IMG/VR virus record: IMGVR_UViG_3300046167_000554
Coordinates: 1-64,000 of that record
DNA: 64,000 bases
Direction: 5' to 3' (one strand)
Source of the DNA: a virus
Under the pieces are notes generated by a model. The model did not search any database and had not been told where the DNA came from. It saw only the letters and a list, made by a program, of their open reading frames with translations. Below, one piece after another: positions 1-64,000 of this stretch. The position numbers were made by a program, and so were the translations under genes. Position 1 is the stretch's first letter. The number at the start of each line of letters is the position of its first letter.

Positions 1-7
1 AAGTATA

Positions 8-688
8 ATGTGTGCAATATTTGGAAGTAGTGATAAAGACAAGTTTTTAGAACTTGCAAAATTGAATGAATACAGAGGTTCAACTGCTTGGTCTTGTACT
101 ATTTTAACTGCATGTAAATTTAAACACTATTATGAAGGTATAAATCTTGTCTCATCAGAATCAGTTGAGAAGAACCATCTCACTACTGATATGTTAATAG
201 ACTTGTCATCTACTATTAATGAATACGAGTCAGTAACTAAAAATGATAGTGGAGAGGTCACTTACTACCTTGGTCATACTCAAACACCAACAACACAAAG
301 TTTAGAACATCATCCATCTGTTTATGGTGAAGATTATCTTTGGCACAATGGTATCATTAAAGAAAACCAAAGAGAGGTTTGGAAAAAACAATATGGTGAA
401 GTAGAATGGGATACAGCTTTACTTCATAGACATATGATACTTAATGGAAGTCTATCTGATGTAGATGGGACATTCTCATGTGTAAGATACAGAGACAAAA
501 AATTAAAAGTTTTCAGAAATGAAATAAGTCCATTGTTCTTTGATAAAGAACTGAACATAAGTTCAGTAGAATTTGAAGATGCAATGGAAACGGAGAGTGG
601 TTTTGTTTATGAATTGGATATACAATCTAAAGAATTAGAAAAACAAAATCATTTTAAAACTAAAGAAAACCCATACTACTTTGGGTAG
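8..688 (+). CDS. Class II (Ntn-type) glutamine amidotransferase, likely partner of the 7-deazaguanine pathway
   Basis: The protein (226 aa) starts Met-Cys, the arrangement that exposes the catalytic N-terminal cysteine of class II glutamine amidotransferases after Met removal. Other family motifs are visible: a GHTQTPTT segment near residue 90, LWHNGIIKEN near 112, and a DGTFSCV..RD-like region near 155-175 ending in SPLFF. The domain hydrolyses glutamine and passes ammonia to a partner. It lies directly before folE and dpdA, and queC is at 32 kb. In other phages an amidotransferase fused to QueC (Gat-QueC) is tied to conversion of preQ0 to the archaeosine base in DNA; here the two parts would be separate genes. 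The specific acceptor is inferred. Confidence 0.75.
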   Translation: MCAIFGSSDKDKFLELAKLNEYRGSTAWSCTILTACKFKHYYEGINLVSSESVEKNHLTTDMLIDLSSTINEYESVTKNDSGEVTYYLGHTQTPTTQSLEHHPSVYGEDYLWHNGIIKENQREVWKKQYGEVEWDTALLHRHMILNGSLSDVDGTFSCVRYRDKKLKVFRNEISPLFFDKELNISSVEFEDAMETESGFVYELDIQSKELEKQNHFKTKENPYYFG

Positions 689-724
689 CGTGACAAAACC
701 ACGTTTATAAAAAATGGAGATATC

Positions 725-1384
725 ATGAAATATGATGCAGAGTTAGGAAATAAAGTAAAGGAACATCTAGAAAGTCTAGGTGTAGAAACACCAATGAATG
801 GTGGAAGAAGTGATAATGTGGATGAAATGGCAAGTGCTTTTCATACCATTATGGAAAGAATAGGTTGTGATATGCATGACGACAGTATGAAGGATAGTCC
901 TCATAGAGTTGCATCAATGTATATCGATGAGTTATTTGTAGGGATGGATTATAACAAGTTCCCTAAATGTACTACATTTGAAAACAAATATAATTTTGAT
1001 TCAATGGTAGTTCAAAAAAATATCATTGTTAAGTCAGTATGTGAACATCATTTTCAAACCATTTATGGTAAGTGTCATATTGCATACATCCCAAATCCCG
1101 AAACTGGATATGTTGTTGGGTTATCAAAACTAAATCGTATTGCAAACTTTTTTAGTCGTAGACCACAAGTACAGGAAAGGTTATCAGAACAGATTTTCAG
1201 AGCGTTACAATTTATTTTGGGAACAGAAGATGTTGCAGTGTTTATGGATGCAGACCATTTTTGTGTTAAAGCAAGAGGTGTAGAAGATGTAAACTCATCA
1301 ATGACGACATCTAGATTAGGTGGTGCATTCTTTGATGATGAAAGAACTCGTAATGAATTCATTGCAATTATAACATCATGTTAA
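725..1384 (+). CDS. folE: GTP cyclohydrolase I
   Basis: This 219 aa protein opens GTP and forms dihydroneopterin triphosphate, the first step towards folate and 7-deazaguanine. Zinc and active-site motifs of FolE are present: CEHHFQTIYGKCHIAYIP near residue 103, GLSKLNRIANFFSRRPQVQE near 132, and HFCVKARGV near 178 followed by the MTTSRLGGAF segment. Length matches the family. Placement between the amidotransferase and DpdA points to preQ0 synthesis rather than folate. A GGAG lies close before the ATG (aaatggagatatcatg). QueD and QueE are not seen here and may lie upstream of the window. Confidence 0.95.
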   Translation: MKYDAELGNKVKEHLESLGVETPMNGGRSDNVDEMASAFHTIMERIGCDMHDDSMKDSPHRVASMYIDELFVGMDYNKFPKCTTFENKYNFDSMVVQKNIIVKSVCEHHFQTIYGKCHIAYIPNPETGYVVGLSKLNRIANFFSRRPQVQERLSEQIFRALQFILGTEDVAVFMDADHFCVKARGVEDVNSSMTTSRLGGAFFDDERTRNEFIAIITSC

Positions 1385-1626
1385 CACTACCCGACATAAT
1401 AGGTTATATTGGAGTAATAATATTGTTAGGAACTTATGCAGCCTTACAGTTAGATAAGATAGACCCTAAAGGTTTTTGGTATAGTTTTAATAATATGATT
1501 GTTGCTATACTTATAACAGTAAGTCTAGTATATAAGATGAATCCTGCTAGTCAAGTTATAGAAGTGTTTTGGTTTTTTATAAGTGCAATTGGACTTTGGA
1601 AATGGTATAGTAAGAAACATGATTAA
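1378..1626 (+). CDS. Small membrane protein of the CBU_0592 type
   Basis: The 82 aa protein has three hydrophobic segments (about residues 5-23, 35-50 and 58-75). Its pattern GYIGVIILLGTYAALQLDKI...EVFWFFISAIGLWKW resembles the bacterial CBU_0592 family of small membrane proteins of unknown function. The ATG overlaps the folE stop (ATGTTAA), and its own stop overlaps the dpdA start, so it is translated as part of the folE-dpdA operon. A role in the DNA-modification pathway, such as transport of a precursor, is only a guess from position. Confidence 0.7.
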   Translation: MLTLPDIIGYIGVIILLGTYAALQLDKIDPKGFWYSFNNMIVAILITVSLVYKMNPASQVIEVFWFFISAIGLWKWYSKKHD

Positions 1627-2965
1627 TTTTGAATATGTAATCTCGGGAATGACCATGGGTATGTCAGACATGTACAATAAAGTAGAAGTCTTAGAACCAT
1701 ATGCAGATACATTCAATGAAAAGGTTACACATATAGATAACAAGTATTCTAATCAAAATGTATCTATGTTGTTCAATTCATATTGTGAACCTAAACATGG
1801 TGAGACAATTAGAGAACTAATGCCTTCTTGGCATCATCACTTTTCAGATAGTGGTGGACTACAAATATCAAGAAGTAAGAAAGGACTAACACCCGAAATT
1901 AGAGATAAGATTTACACTCACCAAGCTACCTATTCAGATGTTGCAATGATATTCGATGATATTCCTGTAGAATTTGATGGGTCAAATACTGGTTGGTCAA
2001 TGAAGACTTCTACAGCAGGTAGAAGATTTGTTAGAGAACTAACAGGCGAGAAAGCAAGGTCAACACTTGGAAATGTTAAAAGACAAATAGAAATCTTTAA
2101 TAAGTTAGAGAGTGACACTAAGATAACACTTATCGTTCAAGGACAAGATGTAGACTCTTACAGAGAATACATTGAGACCATTGTTAATGGATTAACCGAT
2201 GAAGAACTAAAAAGTTGTGTGTCAATATCTCTTGCATCTGCATGTTCGGGTTCAGGCTTCAACAATAGAATGGAAATGATTTATGCATGTAAAGAGTTTC
2301 AGATACCAATGGAACTTAAAAGTAATGTTCATTTATTAGGTGTTGGTTCACATGATATGATGACACCATTTTTTGTTTCACCCGAGTATTTTGACTTTGT
2401 TAAAACACTTTCATACGACTCATCCACACAAGCAAACTCATGGTTCTTTTCAAGATATAGAAATAAAGATTGGAAGAATATAGAGATTGATAGTCCAGCA
2501 GGTGATTACAGACAAAGAAGAAACGACTCTCCAAATACAGAGAGAGTAACATCAAGCACGGGTAAAACACTAGAACAAATGTATACCGAACAACTTGTCC
2601 CATCATATGGAGAACTCTTTGAATTAAATAAAGATGCATTTACTAAATTCGGAATTCCTAACCTTAAACATCTTATTGAAGAGTCAACCAAATGGTCTAC
2701 AAAAAATGTCGAAAAGGCAAGACTATATAATAGTGATGAAGGAAAACATGGTGCTAAACTATTACCTTTCTTTAATCAAATGCAAGTAGTAGAACACTTT
2801 ATGGATAGAGTTCAGAAACTAACAGATAATCCAAGTCAGATAAAGGACAGGGGATTATCTCAAGTTAAAGATTGGGATATGTTTATTAATGGTTGGTTAC
2901 CTTATCAAGGAACTATGGATAAGTTACCAACAGAATTTGCTGGGAGTTTAAGTGAGTTTTTCTAA
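1619..2965 (+). CDS. dpdA: DpdA-like DNA-guanine transglycosylase (TGT superfamily)
   Basis: The 448 aa protein shows the tRNA-guanine transglycosylase fold signature HHFSDSGGLQISRSK near residue 80 (the Asp of DSGG is the substrate-binding acid), then DVAMIFDDIPV near 107, and HLLGVGSHDMM followed by FDFVKTLSYDSSTQ near 240-262, where the Asp is the likely nucleophile. Phage proteins of this kind (DpdA) exchange guanine in DNA for a 7-deazaguanine such as preQ0, which protects against restriction. The ATG at 1619 overlaps the previous stop. FolE and an amidotransferase are in the same operon and QueC is further on, giving a near-complete pathway. Confidence 0.85.
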   Translation: MINFEYVISGMTMGMSDMYNKVEVLEPYADTFNEKVTHIDNKYSNQNVSMLFNSYCEPKHGETIRELMPSWHHHFSDSGGLQISRSKKGLTPEIRDKIYTHQATYSDVAMIFDDIPVEFDGSNTGWSMKTSTAGRRFVRELTGEKARSTLGNVKRQIEIFNKLESDTKITLIVQGQDVDSYREYIETIVNGLTDEELKSCVSISLASACSGSGFNNRMEMIYACKEFQIPMELKSNVHLLGVGSHDMMTPFFVSPEYFDFVKTLSYDSSTQANSWFFSRYRNKDWKNIEIDSPAGDYRQRRNDSPNTERVTSSTGKTLEQMYTEQLVPSYGELFELNKDAFTKFGIPNLKHLIEESTKWSTKNVEKARLYNSDEGKHGAKLLPFFNQMQVVEHFMDRVQKLTDNPSQIKDRGLSQVKDWDMFINGWLPYQGTMDKLPTEFAGSLSEFF

Positions 2966-3284
2966 TACACCTTTATTTGATGCAAAATACTACAGAGTTG
3001 TAGAGAATCCTAATGAAGAGGGAGCTGCAATTGAACTTACAGATGGTGACTGGGAAGGTCTTGTTTATCAATATGGTAAGGTGCAATTTGAAGAAGGGAA
3101 ACCCAATATTAACTTTGAAAGAACTATAAGAAGATTACCAATTGGGGTAGAAAACACCGAAGATGCAATTGAAGAACTCCTAAATAATGGTGTACTAAAT
3201 AAAGTCATGGGTGATATTTTACTAGAACTCATTGACGAACAAATCAAACGAGAGGAAAAAAACAATGGCAAGACAATATCATAG
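2952..3284 (+). CDS. Conserved hypothetical protein
   Basis: A 110 aa soluble, acidic protein. It starts at a GTG that overlaps the end of dpdA, with GGGAG a few bases upstream. The middle reads as a beta-rich region (YRVVENPNEEGAAIELTDGD, GLVYQYGKVQFEEG) followed by an acidic helical tail (EDAIEELLNN...LLELIDEQIKREE). No catalytic motif is recognised. Similar small proteins occur beside replication genes in marine T4-like phages, but no function is known to me. Confidence 0.7.
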   Translation: MSFSNTPLFDAKYYRVVENPNEEGAAIELTDGDWEGLVYQYGKVQFEEGKPNINFERTIRRLPIGVENTEDAIEELLNNGVLNKVMGDILLELIDEQIKREEKNNGKTIS

Positions 3285-3435
3285 GTTTACAAAGGACAGT
3301 GATGCAGTAGCCCACGACCAAGAAGCACATATTTTTAATTGTGAAGAAGGTGAATTGGAAGCACTTAAAACTGCAAATGGTGGTTTTACATGGGTAGAAC
3401 TAGTTGCAGATGAAGACGTACCCGACCCTGCTTAA
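3265..3435 (+). CDS. Small hypothetical protein
   Basis: A 56 aa acidic protein beginning MARQYHRFTKDSDAV. The ATG at 3265 is chosen over an upstream in-frame ATG because AGAGGA sits about 9 bases before it. It overlaps the end of the preceding gene. No domain is recognised. Confidence 0.6.
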   Translation: MARQYHRFTKDSDAVAHDQEAHIFNCEEGELEALKTANGGFTWVELVADEDVPDPA

Positions 3436-3450
3436 TTAAAGGAATAGATT

Positions 3451-3912
3451 ATGAACAAGAGAAATTCTAAAAGAACAAATTAAACGTCACGAAGGTGAAG
3501 TACTAGAAGTCTATGCAGATTCACTAGGATACTTAACACTAGGTGTCGGACATCTTATCAAAGAAGGTGATAGTGAACACGGACAACCTGCTGGAACACC
3601 AGTAAGTCAATCTACTGTTGATGCATATTACGAATCAGATTTTGATAAACACGTAGATGAAAACTATTCATGTGTTTGAATCAAAGGGTGGAAAGGATTT
3701 CTATTCTTTACCCGAAGACATTCAACATGTACTAGTCAACATGACATTCAACTTAGGTGGAAGTCGTTTTGGTAAGTTTAACAACATGTGGAAAGGTGTT
3801 GTATCTGAAGACTGGGAAAAGGTTGCAGTAGAAATGGAAGACTCTCGTTGGTTTTAAACAAGTCGGAAGACGAAGTGTTGAACTACAGGAAATGGTGCGT
3901 TCTTGTGTTTGA
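3451..3912 (+). CDS. T4-type lysozyme (GH24 endolysin), reading frame broken by three single-base shifts
   Basis: Reading across frames recovers a T4 lysozyme-like muramidase that cleaves peptidoglycan at the end of infection. Catalytic triad positions are conserved: Glu in KRHEGEV (T4 E11), Asp in YADSLGY (T4 D20) and Thr in LTLGVGH (T4 T26). The C-terminal part reads NMTFNLGGSRFGKF...SRWFKQVGRRS, matching the T4 NMVFQMG...SRWYNQ region. Shifts are needed just after the ATG (about 3455), near 3660, and at the T run at 3852-3856. Each half keeps family similarity, so sequencing indels are more likely than decay. A GGAATAG ribosome site precedes the ATG. Confidence 0.8.
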
Positions 3913-3922
3913 GGCCCAATTT

Positions 3923-4222
3923 TTGACATCTAATAACGATAAATCAGTCAAGTGTTTAAGACTTGAAAATGGAGATACCATCATAGGATTTGTATCAGAA
4001 AACAAATTTTTTGGTAAAACAACATACACCATCGAAGATACACATGCATGTATAGTTCAAGTAGATGGAGGCAACATGGAAGTTGGTCTTGCACCTTGGT
4101 TACCATATGCAAAGGACTATACTTTTCAGATTAAAGGTATAAGAGTTGTAACAACTTTTGAACCAAGACCACAACTAGAAACTAACTTTAGAGTTCTTAT
4201 CGGTAAACAAAGAGGTAAGTAA
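3923..4222 (+). CDS. Conserved phage hypothetical protein
   Basis: About 99 aa. The reading frame is open further upstream into the lysozyme, but the likely start is the TTG at 3923, which has GAGG 8 bases upstream. The sequence CLRLENGDTIIGFVSEN...APWLPYAKDYTFQI resembles a short conserved protein of marine T4-like phages found near gp43. It reads as a small all-beta domain with no catalytic motif. Its stop overlaps the next start (TAATG). Confidence 0.65.
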   Translation: MTSNNDKSVKCLRLENGDTIIGFVSENKFFGKTTYTIEDTHACIVQVDGGNMEVGLAPWLPYAKDYTFQIKGIRVVTTFEPRPQLETNFRVLIGKQRGK

Positions 4223-4458
4223 TGGAAAACGATTTTCTGTTAAAGGCTCTTCAGAGTAAATATCAAGGTGACATGGATGTTGCCTTGGCAAACCTTAAAG
4301 TTTATCAAATGAATCCTAGTGGAATCGGAGAACATCCCGAAATCATCCAAGCTATGGATATGGAAGTGGAGAAATACTGTACTGCAAAAGAGAAGTATGA
4401 AGCAGTCAGTGAACTCTTAATTCCTTCACAAAACGACCAAAAAACACTTGTAGAATAA
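4222..4458 (+). CDS. Hypothetical protein upstream of DNA polymerase
   Basis: A 78 aa helical, acidic protein (MENDFLLKALQSKYQGDMDVALANLKVY). It overlaps the previous stop by one base. Its 3' end carries the -35 element of the polymerase promoter. No motif is recognised. Confidence 0.65.
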   Translation: MENDFLLKALQSKYQGDMDVALANLKVYQMNPSGIGEHPEIIQAMDMEVEKYCTAKEKYEAVSELLIPSQNDQKTLVE

Positions 4459-4476
4459 GTCATTCTGTAGTATAAT
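4448..4476 (+). promoter_or_regulatory. Sigma70-like promoter for gp43, predicted leaderless
   Basis: TTGTAG, 17-base spacer, TATAAT. Six bases (AACTAC) separate the -10 box from the polymerase ATG, so the expected +1 is the A of the start codon. Confidence 0.75.
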
Positions 4477-4482
4477 AACTAC

Positions 4483-6999
4483 ATGGATTTCTATACTAAT
4501 GTCTGCAGAACACGTGACAAAATTCTAGTCACGGGTTATCAAGGAAACAAAAAACAACAACTATCGGTTGCATACCGACCAAATCATTATGTCCCATCTA
4601 AAAAGGGGGAGACTGCATACAGGTCTCTTGATGGGAGACCACTTGAGGTTGTCAATCTCAATTCAATGGGTGGTGCAAGAAAGTTCAGAGAAAGTTATCA
4701 AGGAACCAGTGGATTTGATATCCATGGGTATGACAGATACATCTACACCTATATTGCAGACAAGTGGCCAACAGAAGTTGAATGGGATTATACCAAAGTA
4801 AAAATTGCAACACTTGACATTGAGTGTGAATCAGAAAATGGATTTCCCGAACCAACCATTGCACAAGAAAAGGTCAATGCAATAACAATCAAACCATTCA
4901 GACACAATGCACATACATTTGGTATTGGTCGTTGGGATGAATGTCCTAGCAATGTTGTTTACTATGAATGTAAAGACGAGGCACACTTACTAGAAGAGTT
5001 TATCAAACACTGGAGAAAGGCATCCTATGATATCATTACTGGTTGGAATGTAGATTCGTTTGATATCACATATCTCTGTAATCGTATTGATAGATTGTTT
5101 GGAGAAGACCAACACAAAAGATTATCACCTTGGAATATGTCTGATTTTAGAGAGTTCACTTCCTATGGATATCAGAAGAATCAGAAATACACTTTGTATG
5201 GAATCAATGTTATTGATTACATGGAGTTGTATCAGAAGAGAACTTTCGTCAATCAAGAATCATATTCATTGAATCACATTTCCCATGTTGAATTGGGTAA
5301 AGCAAAACTAGATTACTCGGAACATGGTTCACTACATGGACTTTACAAGAATGATTATTCTAAGTACCTTGCATATAATGTGCAGGATGTTGTTCTCGTA
5401 GAAGACTTAGAAGAAAAACTTGGACTACTAGAATTGACTATGACGATGTCATATGATGCCAAGTGTAATTACTCTGATACTTTTGGAATGGTAAAATACT
5501 GGGAAACTATTATATACAACTTCCTTAAGAAACAAAACATCCAAACACCACCACAAAAATTAAAACAAACCAAGACACATTCTATTGTCGGTGCATATGT
5601 CAAAGAACCTATTGTAGGGAAACATGATTGGGTAATGTCATTTGACTTAAACTCACTCTATCCACATTTAATCATGCAGTTCAACATATCACCCGAGACA
5701 ATAATCAAAGGTGGTCAGAGAATGGATGTAACCATTCAGAATATGCTTGATGGTGAATCAGACTTATCCCAACTTAAGAAGTCCAACAGAACAGTTGCAC
5801 CTAATGGAGTAATGTTCAAACGTGACAAACAAGGATTCCTTCCCGAACTCATGGAAACATTTTATGATGAACGTAAGATGTGGAAGAAGAAGATGATTGA
5901 GTATCAGATTGAAAAGGAATCATGTAAAGAACCTAAACGAAAAAAAGAATTAGAGAGTCTCATCAAACGTGCATACAATAATCAACAGGTAAGAAAGATT
6001 GCACTTAACTCTGCATATGGGGCTCTTGCAAATCAATACTTTGCATTCTTTGACCCAAACCTTGCAGAAGCAATTACCATGTCGGGTCAGTTAGTTATTA
6101 AGGTTGCAGAGAAAACAATAAACAATTGGATGAACAATGTCCTTAAAACAGAAGACGAAGATTATGTAATTGCAATGGATACCGACTCAGTTTACATTAC
6201 TTTTGATAAACTAGTGTCACAAGTGTTTCCCGAAGACACCGACAAGGGTAAAATATGTGACTTCCTCAACACTATCGGACAAGACAAAGTAGAACAGGTT
6301 CTTGCAAAGGGATATGACGAACTTGCAGATTACACTAATGCATTCCAACAGAAAATGCAAATGGGTAGAGAGGTCATTGCAGACAGAGGTATTTGGACTG
6401 CAAAGAAAAGATATATCCTAAACGTATTTGACAATGAAGGTGTGAGATATGAAACACCTAAACTCAAGATGATGGGTATTGAAACTGCAAAGTCCAGTAC
6501 ACCACAATGGGTCAGAGGTAAACTTACAGATGCATTTAAAGTTGTCATGAACGGAACCGAAGAAGAATTATGGGATTTCGTAGAGACTGCACGAAAGGAT
6601 TTTAGAAACCTTCCAGTAGAAGATATGGCATCACCAAGAGGATGTAACAACTTACAGAACTACAAAGATGCATCAATGATTTACGGAAAGGGAACACCTA
6701 TCCATGTCAGAGGTGCATTACTTTACAACCACCAATTAGAGAAGAAGAACATCCATAAACGATACGAACTGATTATGAATTCTGATAAGATACGTTTTAC
6801 ATATCTTACACTTCCTAATCCAATCAACGAAAATGTTATTTCGTTTCCAAACGTCCTTCCAAAGGAACTTGACTTAAACAAGTATGTGGATTATGATATG
6901 CAATTCAACAAGTCATTCATAGAACCATTGAAAGCAGTCATTGGGTTAATTGGGTGGAATGTTGAACCAGTTGCAAGTTTAGATTCATTTTTTTCATAA
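4483..6999 (+). CDS. 43: Family B DNA polymerase (T4 gp43)
   Basis: The 838 aa replicative polymerase carries both nuclease and polymerase domains. Exonuclease motifs: ATLDIECESENGF near residue 108 (Exo I, D and E), ITGWNVDSFDI near 185 (Exo II), and YNVQDVVLVEDL near 298 (Exo III). Polymerase motifs: MSFDLNSLYPHLI near 385 (motif A), KIALNSAYGALANQY near 505 (motif B) and VIAMDTDSVYI near 562 (motif C). The N-terminus MDFYTNV matches the family start (T4 MKEFYIS), which supports the ATG lying at the predicted transcription start. Slightly shorter than T4 gp43 (898 aa), as in other marine relatives. Confidence 0.97.
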   Translation: MDFYTNVCRTRDKILVTGYQGNKKQQLSVAYRPNHYVPSKKGETAYRSLDGRPLEVVNLNSMGGARKFRESYQGTSGFDIHGYDRYIYTYIADKWPTEVEWDYTKVKIATLDIECESENGFPEPTIAQEKVNAITIKPFRHNAHTFGIGRWDECPSNVVYYECKDEAHLLEEFIKHWRKASYDIITGWNVDSFDITYLCNRIDRLFGEDQHKRLSPWNMSDFREFTSYGYQKNQKYTLYGINVIDYMELYQKRTFVNQESYSLNHISHVELGKAKLDYSEHGSLHGLYKNDYSKYLAYNVQDVVLVEDLEEKLGLLELTMTMSYDAKCNYSDTFGMVKYWETIIYNFLKKQNIQTPPQKLKQTKTHSIVGAYVKEPIVGKHDWVMSFDLNSLYPHLIMQFNISPETIIKGGQRMDVTIQNMLDGESDLSQLKKSNRTVAPNGVMFKRDKQGFLPELMETFYDERKMWKKKMIEYQIEKESCKEPKRKKELESLIKRAYNNQQVRKIALNSAYGALANQYFAFFDPNLAEAITMSGQLVIKVAEKTINNWMNNVLKTEDEDYVIAMDTDSVYITFDKLVSQVFPEDTDKGKICDFLNTIGQDKVEQVLAKGYDELADYTNAFQQKMQMGREVIADRGIWTAKKRYILNVFDNEGVRYETPKLKMMGIETAKSSTPQWVRGKLTDAFKVVMNGTEEELWDFVETARKDFRNLPVEDMASPRGCNNLQNYKDASMIYGKGTPIHVRGALLYNHQLEKKNIHKRYELIMNSDKIRFTYLTLPNPINENVISFPNVLPKELDLNKYVDYDMQFNKSFIEPLKAVIGLIGWNVEPVASLDSFFS

Positions 7000-7002
7000 A
7001 TA
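6995..7002 (+). promoter_or_regulatory. T4-type late promoter box, leaderless position
   Basis: CATAAATA ends exactly 5 bases before the nuclease ATG at 7008 (AAACT). In T4 late promoters the box covers about -13 to -6, which would put +1 on the A of the ATG. Confidence 0.6.
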
Positions 7003-7007
7003 AAACT

Positions 7008-7487
7008 ATGTCTACTAAGAACTTTAAACAAGCAGAATTCCATGTAACAATCGTTAAAATCGTGGATGGAGATACAGTGGACGTAGATATCGACCTTGGT
7101 TTCTCTACTGTTCTAAAAAAACAGAGAGTTCGCTTGATGGGTATAGACACCCCCGAGTCTAGAACAAGAGATTTAGTAGAGAAGTTATTTGGAAAGGCTG
7201 CAAAAGCACATCTTAAACATCTTCTTTCAGAAGGTGAAATTACATTAGTTTCTCATGACAAAGGTAAGTTCGGAAGAATCCTTGGAGAACTATTCGTTTC
7301 TAATGGGGATAACCCAGTATTAACAGAAGATAGAGTCTCAGTCAATCAACAAATGATTAATGACTATCATGCAGTAAAATATACTGGTGAGAACAAAGAC
7401 ACTACAGAACAGAGACATTTAGAACATCGTAACCTTCTATTGGAGAATGGAACTGTTACTCAAGAACAGGTGGACGAGGTATCATAA
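7008..7487 (+). CDS. Thermonuclease (staphylococcal nuclease-like, SNase)
   Basis: A 159 aa protein with the SNase OB-fold signature: VTIVKIVDGDTVDVDIDLG (calcium-binding Asp residues), RVRLMGIDTPESR (catalytic Arg and Glu), and a later KFGRILGELFV segment carrying the second catalytic Arg. Family members cut single- and double-stranded nucleic acids in a calcium-dependent way. No signal peptide is visible, so it probably acts in the cytoplasm, for instance in host DNA breakdown or recombination. It sits between gp43 and UvsX. Confidence 0.9.
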   Translation: MSTKNFKQAEFHVTIVKIVDGDTVDVDIDLGFSTVLKKQRVRLMGIDTPESRTRDLVEKLFGKAAKAHLKHLLSEGEITLVSHDKGKFGRILGELFVSNGDNPVLTEDRVSVNQQMINDYHAVKYTGENKDTTEQRHLEHRNLLLENGTVTQEQVDEVS

Positions 7488-7666
7488 TGATTATCACGAT
7501 GATGGATTGCTTTTATATAATGATGATTGCAGTCATATTCGGATTCATAATTCATCTAGAAGTTCAAATTAGACTTCTAAGAGTCATGATGGAAGAACAC
7601 ACCAAAGTTTCAGGCAATATGAAAGATTGTTATGAGACAATACAAAAAATAGAAGAAAAACTCTAA
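7487..7666 (+). CDS. Small membrane-anchored protein
   Basis: A 59 aa product starting at the ATG overlapping the nuclease stop (TAATG). One N-terminal membrane segment (about residues 9-24, FYIMMIAVIFGFIIHL) is followed by a helical charged tail ending EKL. Function unknown. It ends just before the uvsX promoter. Confidence 0.6.
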   Translation: MIITMMDCFYIMMIAVIFGFIIHLEVQIRLLRVMMEEHTKVSGNMKDCYETIQKIEEKL

Positions 7667-7673
7667 AAACCCC

Positions 7674-7702
7674 TTGTAAATTTCACCAACCATGTGTATA
7701 AT
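7674..7702 (+). promoter_or_regulatory. Sigma70-like class A promoter for uvsX
   Basis: AAAAACCCC directly precedes TTGTAA, then a 17-base spacer and TATAAT. The AAAACCCCTTG extension recurs at other promoters in the window (10145, 26526, 39567, 62259). Here the gene starts 27 bases downstream with a GGAG ribosome site. Confidence 0.8.
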
Positions 7703-7728
7703 AGATGTATACATTATGGAGAAGTGTT

Positions 7729-8781
7729 ATGTCATTTTTAAAAGATTTAGTAAAAGCATCAGGAAACGAATATGCAAATATAGTTTCTGATGGTGTTGCA
7801 GCTGGAGATGTAGATTCGTTTATTGATACGGGTTCTCATATCTTCAATGCACTATTAAGTGGTTCACTATATGGTGGACTTCCCTCAAACAAAATTACTG
7901 CAATAGCAGGTGAATCTGCAACAGGTAAAACCTTTTTTGCACTAGGTATGGTTAAACAATTCCTAGAAGACAACAAGGATGCCGCAGTAATTTACTTTGA
8001 ATCTGAATCTGCAATATCGAAAGATATGATTGAAGACAGAGGAATAGACTCATCAAGAGTTGTTATTGTTCCCGTTGTTACAGTCCAGCAGTTCAGAAAT
8101 CAAGCAATCAATATACTTGATAAGTATATGGAAACCCCAAAGGACAAACGTCCACCAATGATGTTTTGTTTAGATTCACTTGGTATGTTATCAACAACCA
8201 AAGAAATCGAAGACACTGCAGAAGGTAAAGAGACCAAAGATATGACTCGTGCTCAAATCACCAAAGGTGCATTTAGAGTATTGACGTTGAAACTAGGTCG
8301 AGCAGGTATCCCTATGATTGTTACAAATCACACATATGATGTGATTGGTTCTATGTTCCCTCAAAAAGAAATGGGTGGTGGTAGTGGACTCAAGTACGCT
8401 GCATCATCAATTATCTATCTCTCTAAGAGAAAGGAAAAGGAAGGAACGGAAATCGTTGGTAATATCATTCACTGTAAGAATGCAAAGTCAAGATTGACTG
8501 TTGAGAACAGAGTGGTTGATGTAAGGTTATCATACGACAAAGGGTTAGACAGGTACTATGGTCTATTAGACATGGCACTTGCACTAGGTGTATTTGAGAA
8601 AGCATCTACAAGAGTTAAACTTCCAAATGGTAAAACCGAATTTGGTAAGACAATTAACAACAACCCCGAAAAGTACTTCACACCCGAAGTGATGGAAAAA
8701 TTAGAACAAGTAGCACAGGAATACTTTAAATATGGAAACACGAATAGAACAGACAATTCTGAAGAATCTGATTCAGAGTGA
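7729..8781 (+). CDS. uvsX: UvsX-type RecA recombinase
   Basis: The 350 aa strand-exchange protein carries a Walker A motif [11 protein letters not shown] near residue 63, Walker [12 protein letters not shown] near 144, and [12 protein letters not shown] and [18 protein letters not shown] segments typical of T4 UvsX. It drives recombination-dependent replication and repair. The ATG at 7729 (MSFLKDLV) is preferred over an upstream one because GGAG lies 9 bases before it. The 3' end overlaps the gp41 start by 50 bases. Confidence 0.95.
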
Positions 8782-10136
8782 AGAGTTTACACGGAAGGTC
8801 ATCCCGTTCATAAAGGACGAGTATTTCACCGACCAAACAGAGAGGACAGTATTTACAGAAGTAAAGGATTACTTTGACAAATACACCAAAGCACCAACAG
8901 TCGAAGCACTTCTCATAAACCTTGATAACAATACCTCGTTAAACGAGAATGTGGTAAAAGGTTCTAAGACAATAGTTGATGCAATTGGAAAATCCAATGA
9001 ACCCACTCCATCCGAATGGTTGGAAAACGAAACTGAACAATGGTGCAAAGATAGAGCAATCTATATTGCAGTCATGGATAGTATCGAGGTCATTGATAAG
9101 AAGTCTCAAAGGTCAACAGGTGAAATACCCGAACTCCTTAAGGATGCACTTTCCGTGTCCTTTGACGTGTCAATCGGACACGACCAAATCGAAGACAAGG
9201 ATGCAAGATTTGAATTCTACAATACGGAAGAAGAGAAGTTACCTTTCGATTTAGAATACTTCAATAAGATTACTAAAGGTGGATTACCCAACAAGACACT
9301 CAATATCTGTTTAGCAGGTACGGGTGTCGGTAAGTCATTATTCATGTGTCACATGGGTGCAAGTCACTTGATGATGAACAAGAATGTTCTTTACATCACA
9401 ATGGAAATGTCAGAGGAAAGGATTGCAGAGAGGATTGATGCAAACATCATGAATGTCCCAATGCAAGAGTTACCCGAAATGTCTAAGAAGATGTTTGATA
9501 AGAAGATTGATAAGATTGCAGAGAAGACTAAAGGTAGATTGATTGTTAAAGAATATCCTACTGCATCTGCACATGTCGGTCACTTCAGACATTTACTACA
9601 AGAACTTGATATTAAGAAAGATTTCACACCCGATATCATATTCATAGATTACCTAAACATATGTGCATCACATAGGATTAAGCCTGGTGCTGGTGCAAAC
9701 TCTTATACACTTGTTAAGAGTATTGCAGAGGAACTTAGAGGACTTGCAGTAGAGTTTGATGTACCAATTATGAGTGCAACTCAAACAACACGAAGTGGTT
9801 ATGGTTCTACTGATATTGAACTAACAGATACTTCAGAGTCATTTGGATTACCAGCAACTGCAGACTTAATGTTTGCATTGATTACATCTGATGAGTTAGA
9901 AGAGTTAGACCAGTTAGTTGTAAAACAATTGAAGAACCGATACAATGACCCAACTATATTCAAAAGATTTGTCATAGGAATTGACAGAGCAAGAATGAAG
10001 TTGTATGATTGTGAACAAGAAGCTTTTTTTAGCTCAAGAAGAATTGATTGAGTCTGCAGTGAATGATGATGTTCCTGTATTTGATAGAGGAAGAAATGAC
10101 GGACAGAAAAGAGATTTCAACGATTTTAAAATCTAA
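8732..10136 (+). CDS. 41: Replicative DNA helicase (T4 gp41, DnaB family), 3' end frameshifted
   Basis: A DnaB-type hexameric helicase that unwinds the lagging-strand template and works with primase gp61 (26.6 kb) and loader gp59 (61.0 kb). Walker A is [16 protein letters not shown] near residue 195; Walker B is [13 protein letters not shown] near 304; ATQTTRSG near 351 and the Arg-finger region [15 protein letters not shown] follow. The frame breaks in a seven-T run near 10025-10031; removing one T continues as [17 protein letters not shown] and ends at 10136, giving the expected acidic tail. This is almost certainly a homopolymer sequencing error. Confidence 0.93.
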
Positions 10137-10144
10137 AAAACCCC

Positions 10145-10174
10145 TTGTCAGTGAGTGTCTTTTTTATGTATAAT
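10145..10174 (+). promoter_or_regulatory. Sigma70-like class A promoter for the lipoprotein gene, predicted leaderless
   Basis: AAAAAACCCC-TTGTCA, 18-base spacer, TATAAT. Six bases (ACCAGT) separate the -10 box from the ATG at 10181, so +1 should fall on the A of the start codon. Confidence 0.75.
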
Positions 10175-10180
10175 ACCAGT

Positions 10181-11651
10181 ATGAAAAACTTAATAACAAT
10201 ATTAACAGTAGGACTACTCACAGCATGTGGTGGTGGAAGTTCAGTAACACCAATAGAACTACAAACATTAACAACGACTGGTGGTAATCCACCTATGGGT
10301 TCATCCCCTATATTGACCACTGTAGTCATTGATGGATATGTAGAAGGTGCAAATGTCTTTATAGATATGAACTGGAATCTAACTCAAGATGAGGGAGAAC
10401 CAAGTGCAGAATATGATAGTGATACACAATCTTATTTCTTTACGGAATCCCAATTTAGTGCAGTCAATAACTTTTCAACAACAAACTGTTCATTGAATAG
10501 ACCTAGGATTGCAGAAGTACCAATAGGTGCATATGACTCGGAACGTGGATATGTAGAAACTGCATATACAATGAGTTATTATCCACCCACATATAATCAG
10601 AATAGTGGACGTGCAAATGTAACACCATTCACTACATTGTTTGCAGAATATGTTACCGATGCATTACAAGGTGTCAGTATAACAGTTGCAGATAGTTGTG
10701 GGTCAACTGCAGATACTGTTTCACAAACAGTTATAGAAAAGGTAGACAGTGTTCTATACGACCTCTATCAAAACTTTAATCAATCAGCAGACCAATTGTA
10801 TTCAGACTTTATTGCAAGTGGTGATACAGAATTACAAGCTATAGGAGAAAGGATTGTAGACTTCTTAGGAACTATTAACAAGGTTGCAGATGTATTAGAA
10901 AATGAATACAATCTTCCTATGTTATCAACCCTAAATCCCGAATTAATATCTACCATTCTAAATGGAACAGAGTTCTCTACCATTACATTCAATCTAATGA
11001 ATGAAACAGTAGGGTGAACAAGTAGATGATGATTTTAGATTTCAGAGACGACATTTGTTCTATAACATTGTTGCAAATGACCAAGGTCAAATACTAGATG
11101 CAGAGGGAAATCCTATTGTAATATCTTCGACCACATTAAGTGAGGTTGCAGATACATCTATATCAGAAAACTATGAATCAATAGGAGATACTTTTGAGAC
11201 ACCAGTTATCATTGCAATAGAAGTAATCAATGGTGTATCCGATAGTTACATAAGATTCTTATCGGGTAATGGACATCTTGCATATACTATAAGAGGAGAC
11301 ATGAGATTCGTTCAAAATGTAGTTCCTATGGAATCTGATTTTGAAATACGAATGAATAATACAAACAACACATACTATGATTATGACCTACTTGACCTTA
11401 TGTCATATAGAGATGTGTATACCATACAGAACATTTACACCGAACTTAGTCAACTATCCACTGTAATGTCAAGTTATGAGACACTTACATACCTATTGTA
11501 TAGTGGAGACTTGATTCAGTACAATGAAAACAACCATGCATATACCAATGGCCCTTCAACAAGGGAAACATGTGAGGTTTTCCAAGGTGCATCAGTTACA
11601 ACTTACTATGATAATGAGGGGTATAATATTTGTTCTAATAATATGCAATAA
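10181..11651 (+). CDS. Secreted lipoprotein, unknown function (one frameshift)
   Basis: The N-terminus MKNLITILTVGLLTACGGGS is a clear lipoprotein signal peptide with lipobox LTAC. After it come VIDGYVEGANVFIDMNWN and a Glu/Asp-rich stretch LTQDEGEPSAEY, like the DxNxN...DxGEPsA regions of marine gammaproteobacterial lipoproteins, and VTPFTTLFAEYV near residue 150. The frame breaks at GGG near 11012; dropping one G links the first 278 residues to a second half (EQVDDDFRFQRRHLFYN...) that ends at 11651, about 490 aa in all. It has its own promoter and looks like a cargo gene that modifies the host envelope. Function not recognised. Confidence 0.7.
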
Positions 11652-11654
11652 ATA
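11647..11654 (+). promoter_or_regulatory. Late promoter-like box
   Basis: AATAAATA, 10 bases before the ATG at 11665 and overlapping the stop of the lipoprotein gene. It marks the start of the late, virion-type block. Confidence 0.45.
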
Positions 11655-11664
11655 GATATACATT

Positions 11665-11841
11665 ATGAAGAAGAACCTCAAGTCTAGTGACGTAATCAAT
11701 GCATTAACTGATAAAATACAGTTAAAGAAAGACTTACGTGTAGCAAAAAAACAAGACGATTCCCAAAAAACTGCTAAAATTTCCAAACAGATTGCAAAAA
11801 TCGATAAGAAACTCCACTCGATACCATTGAAGAAATCCTAA
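11665..11841 (+). CDS. Small basic hypothetical protein
   Basis: A 58 aa Lys-rich helical protein (MKKNLKSSDVINALTDKIQLKKD). A late box lies just upstream. Its stop overlaps the next late box (CTAAATAAA at 11838). Function unknown; small basic helical proteins in this position could be DNA-binding or virion components. Confidence 0.55.
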   Translation: MKKNLKSSDVINALTDKIQLKKDLRVAKKQDDSQKTAKISKQIAKIDKKLHSIPLKKS

Positions 11842-11868
11842 ATAAAGGTATACATTTAGGAGATACTC

Positions 11869-12246
11869 ATGGCATGGGCAGATGAAATAGCAGGTCACAA
11901 TACTTTAATTGATGATATGCAAAGACAAAAAGACTGGATTAGTGGTGTAAGTCGTACATGGTTTGAAGGTGTAACAACTGGAACCAGTTTAATAGAAAGA
12001 ACAGCAGATGGTGCTGTCGGATATTTTACTGCATGGAGAACTGCAAACCCTTCAGCAACAGCAGAAAGTGACCGAGCAGGATACGAACTTTGGGATTACT
12101 GGATTAATGGTCAGATGGGTAGTGGTTCTGAGTCTAAAACCAAAGACGAAGTTGTAGTTGAATTAACTAACGGAATAGCAGCCATTACTGCAGATAGAGA
12201 CAGTTTACAAGCAAAAATAGACAACGGAGAAGTTGACGGGGGTTAA
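11869..12246 (+). CDS. Hypothetical protein, probable late gene
   Basis: A 125 aa protein with a Trp-rich N-terminal half (MAWADEIAGHNTLIDDMQRQ, TWFEGVTTGTS, WDYWINGQMG) and a helical tail (ELTNGIAAITADRDSLQAKI). A TAAATA box at 11838-11846 and GGAGATACTC precede the ATG. It heads the virion-type block, so a structural or assembly role is possible but not shown. Confidence 0.6.
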   Translation: MAWADEIAGHNTLIDDMQRQKDWISGVSRTWFEGVTTGTSLIERTADGAVGYFTAWRTANPSATAESDRAGYELWDYWINGQMGSGSESKTKDEVVVELTNGIAAITADRDSLQAKIDNGEVDGG

Positions 12247-12263
12247 CATACCTTTTCAATTCT

Positions 12264-12271
12264 TATAAATA
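12264..12271 (+). promoter_or_regulatory. T4-type late promoter box
   Basis: Exact TATAAATA consensus, 24 bases upstream of the gene at 12296, which also has a GAGAGAG ribosome-site-like run. Unlike several other late boxes here, this one leaves a normal leader. Confidence 0.7.
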
Positions 12272-12295
12272 GTAGATACAGAGAGAGTATTTACT

Positions 12296-13498
12296 ATGGC
12301 AGTCAAAAACCTACATTTAGAACACTTAGAAGACGAAATCATTAATAATGGTATCGATGGTGGTCGTGCAGCTATAAACTTCTTACAGGGTCTTAGAGAC
12401 ATGATGAAGGGGAAGTCTAAGAAAGGTGTCAACATGACTGTTAAGTGGGATGGAGCTCCTGCTATCTTTTGTGGAAAACATCCCGAGACTGGTCAATTCT
12501 TTGTTGCAAAGAAGTCCCTATTCAATAAAGAACCTAAGTTCTATACATCCGAACAACAAATCAAAGATGCACCCGAATTGGGTGGTGCATTAGAGTCTAA
12601 GTTCTTAGACTCATTCAAATACTTGTCTGCACTATCATTTTCTGATGTCTTACAGGGTGACTTAATGTTCACTGATGATAAGAAGATGCAGAAGATGGAC
12701 AACGGAAACTTCGTTACATTTCAACCAAACACAATAATGTATGCAGTAGATATCGAGTCAGACCTCGGTAAAGAGATTGCAAATGCAAAACTAGGAATAG
12801 TATTCCACACTACTTACACTGGTGATTCAATAGAAAACCTAAGTGCATCATTCGGTGCAAACACATCTAAGTTAGGACATAGTAAAGATGTATGGGTAGA
12901 TGATGCATCATATAAAGATGTCAGTGGTAAAGGTTCAATGACTGCAAAGGAAACACTTAAGTTAACACAAACACTTTCCATGACAGGTAAACAGTTTCAT
13001 CAAATCAAAAGACCAACACTACAGAAGTTTATGAAGGTGCAAGAGACTATTGCAAAGAAAGGTGCTGGTGCAACTTACAAGACCTACTGTAACACACTAA
13101 TACGACAAGGAAAGTTTAACCCAACATACGCAGGTTATATGAAACACTTTGAGAACTATTGGAGAGACAAAGTAGTTGCAAAGGTTAAGATGGAAAAGAC
13201 TAAACAAATTAAGAAGGAAATCGGAGAACAACTTTATAACGAACTCAGAGGTATGAAGAAGTTCATAGAGGCACTTACATCATTTATGTTACACTTAGTA
13301 GTAGCAAAACAACTTATTATCGTTGCATTAAATAGAGTGAAATCAATAGGTACTTTCGTAAAGACCTCAACAGGATTTCAAACAGTCAACCCTGAAGGTT
13401 ATGTTGCAATTGATAATGATGGTAAGGCAGTCAAGTTGGTAGACCGAATGGAATTCTCACTAAATAACTTTACAGTTGCAAAGGATTGGGACAAATAA
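12296..13498 (+). CDS. Nucleotidyltransferase/ligase-like protein (KWDG motif), marine-phage conserved family
   Basis: The 400 aa protein has VKWDGAPAIFCGKHPETGQF near residue 50. KWDG fits the KxDG motif I of ATP/NAD-dependent nucleic-acid ligases and capping enzymes, where the Lys takes the AMP. Later segments that could be further ligase motifs are IMYAVDIESD near 143, KLGIVFHTTY near 162 and GKAVKLVDRMEF near 380. It belongs to a family common in cyanophages and marine T4-like phages (DUF6267-like, from memory). It could repair or seal DNA or RNA ends, but no reaction is established. It opens the group of late genes with MKTF-type N-termini. Confidence 0.6.
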   Translation: MAVKNLHLEHLEDEIINNGIDGGRAAINFLQGLRDMMKGKSKKGVNMTVKWDGAPAIFCGKHPETGQFFVAKKSLFNKEPKFYTSEQQIKDAPELGGALESKFLDSFKYLSALSFSDVLQGDLMFTDDKKMQKMDNGNFVTFQPNTIMYAVDIESDLGKEIANAKLGIVFHTTYTGDSIENLSASFGANTSKLGHSKDVWVDDASYKDVSGKGSMTAKETLKLTQTLSMTGKQFHQIKRPTLQKFMKVQETIAKKGAGATYKTYCNTLIRQGKFNPTYAGYMKHFENYWRDKVVAKVKMEKTKQIKKEIGEQLYNELRGMKKFIEALTSFMLHLVVAKQLIIVALNRVKSIGTFVKTSTGFQTVNPEGYVAIDNDGKAVKLVDRMEFSLNNFTVAKDWDK

Positions 13499-13680
13499 TG
13501 AAACTAAAAACATTCGGACAATTTGCATTACCCGATTATCCTGTTCAAACAGAACCATCTGAAGATAATGATGAGTGGGTGACTGGTGATGGTGCAAAAC
13601 CATACACTTGGAATGGTTCAAAGGAAGCTGATGCAAACTTAAATGACATGAGTAAAGAAGTAGAGAAGGATAGGAAATGA
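13498..13680 (+). CDS. Small acidic hypothetical protein
   Basis: A 60 aa acidic protein starting MKLKTFGQFALPDYP at an ATG overlapping the previous stop. The KTFGQF start echoes the MKTF-type N-termini of its neighbours, but a clear L/I-x-E cleavage site is missing. Function unknown. Confidence 0.55.
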   Translation: MKLKTFGQFALPDYPVQTEPSEDNDEWVTGDGAKPYTWNGSKEADANLNDMSKEVEKDRK

Positions 13681-14960
13681 AAACATTCAACGGATTTTTA
13701 ACAGAAGCAAAGAGACCTAAAGGTGCAGTGTTTACCTTTGGTCGTTTCAATCCACCTACAACAGGACATGCAAAGTTAGTTAAACAATTACAAAAAGTTG
13801 CAAAAGGATTTGATGTATTACTATTCACTTCACACTCCAATGACCGAAGAAAGAATCCCCTAACACATAAACAAAAGATATCATACCTCAGAAAATTCTT
13901 TGGTAAGATTGTTGTCGACTCTACAGTAAGAACTGTATTTGATGTTGCAAATCAATTACAACAACAGAAGTATACTCACGTAAGGATGGTAGTTGGTTCA
14001 GATAGAATTAGAGAATTTGAAACACTACTAAACAAATACAACGGAGTGAAAGCACGTCATGGTTTCTATAAGTTTGAAAGTATAGAAGTCGTATCAGCAG
14101 GGGAGAGAGACCCCGATGCAGATGATGTCAGTGGAATGTCTGCAAGTAAACTCAGAGGATATGCAGAACAAGGAGACTTTGATAACTTTAAAGTTGGAGT
14201 CCCATCAAAGAATGCATCAGACATTCAGAGACTATACAAAGACATTCGTAAAGGAATGGGTATCATGGAGTCAACACTACCCGACTACATGAATGAAGAT
14301 TTAATTACAGAGGGTGTTTATGACCCAGGCATCTTCAAAGCAGTCTTCCTAATGGGTGGGCCAGGCAGTGGTAAGTCAACAGTAGTAAATAAACTATCTC
14401 TAAAGGCAATGGGTCTTAAGTTGGTAAACACTGATAAAGCATTTGAAAATGGATTAAAGAAAGCAGGACTTGGTCTTGATTTAAGAAACATGGATGCAAA
14501 AGACAGAGACCCTATCCGTGCAAGAGCAAAGACCATTACTGCAAAGAATATGTCTGCATACATAAAAGGTCGTTTAGGAATGGTATTCGACACTACTAGT
14601 GCAAAGGCAGGTAAAATATCATCTTATAAGAAACAGTTAGATGCACTAGGATATGAATACAAAATGATATATGTAAGTGCATCGTTGAATAATGCACAAG
14701 CAAGAAATGAAAAACGTGCAAGAAAACTACCACCCGAAATTGTTAAACAAGATTGGGATGCAGCTCAAAAGAATGCACAAGAATTTAAAAAAATGTTTGG
14801 TAAAGAATTCCTTGAGATTACAAACGATGACGATTTAAAATCTTTAGAGAGTAAAACAACAAAAATTTCAGGTAAACTTATAACATGGAGTTCTAAGTTC
14901 CCTAACAATAAACTTGCAACAAACTGGAAAGATTCAGAATTGCAGAAGAAAAAGAGATAA
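13677..14960 (+). CDS. Bifunctional nucleotidyltransferase-kinase (NadR-like layout) with capsid-targeting-like N-terminus
   Basis: 427 aa. Residues 1-12 (MKTFNGFLTEAK) closely match the T4 internal-protein capsid targeting sequence MKTYQEFIAEA, with a prohead-protease-type site LTE/A. Residues about 17-190 form a cytidylyltransferase-type domain (FTFGRFNPPTTGHAKLV, where T.GH replaces the usual HxGH, and a late SASKLR motif). Residues about 218-420 form a P-loop kinase (VFLMGGPGSGKSTVVNKL). A second protease-type site, LITE/G at about residue 207-210, lies between the domains. The layout recalls NadR (NMN adenylyltransferase plus ribosylnicotinamide kinase), but the substrate is not shown. 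Confidence 0.75.
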   Translation: MKTFNGFLTEAKRPKGAVFTFGRFNPPTTGHAKLVKQLQKVAKGFDVLLFTSHSNDRRKNPLTHKQKISYLRKFFGKIVVDSTVRTVFDVANQLQQQKYTHVRMVVGSDRIREFETLLNKYNGVKARHGFYKFESIEVVSAGERDPDADDVSGMSASKLRGYAEQGDFDNFKVGVPSKNASDIQRLYKDIRKGMGIMESTLPDYMNEDLITEGVYDPGIFKAVFLMGGPGSGKSTVVNKLSLKAMGLKLVNTDKAFENGLKKAGLGLDLRNMDAKDRDPIRARAKTITAKNMSAYIKGRLGMVFDTTSAKAGKISSYKKQLDALGYEYKMIYVSASLNNAQARNEKRARKLPPEIVKQDWDAAQKNAQEFKKMFGKEFLEITNDDDLKSLESKTTKISGKLITWSSKFPNNKLATNWKDSELQKKKR

Positions 14961-14963
14961 ATA
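14956..14963 (+). promoter_or_regulatory. Late promoter box, leaderless position
   Basis: GATAAATA ends 5 bases (GTAGT) before the ATG at 14969. Confidence 0.6.
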
Positions 14964-14968
14964 GTAGT

Positions 14969-15214
14969 ATGATGACTTTTAGACAACTATTTGAAAGGGA
15001 CTATAAGAAGGAGTATGAAAACTACCATTCTAAACCCGAACAAAAGAAACGTAGAGCTGCAAGAAATGGTGCAAGACGTATTCTAAAAGATAGAGTTGGT
15101 ATAAAGGGAAAGGATGTACATCATAAAGACAATAACCCTATGAACAATGACAGAACAAACTTATCTATTGTATCAATGAAATACAACAGAAGTGAACCAA
15201 GGAAAAGAACGTAA
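14969..15214 (+). CDS. HNH endonuclease-like protein with capsid-targeting-like N-terminus
   Basis: An 81 aa basic protein. The C-terminal half reads GKDVHHKDNNPMNNDRTNLS, the HNH pattern (DVHH, then N, then N..N) of small phage HNH nucleases. The N-terminus MMTFRQLFERD resembles the MKTF..FL.E targeting pattern with a possible LFE/R site. A fixed late box directly precedes the ATG. If packaged in the head, the nuclease would enter the cell with the DNA. Confidence 0.7.
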   Translation: MMTFRQLFERDYKKEYENYHSKPEQKKRRAARNGARRILKDRVGIKGKDVHHKDNNPMNNDRTNLSIVSMKYNRSEPRKRT

Positions 15215-16641
15215 TGAATACATTTAAAAACCTATTTCTAGAAAGTGACTATGACCCAAGTGTTCATGAAAGAGGAACAGATGCTGGTCGTAAATGGGCT
15301 CAAGAATTCACGCCTGGTCAGTCTGTTGACAGTTTTATTAAAGAAGACATCAAACGACAAAAAGATTTCTCTGCAAAAACATTCAGTCAAGTAGTAGGTA
15401 ATCCACTAGAAGGTTATCCATATAACGAAGAGATGCAAGTCAATGAAGTTGCACAAGACAAAGATATAGAAGACAAAGAAGGAACACAACCAGCAAAGTA
15501 TCATAAAGGTCTATCAAAATCAACCAAACAAAAAAGAGATGCACACTTCAAAGCAAAGAAGAGTGGTGAGGCACCTGGCGATGCAGATGCAGAAACTAAA
15601 CCATCTAAACATACTGTAAAAGCAAAACAGATGTTCGGAGAAGATAGTGGTCTTCAAGCAAAAGCAGACAAGTCAGGAATATCAAAAGGTATCTTACAAA
15701 AGGTTTACAATAGAGGATTAGCTGCATATAAAACAGGACATAGGCCAGGCACTACTGCACCTCAGTGGGCAATGGCACGTGTCAATTCTTTTATCACTAA
15801 AGGTAAGGGAACTTGGGGTGGTGCAGACCAAGACCTTGCTAAACAAGCAAAAGGTAAATCTGAAGAAGTAGAAGAGTCAAGATACTCAGATGAAAAGAAC
15901 AAACGTCAAAAAGCAACCCTCAAAAAACATGACAGTGCAATGATTAAAGTTGCAAGAAAGTCTATTAAGAAGTACGATGCAAATAATAAAAACAAGAATG
16001 AAGATGTAGAAGAAGCATGTTGGAATGGATACAAACAAGTTGGGATGAAGAAGAAGGGGAACAAGGAAGTTCCAAATTGTGTTCCTGAAGCAAACACTAT
16101 GGGTAATGTTAAAAAGACATTATCAAAAGTTAAAGGATTGTCTTCAGACCAATTAAAAACTCTCATGACAATACCTCAAAGTCAACTCATGGTAATTGCA
16201 CAACAGTTATCTTCATTAGTAATGGGTGAAGAGATACATGAGTCTCAAATAGAAACACACTTACCTCAGTTAGATGAAGTCATGTCAATGCAGACACGTC
16301 TAAAGATGAAGAAGGCATTCAGAAAGAATAAACATAAGATTGCAATCGGAAGAAAGAAAGCTGCAAAAAGAATGGTGTTAGACCCTAAGAAGATTGAGAA
16401 ACGTGCAACTAAAGCTGCAAGAAAGGTATTAGAGAAGAAGTTTCTTAAAGGTGCAGATAAAAACTCATTAGGACATGCTGGTAAAGCTGCACTAGAGAAA
16501 AAGATTGAGAAGAAAAAATCAGTAATCGCAAAGATTGCTCGTAAACTAAAAAAAGTTATCCGTAAGAAAGAGTCAATGAAGTTCAAGAAGAACAAAGAAA
16601 CTTGGGATAAAGCAGGTAAGGACTTAAAGAGTAAAAAATAA
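15214..16641 (+). CDS. Large basic virion-type protein with marine-phage DUFs and MNTF N-terminus
   Basis: 475 aa, strongly Lys-rich, especially residues 350-475 (KKAFRKNKHKIAIGRKKAAK and similar). N-terminus MNTFKNLFLESDYD fits the targeting pattern. Recognisable small domains in order: NPLEGYPYN near 63; AKYHKGLSKSTKQKRDAHF near 91 (DUF5872-like); DKSGISKGILQKVYNRG followed by GHRPGTTAPQWAMARVNSF near 151-195 (DUF5824-like); and ACWNGYKQVGMKKKGNKEVP near 267. The family names are from memory. The composition suggests a DNA-associated internal head protein. The ATG overlaps the HNH gene stop. Confidence 0.65.
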   Translation: MNTFKNLFLESDYDPSVHERGTDAGRKWAQEFTPGQSVDSFIKEDIKRQKDFSAKTFSQVVGNPLEGYPYNEEMQVNEVAQDKDIEDKEGTQPAKYHKGLSKSTKQKRDAHFKAKKSGEAPGDADAETKPSKHTVKAKQMFGEDSGLQAKADKSGISKGILQKVYNRGLAAYKTGHRPGTTAPQWAMARVNSFITKGKGTWGGADQDLAKQAKGKSEEVEESRYSDEKNKRQKATLKKHDSAMIKVARKSIKKYDANNKNKNEDVEEACWNGYKQVGMKKKGNKEVPNCVPEANTMGNVKKTLSKVKGLSSDQLKTLMTIPQSQLMVIAQQLSSLVMGEEIHESQIETHLPQLDEVMSMQTRLKMKKAFRKNKHKIAIGRKKAAKRMVLDPKKIEKRATKAARKVLEKKFLKGADKNSLGHAGKAALEKKIEKKKSVIAKIARKLKKVIRKKESMKFKKNKETWDKAGKDLKSKK

Positions 16642-17180
16642 TGAAAACATTCCATCAATTAGCAATCACTGAAACACTAGAAACACTTCAAAAGGAAGGA
16701 ACTAACCTACTGGACAATCCGTTCAGGTTGGGTTCTGCAATGTACTTTGAGGTAATCAATGAAGCAAAGAAGATGGTTGCAGAACAAAGATATAGACTAA
16801 CTGAAGTAGATAAACAAGTCATAGAAACAAACCTAGGGGAATTTGATGTCCATGAAGGTAACTATGTACCACTTGATTGTCCTATGATGGTCGAAGAAGA
16901 AGAGAAGGGGAAGGAACCACCAATCGGTAAACCAAAAGCAGGTGGCCCAAAGAAGTTTTATGTGTATGTTAAAGATGGTGATAAGGTTAAGAAAGTCACA
17001 TTCGGAGATACATCAGGTCTATCAGTAAAATTTAAAGACCCAAGTGCAAGGTCATCTTATGTTGCAAGACATAATTGTGACACTGCAAATGACAAGACAA
17101 CACCAGGCTATTGGAGTTGCAGACTTCCAAGATATGCATCACAACTCGGATTGAGTGGTGGTGGGTCGTTTTTTTGGTAG
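16641..17180 (+). CDS. Late conserved protein with DUF5754-like C-terminus and MKTF N-terminus
   Basis: A 179 aa protein starting MKTFHQLAITETLETLQKEG, a capsid-targeting-like N-terminus with an ITE/T site. Residues 105-175 contain KKFYVYVKDGDKVKKVTFGD, GLSVKFKDPSARSSYVARHN and CDTANDKTTPGYWSCRLPRY, a compact conserved domain widespread in marine phages (DUF5754-like, from memory), with paired Cys that may bind metal. It is probably a virion component; its job is unknown. Confidence 0.65.
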   Translation: MKTFHQLAITETLETLQKEGTNLLDNPFRLGSAMYFEVINEAKKMVAEQRYRLTEVDKQVIETNLGEFDVHEGNYVPLDCPMMVEEEEKGKEPPIGKPKAGGPKKFYVYVKDGDKVKKVTFGDTSGLSVKFKDPSARSSYVARHNCDTANDKTTPGYWSCRLPRYASQLGLSGGGSFFW

Positions 17181-17207
17181 ACTAAATATCAGTGTAGGAG
17201 ATTTATT

Positions 17208-17465
17208 ATGAAGAAATTATACCATACTTATGCAATGGATGAAAGATATGCAGAAGTATTCAAGTCAGATTTAGGTTTTGAAGTAGACCTTTACGAAAAC
17301 GATACATTACTAGAGACTAGAGAAGTCCATGACAAATCAGAAGGATATGCAGAAGATGTTGCAGAAAACTGGGTCGATGGAATGTTTGACATAGAACCTA
17401 AAGAAGGTAGTTTCTATGGGTACAATCAAAAGAATGACAACTACTACCCTGGCTTAGATGACTAA
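17208..17465 (+). CDS. Small hypothetical protein
   Basis: An 85 aa acidic protein (MKKLYHTYAMDERYAEVFKSDLGFEVDLYE) preceded by CTAAATATCAGTGTAGGAG, which combines a weak late box at 17182-17189 and a ribosome site. It ends overlapping the cupin gene by 8 bases. No motif is recognised. Confidence 0.55.
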   Translation: MKKLYHTYAMDERYAEVFKSDLGFEVDLYENDTLLETREVHDKSEGYAEDVAENWVDGMFDIEPKEGSFYGYNQKNDNYYPGLDD

Positions 17466-17739
17466 ACCATACGAAGAAATTGTAGAACAACACGGAACAG
17501 GAACAAAGTTTGTTATAAGAACTTTTGAAGAGTCCGTAGATAGTAATGAACTAGTGTGGCATAGGGATAGAGAACACCGAACAGTTCATGTGTTATCAGG
17601 AAGAGGATGGGAATTGCAACATGATGATGCATTACCCATAGAGTTAAACATAGGAGAAGACTACTATATTCCCGAAATGACCTACCATAGGTTAATAAAA
17701 GGTGAAGATAACTTAGTGGTTAGAATTAAAATTACATAA
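17458..17739 (+). CDS. Small cupin-like protein
   Basis: A 93 aa single double-stranded beta-helix domain: LVWHRDREHRTVHVLSGRGW near residue 31 (His/Asp/His of cupin motif 1) and NIGEDYYIPEMTYHRLIKG near 62 (motif 2 with His). The residues could bind one metal ion. Small cupins of this type recur in marine T4-like phages. Its substrate is unknown; it may be functionally close to the many 2OG oxygenases further along. Confidence 0.65.
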   Translation: MTKPYEEIVEQHGTGTKFVIRTFEESVDSNELVWHRDREHRTVHVLSGRGWELQHDDALPIELNIGEDYYIPEMTYHRLIKGEDNLVVRIKIT

Positions 17740-17742
17740 ATA
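17735..17742 (+). promoter_or_regulatory. Late promoter box, leaderless position
   Basis: CATAAATA overlaps the cupin stop and ends 5 bases (ATATC) before the ATG at 17748. Confidence 0.6.
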
Positions 17743-17747
17743 ATATC

Positions 17748-18275
17748 ATGAGTTACAAATCAGAGAACTGGCAAGACAAATTAGCAGAAGTTAGGAATAG
17801 TATTGTTTCTAAGGATGGTTCTGTGGAAAAAACTGCAGACGAAATCATCAATGAAGAGATTGAGGCAGAACTTAAGTCATTCTTTGCAGAAGAACCCGTA
17901 GAACTGGACGAAATCAAACAACAAGAAGTTGATGCATTGAAGAAGTTGTCTAAGGACATGCAAGCAGTTCTAAAAGGTTATCAGAAGATTGTAAAGATGG
18001 GTGACAACGAACTTAAGGACAAGAAGTATAACAAAGATTACGAAGCAGTCCTTAAAGCAAGAGATGTCATCTTCTCATTGATTGGTAAAGTAAACACTCA
18101 AAAGATTTTAAATAAAGAAGAAGTAGTAGTAGAAGAGAAACTCTCACTAGAAAAGACTATTTCTAAACTTACAGAAAAAAATATGTTAGGTAGACTTGCA
18201 AAGTCCATGGAACTTAACGAAGACAACAAGGATAAACTATTTAACTATTTCGATAAAGGGGAATTAGAACAATGA
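17748..18275 (+). CDS. Acidic helical late protein
   Basis: A 175 aa, mostly helical, Glu/Lys-rich protein (EIINEEIEAELKSFFAEEPVELDEI, then KKLSKDMQAVLKGYQKIVKMG). It has a late box at the start codon and overlaps the next gene by 4 bases. Its composition and place recall prohead core or internal head proteins, but no family is recognised. Confidence 0.5.
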   Translation: MSYKSENWQDKLAEVRNSIVSKDGSVEKTADEIINEEIEAELKSFFAEEPVELDEIKQQEVDALKKLSKDMQAVLKGYQKIVKMGDNELKDKKYNKDYEAVLKARDVIFSLIGKVNTQKILNKEEVVVEEKLSLEKTISKLTEKNMLGRLAKSMELNEDNKDKLFNYFDKGELEQ

Positions 18276-18937
18276 GCATACAAGATTTAACACTAGGGTT
18301 GGTAGAAACTGCAAAGAGAATTGCAGAAGACTCAGCTGCATATAAGAAGTTTTTTAACGATTCACTAAAGAAATTTGGTGTAACATCTCCTGAAGAGTTA
18401 TCTGCAGAGAAGAAAAAAGAATTCTATAACCACATCGATGCAAACTGGAACTCAGATGATGAGCCTGGTTCAGATGGTAAAAAAGATAAACCTAAAAAAG
18501 ACGTTGATGAAGGTAAAGGAATGCCACCTTGGTTGAAGAAAGGTAAAAAAGACGACAAAGACTCTGAAGACGAAGACGAAGTCAAAGAAGAAAAAGATGA
18601 CGAAGACGAAGAAGATGAGGAAGAAGTCGAAGAAGGTCTTAACGCTGGATACAAATCTAGTAAAACTAAAGATTTAAAAGCATCTGCATGTAAGTCAGAA
18701 GAAAAAGAAGATGACGAAGATGAAGATGAGGAAGAAGTAGAAGAAGGTAAATTACCACCTGCTCTTCAGAAAGCAATCGACAAGAAGAAAGGTAAAGACT
18801 CTGATGACGAAGACGAAGTCAAAGAAGAAAAAGATGAAGATGAAGATGAAGACGAAGATGACAAAGAAGTCAAAGAGTCAAACACTTTAGATGCAAATCT
18901 ATTAGAAAGAGTTTTAAAAGAGTTAAACATAGGATAG
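18272..18937 (+). CDS. Very acidic repeat protein, possible prohead-core type
   Basis: 221 aa. After an ordinary helical N-terminus (MSIQDLTLGLVETAKRIAED), residues 60-205 are Asp/Glu-dominated with an imperfect internal repeat: PPxLxKxxxKKGKDS, then DEDEVKEEKD, then (D/E)n, then EVEEG. The unit is seen at about 85-125 and again at about 160-200. N-terminal LVE/T and internal EEVEEG sites resemble prohead-protease sites. Extreme acidity resembles T4 core proteins such as gp67, which is an analogy and not shown homology. Confidence 0.6.
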   Translation: MSIQDLTLGLVETAKRIAEDSAAYKKFFNDSLKKFGVTSPEELSAEKKKEFYNHIDANWNSDDEPGSDGKKDKPKKDVDEGKGMPPWLKKGKKDDKDSEDEDEVKEEKDDEDEEDEEEVEEGLNAGYKSSKTKDLKASACKSEEKEDDEDEDEEEVEEGKLPPALQKAIDKKKGKDSDDEDEVKEEKDEDEDEDEDDKEVKESNTLDANLLERVLKELNIG

Positions 18938-18941
18938 TCCA

Positions 18942-19700
18942 ATGAACTTATTTGCAGAGTCAAAGAAAGTTTTAGATAAGGACGGGAAGGTAAATCCTCT
19001 CGGGCCTTATGGTAAAATGAAACTTACAGGTAGAGAAGTATCTGCCTATTTCCGTAGAAACAAAATATCCGACCCACAAGTTAAAAAGGCAGTAGAAGTT
19101 GCACTTGACATGGGTGGTGCAATGGATATTGCTGGTAAAGAGATTCAAAAGTTCTATGGTCGAGAAGTAAGAAATTCAAAAGAAGTCAAATCTGCACTAA
19201 AGTATGCAAACGAATCCGTGATAGTAGACGGAGACTCACTTGAAGAAGAAGTTCTTACAGAAGGAATGTCTAAACTATTATCACCAGCACAACAGAAAGG
19301 TGTTCTAAAGAAATGGAATGAACCTGAAGGGTCAACATTTGCTAAAGACGTATACAGTAATGCTAAGATAGCAAACAAGAAGGACTTTATTGTTACTTCA
19401 CATTCAGTTAAGGATGGAGATTACTACTTATCACTTTTAGGTAATGCACCCGAAGGTAAAGAGGACAAACCTCTAACTAAAGCAAACATAAACATGAATG
19501 CAGATATCAGAAAGATATGTAAAAAATGGTCAACTGCAGGAAAAACATCACCTAACCCAGCAGGAATGTGTTTCTTAGAAATAGAAAGAGAGTTGTGTGA
19601 TAAGAAATACAACAAGTTTGCAGCTGCCGATACAATGGTAAGAGAAGTTGTATGGGGTATGGTAGAAGACATCATGGGAATAAAAATTAAAACCGCGTAG
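18942..19700 (+). CDS. Late virion-type protein of unknown function
   Basis: 252 aa, starting MNLFAESKKVLDKDG, which resembles the short N-terminal propeptide of T4 Alt (MELITE). Residues 25-85 look like a small helical domain (GREVSAYFRRNKISDPQVKK). A possible protease site LTE/G is near residue 106 (EEVLTEGMSKLLSPAQQ). The C-terminal half (INMNADIRKICKKWSTAG, PNPAGMCFLEIERELCDKKY) is conserved-looking but unassigned. GATAGTCC lies just before the ATG, with little ribosome-site signal. Confidence 0.55.
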   Translation: MNLFAESKKVLDKDGKVNPLGPYGKMKLTGREVSAYFRRNKISDPQVKKAVEVALDMGGAMDIAGKEIQKFYGREVRNSKEVKSALKYANESVIVDGDSLEEEVLTEGMSKLLSPAQQKGVLKKWNEPEGSTFAKDVYSNAKIANKKDFIVTSHSVKDGDYYLSLLGNAPEGKEDKPLTKANINMNADIRKICKKWSTAGKTSPNPAGMCFLEIERELCDKKYNKFAAADTMVREVVWGMVEDIMGIKIKTA

Positions 19701-19708
19701 GAACTATT

Positions 19709-21571
19709 ATGGACGGAAAGAAATTTAACAAATTAGCAAAAGTATCCAAGTCAAGAAAGATGGGTAAAATCATGGTTGATGAAGATGTCATGGGCCAAGA
19801 CCCATTGAAAGGATATCCTTTTCAGAAGAAATTCTCAGTAGAACAATCATTCAGAAACATGGTAGAGACTTCAAACCTTAACTTATCAGAAGATGATGGT
19901 GAAGGTGGTAGAACTGATGGATTGGATAAATCCCCTAGTGAGATGACCCCTAAACAAAGAAAAGCAAAGGCAGACCACGACAAAGCAAAACGAGACAGAG
20001 ATTTAAGAAAGCAACAAAGAGTTGCACAAATGCGAAAAAACCAAGCACATGCAGACACACCTGCTGAAAAGGAAAGAAAGAGAAAAGACAGAGAAAAGAA
20101 TCTTAAAGCGTTTGGTGCAAAGGGTGGTGAAACTGCAAGACAAAGAGCAAATCGTTTAGGACATTCACAATCAGAGAGTAATGAGTTTAACACATACAGA
20201 AACATGATTGATATGTGGGAAGAGAACTTACAAGAAGAAATGATTTCTTACAGAGTTAAGAAGATGCAGAAACCCGAAGAACAAAAATTCATTCGTTCTG
20301 CTAAAATGATGGGTCTAAAGATTACTATGGACAAAGGTAGAGACGATACAGTAATCGTTATGAGTGGAACTAAAAAGAAACTCAGAGACTTTGATGCAGT
20401 TGCAAGAGGCAAATCATCATATGGTGACCCTTCAACAATCAAACACTTTGACGAAGAAATTGTATCAGAAGGTAAGAAGATACAAGACATAGTTCGTAAA
20501 CACAAAAGAGAACTTCAGAAAGCACAGAGAAGTGGTAACCTAGACCTATCTAAGAAAGCAGAAGACGAACTTAGTAATTGGGCAAGTTCCAGTGGTGAGA
20601 TTCGTGGAGACGATGAAGACGAATTCATTGACTGGTTAGATAGTAACCTTGACGATTTAGTTAAAGGTAAAATCAAAGAAGAAGTTATACATGAAGAAGT
20701 GCCAGAATCATTAAAAAATCAAATCAAACAGGCACAAGCAAATCTCGAAAGGGCAAGAAAGTTTAGAGCTCAATCATATGAAAGAGGTGATGGCCAATCA
20801 ACTCAAAGAAGAAGAAAACAGAAAGTTTGGGATGCTGAAGACAAATTACAGGCACTCAGAGATAAAGCAGACCGCCTAAGAGAAGAAAGTACTGTAACAG
20901 AAAATGCAGACATGGTAATCCACGTTGATGATAAACTTCAAACAAATCTTGTCACTAAATATGCAACTAAATTCGGACTAAAATCAAAGAAAACTAAAAT
21001 TTCTTGGTCAGGTAAAGACGGAGTTGTTGTATCAGGTGATGCAAATAAATTAAAGAAGTTTATGTCATCAGTTGAAAAAGTATTTAACGAAGAAACAGAG
21101 TTAACAGAAAACTATAGAAAACTTGCAAAACATGGTATGGGAACAGAGACACCAAAGTCAATCAAAGTAGGAACAGAGATTGATTATTACCAAAAAGATG
21201 GTGCAAAGTATATGGGTAAAGTCACTAAGATGTCAAGACAGTCTTATACTGTAAAAGATGACAAGACTAAGAAAGACCACGAGTTCTTCTACCACGACAG
21301 AATTAAAGCTGCAAAACTTTTAAAACAAGGTGATAATGTACAAGAAGATAAAAGATATGCATTCATATCAACTATCTTAGAAAAAGCATATGACGAAAAT
21401 GATGTAAAGAAAGTTCAACAACTCGAAAAGAAATTACAGGGTATGCTTAAAGAAGTAGACAAAACTATGAGAGGTTCAGGTTTATCTGCACCAGCATTTA
21501 ACAATGTTCGTAGTGGTATTCAAAAAGGTCTTGAATCTATACAGAAGTTCTACAAAATTGCAAGGAAATAA
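19709..21571 (+). CDS. Large Lys-rich virion-type protein
   Basis: 620 aa with low-complexity charged stretches (TPKQRKAKADHDKAKRDRDL near 80). Near residue 31 it has DPLKGYPFQKKFSVEQSF, matching NPLEGYPY in the 475 aa protein at 15214, so the two share a short module. Possible prohead-protease sites are IVSE/G near 251 and LTE/N near 471. Two similar segments (RVKKMQKPEEQKFIRSAKMM near 180 and DDKLQTNLVTKYATKFGLK near 410) are each followed by a beta hairpin ending VVSG or VMSG, suggesting a repeated small domain. Probably an internal head or core-associated protein; function unknown. Confidence 0.55.
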   Translation: MDGKKFNKLAKVSKSRKMGKIMVDEDVMGQDPLKGYPFQKKFSVEQSFRNMVETSNLNLSEDDGEGGRTDGLDKSPSEMTPKQRKAKADHDKAKRDRDLRKQQRVAQMRKNQAHADTPAEKERKRKDREKNLKAFGAKGGETARQRANRLGHSQSESNEFNTYRNMIDMWEENLQEEMISYRVKKMQKPEEQKFIRSAKMMGLKITMDKGRDDTVIVMSGTKKKLRDFDAVARGKSSYGDPSTIKHFDEEIVSEGKKIQDIVRKHKRELQKAQRSGNLDLSKKAEDELSNWASSSGEIRGDDEDEFIDWLDSNLDDLVKGKIKEEVIHEEVPESLKNQIKQAQANLERARKFRAQSYERGDGQSTQRRRKQKVWDAEDKLQALRDKADRLREESTVTENADMVIHVDDKLQTNLVTKYATKFGLKSKKTKISWSGKDGVVVSGDANKLKKFMSSVEKVFNEETELTENYRKLAKHGMGTETPKSIKVGTEIDYYQKDGAKYMGKVTKMSRQSYTVKDDKTKKDHEFFYHDRIKAAKLLKQGDNVQEDKRYAFISTILEKAYDENDVKKVQQLEKKLQGMLKEVDKTMRGSGLSAPAFNNVRSGIQKGLESIQKFYKIARK

Positions 21572-21572
21572 C

Positions 21573-21899
21573 ATGACATATAAAAGTCTAGTACAAGTAA
21601 TTAAAGAACACAATGATGATAAAGAAGAAATCATTGAAAGAATAAATTTTCATAGTAAAAGTCCTGCTGAGAAAAAGAACTCAGAGTTCAATAGAAAACA
21701 AGAAATCAATGGTTATAAAAAGATTTTAAAGACTATTGAAAAGATTAACAAAGACCACGAGAAGTTTCAATATAACAATCGTGCAGATGGCCCATCTAAA
21801 ATATTTAAAGGTCTACAACAAGTCGAAAGTGCATGTTATGAGTTGATACGAGAAATTGAACAAGGCAAATGGGATGGTAAGGTAGACTTAGAAGACTAA
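21573..21899 (+). CDS. Hypothetical helical late protein
   Basis: A 108 aa protein starting MTYKSLVQVIKEHNDDKEEI, weakly like the targeting pattern (IKE/H). The rest is helical and charged (KILKTIEKINKDHEKFQY). The ATG at 21573 lies 1 base after the preceding stop, with AAGGAAAT upstream. Its stop overlaps the next start (TAATGG). Confidence 0.5.
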   Translation: MTYKSLVQVIKEHNDDKEEIIERINFHSKSPAEKKNSEFNRKQEINGYKKILKTIEKINKDHEKFQYNNRADGPSKIFKGLQQVESACYELIREIEQGKWDGKVDLED

Positions 21900-22450
21900 T
21901 GGAAACAACTCTAACAACAGATGCAAGATTCAAAGTTTTCAAAGAGAAAATAAAGAAACTTGGTTACATGAAAGGTGATGCAAAAGCAGTTGCACAAGTC
22001 ATGGAAAAGGTTGCAGATTTCGGAATGATGTCTGATGCTGGAAACAAAAAGGTTGCACGTGCAGTTTCAAAATCAAAGACTGAAAAGGATTTGAGAACTG
22101 CATTAAAGAAAATTGCAACGATGGCAAAGGGTAAGTATGCAGAAGCAGATGATGATGACGTAGTAGACAGAGCAATCCAAGCTATGGGGTCAACTGCAGT
22201 AGGGATGCAATTACGTCCTGATGCAAACGTACTAACACAGTTAGCAGGAATGGAAGACCTCAAAAAGGATGGGGAAATCAGAACTGATGACATGAAAAAA
22301 ACTAAGGTTAAGTGGGAAGATGCAGTAAAAGTTTATAAGGGATTAATGTCTCTTAAGACACCTATTCGGTCTAAATACTTAAGAATATTACAGAAAGATG
22401 CTAAATCTTTCAAAAAGGTCTTCGACGCAGTGTTGAAGGTCTCTAAATAA
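21899..22450 (+). CDS. Hypothetical helical late protein
   Basis: A 183 aa, mostly alpha-helical Lys/Ala-rich protein (METTLTTDARFKVFKEKIKK, KAVAQVMEKVADFGMMSD). No catalytic motif is visible. It is coupled to the preceding gene by overlap and followed after 18 bases by the Ig-like protein. Its position favours a virion or assembly role. Confidence 0.5.
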   Translation: METTLTTDARFKVFKEKIKKLGYMKGDAKAVAQVMEKVADFGMMSDAGNKKVARAVSKSKTEKDLRTALKKIATMAKGKYAEADDDDVVDRAIQAMGSTAVGMQLRPDANVLTQLAGMEDLKKDGEIRTDDMKKTKVKWEDAVKVYKGLMSLKTPIRSKYLRILQKDAKSFKKVFDAVLKVSK

Positions 22451-22468
22451 AAAAAAGAGGAAACTAAA

Positions 22469-23029
22469 ATGGCACTATGGGGACATACATCAGGAACAGA
22501 ATCAAAACCTAATTGGTTAAGTGATGCTGACAAAACAAATACATCTGCAAAACCACACGGATGGGAACTTAAAAAAGTAGTGGGTTCAAGAACATTAACT
22601 GAGACATTAGTTGCATGGTCTAGTTCTGCACTTACAACTGCACTTGGTGCTGCTGATATCACTGATATCGACTGGAACATCACTGCATTTGATAAATCAG
22701 AAGGTGGAACACTTTCTGTAAAAGTTATCTTTAACGAAGCAGTTGACGTAACTGGAACACCTCAACTATCTGTTGCAAACAATGGAAGTGGAAGAGGCCC
22801 ACACACATTATCATATGCAAGTGGAACAGGTTCTAACGAACTTACATTTACATTAGCAATTGCAGCTGCAAATGCCGCTACGAATGCTGGTGATGTACTT
22901 TCAATTGGTGCTAACGCAGTTGCATTGAATGGTGGAACAATTAAAGATAAAGGAACTTCAACAGTTTCTACAATCACTTCAGTCGCAGGTATAGGAACTG
23001 CTGCTGGAACAATTACAGTAACTGCATAA
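22469..23029 (+). CDS. Virion surface-type protein with Ig-like beta domain
   Basis: 186 aa. The start MALWGHTSGTESKPNWLSDA resembles the N-termini of structural proteins common in marine T4-like phages. Residues 75-186 form a Gly/Thr/Val/Ala-rich beta domain (GTLSVKVIFNEAVDVTG, VANNGSGRGPHTLSYASGTG) like bacterial cadherin/SwmB-type Ig repeats. Such domains decorate phage capsids or tails and bind host surfaces. TCTAAATAAA and AGAGGAAAC lie upstream, giving a late box (22445-22450) and a ribosome site. Confidence 0.65.
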   Translation: MALWGHTSGTESKPNWLSDADKTNTSAKPHGWELKKVVGSRTLTETLVAWSSSALTTALGAADITDIDWNITAFDKSEGGTLSVKVIFNEAVDVTGTPQLSVANNGSGRGPHTLSYASGTGSNELTFTLAIAAANAATNAGDVLSIGANAVALNGGTIKDKGTSTVSTITSVAGIGTAAGTITVTA

Positions 23030-23048
23030 TAGTAATACAGGAAAAATT

Positions 23049-23486
23049 ATGAAAACATTTAAAAACTTTTTGTTTGAAAACTCTCTACATCATTTACAAG
23101 GTGCTGGTCTATCTTCATCACCTGTTCCCCATGACATTACAGATGAAGAGGTCAAGATGAAAGTTAATGCAATTTTAGGTCATGCTGCTACTCAAGAGTT
23201 CATGAACCCTAAAGCTGCAATTGGTCAGATGGAAGCAAAACTTGGTCAACTGGGTATGGCAAGAAAGAATGTACCTACCCAAAACCAAGAGAATCCAGTA
23301 GAAGAAGAGTCTTTTAGTGGAACTGGTGAATTCATGATTGAATTCTCAAGATATGGTGAAACATTTGGTAAGTCAGTGGATACACCACATGACGAATTTG
23401 AAAAAGAAGAACAGGTAGTTTCACTTAAGGTGAAATACGAACAACTAGAAACAGGAACATTTAAAGTCTACGGCTCTCTAGTTTAA
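23049..23486 (+). CDS. Late protein with capsid-targeting-like N-terminus
   Basis: 145 aa starting MKTFKNFLFENSLHHLQG, a close match to the MKTY..FIAE pattern with an LFE/N site. The rest (PHDITDEEVKMKVNAILGHA, then a beta-rich C-terminus ending TGTFKVYGSLV) is unassigned. CAGGAAAAATT precedes the ATG. It is a candidate internal head protein. Confidence 0.55.
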   Translation: MKTFKNFLFENSLHHLQGAGLSSSPVPHDITDEEVKMKVNAILGHAATQEFMNPKAAIGQMEAKLGQLGMARKNVPTQNQENPVEEESFSGTGEFMIEFSRYGETFGKSVDTPHDEFEKEEQVVSLKVKYEQLETGTFKVYGSLV

Positions 23487-23518
23487 GTAATTCTTAAACA
23501 CCTACATACTATTACATT

Positions 23519-23890
23519 ATGAGTCTATTTGATAAAATAACTGCGAAGAATTTTAATGCGTTTGCATTAAAGAATTACGATGACCCTCAGTGTGAAGACA
23601 TTGAGGATTTTCACGAAGACCTTCGTAGATTCCGATACCTAAAACGTTTACTTCATAGATACCACGAGAGTGGAGAAATGAGGGAACGTCTTATGTTAAA
23701 CCATCTCATTACCATATTCAATGTATTTGGATTTGATGCATCAATGAGAATGTTAGATTTTAAAATTAAAAACGACAAATATTGGTCATCAATCAAAACA
23801 ATGTTATTGTATCTAAGTTATGTGGAAAACACATGGAGAGACGATACACCATTGGATGTACCACTTGCAAATAGACTTAAACAGTTATAG
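23519..23890 (+). CDS. Conserved T4-like marine phage protein
   Basis: A 123 aa helical protein rich in Arg/Phe/His (DIEDFHEDLRRFRYLKRLLH, ERLMLNHLITIFNVFGFDAS). It belongs to a group of short conserved proteins of marine T4-like phages found among structural genes. No function is known to me. It ends just before tRNA-Thr. Confidence 0.6.
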   Translation: MSLFDKITAKNFNAFALKNYDDPQCEDIEDFHEDLRRFRYLKRLLHRYHESGEMRERLMLNHLITIFNVFGFDASMRMLDFKIKNDKYWSSIKTMLLYLSYVENTWRDDTPLDVPLANRLKQL

Positions 23891-23896
23891 TCACGT

Positions 23897-23972
23897 GCTG
23901 GTATAGCTCAGTTGGTAGAGCAACTGATTTGTAATCAGTAGGTCGTCAGTTCGAACCCGACTACCAGCACCA
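23897..23972 (+). tRNA. tRNA-Thr (anticodon TGT)
   Basis: A complete 76-base cloverleaf with encoded CCA. The acceptor stem GCTGGTA pairs TACCAGC, the anticodon stem ACTGA/TCAGT encloses loop TTTGTAA, and the T-arm contains GTTCGAA. It reads ACA codons, which are common in this genome. Confidence 0.95.
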
Positions 23973-23984
23973 CATTTCAAAATG

Positions 23985-23992
23985 CATAAATA
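23985..23992 (+). promoter_or_regulatory. Late promoter box, leaderless position
   Basis: CATAAATA, 5 bases (GATAT) before the ATG at 23998 and just downstream of the tRNA. Confidence 0.6.
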
Positions 23993-23997
23993 GATAT

Positions 23998-24597
23998 ATG
24001 AGAGTAATAGATACACTAATCGTATTCCGTATTCTAAAGATGTTAACTACACCTTTCAAGAAGACTCAGGCATATAAGTTTGGGTTTATCGATGACAGGG
24101 GTAATAGAATCAAATACATTCCAAACCCCGACAATCCTAATGTGAAAGAAAGGAACGACCCAATCACGTCTGAAGAGAAGAGTGCATTAACACCTCTACA
24201 TAGATTAGTATTCAACCTCAAAAAGATTATAGAAAAGGTTCCATTTGGTAAGAGTGCATTTGCATCTTACGCTGTTGCACTTCTATTACTTAAAGAAGAG
24301 ACTGATTTAGATGACGAACAGGGAAGAGAACTATATGAGAAGTTCTATAGATATCTAAAGGATAATGATAAGTTAGTTGCAGAACAAATTACAGAGGCAA
24401 TGCATGTCACTACACTAGTAGAAGGTGACACTTATAATCTAAAGAGACAACTCAAGTATCAGAACAATGATTCTATATACCCCGAGAGAACGGCGGTGAT
24501 AGTAGAATCTACTTACGAAAATGTATTTGGTATCCAAACATACATTGCACACATAGATGACGAAAGAGTCGTGGTGACCCAAGATGATGTTTATTGA
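23998..24597 (+). CDS. Conserved late protein of T4-like marine phages
   Basis: 199 aa starting MRVIDTLIVFRILKMLTTPF. The central region is helical with a hydrophobic patch (KSAFASYAVALLLLKEETDL). Two prohead-protease-like sites (QITE/A near residue 138, LVE/G near 146) precede a C-terminal beta region (ERTAVIVESTYENVFGIQTY). It is conserved in related phages to my recollection, without assigned function. The ATG sits at the predicted late transcription start. Confidence 0.55.
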   Translation: MRVIDTLIVFRILKMLTTPFKKTQAYKFGFIDDRGNRIKYIPNPDNPNVKERNDPITSEEKSALTPLHRLVFNLKKIIEKVPFGKSAFASYAVALLLLKEETDLDDEQGRELYEKFYRYLKDNDKLVAEQITEAMHVTTLVEGDTYNLKRQLKYQNNDSIYPERTAVIVESTYENVFGIQTYIAHIDDERVVVTQDDVY

Positions 24598-25345
24598 AGC
24601 AAAGATACAACTAAACAAACTTAAGTTTGATGGGAAACATAAGAAGGTTGACCTAGATGAATTGGGTAAATTGTTTGACACTAAGTGTTTAAATGAACTC
24701 AATGTACCTAACCCACCAAAGAACGACAGTGATGTAACACTCAAAGAAGTTAAAGAACTTATTAAGATAAGAAGTAATCTATCAGAGTTCAAGAAGAAAG
24801 CATATCAAGTTACAGACAAAGACCCATCATACTTTATAAAAGATTACATGGACGAACATGGATTAGATTACAGTGAAAAGGACATGAACAATCTCATGGC
24901 ATCATCTAAACATATCGGAAGACACTTTAAGAATAAATTTAATAGACCTAGACCAAGACAAATAGTAGATGCACTAGGATTAGATATGAAACACTTTAAA
25001 ACAGACACAACAACTTCACCATCGTATCCATCCAACCATTCTCTTCAATCAGAAGTTGTTGGTAGATACTATGCAAAGAAACATCCCGACCATGCAGAAC
25101 AGATTATGTCTAATGCAAGAATATCGGGTCAAGGAAGAATAGATGCTGGGGTGCATTACCCTAGTGACGATGCAGTCTCTATGAAGATTGCAGAGGAAGT
25201 AATGTTTAAATACTTCAAGGGAGACATCGAAGAAGATGCACCAATGAATGCAACTGGGTCAGCAGTATCCACTCACCAACCAGTGGTGAGAAAGAAGAAG
25301 AACGACAAGACTATTCTTGGACTTCTGAAACGAAACGCAGTATAA
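24584..25345 (+). CDS. PAP2-superfamily phosphatase
   Basis: 253 aa with all three phosphatidic-acid-phosphatase-2 motifs: KNKFNRPRP (K-x6-RP) near residue 120, PSYPSNHS near 146 (PSxH-type with catalytic His) and GRIDAGVHYPSDD near 183 (R-x5-H-x3-D). The family removes phosphate from lipids, nucleotides or other small substrates through a phospho-His. No membrane segments are seen, so it is a soluble form. It starts MMFIEAKIQ, with a possible FIE/A prohead-protease site, so it may be packaged in the virion. It overlaps the upstream gene by 14 bases. Confidence 0.85.
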   Translation: MMFIEAKIQLNKLKFDGKHKKVDLDELGKLFDTKCLNELNVPNPPKNDSDVTLKEVKELIKIRSNLSEFKKKAYQVTDKDPSYFIKDYMDEHGLDYSEKDMNNLMASSKHIGRHFKNKFNRPRPRQIVDALGLDMKHFKTDTTTSPSYPSNHSLQSEVVGRYYAKKHPDHAEQIMSNARISGQGRIDAGVHYPSDDAVSMKIAEEVMFKYFKGDIEEDAPMNATGSAVSTHQPVVRKKKNDKTILGLLKRNAV

Positions 25346-25349
25346 TATT

Positions 25350-26531
25350 ATGTTAAAATTTTTGAATTACCTTGCCCTTATTACCTCTATCGGAATCGCA
25401 TCGATAGCTGCATACTTTTCTGTATTGGGACTTGCAACTATATTTGCTGGTGCATTCATGGGTATCGTCATCATGGCAGGTGCATTAGAGTTCGGTAAGA
25501 TTGTCAGTGCAGCCTATCTACATTTGTTTTGGAATAAACTAAACTACTTCAAGTATTACCTAGTGTTCAGTGTAGTAGTGTTAATGTTTATTACATCACT
25601 AGGTATATTCGGATACCTATCCAAAGCACATTCAGACCAAACAGGGGACACTGCAGTTGCACAATCAGTAGTTAATCGTATTGATAATGAAATCCAAAGA
25701 GAAGAGAATAAGATATCAACTTATGAAGATAGGATTGAATCACTGGGTGGTTCTAAGATAGATGTCAGTGATTCTATAAACCAACAGGAAGAGATAAGAG
25801 ATGGTGCATGGGATAGGGTGCAAGGAGATATCGACTATGCAAAGGGTCAGATAACATCCTTAAGAGGTCAGTTAACATCACTTGACACTGCAGTAAATGA
25901 ACTAAGGAACAAGGGAGTCGAGGTCATCACTACTGATGAGGGTGGATTGTTTACTGGTGCAGATACAGAAACCATTGACTATGTTCAACAGGCAAACACC
26001 TTATTCAATCAACAGTCACCTCAAAGAGAACAGATAAGGGATGACATTGCAGAACAACAGAGTAATATAGACAAGTATAGACAGAATGCACAAGACACTA
26101 TTGACACTGCAAACATAGAGATAAAGAGTTTACAACAGTCATCCACGGGAGATGTAGATGACCTAATCAAAAAAACAGAAGATTACACCTTGTTAATCGA
26201 TGAGTCTTATGATATAATAGATGAGTTAAAGTTAGAAAAGTTTGATTCAGAACAGGTTATACTTACACTAGAACGAGAAGTGGGCCCAATCAAGTATATT
26301 GCAGAGATAATATACGGACAAGAAGACAGTGTCAAGTACCTTGACAATGCAGTTAGATGGGTCATATTCATGTTAATCTTTGTGTTTGACCCACTTGCAG
26401 TGTTACTACTAGTGTCATCACTTGCAATGATTGAGAGACAACCTAAGATAAGTAAGTATAAGAATGCACCAATCATCACTAAGAAATATACAGTTCAAAT
26501 CCCAAAGAATCGAATCAAAAACCCCTTGTAA
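25350..26531 (+). CDS. Large membrane protein with coiled-coil domain
   Basis: 393 aa. Transmembrane segments lie at about residues 5-25, 28-48, 65-88 (YLVFSVVVLMFITSLGIFGY) and 325-350 (WVIFMLIFVFDPLAVLLLVS). Between them is a long coiled coil (residues 105-310; DNEIQREENKISTYEDRIES, QREQIRDDIAEQQSNIDKYR). Topology suggests the coiled coil is on one side of the inner membrane between two hairpins. Similar proteins occur in other marine T4-like phages. The role is unknown; host membrane control or superinfection functions are possible. Confidence 0.65.
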   Translation: MLKFLNYLALITSIGIASIAAYFSVLGLATIFAGAFMGIVIMAGALEFGKIVSAAYLHLFWNKLNYFKYYLVFSVVVLMFITSLGIFGYLSKAHSDQTGDTAVAQSVVNRIDNEIQREENKISTYEDRIESLGGSKIDVSDSINQQEEIRDGAWDRVQGDIDYAKGQITSLRGQLTSLDTAVNELRNKGVEVITTDEGGLFTGADTETIDYVQQANTLFNQQSPQREQIRDDIAEQQSNIDKYRQNAQDTIDTANIEIKSLQQSSTGDVDDLIKKTEDYTLLIDESYDIIDELKLEKFDSEQVILTLEREVGPIKYIAEIIYGQEDSVKYLDNAVRWVIFMLIFVFDPLAVLLLVSSLAMIERQPKISKYKNAPIITKKYTVQIPKNRIKNPL

Positions 26532-26554
26532 TTTGACCCACATTACTGTATAAT
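26526..26554 (+). promoter_or_regulatory. Sigma70-like class A promoter for primase
   Basis: AAAAACCCC-TTGTAA, 17-base spacer, TATAAT; the ATG of gp61 lies 7 bases beyond, giving a leader of about one base. Confidence 0.78.
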
Positions 26555-26561
26555 AAGGGTA

Positions 26562-27599
26562 ATGTTATGGTTAGAAAGAAAATATCTTTCATTAGTATTG
26601 TCCTACCTTGACAATGCTAAGTGGAAAAACGAGAACACTCTAAACCACCGATGTCCTTATTGTGGAGATTCCCAAAAGAATCCCCATAAAGCAAGAGGAT
26701 TTCATTTTGTTGTGGAACAGAGTTTTGTCTACAAATGTCACAATTGTGGTAAATCAACCTCATCCGTGAAATTTATAAAGGACAATTTTCCCGAAACACA
26801 TCGTGACTATATAAAGGAGTGGTTGAAAGAAAGTGGAAAGAAACCTAAAGTACATGCAAGTGGTCATAAGATGCCAAGTGCAAACGTATATAAGTTTACT
26901 CCAAAAGAGGAAATCCTAAATATGAATGTAGACGATATACCTGCCGTTTGTTTTCCTGCTATGGAAAAACAAGTTGCAAGAGAATATCTACAGGATAGAA
27001 AGATTCCCGATGAGGCAATAAAAAAGTTATGGTTTGTCCCATCTGCACAATCACTAAGTCTTTTATCTAATAAATACAAAGACCGAGTTCTTGGGAATGA
27101 CCCAAGAATTATATTACCTTTCTTTGATGAGGAAGGGGAACTCATAGGTATCAGTGGAAGAGCAATCAATGACTCACCACTAAGATACTTAACTATGAGA
27201 TTCCAAGATGATTCTCCACTCATCTTTAATCTCAACAACGTGGACAAAACAAAAACTATCTTCGTTACAGAAGGCCCGATAGATAGTTTATTCCTACCCA
27301 ATAGTATATCAGTCGGGGGTAGTGATTTCAAAAAGATAGACGATGATATCAAACACAATACAGTTTTAGTTTATGATAATGAACCAAGAAGCACGGAAAT
27401 CCTCAAGAAGATAGAAGAGGTAATTGACCTAGGATGGTCAGTGTGTATTTGGGATGATAAGAGAATATCTGAATGCAAAGATATAAATGATATGATAATG
27501 AGTGGGTTGACAAGTGAAGAAATTGTTGATATTATTAATGCTTGTACATTTGATGGTCTTTCTGCAAAACTAAAACTAATGGAGTACAAGAAAATATGA
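26562..27599 (+). CDS. 61: DNA primase (T4 gp61, DnaG type)
   Basis: A 345 aa primase making RNA primers for lagging-strand synthesis with helicase gp41. An N-terminal zinc ribbon is clear: NHRCPYCGDSQKNPHKARGF near residue 28, then YKCHNCGKS near 58. The TOPRIM-like core is seen as IFVTEGPIDSLFLPNSI near 233 (catalytic Glu) and NTVLVYDNEPRS near 266 (Asp). It has its own promoter placed almost at the start codon. It overlaps nrdA by 4 bases. Confidence 0.93.
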   Translation: MLWLERKYLSLVLSYLDNAKWKNENTLNHRCPYCGDSQKNPHKARGFHFVVEQSFVYKCHNCGKSTSSVKFIKDNFPETHRDYIKEWLKESGKKPKVHASGHKMPSANVYKFTPKEEILNMNVDDIPAVCFPAMEKQVAREYLQDRKIPDEAIKKLWFVPSAQSLSLLSNKYKDRVLGNDPRIILPFFDEEGELIGISGRAINDSPLRYLTMRFQDDSPLIFNLNNVDKTKTIFVTEGPIDSLFLPNSISVGGSDFKKIDDDIKHNTVLVYDNEPRSTEILKKIEEVIDLGWSVCIWDDKRISECKDINDMIMSGLTSEEIVDIINACTFDGLSAKLKLMEYKKI

Positions 27600-29918
27600 A
27601 CGACACAACAATCAAAGTAGTCAAGTCGGATGGTTCTAAGGTAGAGATAAACTTAGAGAAGATTCATAGAATGGTAGAGAAAGCATGTAAAGGAATTACA
27701 GGTGTATCAGAATCATTAGTTGAAATGAATAGTGGATTACAGTTCTATGATGGAATTACCACAACAGACATCCAAAAGATTTTAGTTAAGTCTGCAAGTG
27801 ATTTGATATCACTAGAGAATCCTAATTACCAATTCGTTGCATCAAGACTATTGTTGTTTGGAATACAGAAACAAGTATTCAATACCAAGTGGAAGGACTC
27901 AACAATTTATCCACCACTTTATGATATCATTGAGAAGAATATCAAACAGGGTGTTTACTCTAAAGATATCCTAAAAGTATATGATGCTTGAAGAGATAGA
28001 CCAGTGCAACAAATACATTAGACATAACAGAGATTTAGATTTCACTTACGCAGGACTACAACAGATTGTAGACAAGTACTTGGTGCAAGATAGAAGTAAT
28101 GGAAAGGTGTTTGAGACACCTCAATTCATGTACATGTTAATTGCAATGACCCTATTCAGAAACTATGACGAAGATAAGAGATTAGACTATGTTAAAAGAT
28201 ACTATGACGCAATATCAACTTTTAAAATCAATATACCCACACCTATTATGGCAGGGGTCAGAACACCATTACGACAATTTGCATCATGTGTCCTCGTTGA
28301 TTCAGACGATACCCTCGATTCAATCTTTTCGAGTGACATGGCAATCGGAAGATATGTTGCCCAACGTGCTGGAATTGGAATTAACGCAGGAAGAATACGA
28401 GGACTTGGTGCAAAGATACGAGGTGGAGAAGTCCAACATACAGGAGTCATTCCATTCCTCAAAAAGTTTGAAGCAACAGTCAGAAGTTGTACCCAAAACG
28501 GAGTCAGAGGTGGAAGTGCAACAGTCCATTTCCCAATATGGCACCAAGAAATCAACGACATTATTGTCCTCAAGAATAATAAAGGCACGGAAGATAACAG
28601 AGTTAGGAAATTAGACTACTCCATTCAGTTATCTAAACTATTCTATGAAAGGTTTCTAAAGAATGAGGAGATTACATTGTTCTCTCCACATGATGTCAAA
28701 GGATTGTATGATGCATTTGGAACACCCGAGTTTGATGAACTCTATGAGAGGTATGAACGTGCAACATCTATTCCAAAGACAAAGGTAAGTGCAAGAGAAT
28801 TGTTTACTGCAATTCTAAAGGAACGTGCAGAGACAGGTAGGATTTACATCATGAACATTGACCATTGTAATAGTCATAGTTCATTCACTGATAAGGTGAA
28901 CATGAGTAACCTATGTCAAGAGATTACATTACCAACAGACCCAATCAGTCACATTGATGGAGAAGGAGAGATTGCATTATGTATTCTATCTGCAATCAAT
29001 GTAGGTATCATTAAGTTAGATGAATTGGGTAATCTATGTGACCTTGCAGTAAGAGGATTGGAAGAGTTGATTGATTATCAACAGTATCCAGTTGAGGCTG
29101 CAGAGAGGTCAACACTTGCACGTAGGTCATTAGGTATTGGTTACATTGGTCTTGCACATTTCCTTGCAAAGAACAAGGTCAAGTATAACGACCCCGAAGC
29201 ACATAGACTAGTGCATGAACTAACAGAGAAGTTCCAATACCATTTATTATGTGCATCTAATCAGATTGCATCAGAGAAGGGTGCATGTGAATACTATGAC
29301 AGAACTAAGTATGCACAAGGTATCTTACCCATTGACACCTACAAGAAAGAAGTAGATGATATTGTCCCAAATGAGTTAAAAGAAGATTGGGAAAAACTAA
29401 GAGTTCGTATCAAAGTTCATGGACTAAGACACTCCACATTGACTGCACAAATGCCCTCTGAGAGTTCCTCAGTCGTCTCTAATGCAACCAATGGAATAGA
29501 ACCACCAAGAGACTACCTTAGTGTCAAGAAGAGTAAAAAAGGAACCCTTAAACAAGTAGTTCCACAATATACTCACCTTAAGAATGCATATACCTTACTA
29601 TGGGATATGGAAGACAACATGGGATACATCAAAGTCGTTGCAGTGATGCAGAAGTTCTTTGACCAAGCAATCAGTGGTAACTGGTCGTATAATCCCGAGA
29701 ACTATGAAAATAATGAAGTACCTATAAGTGTCATGGCAACAGACCTATTGAACACTTACAAATACGGATGGAAGACATCATATTATCAGAATACCATGGA
29801 TGGTAAAACTGAAGATGTAATTACAGACCCAAACTCTGCGTCTAATGATTACATACCACCTATGATGGATTCTCCACCACTTGAAGATGAGGACGATTGT
29901 GAAGCGTGTGCTATTTGA
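27596..29918 (+). CDS. nrdA: Class Ia ribonucleotide reductase, large subunit (one frameshift)
   Basis: It reduces ribonucleoside diphosphates to deoxy forms with NrdB. An N-terminal ATP-cone (IKVVKSDGSKVEINLEKIHR) is followed by the catalytic barrel with RQFASCVLVDSDDT (active-site Cys), NMSNLCQEITLP, the AQMPSESSSVVSNATNGIEP region and a C-terminal redox pair DDCEACAI. The frame breaks near 27983-27988 (tatgatgcttgaag). Removing one base joins LKVYD to the EEIDQCNKYIRHNRDL segment, matching the family. A sequencing indel is the likely cause. About 773 aa after correction. Confidence 0.93.
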
Positions 29919-29922
29919 GGAA

Positions 29923-30885
29923 ATGACTGTTGATTATATCAACATGACTGAAGAACCCCATAACAAAATAGAAGGGAAACATCTAACTGGGAGAACTAAT
30001 CCCGAGACATGGTCTTTGATGAAGGATAGGTTTGTTGTATTAAGAAACTTCATACCCGAATCAATTACCAACATGTCATTAGATGCATGGAAGACTATTG
30101 AAAGTAATGAAGAAGTTGATGCAGTTATCTTCCATAAAGAACATGAGATAACCCAAGGGTCACCTAAAGAAAGTCTAGGTAAGTCTAAAGCAGGATACTG
30201 CACACCTCATGGTGTTGCATTGCATAGATGGTTAGGTGATGAACTTAAGGGTATTATTGATATGGATTTAAGAGAGACCTATTCATATACTAGAAAGTAT
30301 GACAGAGGTGCATACCTTAGAGCTCATACTGATAGACCATCATGTGAAATCTCTGCAACAGTTTGTCTTGACTACCATTGTGATGATGGGAAACCATGGT
30401 CGATATGGGTGCAGAATGAAGAAGACTATATTGACTTAGGATGCATGGAAAAGGCATTTGAGATATCACAAGGACTTCCTCATAGAAAGAGAAAGGGAAT
30501 CAAAATTGATTTAGAGGTCGGAGATGTATTATTATATCAAGGGCCGAATGTAATCCATTGGAGAGATTATCTACTAGGAGATTACAGTTACCATATCTTC
30601 ATGCATTTTATTAATAGAGAAGGTAAAATGGGTCAAATTAATGAATGGAGTTCGAATCCCACTGGGGAAGACTATCCAAGTGGAAGTCAGTATCCCGTTC
30701 TAACATTTGATGGTAGGTCGGATAGGTATTCAAAGGAAATTTGGGATAGTCCCCATAAAGAAGCAATGAATAAATTCAATGCAGTCTATGAATCAATAGA
30801 CAATAAGACTAAATATGTTAACAATTTTAGTGACCTAGAATTATATGACCCGAAGGAAAGAAGAAAAAGAAATGACAGTATTTAA
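29923..30885 (+). CDS. 2OG-Fe(II) oxygenase-like protein
   Basis: A 320 aa protein with a double-stranded beta-helix dioxygenase signature: YSYTRKYDRGAYLRAHTDRP near residue 121 (HxD iron ligands in HTD) and GDVLLYQGPNVIHWRDYLLG near 204 (distal His), followed by YSYHIFMHFIN. The family couples 2-oxoglutarate decarboxylation to hydroxylation; substrates in phages are mostly unknown. Start 29923 (MTVDYIN) follows the nrdA stop with GAGGAA upstream. Its position between nrdA and nrdB is odd for this family but seen as an insertion in compact phage operons. Confidence 0.8.
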   Translation: MTVDYINMTEEPHNKIEGKHLTGRTNPETWSLMKDRFVVLRNFIPESITNMSLDAWKTIESNEEVDAVIFHKEHEITQGSPKESLGKSKAGYCTPHGVALHRWLGDELKGIIDMDLRETYSYTRKYDRGAYLRAHTDRPSCEISATVCLDYHCDDGKPWSIWVQNEEDYIDLGCMEKAFEISQGLPHRKRKGIKIDLEVGDVLLYQGPNVIHWRDYLLGDYSYHIFMHFINREGKMGQINEWSSNPTGEDYPSGSQYPVLTFDGRSDRYSKEIWDSPHKEAMNKFNAVYESIDNKTKYVNNFSDLELYDPKERRKRNDSI

Positions 30886-31969
30886 TAAAGACAAGGTAGA
30901 CTTCACTAAGAACAAAATGTTCTTTGGAGAAGGACTAAACACACAACGATTTGATGAGTTCAAGTATCCGATATTTGATAAACTAACACAAAGACAATTA
31001 TCATTCTTTTGGAGACCCGAAGAGGTATCCTTACAGAAAGATAGAAGTGATTATCAGAATCTATCTGATGCACAAAAACATATCTTTACCTCTAACTTGA
31101 GGTATCAAACTTTACTCGACTCTGTTCAAGGTAGAGCTCCGTCCATAGCATTCTTACCATTCGTGAGTTTGCCTGAACTAGAGTCTTGTATCATCACATG
31201 GGATTTCATGGAAACAATCCATAGTAGAAGTTATACTCATATCATTAAAAACATCTATGCAGACCCAAGTGAAATCTTTGACACCATACTTGATGAAGAA
31301 GCAATTGTTAAACGTGCAGAGATGGTTACAGAGAAGTATGATGAGTTCATTCAGTTAGGTAGACGTAGATTACTAGGTCTTAAAGTAGATGATTACGATT
31401 TATATAAGGCACTATACCTTGCATTGATATCAGTTAACATCTTAGAAGGAATTAGATTCTTCGTATCCTTTGCATGTTCATTTGCATTCGGAGAGTTAAA
31501 ACAGATGGAAGGAAGTGCAAAGATTATATCTCTTATTGCAAGAGACGAAGCACAACACTTAGGTATATCACAACACATGTTGAAGTGTTATAAGAACCAA
31601 GAGAACGACCCAATAATGAACAAGGTCATGAAGGATTGTGAACCCGAAGTATATAAGATGTATGAGGATGCAGTAGACCAAGAGAAAGAATGGGCAGAGT
31701 TCCTATTTAAAGATGGGTCAATGATTGGTCTATCAGTTCCTTTACTGGGTCAATACGTAGAGTTCACTGCAAACAAAAGATTACGTGCATTAGGTCTTAA
31801 CCCATTATACGATATCTCTTCAACCAACAACCCTTTACCATGGACTAAACATTGGTTCAACAGTAGAGGATTACAGAATGCACCACAAGAGACGGAGATT
31901 GAATCCTATCTTATTGGTGGTATTAAACAGGATGTCAAAGAAGACACCTTTGATGGATTTACGTTATGA
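30872..31969 (+). CDS. nrdB: Class Ia ribonucleotide reductase, small subunit
   Basis: The 365 aa radical-generating subunit. Di-iron ligands and the radical Tyr are visible: WDFMETIHSRSYTHI near residue 111 (Glu, His and Tyr), LDEEAIVKRAEM near 140, and IISLIARDEAQHLGISQH near 218 (Glu and His). The ATG at 30872 lies inside the end of the oxygenase gene with GAAAGAAGAAAAAG upstream. Partner of NrdA; the nearby glutaredoxin could supply electrons. Confidence 0.96.
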   Translation: MTVFNKDKVDFTKNKMFFGEGLNTQRFDEFKYPIFDKLTQRQLSFFWRPEEVSLQKDRSDYQNLSDAQKHIFTSNLRYQTLLDSVQGRAPSIAFLPFVSLPELESCIITWDFMETIHSRSYTHIIKNIYADPSEIFDTILDEEAIVKRAEMVTEKYDEFIQLGRRRLLGLKVDDYDLYKALYLALISVNILEGIRFFVSFACSFAFGELKQMEGSAKIISLIARDEAQHLGISQHMLKCYKNQENDPIMNKVMKDCEPEVYKMYEDAVDQEKEWAEFLFKDGSMIGLSVPLLGQYVEFTANKRLRALGLNPLYDISSTNNPLPWTKHWFNSRGLQNAPQETEIESYLIGGIKQDVKEDTFDGFTL

Positions 31970-32136
31970 TGGATGCAGTAGTATTGATAGGTATTATGTG
32001 GGTTGCACTAGTATCTTTAGTGTCATTCTTCTTTTTTGATGAGGGTACAAAGGGGGTGCAGAGAGACCCTTATTACGGGAAGAAAACAGGAACAATATAT
32101 ACTGCAAAATCATCACGAAGTGACCATCTATTGTGA
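31966..32136 (+). CDS. Small membrane protein
   Basis: A 56 aa product with one strong N-terminal membrane segment (VVLIGIMWVALVSLVSFFFF) and a polar tail ending KSSRSDHLL. It overlaps the nrdB stop and the queC start (TTGTGA), so translation is coupled on both sides. Function unknown. Confidence 0.6.
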   Translation: MMDAVVLIGIMWVALVSLVSFFFFDEGTKGVQRDPYYGKKTGTIYTAKSSRSDHLL

Positions 32137-32777
32137 GTTGGAATGATGACTATGCAGTAGTGTTGATGTCGGGTGGAGTTGAATCCACTGCAACACTTGA
32201 TTGGGCAGTAAAGAAGAAGTATAAGAAACTTATTGCAGTCCATAGTATGTGGACAGACATAGAGATAACAGGGTCACGAGAGTTTAACCCAAACATACAA
32301 AAGATATGTGATTGGTATGATGTACCATTATACATATATAAACAATCTAACCCTTTAGAGGGATTAGATATTGAAGGGATTGATTATGTGCATTCCTCAA
32401 ACCATTGGTTGATTACTGCAATGAATATTGCATCAAGGTATCCAACAATAAAGAACTTCCTTTGGGGAGTCAACAATGGGATAAGGGCAGTTGGAGATAG
32501 TGGTGGAGATTTTCCATTCCTTCCAAGGTCATGGCAGTTCACAATTGCATTTGACCAATATGTGCATAACATGGGTAAGGATGGGGGTCAACGATTATGG
32601 CCACCTTGTTCATTCATGACCAAGTTGCAGATGTGGGAAACGATTCCCGATGAAGTCAAACCACTGGTTCAATCATGTGGAAGACCACTTAAATACGATG
32701 GTGTATCACCATGTGGGGAGTGTTTTAAGTGTAATGAATTTAAGACAATGTTAGATGGTGTAACCCCAAAACCATAA
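32133..32777 (+). CDS. queC: 7-cyano-7-deazaguanine (preQ0) synthase QueC
   Basis: A 214 aa ATP-dependent enzyme that turns carboxy-deazaguanine into preQ0. The PP-loop is AVVLMSGGVESTATLDW near residue 8. The zinc site is C-terminal: SCGRPLKYDGVSPCGECFKC near 183 (four Cys as in QueC). It starts at GTG overlapping the preceding gene. With FolE, the amidotransferase and DpdA at the left end it supports 7-deazaguanine DNA modification. It is 30 kb from those genes, in the nucleotide-metabolism operon. Confidence 0.88.
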   Translation: MSWNDDYAVVLMSGGVESTATLDWAVKKKYKKLIAVHSMWTDIEITGSREFNPNIQKICDWYDVPLYIYKQSNPLEGLDIEGIDYVHSSNHWLITAMNIASRYPTIKNFLWGVNNGIRAVGDSGGDFPFLPRSWQFTIAFDQYVHNMGKDGGQRLWPPCSFMTKLQMWETIPDEVKPLVQSCGRPLKYDGVSPCGECFKCNEFKTMLDGVTPKP

Positions 32778-32786
32778 GGAGAAATT

Positions 32787-33041
32787 ATGATTGAAATATT
32801 CGGAAAAACACAATGTCCATATTGTGATAAAGCAAAAGCTTTATGTGAGAAGGAAGGACTAGAATACACATACTCACAACTAGACGCTGACTTTACAAGA
32901 GAAGAACTCTTTGAACAGTTTCCAACTGCAAGAACCTTTCCACAAATCAGAGTCAGAGAAACAGAAAATACTTGGACTTACATTGGTGGTTACGACCAAC
33001 TTGCAGAATATGTAAAACACGGAGACGTTTGGGAAGACTGA
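32787..33041 (+). CDS. Glutaredoxin
   Basis: An 84 aa thioredoxin-fold protein with active site TQCPYCDKAK near residue 8, a cis-Pro segment RTFPQIRV near 48 and GGYDQLAEYV near 67. It reduces disulfides using glutathione and could regenerate phage ribonucleotide reductase, whose genes lie just upstream. AAGGAGAAATT is a strong ribosome site. Confidence 0.93.
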   Translation: MIEIFGKTQCPYCDKAKALCEKEGLEYTYSQLDADFTREELFEQFPTARTFPQIRVRETENTWTYIGGYDQLAEYVKHGDVWED

Positions 33042-33286
33042 TGTCTAGTTACCATATATATCTTAACCTCAAACATATGCAAGATGTAAATGACGAGAGG
33101 TTACAACATATTGTCAAAATGGTCGATAAAGAGATTCATGAAGTGAGGGTATATACCAAAGGATTAGACTTCCAAGGTAACCCACATGACAGACCATTAC
33201 CTTATGGTATTATTGATGGTAAACCAAAAACACATGAAAACTTCTTTAAAGAGGTTATAGGGGAGAAAGAGTTAGATGAAGATTAA
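33041..33286 (+). CDS. Small hypothetical protein
   Basis: An 81 aa protein starting MSSYHIYLNLKHMQDVNDER at an ATG overlapping the glutaredoxin stop. It looks alpha/beta (HEVRVYTKGLDFQGN). No motif is recognised. Confidence 0.55.
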   Translation: MSSYHIYLNLKHMQDVNDERLQHIVKMVDKEIHEVRVYTKGLDFQGNPHDRPLPYGIIDGKPKTHENFFKEVIGEKELDED

Positions 33287-33434
33287 AGTATTTTGTAATG
33301 CATGTAAATCAGAATGTGATGTATTGCATGACATGGATTCACACCAATATGAGATAGACCATTGTCCATTTTGTGGTGCAGACATAACTGAAGATGAAAG
33401 AGAAATTTTAGAGGATGATGAAAGTGAGGAATAG
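33276..33434 (+). CDS. Small zinc-ribbon protein
   Basis: A 52 aa protein with two Cys pairs, FCNACKSECD and DHCPFCGADI, typical of a zinc ribbon, and an acidic tail (EDEREILEDDESEE). Possibly a nucleic-acid or protein-binding module. It overlaps both neighbours. Confidence 0.65.
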   Translation: MKIKVFCNACKSECDVLHDMDSHQYEIDHCPFCGADITEDEREILEDDESEE

Positions 33435-33775
33435 TGGAGATATATTGCAAAGACAATAACATGTTGAACAATGCAATTTATCTTGCACAACAACTAGGTA
33501 TTGAAACAGAGAAAGGGGTCGAGTTAACCATAAAAAGACTACCACCCCAATTCGTTCAGAAGGGACTAATCGAGTACCCTAGAATAACATCCAAACAAAA
33601 AATGCATCTAGACATCTTTGTCAAATATGACAAGGAAAGATACATTACACTTGCACATGAAATGGTGCATGTAAGACAGGTAATTAGGGATAAATTCATT
33701 GATGAGAACGAGGCTTATATCCTTGAAAAGACGTTAAAAACACTTGACAATGACCTACTAAAAGTTGTATACTAA
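33434..33775 (+). CDS. Zincin-like metalloprotease-type protein (HExxH)
   Basis: A 113 aa protein with TLAHEMVHVRQVIRD near residue 75, the HExxH zinc-protease motif, followed by NEAYILEKTL with a possible third ligand Glu. It starts with GTG overlapping the previous stop. It resembles short SprT-like or minimal zincins seen in marine phages; no substrate is known. The promoter of the next gene is inside its 3' end. Confidence 0.7.
   Translation: MEIYCKDNNMLNNAIYLAQQLGIETEKGVELTIKRLPPQFVQKGLIEYPRITSKQKMHLDIFVKYDKERYITLAHEMVHVRQVIRDKFIDENEAYILEKTLKTLDNDLLKVVY
33744..33773 (+). promoter_or_regulatory. Sigma70-like class B promoter, leaderless
   Basis: TTGACAATGACC..., 18-base spacer, TATACT, six bases (AACAGT), then the ATG of the HAD gene at 33780; +1 predicted on the A. 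Confidence 0.75.
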
Positions 33776-33779
33776 CAGT

Positions 33780-34280
33780 ATGGAAAATAAAGTAATAAAG
33801 AGAATCTTCGTTGATATGGACGGAGTACTTGCAGATTTCAACACTGGTGTTGAAACATTGACAGGGAGAGAATTCCCTAATACCGACCAAGGTCATAACG
33901 ATTATGACGAAAGGAAGGAAGAGTTAACGAACAAGAGATTGTTCAGAATGTTACCACCTATGCCCGATATGTATGACCTTGTTGGTTATATAAGACATAC
34001 AGGACTTCCTTGGGAAATCCTAACTGCAGCTGGTGTTATCAACAGAGAATTAGTAGTGTTCGATAAGAACGAATGGATTAAGGAACATGTGAGTCCAACA
34101 GTGGTAGTTACATGCACCATGACTGGTAGTCAGAAAGGTATGTTTGCAATCAAAGGAAGTGTTCTTATTGACGACAGACAAAAGAACCTTGATGCATGGA
34201 TAGAACATGGTGGAATAGGTATCCTTCACACGAGTGCAGAAGATACGATTAACCAACTAAAAGTTTTAAGAAACAGTTAA
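33780..34280 (+). CDS. HAD-family 5'-nucleotidase-like protein
   Basis: A 166 aa protein with HAD motif I IFVDMDGVLADF near residue 8 (DxDG), motif II near PWEILTAAG and motif III/IV near GSVLIDDRQKNLDAWIEHGG (DD). It resembles deoxyribonucleotidases (NT5C type) that dephosphorylate nucleoside monophosphates. In the nucleotide-metabolism region it may balance nucleotide pools. The predicted transcript starts at its ATG and ends at the hairpin at 34301, so it may form a one-gene unit. Confidence 0.8.
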   Translation: MENKVIKRIFVDMDGVLADFNTGVETLTGREFPNTDQGHNDYDERKEELTNKRLFRMLPPMPDMYDLVGYIRHTGLPWEILTAAGVINRELVVFDKNEWIKEHVSPTVVVTCTMTGSQKGMFAIKGSVLIDDRQKNLDAWIEHGGIGILHTSAEDTINQLKVLRNS

Positions 34281-34300
34281 TTCTAGACTACTAAATATAA

Positions 34301-34321
34301 GACACCATATGGTGTCTTTTC
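34301..34321 (+). terminator. Rho-independent terminator
   Basis: Perfect inverted repeat AGACACCAT/ATGGTGTCT followed by TTTT run, directly after the HAD gene. Confidence 0.75.
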
Positions 34322-34338
34322 ACATATGTGGAGAACTT

Positions 34339-34602
34339 ATGAAATTTGATATAACAAAACTAAAAAACATAGGATGGAGATTTTGGGAATGGTTGAAATC
34401 ACTATTCAAATCTCAATACGAGATAACAGTGTATCGTCAATCAGAAACAGGAACTGGTGCAATGTATAAATCCGAATATGTGTCAAGAAACATCTTGATA
34501 AACAAACCAAAACACTTAAAGTTTAAAGACTACGAGACCAAGAACATGGTAGAGATTCGTAGTGTCAAAGGACTCGAAGTGAAAATAGTAGAGGTAGACT
34601 AA
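34339..34602 (+). CDS. Small hypothetical protein
   Basis: An 87 aa basic protein (MKFDITKLKNIGWRFWEWLK) with an amphipathic Trp-rich N-terminal helix and a beta-rich C-terminus. The ATG at 34339 has GTGGAGAAC upstream. It overlaps the next start. It could be membrane-associated, upstream of the spanin-like pair. Confidence 0.5.
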   Translation: MKFDITKLKNIGWRFWEWLKSLFKSQYEITVYRQSETGTGAMYKSEYVSRNILINKPKHLKFKDYETKNMVEIRSVKGLEVKIVEVD

Positions 34603-34985
34603 TGAACCAATTAACAATGGGTCTTCTAGTTGCACTAGGTCTAGTGACGTTCTTTTTATATAATCAGAACCAAACACTTACTGAAAACAACTTGAAACTA
34701 GAAAATGCAGTTGCAGAACAACAGGCAACAATGGATGCAATGAAAGAATCCTTTGAGAAACAAGGAAAGGCATTACAGAACATGTCAAGGGTAAATGCAG
34801 AGATAGAACAAGAGAAGGCAGAGTATCTACAGATATTTGCAAGACATAATCTTAATGCACTTGCAGTTGCAAAGCCAGGATTGATTACCAAGAGGGTAAA
34901 CAACGGAACAAACAAAGTATTTGAGGGAATAGAAGATGACACTAAGAACATTAGCAATCTTGACACTAGCACTAACGATAAGTAG
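34602..34985 (+). CDS. Putative inner-membrane spanin (Rz-like)
   Basis: 127 aa with one N-terminal membrane anchor (MGLLVALGLVTFFLY) followed by a coiled-coil periplasmic-type domain (residues 25-85; ENNLKLENAVAEQQATMDAM). This is the layout of an i-spanin, which with an outer-membrane lipoprotein fuses the membranes at lysis. The next gene, a lipoprotein, overlaps its 3' end by 50 bases. The role is inferred from layout. Confidence 0.6.
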   Translation: MNQLTMGLLVALGLVTFFLYNQNQTLTENNLKLENAVAEQQATMDAMKESFEKQGKALQNMSRVNAEIEQEKAEYLQIFARHNLNALAVAKPGLITKRVNNGTNKVFEGIEDDTKNISNLDTSTNDK

Positions 34986-35445
34986 TTGCAGTATTTTAGG
35001 AACAAAAAAGGTAGAGATTGTATCTAAACCTTTAGACATAGAAATCATTCAACCCGTCCTTCCAAGACCGATTGAAATGACTGCACCAATATGGTATGTA
35101 GTATCTGAAGCAGAAATCACTAACCCTTGTAAGAAGATAATGGTAGATGGTAAAGAGAAGAGACCAAAATCATGTGCATATGAAGATACAGAACATCCCG
35201 ACTGGCCCACTGATTACACTTACCTTGACCAATTCCTTGACGAGATGAAAGAACAGAATGGTGGAGAGGTAGTATTTGTTGCAACAACAATTGGTGACTA
35301 TGAAACCATGAGTATGAATATGCAAGAGGTCAAGAGATATATCAAACAGTTAGGTCAAGTAGTCGTTTACTACAGAGATGTAACAATCAAGACACCCGAA
35401 GGAGACAAGAAAGGTGTCGGAGTTAAAATAGAGACTAAAGACTAA
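34936..35445 (+). CDS. Putative outer-membrane lipoprotein (o-spanin candidate)
   Basis: 169 aa with lipoprotein signal MTLRTLAILTLALTISSCSI (lipobox ISSC). The mature part is Pro-rich at the start (QPVLPRPIEMTAPIWYVV) and contains a small alpha/beta domain (VKRYIKQLGQVVVYYRDVTI). Overlap with the coiled-coil gene at 34602 recalls Rz/Rz1, though 169 aa is long for an o-spanin. It may instead be an unrelated envelope lipoprotein. Confidence 0.55.
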   Translation: MTLRTLAILTLALTISSCSILGTKKVEIVSKPLDIEIIQPVLPRPIEMTAPIWYVVSEAEITNPCKKIMVDGKEKRPKSCAYEDTEHPDWPTDYTYLDQFLDEMKEQNGGEVVFVATTIGDYETMSMNMQEVKRYIKQLGQVVVYYRDVTIKTPEGDKKGVGVKIETKD

Positions 35446-36284
35446 TGAAACCTATTGTAATGAGACCACCACTTGGTGATGAACCTATTGAACCACGTAT
35501 AGAGAAGAATGATTCTCAGATTGAAAATGAGTGGACTGAACCAGTAGTCGATTCTTACAGAGAACCCCATTCAGATTTTAAACCTGCTGAAGGTTCAATC
35601 TTTGATGTGTTCCCTACACCTATGTTCAGAGGTTACATGGATATAGACCATGATAAGGTATCTCAAGATGTTAGGGACATGGTTAGTAAAGTAAAGGAGA
35701 GGAACGGAGACGATGTATTACGGAATTACACTACTTACTTTGATACTGATATACGAGAATCTATGTATCAATTGGATTGGTATACAACATTTGCAAATGT
35801 ACTTAAAGATACGTACATCCAATTTATTCATGGGGAATTCAACAGAAGGGTAAACCACCTAACAAGGAAAGACATTCACCTGTTTACATGGGTGAACAGA
35901 TATGAGGGAGAACATGCACATGATGTTCATAACCATATCAACTCAACAATGAGTGGAACCTATTACCCATTAGTCAATGAACACACATCACCAATCAAAT
36001 TCTATAACCCGAATACCTTACAAGGATATGCAACTACTGATGGTAGTGAACCACAAGAAATGAATGGGATAACTAGAGTGGGTGGTATTGATTTCCATCT
36101 ACAACCAATACTCGGAGAGTTCCTACTATGGCCCTCTTACATGATGCATCAAGTACCCCAGTCGGGTCGCGATGATAGTAAAAATTACGAAAGAATATCA
36201 ATATCATTTAACCTAAGTCACAATGAACCTTTACTGGATACTGAACAGGGTGATGATTTACAATATGGATTTATGCATGACTAA
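35445..36284 (+). CDS. 2OG-Fe(II) oxygenase (TIGR02466-like)
   Basis: A 279 aa protein. Iron-binding and fold motifs: FTWVNRYEGEHAHDVHNHIN near residue 147, STMSGTYYPL near 166, and LGEFLLWPSYMMHQVP near 225 with the distal His, then RISISFNLSH. It matches a putative dioxygenase family common in marine phages. First of five adjacent oxygenase-type genes. The start overlaps the preceding stop (TAATG). Confidence 0.82.
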   Translation: MKPIVMRPPLGDEPIEPRIEKNDSQIENEWTEPVVDSYREPHSDFKPAEGSIFDVFPTPMFRGYMDIDHDKVSQDVRDMVSKVKERNGDDVLRNYTTYFDTDIRESMYQLDWYTTFANVLKDTYIQFIHGEFNRRVNHLTRKDIHLFTWVNRYEGEHAHDVHNHINSTMSGTYYPLVNEHTSPIKFYNPNTLQGYATTDGSEPQEMNGITRVGGIDFHLQPILGEFLLWPSYMMHQVPQSGRDDSKNYERISISFNLSHNEPLLDTEQGDDLQYGFMHD

Positions 36285-36960
36285 AACATTTGCAATAGAA
36301 GAATTATATAAGGTCAGTGGTAAGATAGACCATACCTTTGATGGTTTCTGTATCACTATAGATAATTTCTATGAGAATGCAGAAGACCTCTATGACCATT
36401 TGATGGGTAGACAATATCCTATGTGGAAATACAATAGTGAAAGGAACACACCTAACGGAGTTGAATACAATGATTGTAGAATCGTTGACAAGATAGGACA
36501 CCCAACAAGATTACATGACAATGATATGAAAAGGGTTGAGTCTATATGTCAGAAGTATTTCCATAAAGGACATTACAACTACAATGACCTGTTAGAGTTC
36601 AACTGTTTCCAAACCATTACACAAACCGATACTAAGTTACAACACTACCCACATGTCGACTCTTCCTTTGATACATCTGATGAGTTATCAACACTTAACA
36701 TGTTGGTCTACATGGATAAAGAAGAGGATGGTGGAACTGCAGTTTATGGTGGTAATTGGATTACCAACGATGAACATCAATCACTACTCTATCCAGTAGA
36801 AGACACCTTTGACCTTGAAACTATTATACCACATAAGTTTAATAGATGTGTAATATTTCCAGGCAATAAACTTCATGGTGCATGGATAAATGATTACACT
36901 AAGTATATGGGAGATAAATGGAGATTCACCCAAGTGAAGTTTTTACACCCAACGAGATAA
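36277..36960 (+). CDS. 2OG-Fe(II) oxygenase-like protein (DUF6445-like)
   Basis: A 227 aa beta-helix-type protein with LQHYPHVDSSFD near residue 125 (HxD), STLNMLVYMDKEEDGGTAVY near 141, and NRCVIFPGNKLHGAWI near 188 (distal His). The ATG at 36277 overlaps the previous stop. It is a diverged relative of the dioxygenases around it; substrate unknown. Confidence 0.7.
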   Translation: MTKTFAIEELYKVSGKIDHTFDGFCITIDNFYENAEDLYDHLMGRQYPMWKYNSERNTPNGVEYNDCRIVDKIGHPTRLHDNDMKRVESICQKYFHKGHYNYNDLLEFNCFQTITQTDTKLQHYPHVDSSFDTSDELSTLNMLVYMDKEEDGGTAVYGGNWITNDEHQSLLYPVEDTFDLETIIPHKFNRCVIFPGNKLHGAWINDYTKYMGDKWRFTQVKFLHPTR

Positions 36961-36961
36961 C

Positions 36962-37683
36962 ATGAAAAAGATAACAAGAGCATACAACAAGACTACAGAT
37001 GGTCAACATAGTGAAGACGATAGACTAGTCATTGCAAGAAAGACACTAGATGGTGAAGAATTGTTTTGGACGAATCATACATTATTAAGAAAGGGTGTAT
37101 TGACCAAAGATGATTGCAACAAACTGATAACAATAATGTTATCAAAAGAGTTCAGTGAGTTAGATGAATCATCTTTAAAGGGTCATAGTATCGAACCAAT
37201 GGATAAGACACTACTAGATAATAACACTTCATGGAAGTATGCACATCCCGATGGTAAAGACTATATGAACCTCATACCCGATTCATATGAATTCAATGAG
37301 GCAATGGAAATAGTAATGGATACATTACCCGATGATGAACAATACGGATTGGTAAACTTTGCACAAATAATCAAATACAATACAGGAACACTATTCATTG
37401 GCACAAAGACATTGCAGATTCAAATGATTCTGCAACTGTAATATTCACTCTCAATGATAATTTCGAGGGTGGTCAATTCAACCTAGATGGAGACACTTTT
37501 AACATAGGAGAAGGTGATTCAATTGCCTTCAATAACTCAATAGATAGATGGCACAATGTAAGTCCAATAACCAAAGGAGAACGATTCTGTTTTGCAATTT
37601 GGTTTGGGATTTCAGAGGACGACAATAATGAACAATCAGACAGTGAAATGCAGTCAATGTCAGAAGGAACTTCTGATACATGA
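36962..37683 (+). CDS. Prolyl-4-hydroxylase-type 2OG-Fe(II) oxygenase (one frameshift)
   Basis: The N-terminal 145 residues run to YNTGTLF; one missing base near 37395 (ttcattgg, expected ttccattgg) restores HWHKDIADSNDSATVIFTLN, then EGGQFNLDGDTFNIGEGD and RWHNVSPITKGERFCFAIWF. This gives HxD, the GG..F strand and the distal His of a P4H-type dioxygenase. The corrected protein is about 240 aa and overlaps the next gene by 56 bases. The motif completeness across the break argues for a sequencing indel. Confidence 0.78.
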
Positions 37684-37801
37684 GATTAAATATCACACAC
37701 CACAACATGAACAACCTATTTACGTATTCTGCGATGCATATTGCAGTCACGATTGGTACGTAAAGAATAAACCGAGAAAAGATAATGCCGATAAAATTTA
37801 G
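37628..37801 (+). CDS. Small Cys-rich zinc-binding protein
   Basis: A 57 aa protein MNNQTVKCSQCQKELLIHEI... with CSQC at residue 8 and FCDAYCSHDW near 36, giving a four-Cys zinc site. It starts inside the oxygenase gene. Function unknown. Confidence 0.6.
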   Translation: MNNQTVKCSQCQKELLIHEIKYHTPQHEQPIYVFCDAYCSHDWYVKNKPRKDNADKI

Positions 37802-38027
37802 TAAAACCCAAGTAGTAGTTGCAAGAGGAACAGGTAAAAAGACCACAACCAATTATTACATGAAGAACACTTCATTGAAAGAACTCATAGAAACATTTAA
37901 CAAATCACAAGGTGTTAAAGGTAAGGGTAAGTTGAGACAAAAGATTAGTAATGAATTTGCACGTAGAAGAAAGATAGGACAACCTACTGCAGACATAGGA
38001 GTTGCACCAAGTGACTCATTGGTATAA
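37785..38027 (+). CDS. Small basic conserved phage protein
   Basis: An 80 aa basic protein (MPIKFSKTQVVVARGTGKKT, YYMKNTSLKELIETFNKSQG). The pattern MPIKF...(K)xxYYMKNT is recurrent in marine T4-like phages. It overlaps both neighbours. Function unknown. Confidence 0.65.
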   Translation: MPIKFSKTQVVVARGTGKKTTTNYYMKNTSLKELIETFNKSQGVKGKGKLRQKISNEFARRRKIGQPTADIGVAPSDSLV

Positions 38028-38661
38028 GAAACCAAGTGACCTAGAAGGTCAAGTGTTAAGTCCATTCGGCCCTCTTATCTATCAAGGTAGAATGAGTCAA
38101 GAGACTGTAGATAAAACCAATCAGTGTATTGATAAAGTCAAGGACGACTTATCACTGGACTTAGTCAGTCAGTTGGCAGGTAGAGTAGAACTTCAAAGAA
38201 GTCTACAAGAGAACATTGACCCAAGTTGCATGGATGAGATAATCGAACATGTAGAATCATTCACTGTTCAGATGGGATTACCAATAACTTCACAAGATTT
38301 TCAGATTCAAGGGTTATGGGCAAACGTTCAACAACGATATGAATACAATCCAATACATTCACATGACGGAATGTTTTCATTCGTATATTACACTAAGAAC
38401 ACTATAACACAAGAACAGGCAACAACAAACAAGTGGGATACAGTTCATGATGACACTGATGGGATGAATAAACCAATCGGTGGAAGTATTGAACTACATT
38501 ATGGAGAACCCCAATGGTGTTCTCAACCTTCATTCTTACATTTCCCACAAGAAGGAGACCTACTGGTATTTCCAGCATGGTTAAGACATTCTGTATACCC
38601 TTTCTATTGTGAAGGTGAGAGAGTAAGTATTGCAGGAAATATTCATCAACGAGAGAGGTAA
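38011..38661 (+). CDS. 2OG-Fe(II) oxygenase
   Basis: 216 aa from the GTG at 38011 (VTHWYKKPSD). Motifs: RYEYNPIHSHDGMFSFVYYT near residue 111 (HxHD ligands) and EGDLLVFPAWLRHSVYPF near 178 (distal His), then RVSIAGNI. It is the TIGR02466-like group of putative dioxygenases. Substrate unknown. Confidence 0.8.
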   Translation: MTHWYKKPSDLEGQVLSPFGPLIYQGRMSQETVDKTNQCIDKVKDDLSLDLVSQLAGRVELQRSLQENIDPSCMDEIIEHVESFTVQMGLPITSQDFQIQGLWANVQQRYEYNPIHSHDGMFSFVYYTKNTITQEQATTNKWDTVHDDTDGMNKPIGGSIELHYGEPQWCSQPSFLHFPQEGDLLVFPAWLRHSVYPFYCEGERVSIAGNIHQRER

Positions 38662-38664
38662 ATT

Positions 38665-38829
38665 ATGAGTTTTTGGAATAAATTTACAGACTGGTTAGGT
38701 TTTGAATGGGTCAGAGCAAGAGACGAGAAAGGTCGTTTCATTGCAGATGATAAATCAACACCCGACATAGACGAGTCTAAAAAGAAAGTCTACAAGTCTA
38801 AGACTACTAAGAAACAGTCTAAGAAATAA
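38665..38829 (+). CDS. Small hypothetical protein
   Basis: A 54 aa protein (MSFWNKFTDWLGFEWVRARD) with an amphipathic N-terminal helix and a Lys-rich tail (KKKVYKSKTTKKQSKK). GAGAGAGGTAAATT is the ribosome site. It precedes tRNA-Ala. Confidence 0.55.
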   Translation: MSFWNKFTDWLGFEWVRARDEKGRFIADDKSTPDIDESKKKVYKSKTTKKQSKK

Positions 38830-38838
38830 TTTAAGAGT

Positions 38839-38914
38839 GGGGTTATAGCTCAGTTGGGAGAGCACCTCGTTTGCAACGAGGGGGTCAACAGTTCGAACCT
38901 GTTTAACTCCACCA
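38839..38914 (+). tRNA. tRNA-Ala (anticodon TGC)
   Basis: A 76-base cloverleaf with encoded CCA. Acceptor GGGGTTA pairs TAACTCC with one G-U, the anticodon stem CCTCG/CGAGG encloses loop TTTGCAA, and the T-loop contains GTTCGAA. It reads GCA, the Ala codon that dominates this genome. Confidence 0.95.
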
Positions 38915-38930
38915 TTTTTAAAGTGAAACT

Positions 38931-39554
38931 ATGCAAAGAATAAACAATAAGAAGAGTGAACGAGATATAGAAGATGTCGGAGAACACATATGGGTGTTCA
39001 AAAACTTCTTTAGTGAAGACTACATTGACGAACTTCTAGATACATTCAGAATTCATGAAGAGAAAGGATTGACCTTACCACGACATGAATATGATACCCA
39101 AGATATCTCTATGAAGAAGGATGATGCAATCTTTCTTAAACACTTACCTGCTTCTATGTTCAATGTTGGGGGTGTATTAGATATCCTCGAAGGGGACGTA
39201 GTCAGACATATGGAATTTGAATACCCAATTATTAAATCCGTTTATGAAGGGTTATTTGTCAGTGGTGCAAAACTACAAAAGACATTACCAAGTGGTGGGT
39301 ATCATAATTGGCATAGTGAACACAATACAGACCCAACATCAAATAGAACACTACTTGCATGGGGTCTGTTCTTAAATACATTAGAAGAGGATGAAGGTGG
39401 TGAACTGGAATTCTTATATCAATCTAAACGATTACGTCCATTACGTAATCATTTGGTAGTGTGGCCCGCAGGGTTCACACATCTACATAGAGGTAATCCA
39501 CCTCTAAAAGGGGAGAAGTTCTTACTAACTGGATGGTTAGACTGGAACGGATAA
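38931..39554 (+). CDS. 2OG-Fe(II) oxygenase (prolyl hydroxylase-like)
   Basis: A 207 aa protein. Motifs: LPSGGYHNWHSEHN near residue 119 (HxE-type first ligands), WGLFLNTLEEDEGGELEFLY near 144, and RNHLVVWPAGFTHLHRGNPP near 173 (distal His), then FLLTGWLDW. It lies after tRNA-Ala and before the outer-membrane protein. Substrate unknown. Confidence 0.8.
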   Translation: MQRINNKKSERDIEDVGEHIWVFKNFFSEDYIDELLDTFRIHEEKGLTLPRHEYDTQDISMKKDDAIFLKHLPASMFNVGGVLDILEGDVVRHMEFEYPIIKSVYEGLFVSGAKLQKTLPSGGYHNWHSEHNTDPTSNRTLLAWGLFLNTLEEDEGGELEFLYQSKRLRPLRNHLVVWPAGFTHLHRGNPPLKGEKFLLTGWLDWNG

Positions 39555-39566
39555 TCTAAAAACCCC

Positions 39567-39595
39567 TTACACGATAAGACATTATCGGGTATAAT
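39567..39595 (+). promoter_or_regulatory. Class A promoter with internal palindrome, for the outer-membrane protein gene
   Basis: AAAAACCCC-TTACAC, 17-base spacer, TATAAT. The spacer contains the inverted repeat CGATAA-GACA-TTATCG, a possible operator. Confidence 0.6.
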
Positions 39596-39626
39596 AAGAT
39601 ATGCAATTAAGCATAAGGAGAAATAT

Positions 39627-40232
39627 ATGAAAAATATATTAATGACATTAATGTTAATGTCAACAACATCTGCATTTGCAGACGTTACAGGACATGTTGG
39701 TTACGAGAGTGACTACATGTGGAGAGGAGTATCACAATCTCAAGGTGCATCTTCATTTAATGCAAGTATCGAACTAGACACCAATGGTTTCTTTGTCGGT
39801 GCAACATATAATGATGTGGACTATTTGGATAATGATGCAACTAGTGAGAAAGACCTATACGTAGGATATAAGTTAGATGTCATGGACAATCTAGATGTAT
39901 CAATAGGTTTAATCCAATATCGTTTTGATGGTGGATTGGATAGAGTAGAAGAGGGATTTGTAAAGGTAGGATATAACAATCTTAACCTTGCATATTTCGT
40001 GGATACTGATTCAGAAGACGACTATGCATTCGTAAGTTATGACCTATGGTTCATTAACGGATTTGATGCAAGTATCGGATATGGATACCATGACGGAAAT
40101 GATGACTTCTCTATATTGAATGTATCAAAAGACATCAATAACTTTACACTAAGTGCAAAAGTTATGTTAGATGAGGCATTCGAGAATCAGACAACTGATT
40201 CTGTATCATTTGGTTTATCTTATAATTTCTAA
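39627..40232 (+). CDS. Outer-membrane beta-barrel protein (TorF/Gcw_chp-like putative porin)
   Basis: A 201 aa protein with a signal peptide MKNILMTLMLMSTTSAFA and mature start DVTGHVGYESDYMWRGVSQS, characteristic of the TIGR02001/Gcw_chp family of bacterial outer-membrane proteins. The rest alternates short amphipathic strands and ends in Phe (SVSFGLSYNF), as expected for insertion by the BAM complex. ATAAGGAGAAATAT is a strong ribosome site. Own promoter and terminator make it a self-contained unit. It probably changes the infected cell surface; receptor masking or nutrient uptake are both possible. Confidence 0.85.
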   Translation: MKNILMTLMLMSTTSAFADVTGHVGYESDYMWRGVSQSQGASSFNASIELDTNGFFVGATYNDVDYLDNDATSEKDLYVGYKLDVMDNLDVSIGLIQYRFDGGLDRVEEGFVKVGYNNLNLAYFVDTDSEDDYAFVSYDLWFINGFDASIGYGYHDGNDDFSILNVSKDINNFTLSAKVMLDEAFENQTTDSVSFGLSYNF

Positions 40233-40253
40233 GATATAAGACCATTCTAAGAT

Positions 40254-40279
40254 GGGGTGCATGTCACCCCTTCTTTTTG
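40254..40279 (+). terminator. Rho-independent terminator
   Basis: GGGGTG-CATGT-CACCCC stem-loop followed by TTCTTTTT, just after the outer-membrane protein gene. Confidence 0.82.
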
Positions 40280-40291
40280 TCTAAATACTAT

Positions 40292-40311
40292 TGTGTCACA
40301 TAAATGACACA
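40292..40311 (+). other. Short perfect inverted repeat
   Basis: TGTGTCA-CATAAA-TGACACA, 7-bp arms with a 6-base loop, in the 165-base gap between the terminator and the next small gene. It could be an operator or RNA hairpin; TGTCAC is repeated at 40328. Confidence 0.45.
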
Positions 40312-40396
40312 TAACCGAAACAATTATGTCACGAAGACTAAGTAGGGAAACCGAAGTGCAGTTGACAAAACGTTTCAACAACAACAGGAGATATCA

Positions 40397-40510
40397 ATGC
40401 AAGAATATGCATCAATGTCTGCCGAGTACCTTAAGACCCTTGCAGACAAATTTAATATCATGATGAGAGAAGGACACATAGAACATGTGTTAGAAACATT
40501 GAAGTTTTAA
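40397..40510 (+). CDS. Very small hypothetical protein
   Basis: A 37 aa helical peptide (MQEYASMSAEYLKTLADKFN) with ribosome site CAGGAG 7 bases before the ATG. Function unknown. Confidence 0.45.
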   Translation: MQEYASMSAEYLKTLADKFNIMMREGHIEHVLETLKF

Positions 40511-40521
40511 TCTAAACCCTC

Positions 40522-40551
40522 TTGACAATACCCATGTATTAGTAGTATAAT
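40522..40551 (+). promoter_or_regulatory. Sigma70-like promoter, leaderless
   Basis: TTGACA, 18-base spacer, TATAAT; six bases (TAGTGC) before ATG at 40558. Confidence 0.72.
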
Positions 40552-40557
40552 TAGTGC

Positions 40558-40904
40558 ATGGGTTTTTTAAATCTAAACAGTAGTATCCGATACGGCCCTA
40601 CGGCCCTCATGGGAAGAAACGGAAAACACGTGCATTTAATACAAAATCAAAACGTACTAAATACAACGAACTAATCTCACAACAACAGGAACTATATGAC
40701 CAAGTGATGAGAGAGGTTAAACAAGAATATCCATCATACGAGGGTATCCCTTTGACAGGTAATATTACACCTAAGAAGGAACCCATGCAATATACTGGTG
40801 AACGTAAGTTAATTGGTATTGCGACTATGCATAAGAGTAATGCAGTCCCCATCTTTGAGGACGACAAACAACATGCAGTCGATATTGCACGTATGAGAAG
40901 ATAA
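40558..40904 (+). CDS. Hypothetical protein, probably frameshifted near the start
   Basis: From the ATG at the promoter +1 the frame reads MGFLNLNSSIRYG and soon stops. A one-base shift near 40580-40605 gives RPYGPHGKKRKTRAFNTKSK and then LISQQQELYDQVMREVKQEY to the stop at 40904. The main part is basic then helical. No function is recognised. The start is uncertain because of the shift. Confidence 0.45.
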
Positions 40905-40912
40905 CTAAATAA
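40905..40912 (+). promoter_or_regulatory. Late promoter-like box
   Basis: CTAAATAA at the stop of the preceding gene, 35 bases before the ATG at 40948. Confidence 0.35.
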
Positions 40913-40947
40913 ACATATACATTATAACATATTATGGAGTACAAATA

Positions 40948-41819
40948 ATGGCAATTGAATTGGTAGTAATAAAAACTGAAGATAACGGAATTACTTCAGA
41001 CATGGTAAACAGATTAGAATTATCATTGAGTAGAGAGAGAAGTCTCATTAATGATGGTTTCAGAATGGCACGTCTGAATATACTTACAGACGACAAGACG
41101 GGTATTAAGAAAACAGAGAACATCAGATTCTTACCTTACGAGGGTAACGACAAGATTACCAACCCCGATTTCCTTAGAATACTACCACATGGTGGATTAG
41201 ACGAGACGATTAGTGAAATGACTAAGACTATCGTATTGGATGGTAACATCATTGCAAGAAACCTTATCACATCATTCCTCATGGATGGTATACCCGACAA
41301 AGGGACATGTAACGAAGGAAACTTCCCATTCACCAACGAACAAAGAGACGATATCAGAGACAATAACCTTACATGTGTTGACCAAGGTCATAACTGGTGG
41401 AAGAGTGATTCTGCAACAGTCTTTACAAGTGCATACATGGGATTCAATCAAACAGAAACCAAATACATGTACGACCTATTCATGGAAGACTCTGTTGCAA
41501 TCCAAGAGAAGTATAACACATTCCAAGAGTGGTGGGAAGATACCTTTGATGGTTTCACTACCCATCCCAAGGTAGGGCTCTCATAGGTGGTTATGCAATC
41601 AACGAAGAAGACGTTAACCTAACCTACAACAAACGATATGAAGAAGTCGTAAGACCTACTTTTCCCGAGAATTGGAGAGGAATAGGTGGTGATGAGAGTG
41701 CAAAGTATATCCATTTAGACCATGAATACAGAACCATTACCAAACAAACCAGTATCCTAATATTAGAAGGGGAAGACGACCCTTCAACAGATAGATACCT
41801 TGAACTATGGATTCTCTAA
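40948..41819 (+). CDS. Hypothetical protein with one frameshift
   Basis: The first 210 residues (MAIELVVIKTEDNGITSDMV...) run to a stop at 41586. A one-base shift in AGGTAGGGCT near 41573 continues as GALIGGYAINEEDVNLTYNK to 41819, about 290 aa in total. A Trp-rich segment (CVDQGHNWWKSDSATVF, TFQEWWEDTFDGF) lies near 150-205. No family is recognised. ATTATGGAGTACAAATA precedes the ATG, so it has a normal ribosome site. Confidence 0.5.
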
Positions 41820-42407
41820 ACAGACCCAAGATAGATTCAGACCTATACTATTACCAGTCTATACAAAAGGAATTTCTAACCCCTCATGAGTGTAACGTCA
41901 TTCGTGAGGAGTTATTCAAACACGAAGAAGAAGTCCTTAGTATACCCCAAGAACCAATACATGACCAAGACTATGAAGGTCTCACACGTCAACATAGAGT
42001 CTTCAACTGGTTAACCAATCCAAGGATATCACGTCTAGGATTACCTAACAAACTATTTCAGATAGAACCCTTCAACACATGGGATTCTGCATACATCCAA
42101 TGTTGGGGGAACATACTACGACAAGGGGAGAAACTACAAGAACATTGTCATAGAGGAGACCACGACAACTGGGTATACTCTCACGACACGAGGGAAATTC
42201 CAACAGAGAACATTCAGATGGGCCGTCAACATCTTCATATCGGGTCATACGGATACAGGTACGACCATAGAGGGAAAGAAACACGAGAATAGTATCGGAG
42301 AAGTCACTGTATTCGGTGAGTGTGTCTTACATGAGGTAAAGACGAACTTCCATCAACAACCAAGGGTCAGTATGGCATTCGACCTATACAACCAAGATTA
42401 CCCCTAG
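41807..42407 (+). CDS. 2OG-Fe(II) oxygenase-like protein (frameshifted)
   Basis: The N-terminal part (MDSLNRPKIDSDLYYYQSIQ... QCWGNILRQGEKLQEHCHRG) supplies the HxH/HRxD iron-site region near residue 100-125. Between about 42180 and 42225 the frame must change. The second frame reads AVNIFISGHTDTGTTIEGKK, then EVTVFGECVLHEVKTNFHQQ with the distal His and PRVSMAFDLYNQDY to 42407. The two parts together give a typical dioxygenase of about 200 aa. Confidence 0.65.
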
Positions 42408-42762
42408 TCATACCAAAGAAGACCAAAAACTCAAGAATCAACCATGGAGATTCATTCATTTCTCCAACCCATTCATCAAACAAACCCCATAGAATCAACG
42501 TTTAGAATATAATTCCTCGGAGTCATATCAGAGGATGAATATAATGTGTGTAGTAGTGTGCAGAAGTGTGTAATTATATTCGTATTTGAGATGGATGAGA
42601 GAAAGACGAATAAAACGACTTTAGGTGGTGTTGTTCGGAGACCTAAACACGAGTTTTAGTGAGGAGTCAAGTGGGTCGAGAGGGTCGTCACACGTCTCTG
42701 AGGGTCTTAGAACGTCTGAGAGGGGTCTCTGAGATGCAGTGCCAGTAAGGGTTTCAGAGGTG
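42408..42762 (+). other. 355-base low-coding region with short G-rich repeats
   Basis: No convincing gene is seen; the longest ATG frame (42591-42659, MDERKTNKTTLGGVVRRPKH) lacks support. The last 100 bases are unusually G-rich for this genome. They hold repeated words ACGTCT (42694, 42712), CTGAG/TCAGAG and GGGTCTTAGAACGTC, which recur in the gap at 43.6 kb. The region ends in a strong promoter. Confidence 0.6.
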
Positions 42763-42792
42763 TTGACAGTGTCCCTCACTTTTTGTTATACT
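42763..42792 (+). promoter_or_regulatory. Sigma70-like class B promoter
   Basis: TTGACAGTGTCCCTCACTTT..., 18-base spacer, TATACT, then ATGTATATA and the ATG at 42802. Near-identical cassettes occur at 43209 and 55641. Confidence 0.8.
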
Positions 42793-42801
42793 ATGTATAT
42801 A

Positions 42802-42930
42802 ATGAGTAAGACAAGAAAAACCCTAAGAAGACTAGACATTTGGTTCTGTAACAGTTCATTCTGTTGTTTCCTATGTATGTTTGGTATCCCTATGGGTCTT
42901 ATCACTCTAGTAGGAGTATTGACATCATAA
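42802..42930 (+). CDS. Small membrane protein
   Basis: A 42 aa peptide with a Cys-rich hydrophobic core (FCNSSFCCFLCMFGIPMGLI). The ATG lies 9 bases after the -10 box, giving a leader of only about three bases. Probably an early host-interaction peptide; function unknown. Confidence 0.5.
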   Translation: MSKTRKTLRRLDIWFCNSSFCCFLCMFGIPMGLITLVGVLTS

Positions 42931-43111
42931 TGAATTAGTTAACGTAACAGGAAAATCCCCTAATTGCCTGTGACCATGGGGTGGAGAGAGGAGACAAGTG
43001 AGTCGTCTTAGTTATTGTTCTTCCCTTCATAGTAGTAGAGTAAGACTAAGGACACGAGAATCAGAGAATGAAACATAAGAACCCTCTCTGATTTGTTGTA
43101 TCTAGGGCTGC
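42931..43111 (+). other. Low-coding region between promoters
   Basis: No supported gene. It contains imperfect complementary words around GTCGTCTTAGT and GACTAAGGAC that could fold, and AGAACCCTCTCTGATT. It continues the non-coding character of the preceding gap. Confidence 0.5.
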
Positions 43112-43141
43112 TTGACAATGACCCTCATAAAATGGTACACT
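43112..43141 (+). promoter_or_regulatory. Sigma70-like class B promoter with no clear gene
   Basis: TTGACAATGACCCTCATAAA..., 18-base spacer, TACACT. Downstream only tiny frames start: ATG at 43151 (5 codons), and 43159-43200 (MHVKNLCGNILDA). It may drive a small RNA or the gene at 43248. Confidence 0.7.
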
Positions 43142-43208
43142 AGTGTTATAATGGGGGAATGCATGTGAAAAACCTGTGCGGGAACATTCTTGACGCATAA
43201 GAAAGTAC

Positions 43209-43238
43209 TTGACAGTGACTCGTATTATTTGGTATACT
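43209..43238 (+). promoter_or_regulatory. Sigma70-like class B promoter
   Basis: TTGACAGTGACTCGTATTAT..., 18-base spacer, TATACT, ATGTACATA, then ATG at 43248. Confidence 0.78.
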
Positions 43239-43247
43239 ATGTACATA

Positions 43248-43457
43248 ATGGAGAAAGAGATGAACAACGGAATAATAGGTACTCACCTTGCAACCAATCA
43301 ACCCATAGAGATAGAACTGAACGAACAAGAGATGGAGTTAGGTCTATACAAGAGTGTTACTGGTGAAGAGAAGTGGGACACTATGTGTGCATTGGTACTT
43401 GAACGAACAGGTATAGAGATTATCGGACAGATAGAGATAGACTACATGGTAGGTTGA
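43248..43457 (+). CDS. Small hypothetical protein
   Basis: A 69 aa acidic protein (MEKEMNNGIIGTHLATNQPI, CALVLERTGIEIIGQIEIDY). The ATG lies 9 bases from the -10 box. Probably early expressed; function unknown. Confidence 0.55.
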   Translation: MEKEMNNGIIGTHLATNQPIEIELNEQEMELGLYKSVTGEEKWDTMCALVLERTGIEIIGQIEIDYMVG

Positions 43458-43479
43458 TGGAAATAAACATGTTTTCCAC

Positions 43480-43508
43480 TAGACAGATAGGGAGAGAAGT
43501 GTTATAAT
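43480..43508 (+). promoter_or_regulatory. Sigma70-like promoter for a long leader or small RNA
   Basis: TAGACA, 17-base spacer, TATAAT, about 290 bases before the next gene. Confidence 0.6.
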
Positions 43509-43514
43509 AGATGT

Positions 43515-43780
43515 ATTAAAGGGTTTACCACGGAGTTACCTTTATATTATGTGTCCAGTGAAGTCCGTGGGGGTTGTTACCGAAAGCACGTGAGGGAATG
43601 AGAAGTCCCTCTCCTTTAGAGCACGCTCTAGCACGTCTTTGTACGTCTCAGAGGGGTAAGGGTAGGGGTATGTGTCTCAAAACGTCTTAGAACAGTACTG
43701 AGGGACTCCTAGAGAGCTGTGAGAACGACTCAACCCCCCATCCAATTATCTGTGGAGAGACGTATCTATAGGACACTTAA
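43515..43780 (+). ncRNA. Candidate structured RNA or long 5' leader
   Basis: Downstream of the promoter at 43480 there is no gene until 43801. The stretch holds a long-range helix CCACGGA (43529) / TCCGTGG, a compact hairpin TAGAG-CACG-CTCTA, four ACGTCT words, and G-runs (GGGGTAAGGGTAGGGGTA) unusual for this AT-rich genome. It shares words with the gap at 42.6-42.75 kb. It ends near an oligo-T tract (AATTTTTTTTTGGGG). It could be a regulatory RNA, an origin-related element or a leader of the next gene. Confidence 0.4.
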
Positions 43781-43800
43781 TTTTTTTTTGGGGTATTTTT

Positions 43801-44061
43801 ATGAGTAAATTCGAAATAATACAAGGGAGTAAGTCCGAGAAGGATAAAATACTCTTATATAATGGTAGAGCAGTTGCATTTGAAGATGTTGCAAAGATGT
43901 GTATCTTCTTTATGGCCAACGAAGACAATCTTTATCCACCCCCTAGATATAAAGGTGGTCAGATGTTTATAGATTACATGACAGAGGTCTTAGAGACACG
44001 TAAAGTACCCACCGACAGTAAGTATGCAATCAAAAAGAACCACGGAGTAGTGAAAGTATGA
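43801..44061 (+). CDS. Hypothetical protein
   Basis: An 86 aa protein (MSKFEIIQGSKSEKDKILLY, then GRAVAFEDVAKMCIFFMANE). The ATG follows GGGGTATTTTT with a weak ribosome site. It overlaps the next membrane gene by 4 bases. Function unknown. Confidence 0.55.
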   Translation: MSKFEIIQGSKSEKDKILLYNGRAVAFEDVAKMCIFFMANEDNLYPPPRYKGGQMFIDYMTEVLETRKVPTDSKYAIKKNHGVVKV

Positions 44062-44282
44062 GTGTTAAGTCACGTAAGATACATAAAGAGACAGCAACAA
44101 CAGTAGGAACTGGGTTATTAATCAATTACCCATTGAATTTATTCCTGTTGTTTGTCTTTATTGACATATTATCATGGGAGAATACCTTTTACATAGGTAC
44201 TACCATTACTGCATTGATGACAGTCGTTGCATATACGAGAGTTTACACTATAAGGAGATGGTTTAATGACCGAACTGGATAA
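44058..44282 (+). CDS. Small membrane protein (DUF7220-like)
   Basis: A 74 aa protein with KETATTVGTGLLINYPLNLF and two membrane segments (about 15-36, 45-62). The KE-T...G...N..LN pattern recurs in small membrane proteins of phages. Function unknown. Confidence 0.55.
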   Translation: MSVKSRKIHKETATTVGTGLLINYPLNLFLLFVFIDILSWENTFYIGTTITALMTVVAYTRVYTIRRWFNDRTG

Positions 44283-44568
44283 AGAAGAACCGATTTACAC
44301 TGAAGATGATAATATTCTTGTCTCTGAGACACCTTTTTATACCTTTGATTGGTATATTAAGTGGATTGCAAGTGTTTTTATTCTTGTGAGTATGTCTATA
44401 CGTGGTGTTGATGGGTTTGCAATGTTAGATTTGACCTTTAGTATCCTTGGTGTTGCACTATGGACTATTGTTGCATTCATTTGGAACGATAGAGCTCTCA
44501 TTGTCGTCAATCTTGTAGGACTCGGATTCCTTCTGAGGTCTTTTATTACGAATATGTGGTTACTCTAA
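44266..44568 (+). CDS. Small membrane protein
   Basis: A 100 aa protein with an acidic N-terminus (MTELDKEEPIYTEDDNI) and three membrane segments (about 30-47, 52-72, 77-97). It overlaps both neighbours. Function unknown. Confidence 0.6.
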   Translation: MTELDKEEPIYTEDDNILVSETPFYTFDWYIKWIASVFILVSMSIRGVDGFAMLDLTFSILGVALWTIVAFIWNDRALIVVNLVGLGFLLRSFITNMWLL

Positions 44569-45095
44569 TGATTCATACCCTTAAAGATTTCCTTCCCGAA
44601 GACCTTTCGTGTCGTATAAGGGATATTCTGATGGGTGATTCGTTTCCTTACTTCTATCGTGATGGTGTATCCTATGAGGGTGACAATAATTACTGTTTTG
44701 GTCATACCTTATTTAATGATGATGATGATTATCCCGAGGATTGTATTATTAATCCCGACTATAGTAAATTATTTAATCAGATTGGAATACCCCTCGTGTC
44801 TCGTATCAGTATGAGTAGACTGTTACGTATGAAAATCAACTGTTACCCTCGACAAACAAAAATAATTGCAGACAGGACGTTTGGTGGTATGCACGTGGAC
44901 TTTGCAAACAGACCTCATGTAGTGGGTATATACTCTGTGAATACGAACAATGGGTATACGTTGTTTGAAGATGGGACTGAGTGTCCTAGTATTGCAAACA
45001 CTATGTACATATTTGATGGTCGTATGCAACATTGTTGTGTTCACCAAACAGATGAAAACATACGTGTGAATATTAATATGGATTGGGAAGAATAA
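44568..45095 (+). CDS. 2OG-Fe(II) oxygenase
   Basis: A 175 aa protein. Motifs: FGGMHVDFANRPHVVGIYSV near residue 104 (HxD), GYTLFEDGTECPSI near 127, and FDGRMQHCCVHQTDENIRVN near 147 (distal His and the 2OG-binding Arg). The ATG overlaps the previous stop. It is the eighth oxygenase-type gene in the window; it appears to be the most compact. Confidence 0.75.
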   Translation: MIHTLKDFLPEDLSCRIRDILMGDSFPYFYRDGVSYEGDNNYCFGHTLFNDDDDYPEDCIINPDYSKLFNQIGIPLVSRISMSRLLRMKINCYPRQTKIIADRTFGGMHVDFANRPHVVGIYSVNTNNGYTLFEDGTECPSIANTMYIFDGRMQHCCVHQTDENIRVNINMDWEE

Positions 45096-45097
45096 TT

Positions 45098-45193
45098 ATG
45101 AAACGTTTATTTAAATGGTTGTTTATTGGTGTTATTATAATGATAATGACGTATTTAACTTTAATCGGATGGCTCATCTCTCATGTGGAGTAG
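45098..45193 (+). CDS. Very small membrane peptide
   Basis: A 31 aa peptide, nearly all one membrane segment (WLFIGVIIMIMTYLTLIGWL). AAGAATAATT precedes the ATG. Function unknown. Confidence 0.45.
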   Translation: MKRLFKWLFIGVIIMIMTYLTLIGWLISHVE

Positions 45194-45256
45194 GTATATG
45201 TACAGAAAGTATGGATTTCCCTTGTGTCGTCTCGGTGTGTATGTGGATGTGAGTGT

Positions 45257-45421
45257 ATGAGATTATTAGAATGTAATTATGGTACTGAGGTTCGTATCTT
45301 CAGTGAACGACCTTTTGGTTATAAAAGATATATTGTAGAATGGGAAGACCATACTGAAATATTTAATGGGATGTGGTATTCCCTAGATAAAGTAAAAGAA
45401 ATAGTGGAGAAAAGACTATGA
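45257..45421 (+). CDS. Small hypothetical protein
   Basis: A 54 aa protein (MRLLECNYGTEVRIFSERPF). The frame is open to 45224, but the ATG at 45257 is favoured because GGATGTGAGTG lies just upstream. It overlaps the next start. Function unknown. Confidence 0.45.
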   Translation: MRLLECNYGTEVRIFSERPFGYKRYIVEWEDHTEIFNGMWYSLDKVKEIVEKRL

Positions 45422-45615
45422 GTGAATTAATATTATTACCATGGGTATTATTTAAATATATATTCTCACTGGGTTTGTGGGGTGTGTTGTTTATGACCCT
45501 TCATTACCAGTGGAAGAAACACGACTGTACTGAGTGGACTGTCAATGCAATCCGTTCACGTAGAAAAAAGAAAGTAATCAAAGATGATATCGATTGGGAA
45601 AATGGTGTACAGTAA
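45418..45615 (+). CDS. Small membrane protein
   Basis: A 65 aa protein with one or two membrane segments (LLPWVLFKYIFSLGLWGVLF) and a basic tail (AIRSRRKKKVIKDDIDWENG). It overlaps both neighbours. Function unknown. Confidence 0.5.
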   Translation: MSELILLPWVLFKYIFSLGLWGVLFMTLHYQWKKHDCTEWTVNAIRSRRKKKVIKDDIDWENGVQ

Positions 45616-45794
45616 TGAGTAACACATTACTTGCAATTCACATAGTCTTTATTCTCGTGTTGGTATCTTCTTGTTGGTATCAAGGGTTTAAACATGGTAG
45701 AAAAAACATGGTCGAACAAATGATGGATGATGGTTTACTTACACCCAAACAATTAGTGGAATTTTACAAACTAAATAAACAGGTAGAAAAATAA
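45615..45794 (+). CDS. Small membrane-anchored protein
   Basis: A 59 aa protein: N-terminal membrane segment (TLLAIHIVFILVLVSSCWYQ) then a charged helix (MVEQMMDDGLLTPKQLVEFY). Start at the TAATG overlap. The segment ends in VSSCW, which could be read as a lipobox but is more likely a plain anchor. Confidence 0.5.
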   Translation: MSNTLLAIHIVFILVLVSSCWYQGFKHGRKNMVEQMMDDGLLTPKQLVEFYKLNKQVEK

Positions 45795-45806
45795 TATAGG
45801 ATAATT

Positions 45807-47589
45807 ATGAAAATATATGGAGTTAATACATCTCATGACACTGCACTTTGTGTGAATGATGATGGTGTTATAAAAGATGTCTTTGAAGAAGAACGTAGTC
45901 GTAGACAAAAATACTTTACGATAGGTGAAAAGGAATGGGATACAGGTCTTGTTCTTGTTGAACATAAACAATTGGAGACGCCTGATGAGATTGTCTTTGC
46001 ATCTTTTGATAGACGACAACTCTCAATAGAGTTTAACGAAGACTTAATGAGGTTTAAACGTAAGAATCAAGACGAACTCTTGGAAGCCTTTACAGAATCC
46101 CAACTTACCTCAGATAGAATCGAAGAGATAAAACAAGAACACCCACAATGGTTTAATGTCTCAGACAATGTTTGTGAAGACAGTGACCATGGTATGTCGG
46201 AACCCGACTTTGCTATTTGTGAATCGGTTGCAGAACAACTGGGTATTGAAGAATATTTCTTTGAACACGAACATCACCTGTATCATGCAGAGTGTGGTTA
46301 TATTTTAAGTCCTTGGAAAGATACCGAAGATGCAATTGCAATTACCTTTGATGGTGGTGGAGCTCAGAAACATTATGATGCATATCCTAATTATCAAGAG
46401 ATAGAAGGTATATGGAAGTGTAGTCCGAACACTACACCCGTTCCTCAATTTCAGAAATTCTCTAACCATAGATTTTGTGGTGAGTTACACAATCAGTCTT
46501 TCAGTAATTACATGGAAGATTGTTTCACATGTCTTACTGATTTAACAGAAACCATTGATGGTGTTGAATGTGTCTTTACTAGTTTACCTAGTATGGGTAT
46601 GAACTTCTCTAACATGTCCTATGCACTTGGTTGTGACGACCATGGTCGTGCCGCAGGTAAGGTTATGGGAATGGCTTCCTATGGGTCACAAGGTCTCTCG
46701 ACCAATGTTTTTAATAAGTTTACAGTAGCACAAGAACTTGAGTTACAATCCTTTGGTCATACATGTGATTTAATACAGAAAGCAATCGATTTAAATCCCG
46801 AAATAAATAATATTGTATTGAGTGGTGGATTTGCATTAAATTGTACTAACAATTATAAGTACCTTCTTGCATTCCCCGACAAACAATTCTTTGTCGACCC
46901 CATTCCACATGATGGTGGGACAAGTGTTGGTGCATCATCTATATTATACAGAAATATCAAAGAGGGAGAAACAGAAAATGTTATTGACTAATATATTAAG
47001 AGACCAAGAAGACGTGGTCAGAAGTTTAATTGACGACAAACAAATTATTGGTATGTTTCAGAATGCCTCTGAGTGGGGCCCTCGTGCATTAGGTAATCGT
47101 TCTATTATATTTGACCCTAGACATGAAGAAGCAAAACAAATCGTCAACGAGGTCAAACAGAGAGAAGCATACAGACCTTTTGCATGTACTGTATTAAAAG
47201 AAAATGCATCTGAATATTTTGAGATGTTACAATTAGAAGAATCCCCATGGATGTCATTTGCTATTCAAGCAAAAGAAAAAGCATATGATGAGATTCCTTC
47301 ATTGGTTCATGCAGACGGAACATGTAGAATCCAAACAGTGACCCAAGAACAGAACCCTAATTATTATAATCTAATAAAAGCATTTGGTGACGAGACTGGA
47401 ACTCCTATCTTGTTTAACACTTCATTTAACTTAGGTGGTGAATCATTAGTAGAAACAATCTATGATGCAATCGACACTTGTAATCGTTCAATGATTAATC
47501 AACTCTATGTTCCAATAGACCAAGAGATTGAAATACCTTATGCAATGATTAGACCCAAGAACACAAAAGAAATACAAAAAAGTGATTGA
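45807..47589 (+). CDS. Carbamoyltransferase (NodU/TobZ family), split by a frameshift
   Basis: The first part (394 aa) has MKIYGVNTSHDTALCVNDDG, EHEHHLYHAECGY near residue 152 (HHxxHA, Kae1-like metal site), LSGGFALNCTNNYKYL near 337 and PHDGGTSVGASSIL near 366. The second part has MFQNASEWGPRALGNRSIIF and LFNTSFNLGGESLVETIYDA, the YrdC-like C-terminal domain. The frame changes at 46978-46991. The second part has its own possible ATG (46978, with GGGAGA upstream), so a true split is possible. The family carbamoylates hydroxyl groups; in phages it is suspected to act on modified DNA bases. Confidence 0.85.
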
Positions 47590-47915
47590 AGTAACGGACT
47601 CAGCAATACAACAACTCCTTAAAAAGGATGTCAAGTTTATTAGACTTGGTGTTAAAGGTGGTGGTTGTGCTGGGTACGAATATTTTATAGAAGACACTAC
47701 ATCTTTTATTAAGATATCAGATAAGATTGTAAATTACGGAAAGGATTAATGTAGTGTTAGATGAATTGTCCGTACCCTATTTGAGTGGTTCAACATTAGA
47801 TTGGGTGCAAGAGGGACTTAATGAATTTTTTAAAATAATAAATCCAAAGGAAGAATCTTCTTGTGGATGTGGAGTGAGTATACAATTTAATGAAGACCTC
47901 GTCAGCAAAAGCTAA
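47582..47915 (+). CDS. A-type iron-sulfur carrier (IscA/HesB family), one frameshift
   Basis: It starts at GTG 47582 overlapping the carbamoyltransferase stop: VIEVTDSAIQQLLKKD, then FIRLGVKGGGCAGYEYF with the first Cys. A one-base shift at GGATTAATG near 47743 links KIVNYGK to INVVLDELSVPYLSGSTLDW and then NPKEESSCGCGVSIQF with the C-terminal CGC. All three Fe-S ligands are thus present, at about 110 aa. The protein delivers Fe-S clusters; phage copies are known in marine T4-like genomes. The radical SAM enzyme at 52 kb could be a client. Confidence 0.82.
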
Positions 47916-48252
47916 AGGTAGAAAACTTCAACAGTGGTTTACCAAAGTCCTTATCGAAGGACTCAATCTAAACGAAGAAGACTTAGAGTCAAGACCAATG
48001 GGTTCTCAAGGTGAGGATATCATTATGGGTCGTGAGTCTCGTGAACAATTCCCCTACTCTATCGAATGTAAAAATCAAGAAGCAGTCAACGTGTGGAAAG
48101 CATACGAACAAGCAGAATCTAATTGCAAAGGTTACGAACCTCTCGTAGTCATAAAACGTAACAGAAGTAAACCTCTCGTCCTAGTGGATGCAGAACATTT
48201 TGTAACACTTCATAATAAGTCACTTGACAGTGACCCTCAAAAAGATATATAA
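47890..48252 (+). CDS. PD-(D/E)XK-type endonuclease (resolvase-like)
   Basis: A 120 aa protein: AKGRKLQQWFTKVLIEGLNL at the N-terminus, SRPMGSQGEDIIMGRES near residue 36 (catalytic Asp), YSIECKNQEAVNVWKAYEQA near 55 (ExK), and LVVIKRNRSKPLVLVDAEHF near 84. This is the core of a small archaeal Hjr-like or restriction-type nuclease. It may resolve recombination intermediates. The promoter for the next gene overlaps its end. Confidence 0.75.
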   Translation: MKTSSAKAKGRKLQQWFTKVLIEGLNLNEEDLESRPMGSQGEDIIMGRESREQFPYSIECKNQEAVNVWKAYEQAESNCKGYEPLVVIKRNRSKPLVLVDAEHFVTLHNKSLDSDPQKDI

Positions 48253-48253
48253 T
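48224..48253 (+). promoter_or_regulatory. Sigma70-like class B promoter, near-leaderless
   Basis: TTGACAGTGACCCTCAAAAA..., 18-base spacer, TATAAT; seven bases before the ATG at 48261. Confidence 0.75.
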
Positions 48254-48260
48254 ACTTGTT

Positions 48261-48959
48261 ATGAATATGATACAAGAAAGAATGAAGAACAAAGCACTCG
48301 ATGCTTTTACGGAAGTAGAAGTACAGATTGATATGTTCTGTGACAAAGGTAAGTCTGATTTCTCAATGTACAAGTATCTTCGTCAATTAGATTACAGTGG
48401 TAAGGTCATTGGATATCTAAGAGGTGAACTTGCACAACAGATATTAGAAGTAAAGAACGAAGAAGGTTGTGAACAATTAGAAGAAGCTTATTCTTTTATG
48501 AACAAGACAACTAAGAAACGTTTTGTCAAATGGTTAGAAAGTATTGAGAAAGACATAGACAAGTATGTTGATGAATACAAACCAGTTCGTAAACCACCCA
48601 AACCTAAAACCCCAAAACAATTGGTGAGTAAATTACCTTACCTAAAACAATGGGGAAAATATAAATCAATCGACCCCGAAGCAATCATTCGTGCAAAGTT
48701 GTTATACACCTATAACACTTCAACACAAAAACTTACTAAGTTTGAATCCTATGGTGGACTCAAAGTTAGAGGAAGTAATATCATTGACTTTGACAACTGT
48801 ACAGAAAAGACCTTGACAGATGAGAAGTTACTTGATAGAATATATAAAGGTGGTAATATTATTGCAAGAGGTTTTATGGACGAGATACCTCGTTCCAAAG
48901 AGAAAGACGGAAACCCTAGGATTACCAAAAACATATTATTAATAAAAGTGATTACATGA
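48261..48959 (+). CDS. Conserved hypothetical protein upstream of RNase H
   Basis: A 232 aa protein. The N-terminal half is helical (MIQERMKNKALDAFTEVEVQ, YKYLRQLDYSGKVIGYLRGE). A Pro/Lys linker (KPVRKPPKPKTPKQLVSKLP) near residue 113 leads to a beta-rich C-terminal domain (YNTSTQKLTKFESYGGLKVR). No function is recognised. It overlaps RNase H by 4 bases. Confidence 0.55.
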   Translation: MNMIQERMKNKALDAFTEVEVQIDMFCDKGKSDFSMYKYLRQLDYSGKVIGYLRGELAQQILEVKNEEGCEQLEEAYSFMNKTTKKRFVKWLESIEKDIDKYVDEYKPVRKPPKPKTPKQLVSKLPYLKQWGKYKSIDPEAIIRAKLLYTYNTSTQKLTKFESYGGLKVRGSNIIDFDNCTEKTLTDEKLLDRIYKGGNIIARGFMDEIPRSKEKDGNPRITKNILLIKVIT

Positions 48960-49798
48960 TACTAATAGATTTTACACAAACAATCATCGCAGGGATGATG
49001 GCACAATTAAAGATGAATGGTGGAGAAGTTAATGAGGACATGTTAAGACACATGATTCTAAACTCTGTCAGAAACTATCAAAAGAAATATGCACCCGAGT
49101 ATGGAGAGATAACACTCTGTACTGATGCAGCTCATCCTTGGAGACGTGATTACTATCCACTGTACAAAGCAAACAGAAAGAAGACTAGAGAAGCATCCGA
49201 CATGGATTGGAAACTAATCTTTGATACACTACAAACAGTTAAGGATGAGATACGTGATAACTTCCCGTACAGATATATGTACGTAGAGAATTGTGAAGCA
49301 GATGATATCATTGCAATCCTAGTTAAGAAGTATGCACCTCATGAGAAAGTTTTAATTGTCAGTGGTGATAAAGACTTTCAACAACTACATAAATACCCTA
49401 ACGTGAAACAGTGGTCTCCTAATCTAAACAAAATGATTAAGTGTGAAGACCCCGACTTATTCCTAAGAGAACATATTCTTACAGGTGATAAGTCAGATGG
49501 TGTTCCAAACATTCTATCTAGTGATGATTGTTTTGATTTAGGGATAAGACAAACACCTCTGAGAAAACCTGTAAAGGATAAGTATCTCAGAATCACCATT
49601 GAAAAGGACGATAAATACTATCGTAACTATTTAAGAAATCAAACTCTAATCGACCTTGAGTTTATTCCACCTCACGTAGTGGAGAATATTATTTCTGAGT
49701 ATGACAATACTGCACCAGTAAAAGGTAAAGTGTTTGACTACTTAAGAACCCATAGGTTGAATGAGTTATTAAATCATGTAGAGGATTTTACACTATGA
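48956..49798 (+). CDS. rnh: T4 RNase H-type 5'-3' exonuclease (FEN family)
   Basis: A 280 aa flap/RNA-primer-removing nuclease. Metal-binding motifs: MILIDFTQT at the start, CTDAAHPWRRDYYPLYKANR near residue 58, YVENCEADDIIAIL near 105, VLIVSGDKDFQQLHKYP near 128 and ILTGDKSDGVPNIL near 176. This matches T4 Rnh, which clears RNA primers from lagging strands and is stimulated by gp32. Confidence 0.92.
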   Translation: MILIDFTQTIIAGMMAQLKMNGGEVNEDMLRHMILNSVRNYQKKYAPEYGEITLCTDAAHPWRRDYYPLYKANRKKTREASDMDWKLIFDTLQTVKDEIRDNFPYRYMYVENCEADDIIAILVKKYAPHEKVLIVSGDKDFQQLHKYPNVKQWSPNLNKMIKCEDPDLFLREHILTGDKSDGVPNILSSDDCFDLGIRQTPLRKPVKDKYLRITIEKDDKYYRNYLRNQTLIDLEFIPPHVVENIISEYDNTAPVKGKVFDYLRTHRLNELLNHVEDFTL

Positions 49799-50313
49799 CA
49801 ACAGAAAAGAAAAAAGGAAGGGGTAGACCAAAAGGAGCTCCTAATAAACCAAAGTTAGAACTAATCACTGAAAGACAAACACTAACCAAAGATGCAGACA
49901 CATATGAAATACTATGTCAAGCAGATATCGTTGGTGCAGACAGTGTTGACCTTGCAGCTCAAGGACTAAAAGTTTACAACGATAGGAATGGTGCAATCAA
50001 ACCAATCCTACAGTGGGTGTTTGATGATAACATCACATCTAAGTTACCCGAAGGAACAACTCCTTATGGTGACAATGATGCACCAGCATCAGACCTTGCA
50101 CAAACAAGTTTAAGATTTGAACACAAGTTGTTTAAGTATTATGTAACAGAACAAATTCCACCCTCTAAAAGAGAGACTATGTGGATTGGTATGTTAGAAG
50201 GTATTCCAGTAATGGAAGCAAAATTAATAGATTTAGTTAAAGACGGAGTATGGCCATTCAAGAACATCACTAAGGATGTTGCAACAAAAGCCTTCCCCGA
50301 AGTAATCAAATAA
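49795..50313 (+). CDS. Conserved protein with AT-hook-like N-terminus (DUF6433-like)
   Basis: A 172 aa protein. The N-terminus KKKGRGRPKGAPNKP resembles an AT-hook minor-groove binder. The rest is helical (YEILCQADIVGADSVDLAAQ, FEHKLFKYYVTEQIPPSKRE) and typical of a conserved marine-phage family; the DUF name is from memory. A DNA-binding role is suggested by the AT-hook and by coupling to RNase H. Confidence 0.6.
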   Translation: MTTEKKKGRGRPKGAPNKPKLELITERQTLTKDADTYEILCQADIVGADSVDLAAQGLKVYNDRNGAIKPILQWVFDDNITSKLPEGTTPYGDNDAPASDLAQTSLRFEHKLFKYYVTEQIPPSKRETMWIGMLEGIPVMEAKLIDLVKDGVWPFKNITKDVATKAFPEVIK

Positions 50314-50320
50314 ATAAATA
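50311..50320 (+). promoter_or_regulatory. Late promoter-like box
   Basis: TAAATAAATA at the stop of the preceding gene, about 97 bases before the next ATG; the leader is otherwise featureless. Confidence 0.35.
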
Positions 50321-50417
50321 TAAACAGTAGACAGAGACTATACATATTATAAAGGGAACTTAGTAATTAGTTCTAACAAGTTTTTAAATAGTTGAGTTCT
50401 ACTCCATGGAGTTTAAA

Positions 50418-51903
50418 ATGGCAGAAGAAGTGAAAAGTAATTTTTCAAGTGAACAAGCACCCCCAGTAAAATCAGAACTGGAACTAGTACAAGAACGTAT
50501 AGCAAATTATACAGTACCACTCAAACCTAATACAGCAAACGTAGTTAATGCTATGTTGGTAATGCAATTAGAAAAAGGTATGGTGAAAGCATCAGACCTA
50601 GAAGCATTCATTACTGTAAGGGATGATATCACCACGGGTCTTGCAGATTACCAACAACAAGTCACTAATGCAAATTCAAGAATGCAACAGTTGTTAGAAC
50701 AAGACCAACAAGTCAAGATGCAACAACTTGCTGAACAAGAACAACAAAGCACGTCAACAGAAAGAAGCAGAAGAACGTCAAAGACGTAAGAAAAGCAGAA
50801 GGTCGAGTTGCACAAATGGAAAGCAGTTCTTTTGTCTCACGGAATCTCTATGGACTTGAATGGTGACGGAGTCATTGGTGTTAAACAAGGAACACTTGGT
50901 CAAGATGGTTTTGTACAACTCACTGCACAAGAACAACAACAAGTCGATTCTATTGTAAGAGAACAAACACCTCTTGCAACACCTCAACAGAAACAACAAC
51001 GTAAAGGTAACATGGGTCTTGCACGTGCAATGAATCCAGTAGAAGTAGATGCCCCTGCTATTGTAGAACCTACTATTCCTTTAGATACACCTCAATCACA
51101 TACAGTGGTTCCATCCCCAGTTGCAACACAATCTCTCAAAGAGAAAGTATTACAAGGGGCCTGAAGATGTTGCATTAACACATGAACCTAGTGTTGCAGA
51201 TTTAGAAACTGCACCTACAGTTGTTACTGAAGACATTACAGACATAGATGAGGATTCATGGGATGAACCAATCATCTCACAAGGTGAAGACTTAGAATCA
51301 TTCTTTGATGAAGTAGATAGAGTAGAGGAAGAGTTAGAAGGAACTTACACTGAACCCACACCTCTATTCAATGTTGCAGAAGAAGATACTGAAACAAAAC
51401 CAATTGCAACCAGTGGTAATATCAAAGCAGTAGTTAGTGAACCCGAGAATATCGAAGCACCAATCTCAACAGATGAAGACTTTGTTGCAAAGGTAGAAGA
51501 AACCAAACAGGCATTTGCAGAAGAAGAACCTACCAAAGTCATACCAACGTATGATAGTGAAGAGGAATTACTTGCAGCAGCTGCACAAGCAAAGATTGAC
51601 CAACAGGTTCAAGATGATATCGATGAAGAACAATTCAACGATTCATTCGAAGACGAAACTGAAGAGGTAACTATTCCCGATAGAACAGATTTAGAATCAA
51701 TGTCTAGAGAAGCAATCTTAGAACAAGCATCAATGTTTGAATTTAATATTCCAGCATCCGTAAGTAAAGGTCAGATGATTGATATGTTTGAAAGTGAAAC
51801 AGAAGCATTTATTAAAAGACTACAGGACAGTGGTGAGTTTGTAAGTTCAGAGGAAAGTGAAGATGTCAAAGATGATGTACGGGATGGTGGATACTTCGGG
51901 TAA
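50418..51903 (+). CDS. Gln/Glu-rich protein with EF-hand-like loop, several frameshifts
   Basis: Joining frames gives a protein of about 490 aa. Residues 1-110: MAEEVKSNFSSEQ... and a coiled-coil Q-rich stretch (QQLLEQDQQVKMQQLAEQEQ). The middle has SMDLNGDGVIGVKQG, an EF-hand/dockerin-like calcium loop (DxNxDG). The C-terminal 240 residues are acidic and end FNIPASVSKGQMIDMFESET. Shifts are needed near 50746, 50786, 50826 and at GGGGCC near 51162. The middle and first parts share a frame, consistent with compensating indels. Probably a virion or assembly protein; the function is not recognised. Confidence 0.5.
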
Positions 51904-52309
51904 ACCTTCCATCGTTAGAGAACTCAAACTAACAGAAGTAAGTTACAGATACGAAGAACGAATGAAGGACATTGAAGATGATGTCCTTCGTTTTGATTTC
52001 CCAAAAGAATTATCAGTAAAACTAGGAACGGAGTTTGATGTATCTTCCGTTAATCTATATCTAAAAGATAACACCCTAGTGTTTAGTGTCTTAGAACAAG
52101 ACATAGAACAACCCATAAAGTTACGACCTTATCTATTCAAAGAAGATGGAGACCCTAGGTCTTGCATGTTTGATGAACCTAATGATTCACAATTCTTTGT
52201 TATTCCAAAATACTTTGCAGAGGTATTTGAAGTAGGTGACAACATCACTTACACTTACGTACATGAAACAGAAGACGTAGAACGTCATGTGACTTGTCAT
52301 GTCACGTAA
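51884..52309 (+). CDS. Hypothetical protein
   Basis: A 141 aa protein from ATG 51884 (MVDTSGKPSIVRELKLTEVS). It is beta-rich (VNLYLKDNTLVFSVLEQDIE) and acidic. It overlaps the preceding and following genes. No family is recognised. Confidence 0.55.
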   Translation: MVDTSGKPSIVRELKLTEVSYRYEERMKDIEDDVLRFDFPKELSVKLGTEFDVSSVNLYLKDNTLVFSVLEQDIEQPIKLRPYLFKEDGDPRSCMFDEPNDSQFFVIPKYFAEVFEVGDNITYTYVHETEDVERHVTCHVT

Positions 52310-53228
52310 CATCCCAATCACTGCAGTTGACCAACATGACTTCCTAGAACATCGCAGGAAACAAGAAGCACTACACTGGGGTAGACAGGACATGGGAGAA
52401 CTAAACGAACTTAGTTCTATCCTTACAGTTGAAGTTAACACTACAGAGTTATGCAACAGGACATGTTCATTTTGTCCACGTGCAAATCCCGAAGTATTCC
52501 CAAATAGAAATTTACATATGACTCCCAAGGCTGCAAAGACCATTGGAGATGAATTACATAAGAATGGGTTTAGAGGGAAGATATCTTTAAGTGGTTACGG
52601 AGAGAATCTACTTAACCCAAGGTTCAGAGAAATCGTTCATACCTTTAGGTCTGCAGTTCCTTATGCAACACTAGAGTGTAACACTAACGGAGATAAACTC
52701 ACTAGAGAATATGCAGAAGAGTTATTCGAGTTCAGTGGATTAGATTTACTCTACATCAATCTCTATGACGGAGTCGAACAGATGGAACACTTTGATGAGA
52801 TAATGAAAACCATCCCCGAAGAGAAATACAAATACAGAATGCACTGGGGTGATTTTGAAACACATGGATTGATACTAAACAATCGTAGTGGTGTTATGGA
52901 TTGGGTCGGAATAGAAGACGACACCATAGAGAACCTAAAAGGTAAAGTGTGTCACTACCCCTTCTACAAAATGTTTGTGGACTGGAACGGAGATGTGTTG
53001 TTCTGTAGTAACGATTGGGGAAGAGAACATGTCGTAGGTAATCTGTTATCAGAGACACTCCATAATGTTTGGTTTAGTAAACCTATGAATAAGATTAGAA
53101 AGAAATTAATGAAGGGTGACAGGTCTATGTCTCCCTGTAACAAGTGTAGTGTCGATGGGAGTTTATTTGGTAAACAATCATTTGACATAGTGAAGGAGTA
53201 TTATGAAAATAGCAATAACAGGAACTAG
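52299..53228 (+). CDS. Radical SAM enzyme with SPASM-like C-terminus
   Basis: A 309 aa protein. The [4Fe-4S] SAM site is NTTELCNRTCSFCPRAN near residue 47 (CxxxCxxC). A SAM-binding strand follows as GKISLSGYGENLLN. The C-terminal part has CHYPFYKMFVDWNGDVLFCS and SPCNKCSVDGSLFG, extra Cys as in SPASM/twitch domains that carry auxiliary clusters. Such enzymes modify peptides or sugars. It is coupled to an SDR gene. It is not QueE, which lacks SPASM. Confidence 0.88.
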   Translation: MSRNIPITAVDQHDFLEHRRKQEALHWGRQDMGELNELSSILTVEVNTTELCNRTCSFCPRANPEVFPNRNLHMTPKAAKTIGDELHKNGFRGKISLSGYGENLLNPRFREIVHTFRSAVPYATLECNTNGDKLTREYAEELFEFSGLDLLYINLYDGVEQMEHFDEIMKTIPEEKYKYRMHWGDFETHGLILNNRSGVMDWVGIEDDTIENLKGKVCHYPFYKMFVDWNGDVLFCSNDWGREHVVGNLLSETLHNVWFSKPMNKIRKKLMKGDRSMSPCNKCSVDGSLFGKQSFDIVKEYYENSNNRN

Positions 53229-53793
53229 TGGTCTTGCAAAGAATATTAAAGACACACTAGAAGCAACACCATATCAAGGAGACACTATTGAAGTGTGTAC
53301 TCCTAGGATAGACGACATAATAATGAATGACCCTTGGTTCGGATTCGATTATGAGAACCCTAATCATGTTGACGTGTTGATTAACTTTGCACATAGAGAC
53401 TTTGACCAGTCGAAGATTTTACTGAAAGCTCATCGTGCATGGAAAGATGATAGTACAAAGTATATTATAAACTTTTCATCCCGTGCATCACAATCAAATA
53501 TATCTAAGGGATATAAGTATGCAGCTGAGAAGGCCTCTCTAAACCATTTAAGTAACAACCTAACGTACAACTCAGATAAGAAATATAAACTCACTACACT
53601 CAATCTAGGACTCCTTAATCATGATGATTTACCTAGTCTACAGTGGTCTAGTGTATCGGGTCTAGTGTACTATTTGATTACCAGTTATCCCGACATAGAA
53701 ATTCCCGAACTTACGATTCAGGCATTTGCAAACTACCAAGAAGTTCAGAGTGATAAAGAAACTCTCAGAGACATGGAAAGATTCACTAAATAA
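53203..53793 (+). CDS. Short-chain dehydrogenase/epimerase-like protein
   Basis: A 196 aa protein. Rossmann start KIAITGTSGLAKNIKDTL near residue 2 (TGxxGxxx), NFSSRASQS near 91 (catalytic Ser) and YKYAAEKASLNHLS near 102 (YxxxK). Thus it keeps the SDR triad, in a short form. It may reduce or epimerise a sugar or small molecule with the radical SAM partner upstream. Substrate unknown. Confidence 0.82.
   Translation: MKIAITGTSGLAKNIKDTLEATPYQGDTIEVCTPRIDDIIMNDPWFGFDYENPNHVDVLINFAHRDFDQSKILLKAHRAWKDDSTKYIINFSSRASQSNISKGYKYAAEKASLNHLSNNLTYNSDKKYKLTTLNLGLLNHDDLPSLQWSSVSGLVYYLITSYPDIEIPELTIQAFANYQEVQSDKETLRDMERFTK
53785..53792 (+). promoter_or_regulatory. Late promoter box, leaderless position
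   Basis: ACTAAATA overlapping the SDR stop, 5 bases (ATAGT) before the ATG at 53798. Confidence 0.55.
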
Positions 53794-53797
53794 TAGT

Positions 53798-54043
53798 ATG
53801 ACAGACTATAACGATTTCGGATTTACAGCTATGGATGCAGATGAACTTGCATCTGTAGACACAAAGATAGTTGCAAAGACTACCTCTGCAGTAGAGGTAA
53901 TCAAGAACCTTGATGATTTCATCAGACCATTACTTGAGAACCTTGCAAAGGATTCCGATAAGGAATACATCTACTGGCCTAACCGAGTAGAAATCATAAA
54001 TAAAAAGATAGAAGAATTGGACTTAATTCAAAAAAGTCTCTAG
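53798..54043 (+). CDS. Small conserved late protein
   Basis: An 81 aa acidic helical protein (MTDYNDFGFTAMDADELASV). The MSDxDFGFTAVD-type start recurs in marine T4-like phages beside structural genes. A late box is fixed at its start. Function unknown. Confidence 0.55.
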   Translation: MTDYNDFGFTAMDADELASVDTKIVAKTTSAVEVIKNLDDFIRPLLENLAKDSDKEYIYWPNRVEIINKKIEELDLIQKSL

Positions 54044-54139
54044 TAACATAGAGAAGAATATAGTACAATAGTATTGTAGGTAAAACTACAAGGCAATAAT
54101 GCCAATAAAATAGAGAGTAACATCTCAAAGGAGAACGAT
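54044..54139 (+). other. Leader with two small hairpins
   Basis: It holds TGTAG-GTAAAA-CTACA and GGCA-ATAA-TGCC, then AAAGGAGAACGAT before the next ATG. A weak -10-like TACAAT lies at 54064. Possibly a transcribed leader. Confidence 0.4.
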
Positions 54140-55252
54140 ATGTCAGTATATGACTTTAATCGAGCTGCGTTAATCGATGAAAATATAACCAACGCATTCA
54201 CCCAAGAACATTTAGAAACACACAAAAGATTGTGTCCTATTGAATCTTATCCCGAATTATTAAATCTACCAGTACAAGCAAGTGCTATTGAATACTCTGA
54301 AACTAGACTTACGGATAGACGTAAGATTAAAGATGGTTCTGCAGTAAATCCAAGAAGTCAAAAAGGTAGAGCTGGAGAAGCCATTCTAGATGAGGAAATG
54401 GATAATCTACAAAACAGTTATCACAAACATGGTGCTAAATTAAGAAACCTTGCACCTTGTATATTCATAAACGATAATGGTGAAGAAGTCTATATGACAG
54501 GTTCATCAAGAGATGAAATTTACGATAGATATAATTTTACAGATATCATTGTCAATGTATTTACTGGTGTCGATGGTACTACAGATATGGAACAACAATC
54601 TGCACTCTCATTTATGGCAACATGGTTAAACCCAGCGGTTGATGCACACGTTTGTGCAACCACTCATGACATTAGATGTGATATTAACAGAGCAACAGAA
54701 AATGGTTGGATTGAAAAAACATACGATGCAATCTTAGAAAGAATTCTACCTCAAACAGAAAGAGTTAATATCTCATATCTCAAATCAACTCACCTTGCAA
54801 TAGAACTATTTGAAGCAAGTAAGAAAGGTACTTCTGCAAAAGAAATCAGACCAATGGTATCTAGAGATTCTAAGAAGTGGGCCCAAGATAGTAAGTACGT
54901 TGATGTGAAAGACAAGGTCAAGTATTTCTTTAGGTCTCATGACAGAGACCAACAGGGAACTTGTGATGCAGTTAATTATGCACATAAGAATCCAAACGAG
55001 GAAGTTAGGATTGTGGTGTTTTGTGGTATCCTCACAAGTGGAGACCCACTCTCACAATGGGAAAAGAGAAGTCTTAAATTCCACACTTCATTTAACAATA
55101 TCTTAAATACATTTCAGAATGTAGTGTTTAATGGTGCGAGTATTAAATTAAAGAATCTTAAGTTGTATGGAGTGATTCCACAACTTGCAGAATTCCAATC
55201 CTTAAACAAGATATGTCTTTATAAAGACGATGGTACAACTTACCAAAAATAG
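54140..55252 (+). CDS. Hypothetical protein, 370 aa
   Basis: A large soluble protein (MSVYDFNRAALIDENITNAF). A segment IFINDNGEEVYMTGSSRDEI near residue 110, followed by IYDRYNFTDIIVNVFTGVDG, is faintly like the ParB/Srx nuclease core. The C-terminal half has conserved-looking VRIVVFCGILTSGDPLSQWE. It has a strong AAAGGAG ribosome site and is followed by a terminator, so it may end an operon. No confident assignment. Confidence 0.6.
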   Translation: MSVYDFNRAALIDENITNAFTQEHLETHKRLCPIESYPELLNLPVQASAIEYSETRLTDRRKIKDGSAVNPRSQKGRAGEAILDEEMDNLQNSYHKHGAKLRNLAPCIFINDNGEEVYMTGSSRDEIYDRYNFTDIIVNVFTGVDGTTDMEQQSALSFMATWLNPAVDAHVCATTHDIRCDINRATENGWIEKTYDAILERILPQTERVNISYLKSTHLAIELFEASKKGTSAKEIRPMVSRDSKKWAQDSKYVDVKDKVKYFFRSHDRDQQGTCDAVNYAHKNPNEEVRIVVFCGILTSGDPLSQWEKRSLKFHTSFNNILNTFQNVVFNGASIKLKNLKLYGVIPQLAEFQSLNKICLYKDDGTTYQK

Positions 55253-55259
55253 TTCAAAA

Positions 55260-55287
55260 GGGGGTTTACAATGACCCCCATTTTTTT
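55260..55287 (+). terminator. Rho-independent terminator overlapping a promoter
   Basis: GGGGGT-TTACAATG-ACCCCC stem-loop followed by ATTTTTTT. Its loop and 3' arm also form part of the -35/spacer region of the promoter at 55265. Confidence 0.8.
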
Positions 55288-55294
55288 GTATACT
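55265..55294 (+). promoter_or_regulatory. Sigma70-like class B promoter
   Basis: TTTACAATGACCCCCATTTT..., 18-base spacer, TATACT; the gene at 55321 follows with AAGGAAAT. Confidence 0.72.
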
Positions 55295-55320
55295 ATACTC
55301 TAACAAATTAAGGAAATCTA

Positions 55321-55563
55321 ATGAATGAAATCGAAAAAACCTATGTTAATATAGGACGAGAACTTATAGCACTATGTGAACAGAACAGAATATTTGGTGG
55401 AGACGATGAAGAGTCTCTAACACTATGGAATGCAGCTGTAACAGCAGGGAATAAGTTTGTGACCTATGGAATGGTATGGACAAAGTTTACAGGGATAGAT
55501 TGTCTCTCTGCAATAGAGAAGACTGCTGTCAGACAATATTTAGAACTAAAGGAGAAACTATGA
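55321..55563 (+). CDS. Small hypothetical protein
   Basis: An 80 aa helical protein (MNEIEKTYVNIGRELIALCE, LWNAAVTAGNKFVTYGMVWT). First gene after a terminator/promoter junction, so probably early. Function unknown. Confidence 0.55.
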   Translation: MNEIEKTYVNIGRELIALCEQNRIFGGDDEESLTLWNAAVTAGNKFVTYGMVWTKFTGIDCLSAIEKTAVRQYLELKEKL

Positions 55564-55637
55564 ATAACAATCAGATGATTATATTCGGTTTACTGGGGAT
55601 GTTAGTAACATTTCTTGTAATGAATCTTGTTGGATAA
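55560..55637 (+). CDS. Very small membrane peptide
   Basis: A 25 aa peptide of one membrane segment (MIIFGLLGMLVTFLVMNLVG) overlapping the previous stop (ATGA). Function unknown. Confidence 0.4.
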   Translation: MNNNQMIIFGLLGMLVTFLVMNLVG

Positions 55638-55640
55638 AGC

Positions 55641-55670
55641 TTGACTATGTCCCTCACTTTTTGGTATACT
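55641..55670 (+). promoter_or_regulatory. Sigma70-like class B promoter
   Basis: TTGACTATGTCCCTCACTTT..., 18-base spacer, TATACT, then ATGTATATA and ATG at 55680; nearly identical to the promoter at 42763. Confidence 0.8.
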
Positions 55671-55679
55671 ATGTATATA

Positions 55680-55799
55680 ATGAAAAAACAAAGAGGACAC
55701 ATTATGAATAAAATAAAGAAACTTGGATTACTAGATGCTGACTTCCTACAAGGAATGTCATTGTTTGTACTTGCACTATTAGTTGGGGGTGCATCATAA
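55680..55799 (+). CDS. Very small membrane peptide
   Basis: 39 aa from the promoter-linked ATG, or 31 aa from the ATG at 55704, which has AGAGG upstream. The C-terminus is a membrane segment (GMSLFVLALLVGGA). Two alternative starts, one near-leaderless and one with a ribosome site, are both plausible. Confidence 0.45.
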   Translation: MKKQRGHIMNKIKKLGLLDADFLQGMSLFVLALLVGGAS

Positions 55800-56260
55800 T
55801 GAAATTATCAAAACTAGTAAATGATGTGAATGCAGAACAAGTTGCATTAGAAAAAGCAGACAACCTATGTACTGCAGTCGAGAAACTATGTGAAGACTTG
55901 ACTACTGCAATGCATGAAAGATGGGAACACACTCGTGGTGAAACAACCCACGACTTTTCAATTGGAAAGAAATACATTCGTGTTTATTCAGTAGAGAATG
56001 GTCAACCAGCATCTTGTTGGGGATTCATTAACATCTTAGAGTTTACCAAAGGTAATGTTAAGTTTGAAAGTGGTGATGTCTTAAAGTCAGCAGGGTGGAA
56101 AACTCCTGCTATCAATCAACCACGAGGAAACTTATTTGATGGTTATTCAATCGACCCAAATTCAGCAAGGATTATATGGGCCAGATTACTTAAGAGGGTA
56201 GGGGTTGACAATGCCCCCTACTTTTTGTTACACTATGTGTATAATATAAAAAGGAGATAA
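55799..56260 (+). CDS. Hypothetical protein
   Basis: A 153 aa protein. The C-terminal part has FESGDVLKSAGWKTPAINQP and RGNLFDGYSIDPNSARIIWA, a recognisable repeated phage motif (KxxGDVLKAAGWKxPA) of unknown function. The last 17 codons run through a promoter sequence, so the true end may be earlier if there is an indel. Confidence 0.6.
   Translation: MKLSKLVNDVNAEQVALEKADNLCTAVEKLCEDLTTAMHERWEHTRGETTHDFSIGKKYIRVYSVENGQPASCWGFINILEFTKGNVKFESGDVLKSAGWKTPAINQPRGNLFDGYSIDPNSARIIWARLLKRVGVDNAPYFLLHYVYNIKRR
56205..56234 (+). promoter_or_regulatory. Sigma70-like class B promoter
   Basis: TTGACAATGCCCCCTACTTT..., 18-base spacer, TACACT; the next gene starts at 56262 after AAAAAGGAG. It overlaps the 3' end of the preceding frame. 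Confidence 0.72.
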
Positions 56261-56261
56261 T

Positions 56262-56666
56262 ATGAGTTTAGATAGAATCAAAGATGGAACTGCAAGATGG
56301 TATGTAATTGATACACAAAATCTTGAAGAGTATGGAGACAACTTTCACAAGTTCAAAGGTGGCTCCCAGTATACTGTTGGATTCCATGTGGACAAACTGG
56401 TCTTTGAGGAAGATGCATTTGGTGAGGGTGAACACTCTTATTACAATTCACCTTCTCTTACGGAGGCATCTGTTGCTGCTCTTGTTATGAAACACGTCAA
56501 CAGATATAATGGACTGAATGGTTCGTTTGATTACATCACTAATATTGAAGTGATTGATTCACCTTTCAATACTCCCGACCATCCAACATGGAGAGGTACG
56601 GAAGAAGACCTTATTTCCGAAATAAAGAATGAACAAAAAAGACAAAATAATTTAGAGGTAGCATAA
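56262..56666 (+). CDS. Hypothetical early protein
   Basis: A 134 aa protein (MSLDRIKDGTARWYVIDTQN, FHKFKGGSQYTVGFHVDKLV). Beta-rich start, acidic. Strong ribosome site AAGGAGATAAT. Function unknown. Confidence 0.55.
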   Translation: MSLDRIKDGTARWYVIDTQNLEEYGDNFHKFKGGSQYTVGFHVDKLVFEEDAFGEGEHSYYNSPSLTEASVAALVMKHVNRYNGLNGSFDYITNIEVIDSPFNTPDHPTWRGTEEDLISEIKNEQKRQNNLEVA

Positions 56667-56667
56667 T

Positions 56668-57057
56668 ATGATAATAAAAGATTACGAAGTTCTAAGTCCC
56701 GATATGACATCGGGTGGTACATCCCTAAAGGGATACAAGATTACAACCTACGATAGGTTATGTGCAGTGTTAGGGCCACCAACCTTCACTAGTGCCAACC
56801 CTAATGACAAAGTTAATTGTGAGTGGGTTATAGATTCAAAATGGTATGATGCAAACAACATCGATGAGATTGATTATGATGATTGGGAGTATGAGACTGT
56901 AACAATTTACAACTGGAAGGACGGTAGAATTCCTACTGAAGATTACAGATGGCATGTGGGTGGAACATCCTACAATGCAACAGATGTTGTTGATATGATA
57001 CTCGACAACTTTAATAGAAACGGTGAAAATTATAATGGAGAAAGAAATGTCGCTTAA
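56668..57057 (+). CDS. Hypothetical protein
   Basis: A 129 aa acidic protein (YDRLCAVLGPPTFTSANPND, WVIDSKWYDANNIDEIDYDD). The pattern YDxLCxxLGxPTF...DKVxCEW recurs in marine phage hypothetical proteins. Overlaps the next gene by 11 bases. Confidence 0.55.
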   Translation: MIIKDYEVLSPDMTSGGTSLKGYKITTYDRLCAVLGPPTFTSANPNDKVNCEWVIDSKWYDANNIDEIDYDDWEYETVTIYNWKDGRIPTEDYRWHVGGTSYNATDVVDMILDNFNRNGENYNGERNVA

Positions 57058-57250
57058 TTTAGAAAGTGCAAAACTACTTGCACAACAAACAGGTGGTAAG
57101 TTGAATGCAGAAGATGTATTGAATCTTGCTCAGTATGGAACAACCAACCCTATGGACTTTGCTCCTGTTGAAGAGGAAGTCGAAGGTGTATGCATATGTG
57201 GTATCGTGAATTGTCCCGATGCATATGCTCACACAACGAGTGGGTATTAA
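57047..57250 (+). CDS. Small Cys-containing protein
   Basis: A 67 aa protein from ATG 57047 (MSLNLESAKLLAQQTGGKLN), preferred because GGAGAAAGA lies just upstream. The C-terminus holds GVCICGIVNCPDAYAH with three Cys and a His that could bind zinc. Function unknown. Confidence 0.5.
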   Translation: MSLNLESAKLLAQQTGGKLNAEDVLNLAQYGTTNPMDFAPVEEEVEGVCICGIVNCPDAYAHTTSGY

Positions 57251-57251
57251 T

Positions 57252-57401
57252 ATGGAACTAGGATTCTTAGGAGGGACACTGTTATGTGTTATTATGTTTA
57301 GTATGGTATTTGTAGGATTACATTTAAACAAACCTTTCCCATGGGAGAGAAAGGTGTTTAATAAGGATGATGTAAAATATCAAGACGGAGATAACACATG
57401 A
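57252..57401 (+). CDS. Very small membrane-anchored protein
   Basis: A 49 aa protein: N-terminal membrane segment (LGFLGGTLLCVIMFSMVFVG) and a polar tail. The ATG lies 1 base after the preceding stop, and its stop overlaps the SleB-type gene. Confidence 0.5.
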   Translation: MELGFLGGTLLCVIMFSMVFVGLHLNKPFPWERKVFNKDDVKYQDGDNT

Positions 57402-57913
57402 GAGCTGAGTTAAAAATGAGATACTATTATTTGGTATTAGGTGCAACACTAGGTTTTCTAACTGGTGCATTGACAATGAAGGTGCAAGCTTCAGATGCAA
57501 ACAATGAAATTTATTGTCTTGCACAAAATATTTATTTTGAAGCAGGTAATCAACCACTTGCAGGTAAAGTTGCAGTGACACAAGTAGTGTTGAATAGAAT
57601 GCAACATCCTAACTATCCAACAACTGCATGTGGTGTAGTGTATCAAGCAAAGTGGAAAACAAACTGGAAAGGTAAAGAAGTTCCAGTGAGAAACATGTGT
57701 CAATTCAGTTGGTTTTGTGATGGTAAGTCAGACGACCCAGTGGATAGTCCAACGTGGTTATCTTCACTTAACATTGCAAGGAATGTAGTGCAAGGTGCAT
57801 ATGGTGATATCACTGAAGGTGCAACACACTACCATGCAATAAGTGTAACCCCATATTGGGCAGATTCATTAAACGAGACTGTTAGAATAACAGACCACAT
57901 ATTTTATAAGTAG
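57398..57913 (+). CDS. Cell wall hydrolase (SleB family) with N-terminal anchor or signal
   Basis: 171 aa. N-terminal hydrophobic segment YYYLVLGATLGFLTGALTMK, then CLAQNIYFEAGNQPLAGKVA near residue 40 (catalytic Glu in YFEA), VVLNRMQHPNYP, MCQFSWFCDGK near 105 and GATHYHAISVTPYW near 145, ending VRITDHIFY. This is the SleB hydrolase domain that cuts peptidoglycan. With the GH24 lysozyme it makes two lysins; the export signal suggests action from the periplasmic side, perhaps pinholin-type or entry-related. Confidence 0.9.
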   Translation: MRAELKMRYYYLVLGATLGFLTGALTMKVQASDANNEIYCLAQNIYFEAGNQPLAGKVAVTQVVLNRMQHPNYPTTACGVVYQAKWKTNWKGKEVPVRNMCQFSWFCDGKSDDPVDSPTWLSSLNIARNVVQGAYGDITEGATHYHAISVTPYWADSLNETVRITDHIFYK

Positions 57914-57922
57914 GAGAAAATT

Positions 57923-58207
57923 ATGTATGATACAGTAGAAAAATTTAGAGAGTATCTTAAGGATACAAGTTACGTTATGAATGGAGTGCAACACAAATAT
58001 GCATTCCCAAATAACTATGGTGCTAGTGTTGTTAAACATGACGGAAGTTATGGTGGACAGAATGGTTTATGGGAACTTGCAGTTTTAGATTACTCTATAG
58101 ACAGCACAGGTGAGTTGTGTTATACTAGTGGTATAACTGATGATGTTATCGGACACTTGACGTGGAAGAATGTCGAAGAGTTCTTATCGGAGATTAAACA
58201 ACTATGA
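57923..58207 (+). CDS. Hypothetical protein
   Basis: A 94 aa protein (MYDTVEKFREYLKDTSYVMN, WELAVLDYSIDSTGELCYTS) with TAGGAGAAAATT ribosome site. Function unknown. Confidence 0.55.
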   Translation: MYDTVEKFREYLKDTSYVMNGVQHKYAFPNNYGASVVKHDGSYGGQNGLWELAVLDYSIDSTGELCYTSGITDDVIGHLTWKNVEEFLSEIKQL

Positions 58208-58743
58208 ATTTATTTTACTTACACAAAGACCCAGTACAATCTGCAGAAATGCATTGTGACAAACATGTCGTTAAGATGATTATCGAGTATGCACAAATGT
58301 TATCTACTGCTCATCGTATGTTAGATGGTAAACAATATACCGATGCATCCAGTGGTCGTAGGATTCAAAGATGGAGACTAGACAACTCTAACATGGATGG
58401 TGTTCTATACAAAGCATCACACATCAACCACCCTTCTACACGTTGGGTCAGAGAGAATGCAATCCAGTATCAGTATGCATACGATATGTTTACTGCACTA
58501 TGTGACGAATACACTTATCGTTATGATAAAGTACACTTGACTGATACAAAACTCAGAGACTTACTTAATCAGATACCTAATAACATTACACTAGGTTCTT
58601 ATTCAGAACCACCCCAGTGTATGCCTGAAGATGTCAAAGTTCAAAATGACTCTATCTCTGCATACCATAAATACTATGCAAACTACAAGAAAGGTTTTGC
58701 AGTATGGACTGATAGACCAGTCCCACAATTTATGAGTATATGA
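58204..58743 (+). CDS. Conserved phage protein, possibly pyrimidine-dimer-glycosylase related
   Basis: A 179 aa protein (MNLFYLHKDPVQSAEMHCDK, HVVKMIIEYAQMLSTAHRML). The N-terminal pattern with CDKHVVKMIxExAQ and HRxLDG is widespread in marine T4-like phages. The helical N-terminus is reminiscent of DenV-type glycosylases, but the link is weak. Conserved HP.TRWVREN near residue 79. A DNA-repair role is speculative. Confidence 0.5.
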   Translation: MNLFYLHKDPVQSAEMHCDKHVVKMIIEYAQMLSTAHRMLDGKQYTDASSGRRIQRWRLDNSNMDGVLYKASHINHPSTRWVRENAIQYQYAYDMFTALCDEYTYRYDKVHLTDTKLRDLLNQIPNNITLGSYSEPPQCMPEDVKVQNDSISAYHKYYANYKKGFAVWTDRPVPQFMSI

Positions 58744-59051
58744 TGCCCTTATATGATTTTTTAAATAATGAGACAGGTGAAGTTGAAGAACATAACATGT
58801 CCTATACCAAACTCGACCAATTCAAAGAAGATAACCCACACCTCAAACAAGTTATACTTGGAACGCCAGGTATTGTTGGTGGACATGGTGACAGGGTAAA
58901 ACTCGATGGTGGATTCAAAGATGTCCTCAATAAAATTTCTTCTGCAAATCCAGGCTCACCTATGGACAGACATAGACAACGTGGGGTCAAAGAAGTAAAG
59001 ACTAAAGAAATAGTCAAAAAACACCTAGACATTCAGTCAAGAAAGAAGTAA
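58740..59051 (+). CDS. FmdB-like conserved phage protein lacking zinc Cys
   Basis: A 103 aa protein. MMPLYDFLNNETGEVEEHNM resembles the N-terminus of FmdB-type zinc ribbons but the Cys pairs are missing. The C-terminal half (GGFKDVLNKISSANPGSPMD) fits phage members of the group. Function unknown. Confidence 0.6.
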   Translation: MMPLYDFLNNETGEVEEHNMSYTKLDQFKEDNPHLKQVILGTPGIVGGHGDRVKLDGGFKDVLNKISSANPGSPMDRHRQRGVKEVKTKEIVKKHLDIQSRKK

Positions 59052-59060
59052 AATAGAACT

Positions 59061-59741
59061 ATGAAATTAAAAACTAACTTAGTAGAGTTACATGAACTCG
59101 AACATCTAGACTTAAAAACAACTAACAAAGATGGTAAGAGATACTATACGGATGGAGAAGAGACTTTCTATTATCCAAGTGTTACCAGTGTAACAGGTTT
59201 ACTCTCAAGTGACCAAATCAAGTTATGGAGAAAACGTGTTGGTGAAGAAACTGCAAACAAGATTACTGCACAAGCAACCAAACGTGGAACTAACTTCCAT
59301 CAGATAGTGGAAGATTATCTAAGAAAGGAAAAAGAGTTTATTGAGTTTGATAACGTTTTACAGGAAGGTATGTTTAAGGCAATGCAACCAGTACTGGATG
59401 ATATCATTCCTATTAGTTTAGAAGCACCATTGTTTTCAAACGTTCTGCAGATGGCAGGTCGGGTTGATTGTGTTGGTATCTATGATGATGTATTACAAAT
59501 TATAGATTTCAAGACGAGTGCAAAGTTTAAAGAAGAGTACATGGCAAAGAACTGGTATATCCAAATGACTGCATATGCAATCATGGTAGAAGAGTTGACT
59601 GGTCATGAAATTGAAGAGATAACTGCAATGGTAGCTATTGAAGGTCATAACACTTTTCAAATATTTACAGCAGACCCTAGGGACTATGTAGATGAGTTAA
59701 ACGACTTACGAGTCAGATATAAAAATATATACGGAGTATAG
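59061..59741 (+). CDS. PD-(D/E)XK exonuclease (RecB/Cas4/MGME1-like)
   Basis: A 226 aa protein. Motifs: YYPSVTSVTGLLSSDQIKLW near residue 37, RGTNFHQIVEDYL near 76 (His/Glu), MAGRVDCVGIYDDVLQIIDF near 131 (catalytic Asp) followed by KTSAK (ExK-type Lys), and WYIQMTAYAIMVEEL near 168 (QxxxY). A nuclease common in marine T4-like phages. It may process replication or recombination ends. Confidence 0.85.
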   Translation: MKLKTNLVELHELEHLDLKTTNKDGKRYYTDGEETFYYPSVTSVTGLLSSDQIKLWRKRVGEETANKITAQATKRGTNFHQIVEDYLRKEKEFIEFDNVLQEGMFKAMQPVLDDIIPISLEAPLFSNVLQMAGRVDCVGIYDDVLQIIDFKTSAKFKEEYMAKNWYIQMTAYAIMVEELTGHEIEEITAMVAIEGHNTFQIFTADPRDYVDELNDLRVRYKNIYGV

Positions 59742-59742
59742 A

Positions 59743-60078
59743 ATGGAAGATATCAGAATAAGAGTGCATGAAGGACATCATGTTTCATTAATAAAAGAAA
59801 AACGAATCAGTGCAGAAGCACTAGAAGTCTTGGGTATATGTGATACCATGATTGAAGAGTTCATCGAGGATGGAGAAGTCGAAGTTGGTTTTGAAATAGA
59901 AAACGTAATTGACCCAAACTATGCACACCTCAATGGTTATCATGTTGATGATGCTATTAGAGAACTCATTGAATATTCAGAAACATTTGAGGATGAAGAG
60001 GATTGGATTTCAGATAGAAAAGGTTATACAGAAGTTACACATTCGTTTATCAAAGACGGAGAGGCATTGTACCGATGA
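59743..60078 (+). CDS. Hypothetical acidic protein
   Basis: A 111 aa acidic protein (RIRVHEGHHVSLIKEKRISA, FIEDGEVEVGFEIENVIDPN). TATAGA precedes the ATG 1 base after the nuclease stop. No motif is recognised. Confidence 0.5.
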   Translation: MEDIRIRVHEGHHVSLIKEKRISAEALEVLGICDTMIEEFIEDGEVEVGFEIENVIDPNYAHLNGYHVDDAIRELIEYSETFEDEEDWISDRKGYTEVTHSFIKDGEALYR

Positions 60079-60317
60079 TATCACGTAAAGAATTCACTGA
60101 ACAAGTTGAAAAATTGATTATGAGAGGGACGGAAGTTATGGATGCATGTGTAAAAGTATGTGAAATGAATAACATTGAACCCGAGTCAGCAAAGAGGTTA
60201 CTATCTCAACCTCTAAAAGAGAAACTAGAAGCAGAAGCAACTGGACTCAATATGGTAAATAGAGGTAATCATTCGCAGAGTTCCCTAAAAGGGTTCTTTG
60301 CAGTAACGGAGAAATAA
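60075..60317 (+). CDS. 33: Late transcription coactivator (T4 gp33-like)
   Basis: An 80 aa protein. FTEQVEKLIMRGTEVMDACV and CEMNNIEPESAKRLLSQPLK, then EKLEAEATGLNMV, parallel T4 gp33 (EKMVEEFGMSYLEATTAF..., IIEKIQSEAIDENLL). The C-terminal SSLKGFFAV resembles the clamp-binding tail that tethers T4 late factors to gp45. It would connect RNA polymerase to the sliding clamp at the NNTAAATA late promoters seen here. The assignment rests on pattern similarity. Confidence 0.7.
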   Translation: MISRKEFTEQVEKLIMRGTEVMDACVKVCEMNNIEPESAKRLLSQPLKEKLEAEATGLNMVNRGNHSQSSLKGFFAVTEK

Positions 60318-60727
60318 TGAGTCATTTTATAGATATCATGAAGACAGTGTTGGTCACAAGAGCAACAGATTTTAACGGAAGGTCAGACAGACCCGAATTT
60401 TGGTGGTTCTCATTATACATAAGTATAATTGCAGTACTACTAGGATTAGTAGATAATTATGTAATAGGATTTACATTTTGGAGTATACTGGAACCATTTG
60501 GTGAAATGAACGAATGTGGAGTATTAGTAGCATTACTTATGGTAGCAACTTTTGTTCAAAGCATATCAGTAACAGCAAGAAGATTACACGACAGAGGTCG
60601 TAGTGGTTGGTGGCAGTTAATGTTTGTAGTACCAGTATTAAACTTTATACCATTATATTGGTGTGTAAGAGATGCAAAGGATACCTATGCAGCTAAGAAA
60701 TACAAAAACCCTTACGGAGCAAGATAA
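60317..60727 (+). CDS. DUF805 membrane protein
   Basis: A 136 aa protein with four hydrophobic segments (about 32-52, 55-70, 76-92, 105-122). Signature residues of DUF805 are present: DFNGRSDRPEFWWF near residue 18 and RRLHDRGRSGWWQLMFVVP near 90. A bacterial inner-membrane family of unknown function. Overlaps both neighbours. Confidence 0.85.
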   Translation: MSHFIDIMKTVLVTRATDFNGRSDRPEFWWFSLYISIIAVLLGLVDNYVIGFTFWSILEPFGEMNECGVLVALLMVATFVQSISVTARRLHDRGRSGWWQLMFVVPVLNFIPLYWCVRDAKDTYAAKKYKNPYGAR

Positions 60728-61038
60728 TGCAAACAGGTGACGTAGTAACAGTAGTTACAATTAGTGGAGAGTATGTTGGAAAACTAGTCTCTCAAGAAGA
60801 TAGTGCAATTACGATTGACAACCCTAGGATGATTCTATCCAACCCACAAGATGGGTCAATGGGGTTTGCAAAAGGTATAGCTGCAACGGGAGTGGAGAAT
60901 CCACCTGTTGCAACATTCCACAATGTAGTGTTCGTAGTTCCATCCAACGATAAGGTCGTTGAGGCACATGCAATATCAACAGGTGAAAAAGATGCACCTT
61001 TGATTGATGTACCAGCAGAGAAGAAGATTATTACTTAA
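60727..61038 (+). CDS. LSm/Hfq-like small protein
   Basis: A 103 aa protein. GDVVTVVTISGEYVGKLVSQ near residue 3, then DSAITIDNPRMIL, matches the Sm-fold pattern (beta-rich, GEYVGRL...D.I.L.N.R). The second part (GVENPPVATFHNVVFVVPSN) completes the barrel. Conserved in marine T4-like phages. It could bind RNA, but this is not shown. Confidence 0.65.
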   Translation: MQTGDVVTVVTISGEYVGKLVSQEDSAITIDNPRMILSNPQDGSMGFAKGIAATGVENPPVATFHNVVFVVPSNDKVVEAHAISTGEKDAPLIDVPAEKKIIT

Positions 61039-61631
61039 TGACTTCTAGAGAAGGATACGATGCTTACACATTATACCTTGGGATAAAGTTACACTTCTAT
61101 TCCAAGGATTATGATTTCGTTAAGTACAACGGAAAGGTAAAGTCAGATATCAATTCCTTCTTAAAACGTAAAGACAAATACCACTTTGGTAAATTGTTCC
61201 GAACATATAAACAAGAACTGCAAGACTTCTACATTGCAAACCTATCCTTTAAAGATTATTGGGCAGGTGACTTATTAGACAAAGAGTGTGATAAGAGATA
61301 TAAGGAATGGAAGAAGAGGAATCAGAAACTTGGATATATGTTTGAGACAGAAGTATCAGACTTAATGAGAAAGTATAAGATAGATACTCAACTTAAAGTG
61401 GTCAATGGTCAACACCCTCGTTTACTTAAATCATATATGAGTAAACAAACAAGTTTAGAAACCATCTGCATCATGGATGAGATAATAGGTTTCACTAAGG
61501 ATTGGGAAACACTTATAACAGAGAAGGTAGTGTATCCCGACTTACACATAAAGATTAACAAATACAAGTCGTTTATAACATACGACCAAAAGAAATACAA
61601 GAATAAATTGATAGAACTATGCTCTACTTAA
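61038..61631 (+). CDS. 59: Helicase loader (T4 gp59)
   Basis: A 197 aa protein. GYDAYTLYLGIKLHFYSKDY near residue 6, KYNGKVKSDINSFLKRKDKY near 29 and FYIANLSFKDYWAGDLLD near 67 align with T4 gp59 (YKLYLMIKQH, KYNW.., KRRDKYFF, ISNL..WIGD). It loads gp41 onto gp32-coated DNA; gp32 is two genes downstream. Overlaps the next gene by 13 bases. Confidence 0.85.
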   Translation: MTSREGYDAYTLYLGIKLHFYSKDYDFVKYNGKVKSDINSFLKRKDKYHFGKLFRTYKQELQDFYIANLSFKDYWAGDLLDKECDKRYKEWKKRNQKLGYMFETEVSDLMRKYKIDTQLKVVNGQHPRLLKSYMSKQTSLETICIMDEIIGFTKDWETLITEKVVYPDLHIKINKYKSFITYDQKKYKNKLIELCST

Positions 61632-62356
61632 TAGGTAACGGCCCAAGTCGAAAAGACTTTGATTGGGATTCCTTTTTAGAGGAAGGACATGAATGGTGGG
61701 GATTCAATGGAATTTATCAACAACAGAAACCCGACTTATTGTTTGCACTTGATATACCAGTACAGAGACAAGTCATAGATGATATGTATCACTATGAGAA
61801 CAAAGTTGCAGTTGGAGACTTCGACCCGATACCTATGGAGATGTGGGACTTAATGACAAATGGGTTTGAATACAGTCACCAACCTCAGAACATATTTAAA
61901 GTTAGAAAAGACGGGGACGATTTATTTACGATACAGGGATTTGATGATGTGGTATCTTGTATTGGATATAGTAGTGTTCATAAAGATAACATAGTTATAT
62001 ATAATAATCCAAAACTTAAGAATTTATTTGGTGGAATGTCTGCATTAGGATATGCAGCCGAACATAAATATACGGATATATGTTTGATTGGGTTTGATGC
62101 ATTAGAACATGCAGACCCTACAAGTATATACAGTGGTGATTACTTAAATTACCAAGATGAGTATACAGAGGAGTCGAGAGTCTTCCATACTCAACAACAA
62201 CAGTTTCTTGCTCTGTTAAAAGAGTATGAAAACATTAATGTTTATTGGAAAAAACCCCTTGACGGGTTGGTGAAGGTAGACTATAATGTACTTAACTATG
62301 AAAATAGTGAAGAGTGGATACTTGGGGTGGGTCACCCATCTGAAGTATCTTTATAA
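61619..62356 (+). CDS. DUF115/glycosyltransferase-like protein
   Basis: A 245 aa protein. MLYLIGNGPSRKDFDW at the start and GGMSALGYAAEHKYTDICLI followed by GFDALEHADPTSIYSG near residue 140-165 resemble the LxGNGPS and GxxAxxxAxxxGxxxIxLxGxD motifs of DUF115 (MAF/MptE-like) and sialyltransferase-like proteins. It may act on sugar nucleotides or pterins. Its 3' end contains the gp32 promoter. Confidence 0.65.
   Translation: MLYLIGNGPSRKDFDWDSFLEEGHEWWGFNGIYQQQKPDLLFALDIPVQRQVIDDMYHYENKVAVGDFDPIPMEMWDLMTNGFEYSHQPQNIFKVRKDGDDLFTIQGFDDVVSCIGYSSVHKDNIVIYNNPKLKNLFGGMSALGYAAEHKYTDICLIGFDALEHADPTSIYSGDYLNYQDEYTEESRVFHTQQQQFLALLKEYENINVYWKKPLDGLVKVDYNVLNYENSEEWILGVGHPSEVSL
62259..62287 (+). promoter_or_regulatory. 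Sigma70-like class A promoter for gp32
   Basis: AAAAAACCCC-TTGACG, 17-base spacer, TATAAT, inside the upstream gene. It leaves about a 109-base leader before gp32, unlike the leaderless promoters; T4 gp32 also has a regulated leader. Confidence 0.75.
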
Positions 62357-62402
62357 AATTGTAATAAAATGCGATATAATTGTAATAAAATAGGAGAATA
62401 CA

Positions 62403-63311
62403 ATGTCAAGTAGTTTAGATAAACTAAGAGCTGCAATGGAAACAGCTTCACCAACAGAAGGTGCAAAAAAATCCTACAATGACGATACTATGTGGAAACC
62501 CGAACTCGATAAGAGTGGTAATGGTTATGCAGTAGTTCGTTTCTTGCCTACTCCCGATGGAGAAGAGATGCCTTGGGTATCATACTTCGACCATGGATTC
62601 CAAGGGCCAGGTGGATGGTATATTGAGAAGTCTTTAACGACTCTTAATAAACAAGACCCTGTTAGTGAATATAATACCCAGTTGTGGAATACAGGTATTG
62701 AAGCAAATAAAGAGATTGCACGTAAACAGAAAAGACGTTTACATTATGTGTCCAATGTCTATGTTGTTTCAGACCCTAAAAATCCCGACAACGAAGGTAA
62801 AGTATTCAAATATAGATTTGGTAAAAAAATCTTTGAAGCACTCAAGGAAGCAATCTCACCAGCATTTGAAGATGAGAAAGCAATCAATCCTTTTGACTTA
62901 AGAGATGAAGGTGCAAACTTTCAAAATCAAAATCAGAAAAGGTCGATGGTTACTGGAACTACTGATAAATCAGAGTTTCGATTCAGCCTTGCACCATTAT
63001 TTACTGATGAAAATAAACTAAACGACATATATACAAGTGTCCATAGTTTAAGTGGTATTATTGCACCAAGTGAATTCAAATCCTACGAGGAACTCAAAGA
63101 GAAACTCGATAGAGTATTAGGTTTACAAGGTTCAGTAAGTAACTCTACAGCAGAGTCAGTTGCAGAAGATATGGAAGAAGTGCCATGGTCTAATGTAAAC
63201 ACTGAAACTGTTGCAGAAGAACCTGTAATCTCATCAGCAGAAGCAACCTCACCACAAGTAGAGGAAGATGATGCGATGGATTACTTTAAGAAGTTAGCTG
63301 CAGATAGCTAG
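62403..63311 (+). CDS. 32: Single-stranded DNA-binding protein (T4 gp32)
   Basis: A 302 aa protein. N-terminal basic start MSSSLDKLRAAMETASPTEG, OB-fold core with GNGYAVVRFLPTPDGEEMPW near residue 38, FDHGFQGPGGWYIEKSLTTL near 62, KRRLHYVSNVYVVSDPKNPD near 108 and KVFKYRFGKKIFEALKE near 131, then an acidic tail. The zinc-site Cys of T4 (CPVC) is replaced by KQDPVSEYN near 84-92. The tail ends DDAMDYFKKLAADS. TAGGAGAATACA is the ribosome site. Confidence 0.95.
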   Translation: MSSSLDKLRAAMETASPTEGAKKSYNDDTMWKPELDKSGNGYAVVRFLPTPDGEEMPWVSYFDHGFQGPGGWYIEKSLTTLNKQDPVSEYNTQLWNTGIEANKEIARKQKRRLHYVSNVYVVSDPKNPDNEGKVFKYRFGKKIFEALKEAISPAFEDEKAINPFDLRDEGANFQNQNQKRSMVTGTTDKSEFRFSLAPLFTDENKLNDIYTSVHSLSGIIAPSEFKSYEELKEKLDRVLGLQGSVSNSTAESVAEDMEEVPWSNVNTETVAEEPVISSAEATSPQVEEDDAMDYFKKLAADS

Positions 63312-63321
63312 TCTTCTTACA

Positions 63322-63515
63322 ATGGGGTAGTCGTGTTTATTCAAAATGTGTCCTTGAAAATAAGACGACTACGAACTGAGGCCGTGGATTGGTTTAAATA
63401 TGTCATGTATTTAAATTGGGGGTATTCAGTAAGGGAAAGGTCAATAGCATATAGCGGATTGGTCGGTGAAGAACGGGTTGCTGTAAAGCGTGGGGTGACT
63501 TCACATTTTTTAGGA
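63322..63515 (+). ncRNA. Candidate structured RNA between gp32 and bS21
   Basis: About 210 bases separate the two genes; a 67-codon open frame (63333-63536) has no family likeness. The segment folds well on inspection: GTAGTCGT (63329) pairs ACGACTAC (63363) with TTTATTC/GAAAATA-type inner pairing, and TTTAAATA-TGTCATG-TATTTAAA is a perfect 8-bp hairpin near 63395-63417. It ends GTGACTTCACATTTTTT, a weak terminator-like signal just before the bS21 gene. Confidence 0.45.
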
Positions 63516-63522
63516 AATAAAT

Positions 63523-63759
63523 ATGCCAAGTGTTAAACCAAGATTGAATCCGAAGAATAGAATGGAAGAACCATTCGATAGACTTCTTCGTAGATTCAAA
63601 AAAGAATGCGATAACGCAGGTATCGTACAAGAGGTTAGAGATAGAAAGTATCACGAGAAACCTAACGATACTAAGAATCAGAAGAACCAAGATTTAAAGA
63701 GAAAGAAAAAGTTAGACCTTAAGAGACGTAACAACGCAAACTACAGAAAGATAAGATAA
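63523..63759 (+). CDS. rpsU: Phage-encoded ribosomal protein bS21
   Basis: A 78 aa basic protein. [20 protein letters not shown] near residue 14 and [20 protein letters not shown] near 34, then a Lys/Arg-rich tail, match bacterial S21 (EPFDVALRRFKRSCEKAG...VRRREFYEKPT). bS21 sits on the 30S platform next to the anti-Shine-Dalgarno region. Phage copies are known from marine viruses including the pelagiphage HTVC008M. TTTTTTAGGAAATAAAT contains the ribosome site. Confidence 0.9.
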
Positions 63760-63956
63760 TGAGTAATTGGCATGGGGGGAAAGGTTCCAAGAGAAGGAAC
63801 TCAAACGAAGAAGCCTATGCTGATGGATGGGAACTTGCATTCGGAAAAAAGAAACCTGTAGTTAAGGTAAGAAAAGAAACACCAAGTCATGGTGCATCAC
63901 AAGTCCATTCGGACAAAACAAAATATAATAGGAAGAAGTCAGACCCAATACTATAA
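63759..63956 (+). CDS. Small basic hypothetical protein
   Basis: A 65 aa basic protein ([20 protein letters not shown], then ADGWELAFGKK). The MSxxHGGKGSxxR start recurs in T4-like marine phages. It overlaps the bS21 stop (TAATG). Function unknown. Confidence 0.6.
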   Translation: MSNWHGGKGSKRRNSNEEAYADGWELAFGKKKPVVKVRKETPSHGASQVHSDKTKYNRKKSDPIL

Positions 63957-63959
63957 ATA
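63952..63959 (+). promoter_or_regulatory. T4-type late promoter box, leaderless position
   Basis: Exact TATAAATA, overlapping the preceding stop and 5 bases (GTAGT) before the ATG at 63965. Confidence 0.72.
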
Positions 63960-63964
63960 GTAGT

Positions 63965-64000
63965 ATGTCTCGACTCACCTTCAAAGAAATAGAATTACTT
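63965..64000 (+). CDS. Start of a late gene cut by the window edge
   Basis: Twelve codons are visible: MSRLTFKEIELL. The late box at the start suggests a late gene; nothing more can be said. Confidence 0.5.
   Translation, partial: MSRLTFKEIELL

Follow-up and report, generated by a model that had tools for sequence, protein, structure and literature searches.

What does a freestanding glutamine amidotransferase do in a phage operon for 7-deazaguanine synthesis, and does its presence tell which base the phage places in its DNA? The question arises at the very start of the window, by which we mean the whole stretch of DNA analysed (64,000 nt; positions 1–64,000 of a 153,514-bp virus record). 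The source is a tailed phage of the T4-like kind, and probably marine, because the window encodes a T4-like DNA polymerase and UvsX, and the closest polymerases (~48–49% identity) are those of marine cyanophages. A sequence-only reading had proposed a preQ0-in-DNA pathway from FolE, DpdA and a QueC at 32133, had likened the unfused amidotransferase beside folE to the Gat half of Gat-QueC enzymes, and had suggested on these grounds that the DNA may carry an archaeosine-type base. The genes at the start of the window are:

8..688, + strand: Gat (226 aa), a standalone class II glutamine amidotransferase as predicted from catalytic landmarks and fold
725..1384, + strand: FolE, a GTP cyclohydrolase I that opens the preQ0 pathway (PF01227, 8.3e-56; NCBIfam FolE above cut-off)
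1378..1626, + strand: CBU_0592-family small membrane protein, overlapping folE (NF047864, 83.9 bits; cut-off 25)
1619..2965, + strand: DpdA2, TGT-like (phrog_10773, 4e-60; tblastn to DpdA2 of the nt-1/KVP40/pf16 type)

The profile matches confirm FolE, the CBU_0592-type membrane protein and DpdA as members of the cluster. The membrane protein has a relative in nt-1 (33% over 82 aa, 7e-15) that adjoins the nt-1 queE. The dpdA2 reading frame is open from GTG 1583, and its relatives begin at the equivalent of MINFEYV; the real start is thus probably ATG 1619. Although HMMER gave no match for DpdA2 against the PDB, hhalign aligned it with E. coli TGT at 86.9% (GlmS control, 0.1%), including DSGGLQ, MIFD, VQG and LLGVG. 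Across 21 DpdA2s, DSGGLQ, FD, G187, LxGxG and D279 are invariant, so the TGT motifs expected for DpdA2-type modification are present. DpdA2 would accordingly be predicted to exchange guanine in DNA.

The record is cut inside the preQ0 operon, and the remaining genes of that operon lie at its other end (locus L010, record 136001–153514):

record 151185–151622: queD, far end of the record
record 151582–152418: queE, far end of the record
record 152336–152821: DUF6884 protein gene, between queE and queC
record 152818 onward: queC, running off the record end (153514)

Two independent contigs (98.6–98.9% identical) carry the record's last 60 bases and the window's first bases contiguously and without a gap. 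Across this junction QueC ends in ...DWKV, and the queC stop overlaps the gat ATG as TAATG; the KVP40 and nt-1 junctions are alike, with gat starting on the last base of queC. The junction contigs therefore place queD to queC directly upstream of gat in a single operon (queD-queE-DUF6884-queC-gat-folE-CBU_0592-dpdA2), in which nearly all neighbours overlap or abut. The search upstream for queD and queE that had been advised thus found both and, with FolE in the window and QueD, QueE and QueC at record 151185–153514, the proposed preQ0 gene set is full. QueD and QueE score above Pfam cut-offs but below those of NCBIfam. QueF was not found in the record: searches with three phage QueFs, with a profile made from QueFs for this analysis and with PF14489 gave no match.

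The QueC at the record end reaches 172.7 bits against TIGR00364 (cut-off 150.3) and carries SGGLDS, VPFRN and the CxxCxxC zinc motif. Relative to the canonical set (SGGxDS, YxQxHxxE, VPxRN, YPDC, CxnCxxCxxC), it has YxQxQxxE (H to Q) and YWDT for YPDC, as in most Gat-linked QueCs; these keep most of the canonical motifs and show YxQxQxxE in 100/100 cases. Fused Gat-QueC, in contrast, has lost YxQxHxxE. The QueC that had been assigned to the pathway from the window alone is another protein:

32133..32777, + strand: divergent PP-loop protein, not placed in the pathway (TIGR00364, 19.0 bits; cut-off 150.3)

We rejected it as the pathway QueC on this score, its SGGVES motif and the missing VPxRN. 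A search of the phage collection gave no homologue.

Judged by its sequence motifs and predicted structure, Gat is a class II (Ntn) glutamine amidotransferase with a glutaminase fold. It starts with M-C, and the landmarks C2, R23-G24, W112-H-N-G115 and W134-D135 are all there. The same landmarks are invariant in a 54-member alignment of diverse standalone Gats, although this invariance is partly a matter of selection because two of the motifs served as search patterns. An AF2 model (pLDDT 90.7, pTM 0.89) recovered GlmS/GFAT glutaminase domains as the top Foldseek matches (E ~1e-8), followed by PurF, EgtC and asparagine synthetase. Pfam and NCBIfam profiles missed the window protein; GATase_6 was matched in relatives only. 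The amidotransferase beside folE is thus confirmed as class II, and it is encoded apart from QueC both in this phage and in 102/102 relatives.

The proposal that it is the Gat half of Gat-QueC was not supported. A profile of the 54 Gats scored 30.7 bits against E. coli GlmS, 23.0 against PurF and 8.3 against AsnB, compared with -1.0 to 13.0 bits against seven fused Gat domains, all from phages. Similarly, hhalign gave 94% for GlmS, 93% for PurF and 69% for AsnB vs. 3–65% for single fused Gats; an alignment of standalone against fused Gats, profile to profile, reached 78.6%, a similarity at superfamily level only. The standalone Gat thus shares a superfamily with the Gat of Gat-QueC without being specifically its detached half.

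What the Gat does follow is QueC. We collected 102 distinct standalone gats from viral contigs, bacterial genomes and phage isolates; queC was in the locus of all 102 and fused to gat in none. The distance from queC stop to gat start was ≤60 nt in 90/102 and ≤760 nt in 101/102, with the farthest gat at 6.4 kb (L182). In the reverse direction, gat was found within ~3 kb for 62 of the 63 distinct members of the Gat-linked QueC subfamily, and for the lone exception no more than 1 kb downstream is available. In a spread sample of isolates, among the matches listed, QueCs >50% identical to that of KVP40 occurred only in gat-bearing phages. The two genes can nonetheless recombine apart, because locus L021 pairs a gat 94% like that of L016 with a queC 91% like that of the window phage. 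Among bacterial and archaeal genomes, only four standalone Gat loci came up; these are probably phage contigs binned with MAGs, and the bacterial queuosine context is therefore unusable for Gat.

The genes that would tailor preQ0 vary while Gat stays. The gat loci contained QueF (68 loci), an ArcS-core DUF5591 protein (5) or a DUF6884/DpdC-like protein (8), and QueF never occurred together with either DUF. Among the 81 loci with ≥3.5 kb upstream, 56 had QueF only, 13 a DUF only, 12 neither and none both (Fisher p 1.4e-8, relatedness ignored). In a tree of 46 Gats, the well-supported (starred) branches require seven or more changes of the QueF label, and DUF5591 and DUF6884 are interleaved in the window's clade. 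Specifically, KVP40 (QueF) and nt-1 (DUF5591) share 90% identity in Gat and 90% in QueC vs. 62% in DpdA2; nt-1 nests in the KVP40 group, yet DUF5591 is present and QueF was not found in its cluster. For gat pairs ≥80% identical, mean DpdA2 identity was 95% with the same tailoring gene (10 pairs) and 62% with different ones (5 pairs, 2 independent contrasts). Vibrio isolate records are in line with this, giving 49 Gat, 46 QueF and 3 DUF5591 matches (nt-1 twice, CZ01), the lists being counted separately. The NADPH-reductase motif (ESKSxKxY type) is present in each of the 62 full-length QueFs, so QueF clusters should make preQ1. Archaeal ArcS is matched (2e-7) by the DUF5591 protein of nt-1, presumably what Hutinet et al. 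call 'ArcS', a protein for which their main text lists no accession. Comparing DUF5591 with DUF6884 by hhalign gave no similarity.

Because Gat is kept whatever the tailoring gene, it would act before the pathway branches, together with QueC and as a glutaminase. With moderate confidence, we propose that QueC and Gat form a two-subunit, glutamine-dependent preQ0 synthase. FolE, QueD, QueE and QueC would lead to preQ0, with Gat, as the glutaminase subunit in complex with QueC, hydrolysing glutamine and handing over the ammonia; QueC would convert CDG to preQ0 in two ATP-dependent steps with one ammonia. QueC is described as using ammonia as nitrogen donor, in two ATP-dependent steps via ADG (PMC13329287). 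DpdA2 would then place the 7-deazaguanine base into DNA, and the final base would be fixed by the swappable gene and DpdA2, such that QueF would give preQ1, while without QueF the ArcS-core DUF5591 or, in this phage, the DpdC-like DUF6884 protein may act instead. Against this, CAjan and Rosebush make abundant dPreQ0 with QueC, and neither is known to have a Gat, so a glutaminase is not required for dPreQ0. The broader statement could equally well prove right or wrong: that a phage-specific QueC subfamily (YxQxQxxE) and a dedicated class II glutaminase make up this synthase as a constant module, around which QueF, DUF5591 and DUF6884 are interchangeable, each with a matching DpdA2.

It is also possible, though in our estimate unlikely, that the pair is a split Gat-QueC, in which Gat and QueC turn preQ0 into archaeosine for insertion by DpdA2 (or act on preQ0 in DNA) to give dG+. 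Gat does adjoin a true QueC, and the record is without QueF, like the 18 fused Gat-QueC clusters examined. The Gat-QueC of 9g yields dG+ in E. coli, and trace dG+ is present in nt-1 (PMC6884629), which has a standalone Gat and no QueF found in its cluster. Both cases also count against a two-subunit synthase, since the 9g enzyme shows dG+ to be a possible product of a GAT with QueC, and nt-1 is the sole measured Gat phage without QueF; so do the 12/102 gats lying >60 nt from queC and the gat/queC mismatch of L021. The split is opposed by the closer resemblance of Gat to GlmS and PurF, the unlike QueC motifs, the use of DpdA1 in the fused clusters (18 loci) and the 68 Gat relatives that coexist with QueF. 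The measured DNAs point the same way: nt-1 has 0.11% dPreQ0, five times its dG+ (0.02%), and 0.035% dADG, all as a share of Gs (PMC6884629), and in 6E351A a 295-Da nucleoside that fits dPreQ1 was reported to make up 15% of dG (PMC12028318). The 6E35.1a record encodes a standalone Gat and QueF. Thus neither of these measured Gat phages has dG+ as its main modified base, and the inference from Gat to archaeosine is weak on all three counts, i.e., the nearer kin of Gat, its persistence with QueF and the mass spectrometry.

Ammonia from Gat might otherwise go to the DUF6884 or DUF5591 protein for tailoring and yield G+ or another amidine in phages without QueF only. Many QueF-less phages do have one of these genes in the operon, and the ArcS match and trace dG+ of nt-1 would fit; Gat is nevertheless kept where QueF replaces the DUF proteins, and gat adjoins queC, not the tailoring gene, which makes this account improbable. 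Still less credible is an unrelated or inactive hitchhiker: Pfam did not call the window Gat, but its catalytic landmarks are invariant in 54–102 relatives (partly by selection, as noted for the two search motifs) and the linkage to queC is kept across very diverse phages. A further proposal, compatible with the two-subunit synthase and to be held only tentatively, is that DUF6884 sets the final base whatever Gat does, as a DpdC-like nitrile hydratase converting dPreQ0 to dADG. The gene lies inside the operon with a 4-nt overlap with queC, its product matches PF21818 (2e-14) and the PADLOC DpdC model (8e-7, over ~50 residues only), and published dpdC carries DUF6884 (PMC11888242). In this phage DUF6884 takes the place of QueF or DUF5591, and its weak DpdC match together with the published domain suggests dADG. 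On the other hand, PDC-M57A is the better PADLOC match, the protein (161 aa, single domain) is half the length of DpdC, and the DUF6884 family is broad, a DNA-binding cleft having been proposed for it (PMC11701544). Moreover, a DUF6884 gene also occurs close to the preQ0 genes of Ares, a Rosebush-type phage, whereas Rosebush DNA contains dPreQ0 (PMC6884629), with dADG in trace only. The AF2 model of the protein (pLDDT 57) was too poor for a fold search.

Returning to the two-subunit synthase, we estimate that dPreQ0 would be the leading candidate for the final base in this phage, albeit short of an even chance; dADG would come next, then dG+, and some other base would be the least expected. 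dG+ keeps its share because the record has no QueF and nt-1 has trace dG+.

If the two-subunit synthase is true, QueC, a known ammonia user, gains a natural glutaminase partner, and a name becomes available for a gene that the KVP40, nt-1 and pf16 annotations list as a hypothetical protein. Archaeosine should not be expected in a phage's DNA on the strength of a neighbouring Gat. Exchange of QueF, DUF5591 and DUF6884 round a constant module, with DpdA2 co-changing, offers a route to predicting a phage's modified base and to the functions of DUF6884 and phage ArcS-like proteins. The available portions of the papers that give the KVP40/nt-1 pathway genes (PMC6884629, PMC8056088, PMC12028318) do not mention the adjacent Gat. 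Our literature search, of partial coverage, found no description of a phage standalone Gat with QueC, and an earlier naming is possible.

Among known systems, the Straboviridae phages nt-1 and KVP40 are like this phage in having FolE, QueD, QueC, DpdA2, an adjacent standalone Gat and T4-like replication genes; KVP40 has QueF and nt-1 DUF5591, whereas this phage has neither but DUF6884. Their queE lies elsewhere in the genome, and their Gat is annotated as hypothetical protein. Pseudomonas phage pf16 (Chakrabartyvirus) similarly holds folE, dpdA2, queC, gat, queD and queE in one region beside the DNA polymerase, but with QueF between dpdA2 and queC and a Gat just 32% identical. The Gat-QueC of Enterobacteria phage 9g (Queuovirinae) and Crenarchaeota also combines a class II GAT with QueC for 7-deazaguanine synthesis; the 9g type differs in being a single fused protein of another GAT subfamily, with an altered QueC motif and DpdA1 instead of DpdA2, and 9g has a proven dG+ product. 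DpdC of bacterial dpd islands likewise brings a DUF6884/YaaA-type domain into a 7-deazaguanine DNA pathway, although the small phage protein shows distant similarity only. Finally, the archaeal two-subunit GMP synthase differs in its class I GATase, its substrate and the lack of a zinc motif (PMC13329287), but its PP-loop subunit likewise works with a glutaminase from a gene of its own, which offers a functional analogy for the proposed pairing of QueC with Gat.

The preQ0 operon of the related phage locus L021 is a mosaic: its gat, the standalone class II glutamine amidotransferase gene, is 94% identical to that of L016, which has a DUF5591 cluster, while its queC is 91% identical to that of the window phage, which has a DUF6884 cluster, showing that gat passes from one cluster type to another.

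The far end of the window phage's record (L010), which joins the window start, carries queD, immediately preceded by Hsp20 and peroxiredoxin genes (L010 14085-15151). Further upstream, a phage-encoded CHASE2/cyclase protein and its neighbours were identified; the last two entries below are separate genes, inside the window:

L010 9558-10694, FecR-domain protein
L010 10841-11488, curlin-like repeat protein (no match in a Pfam search)
L010 11445-11888, NifU-like protein
L010 11881-13719 (record 147881-149719), CHASE2 and adenylate/guanylate cyclase protein, 612 aa
window 29881-30885, ferrochelatase-like protein (PHROG match), flanked by ribonucleotide reductase genes
window 45807-46991, Nol-like carbamoyltransferase

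Window 32133-32777 encodes a divergent member of the PP-loop proteins. It carries SGGVES as well as a motif resembling Cx12CxxCxxC but lacks VPxRN, and no homologue was found among 50,697 phage records.

In several sister phages, dpdA2 is followed by a purine-type phosphoribosyltransferase gene (e.g., L014 8600-9076), which was not found in the window's own record. This enzyme could salvage the guanine released by DpdA2. CBU_0592-type membrane proteins (33% identity) adjoin the preQ0 genes in both the window phage (1378-1626) and Vibrio phage nt-1 (L092 11202-11456), and this shared placement hints at a common role, such as transport.
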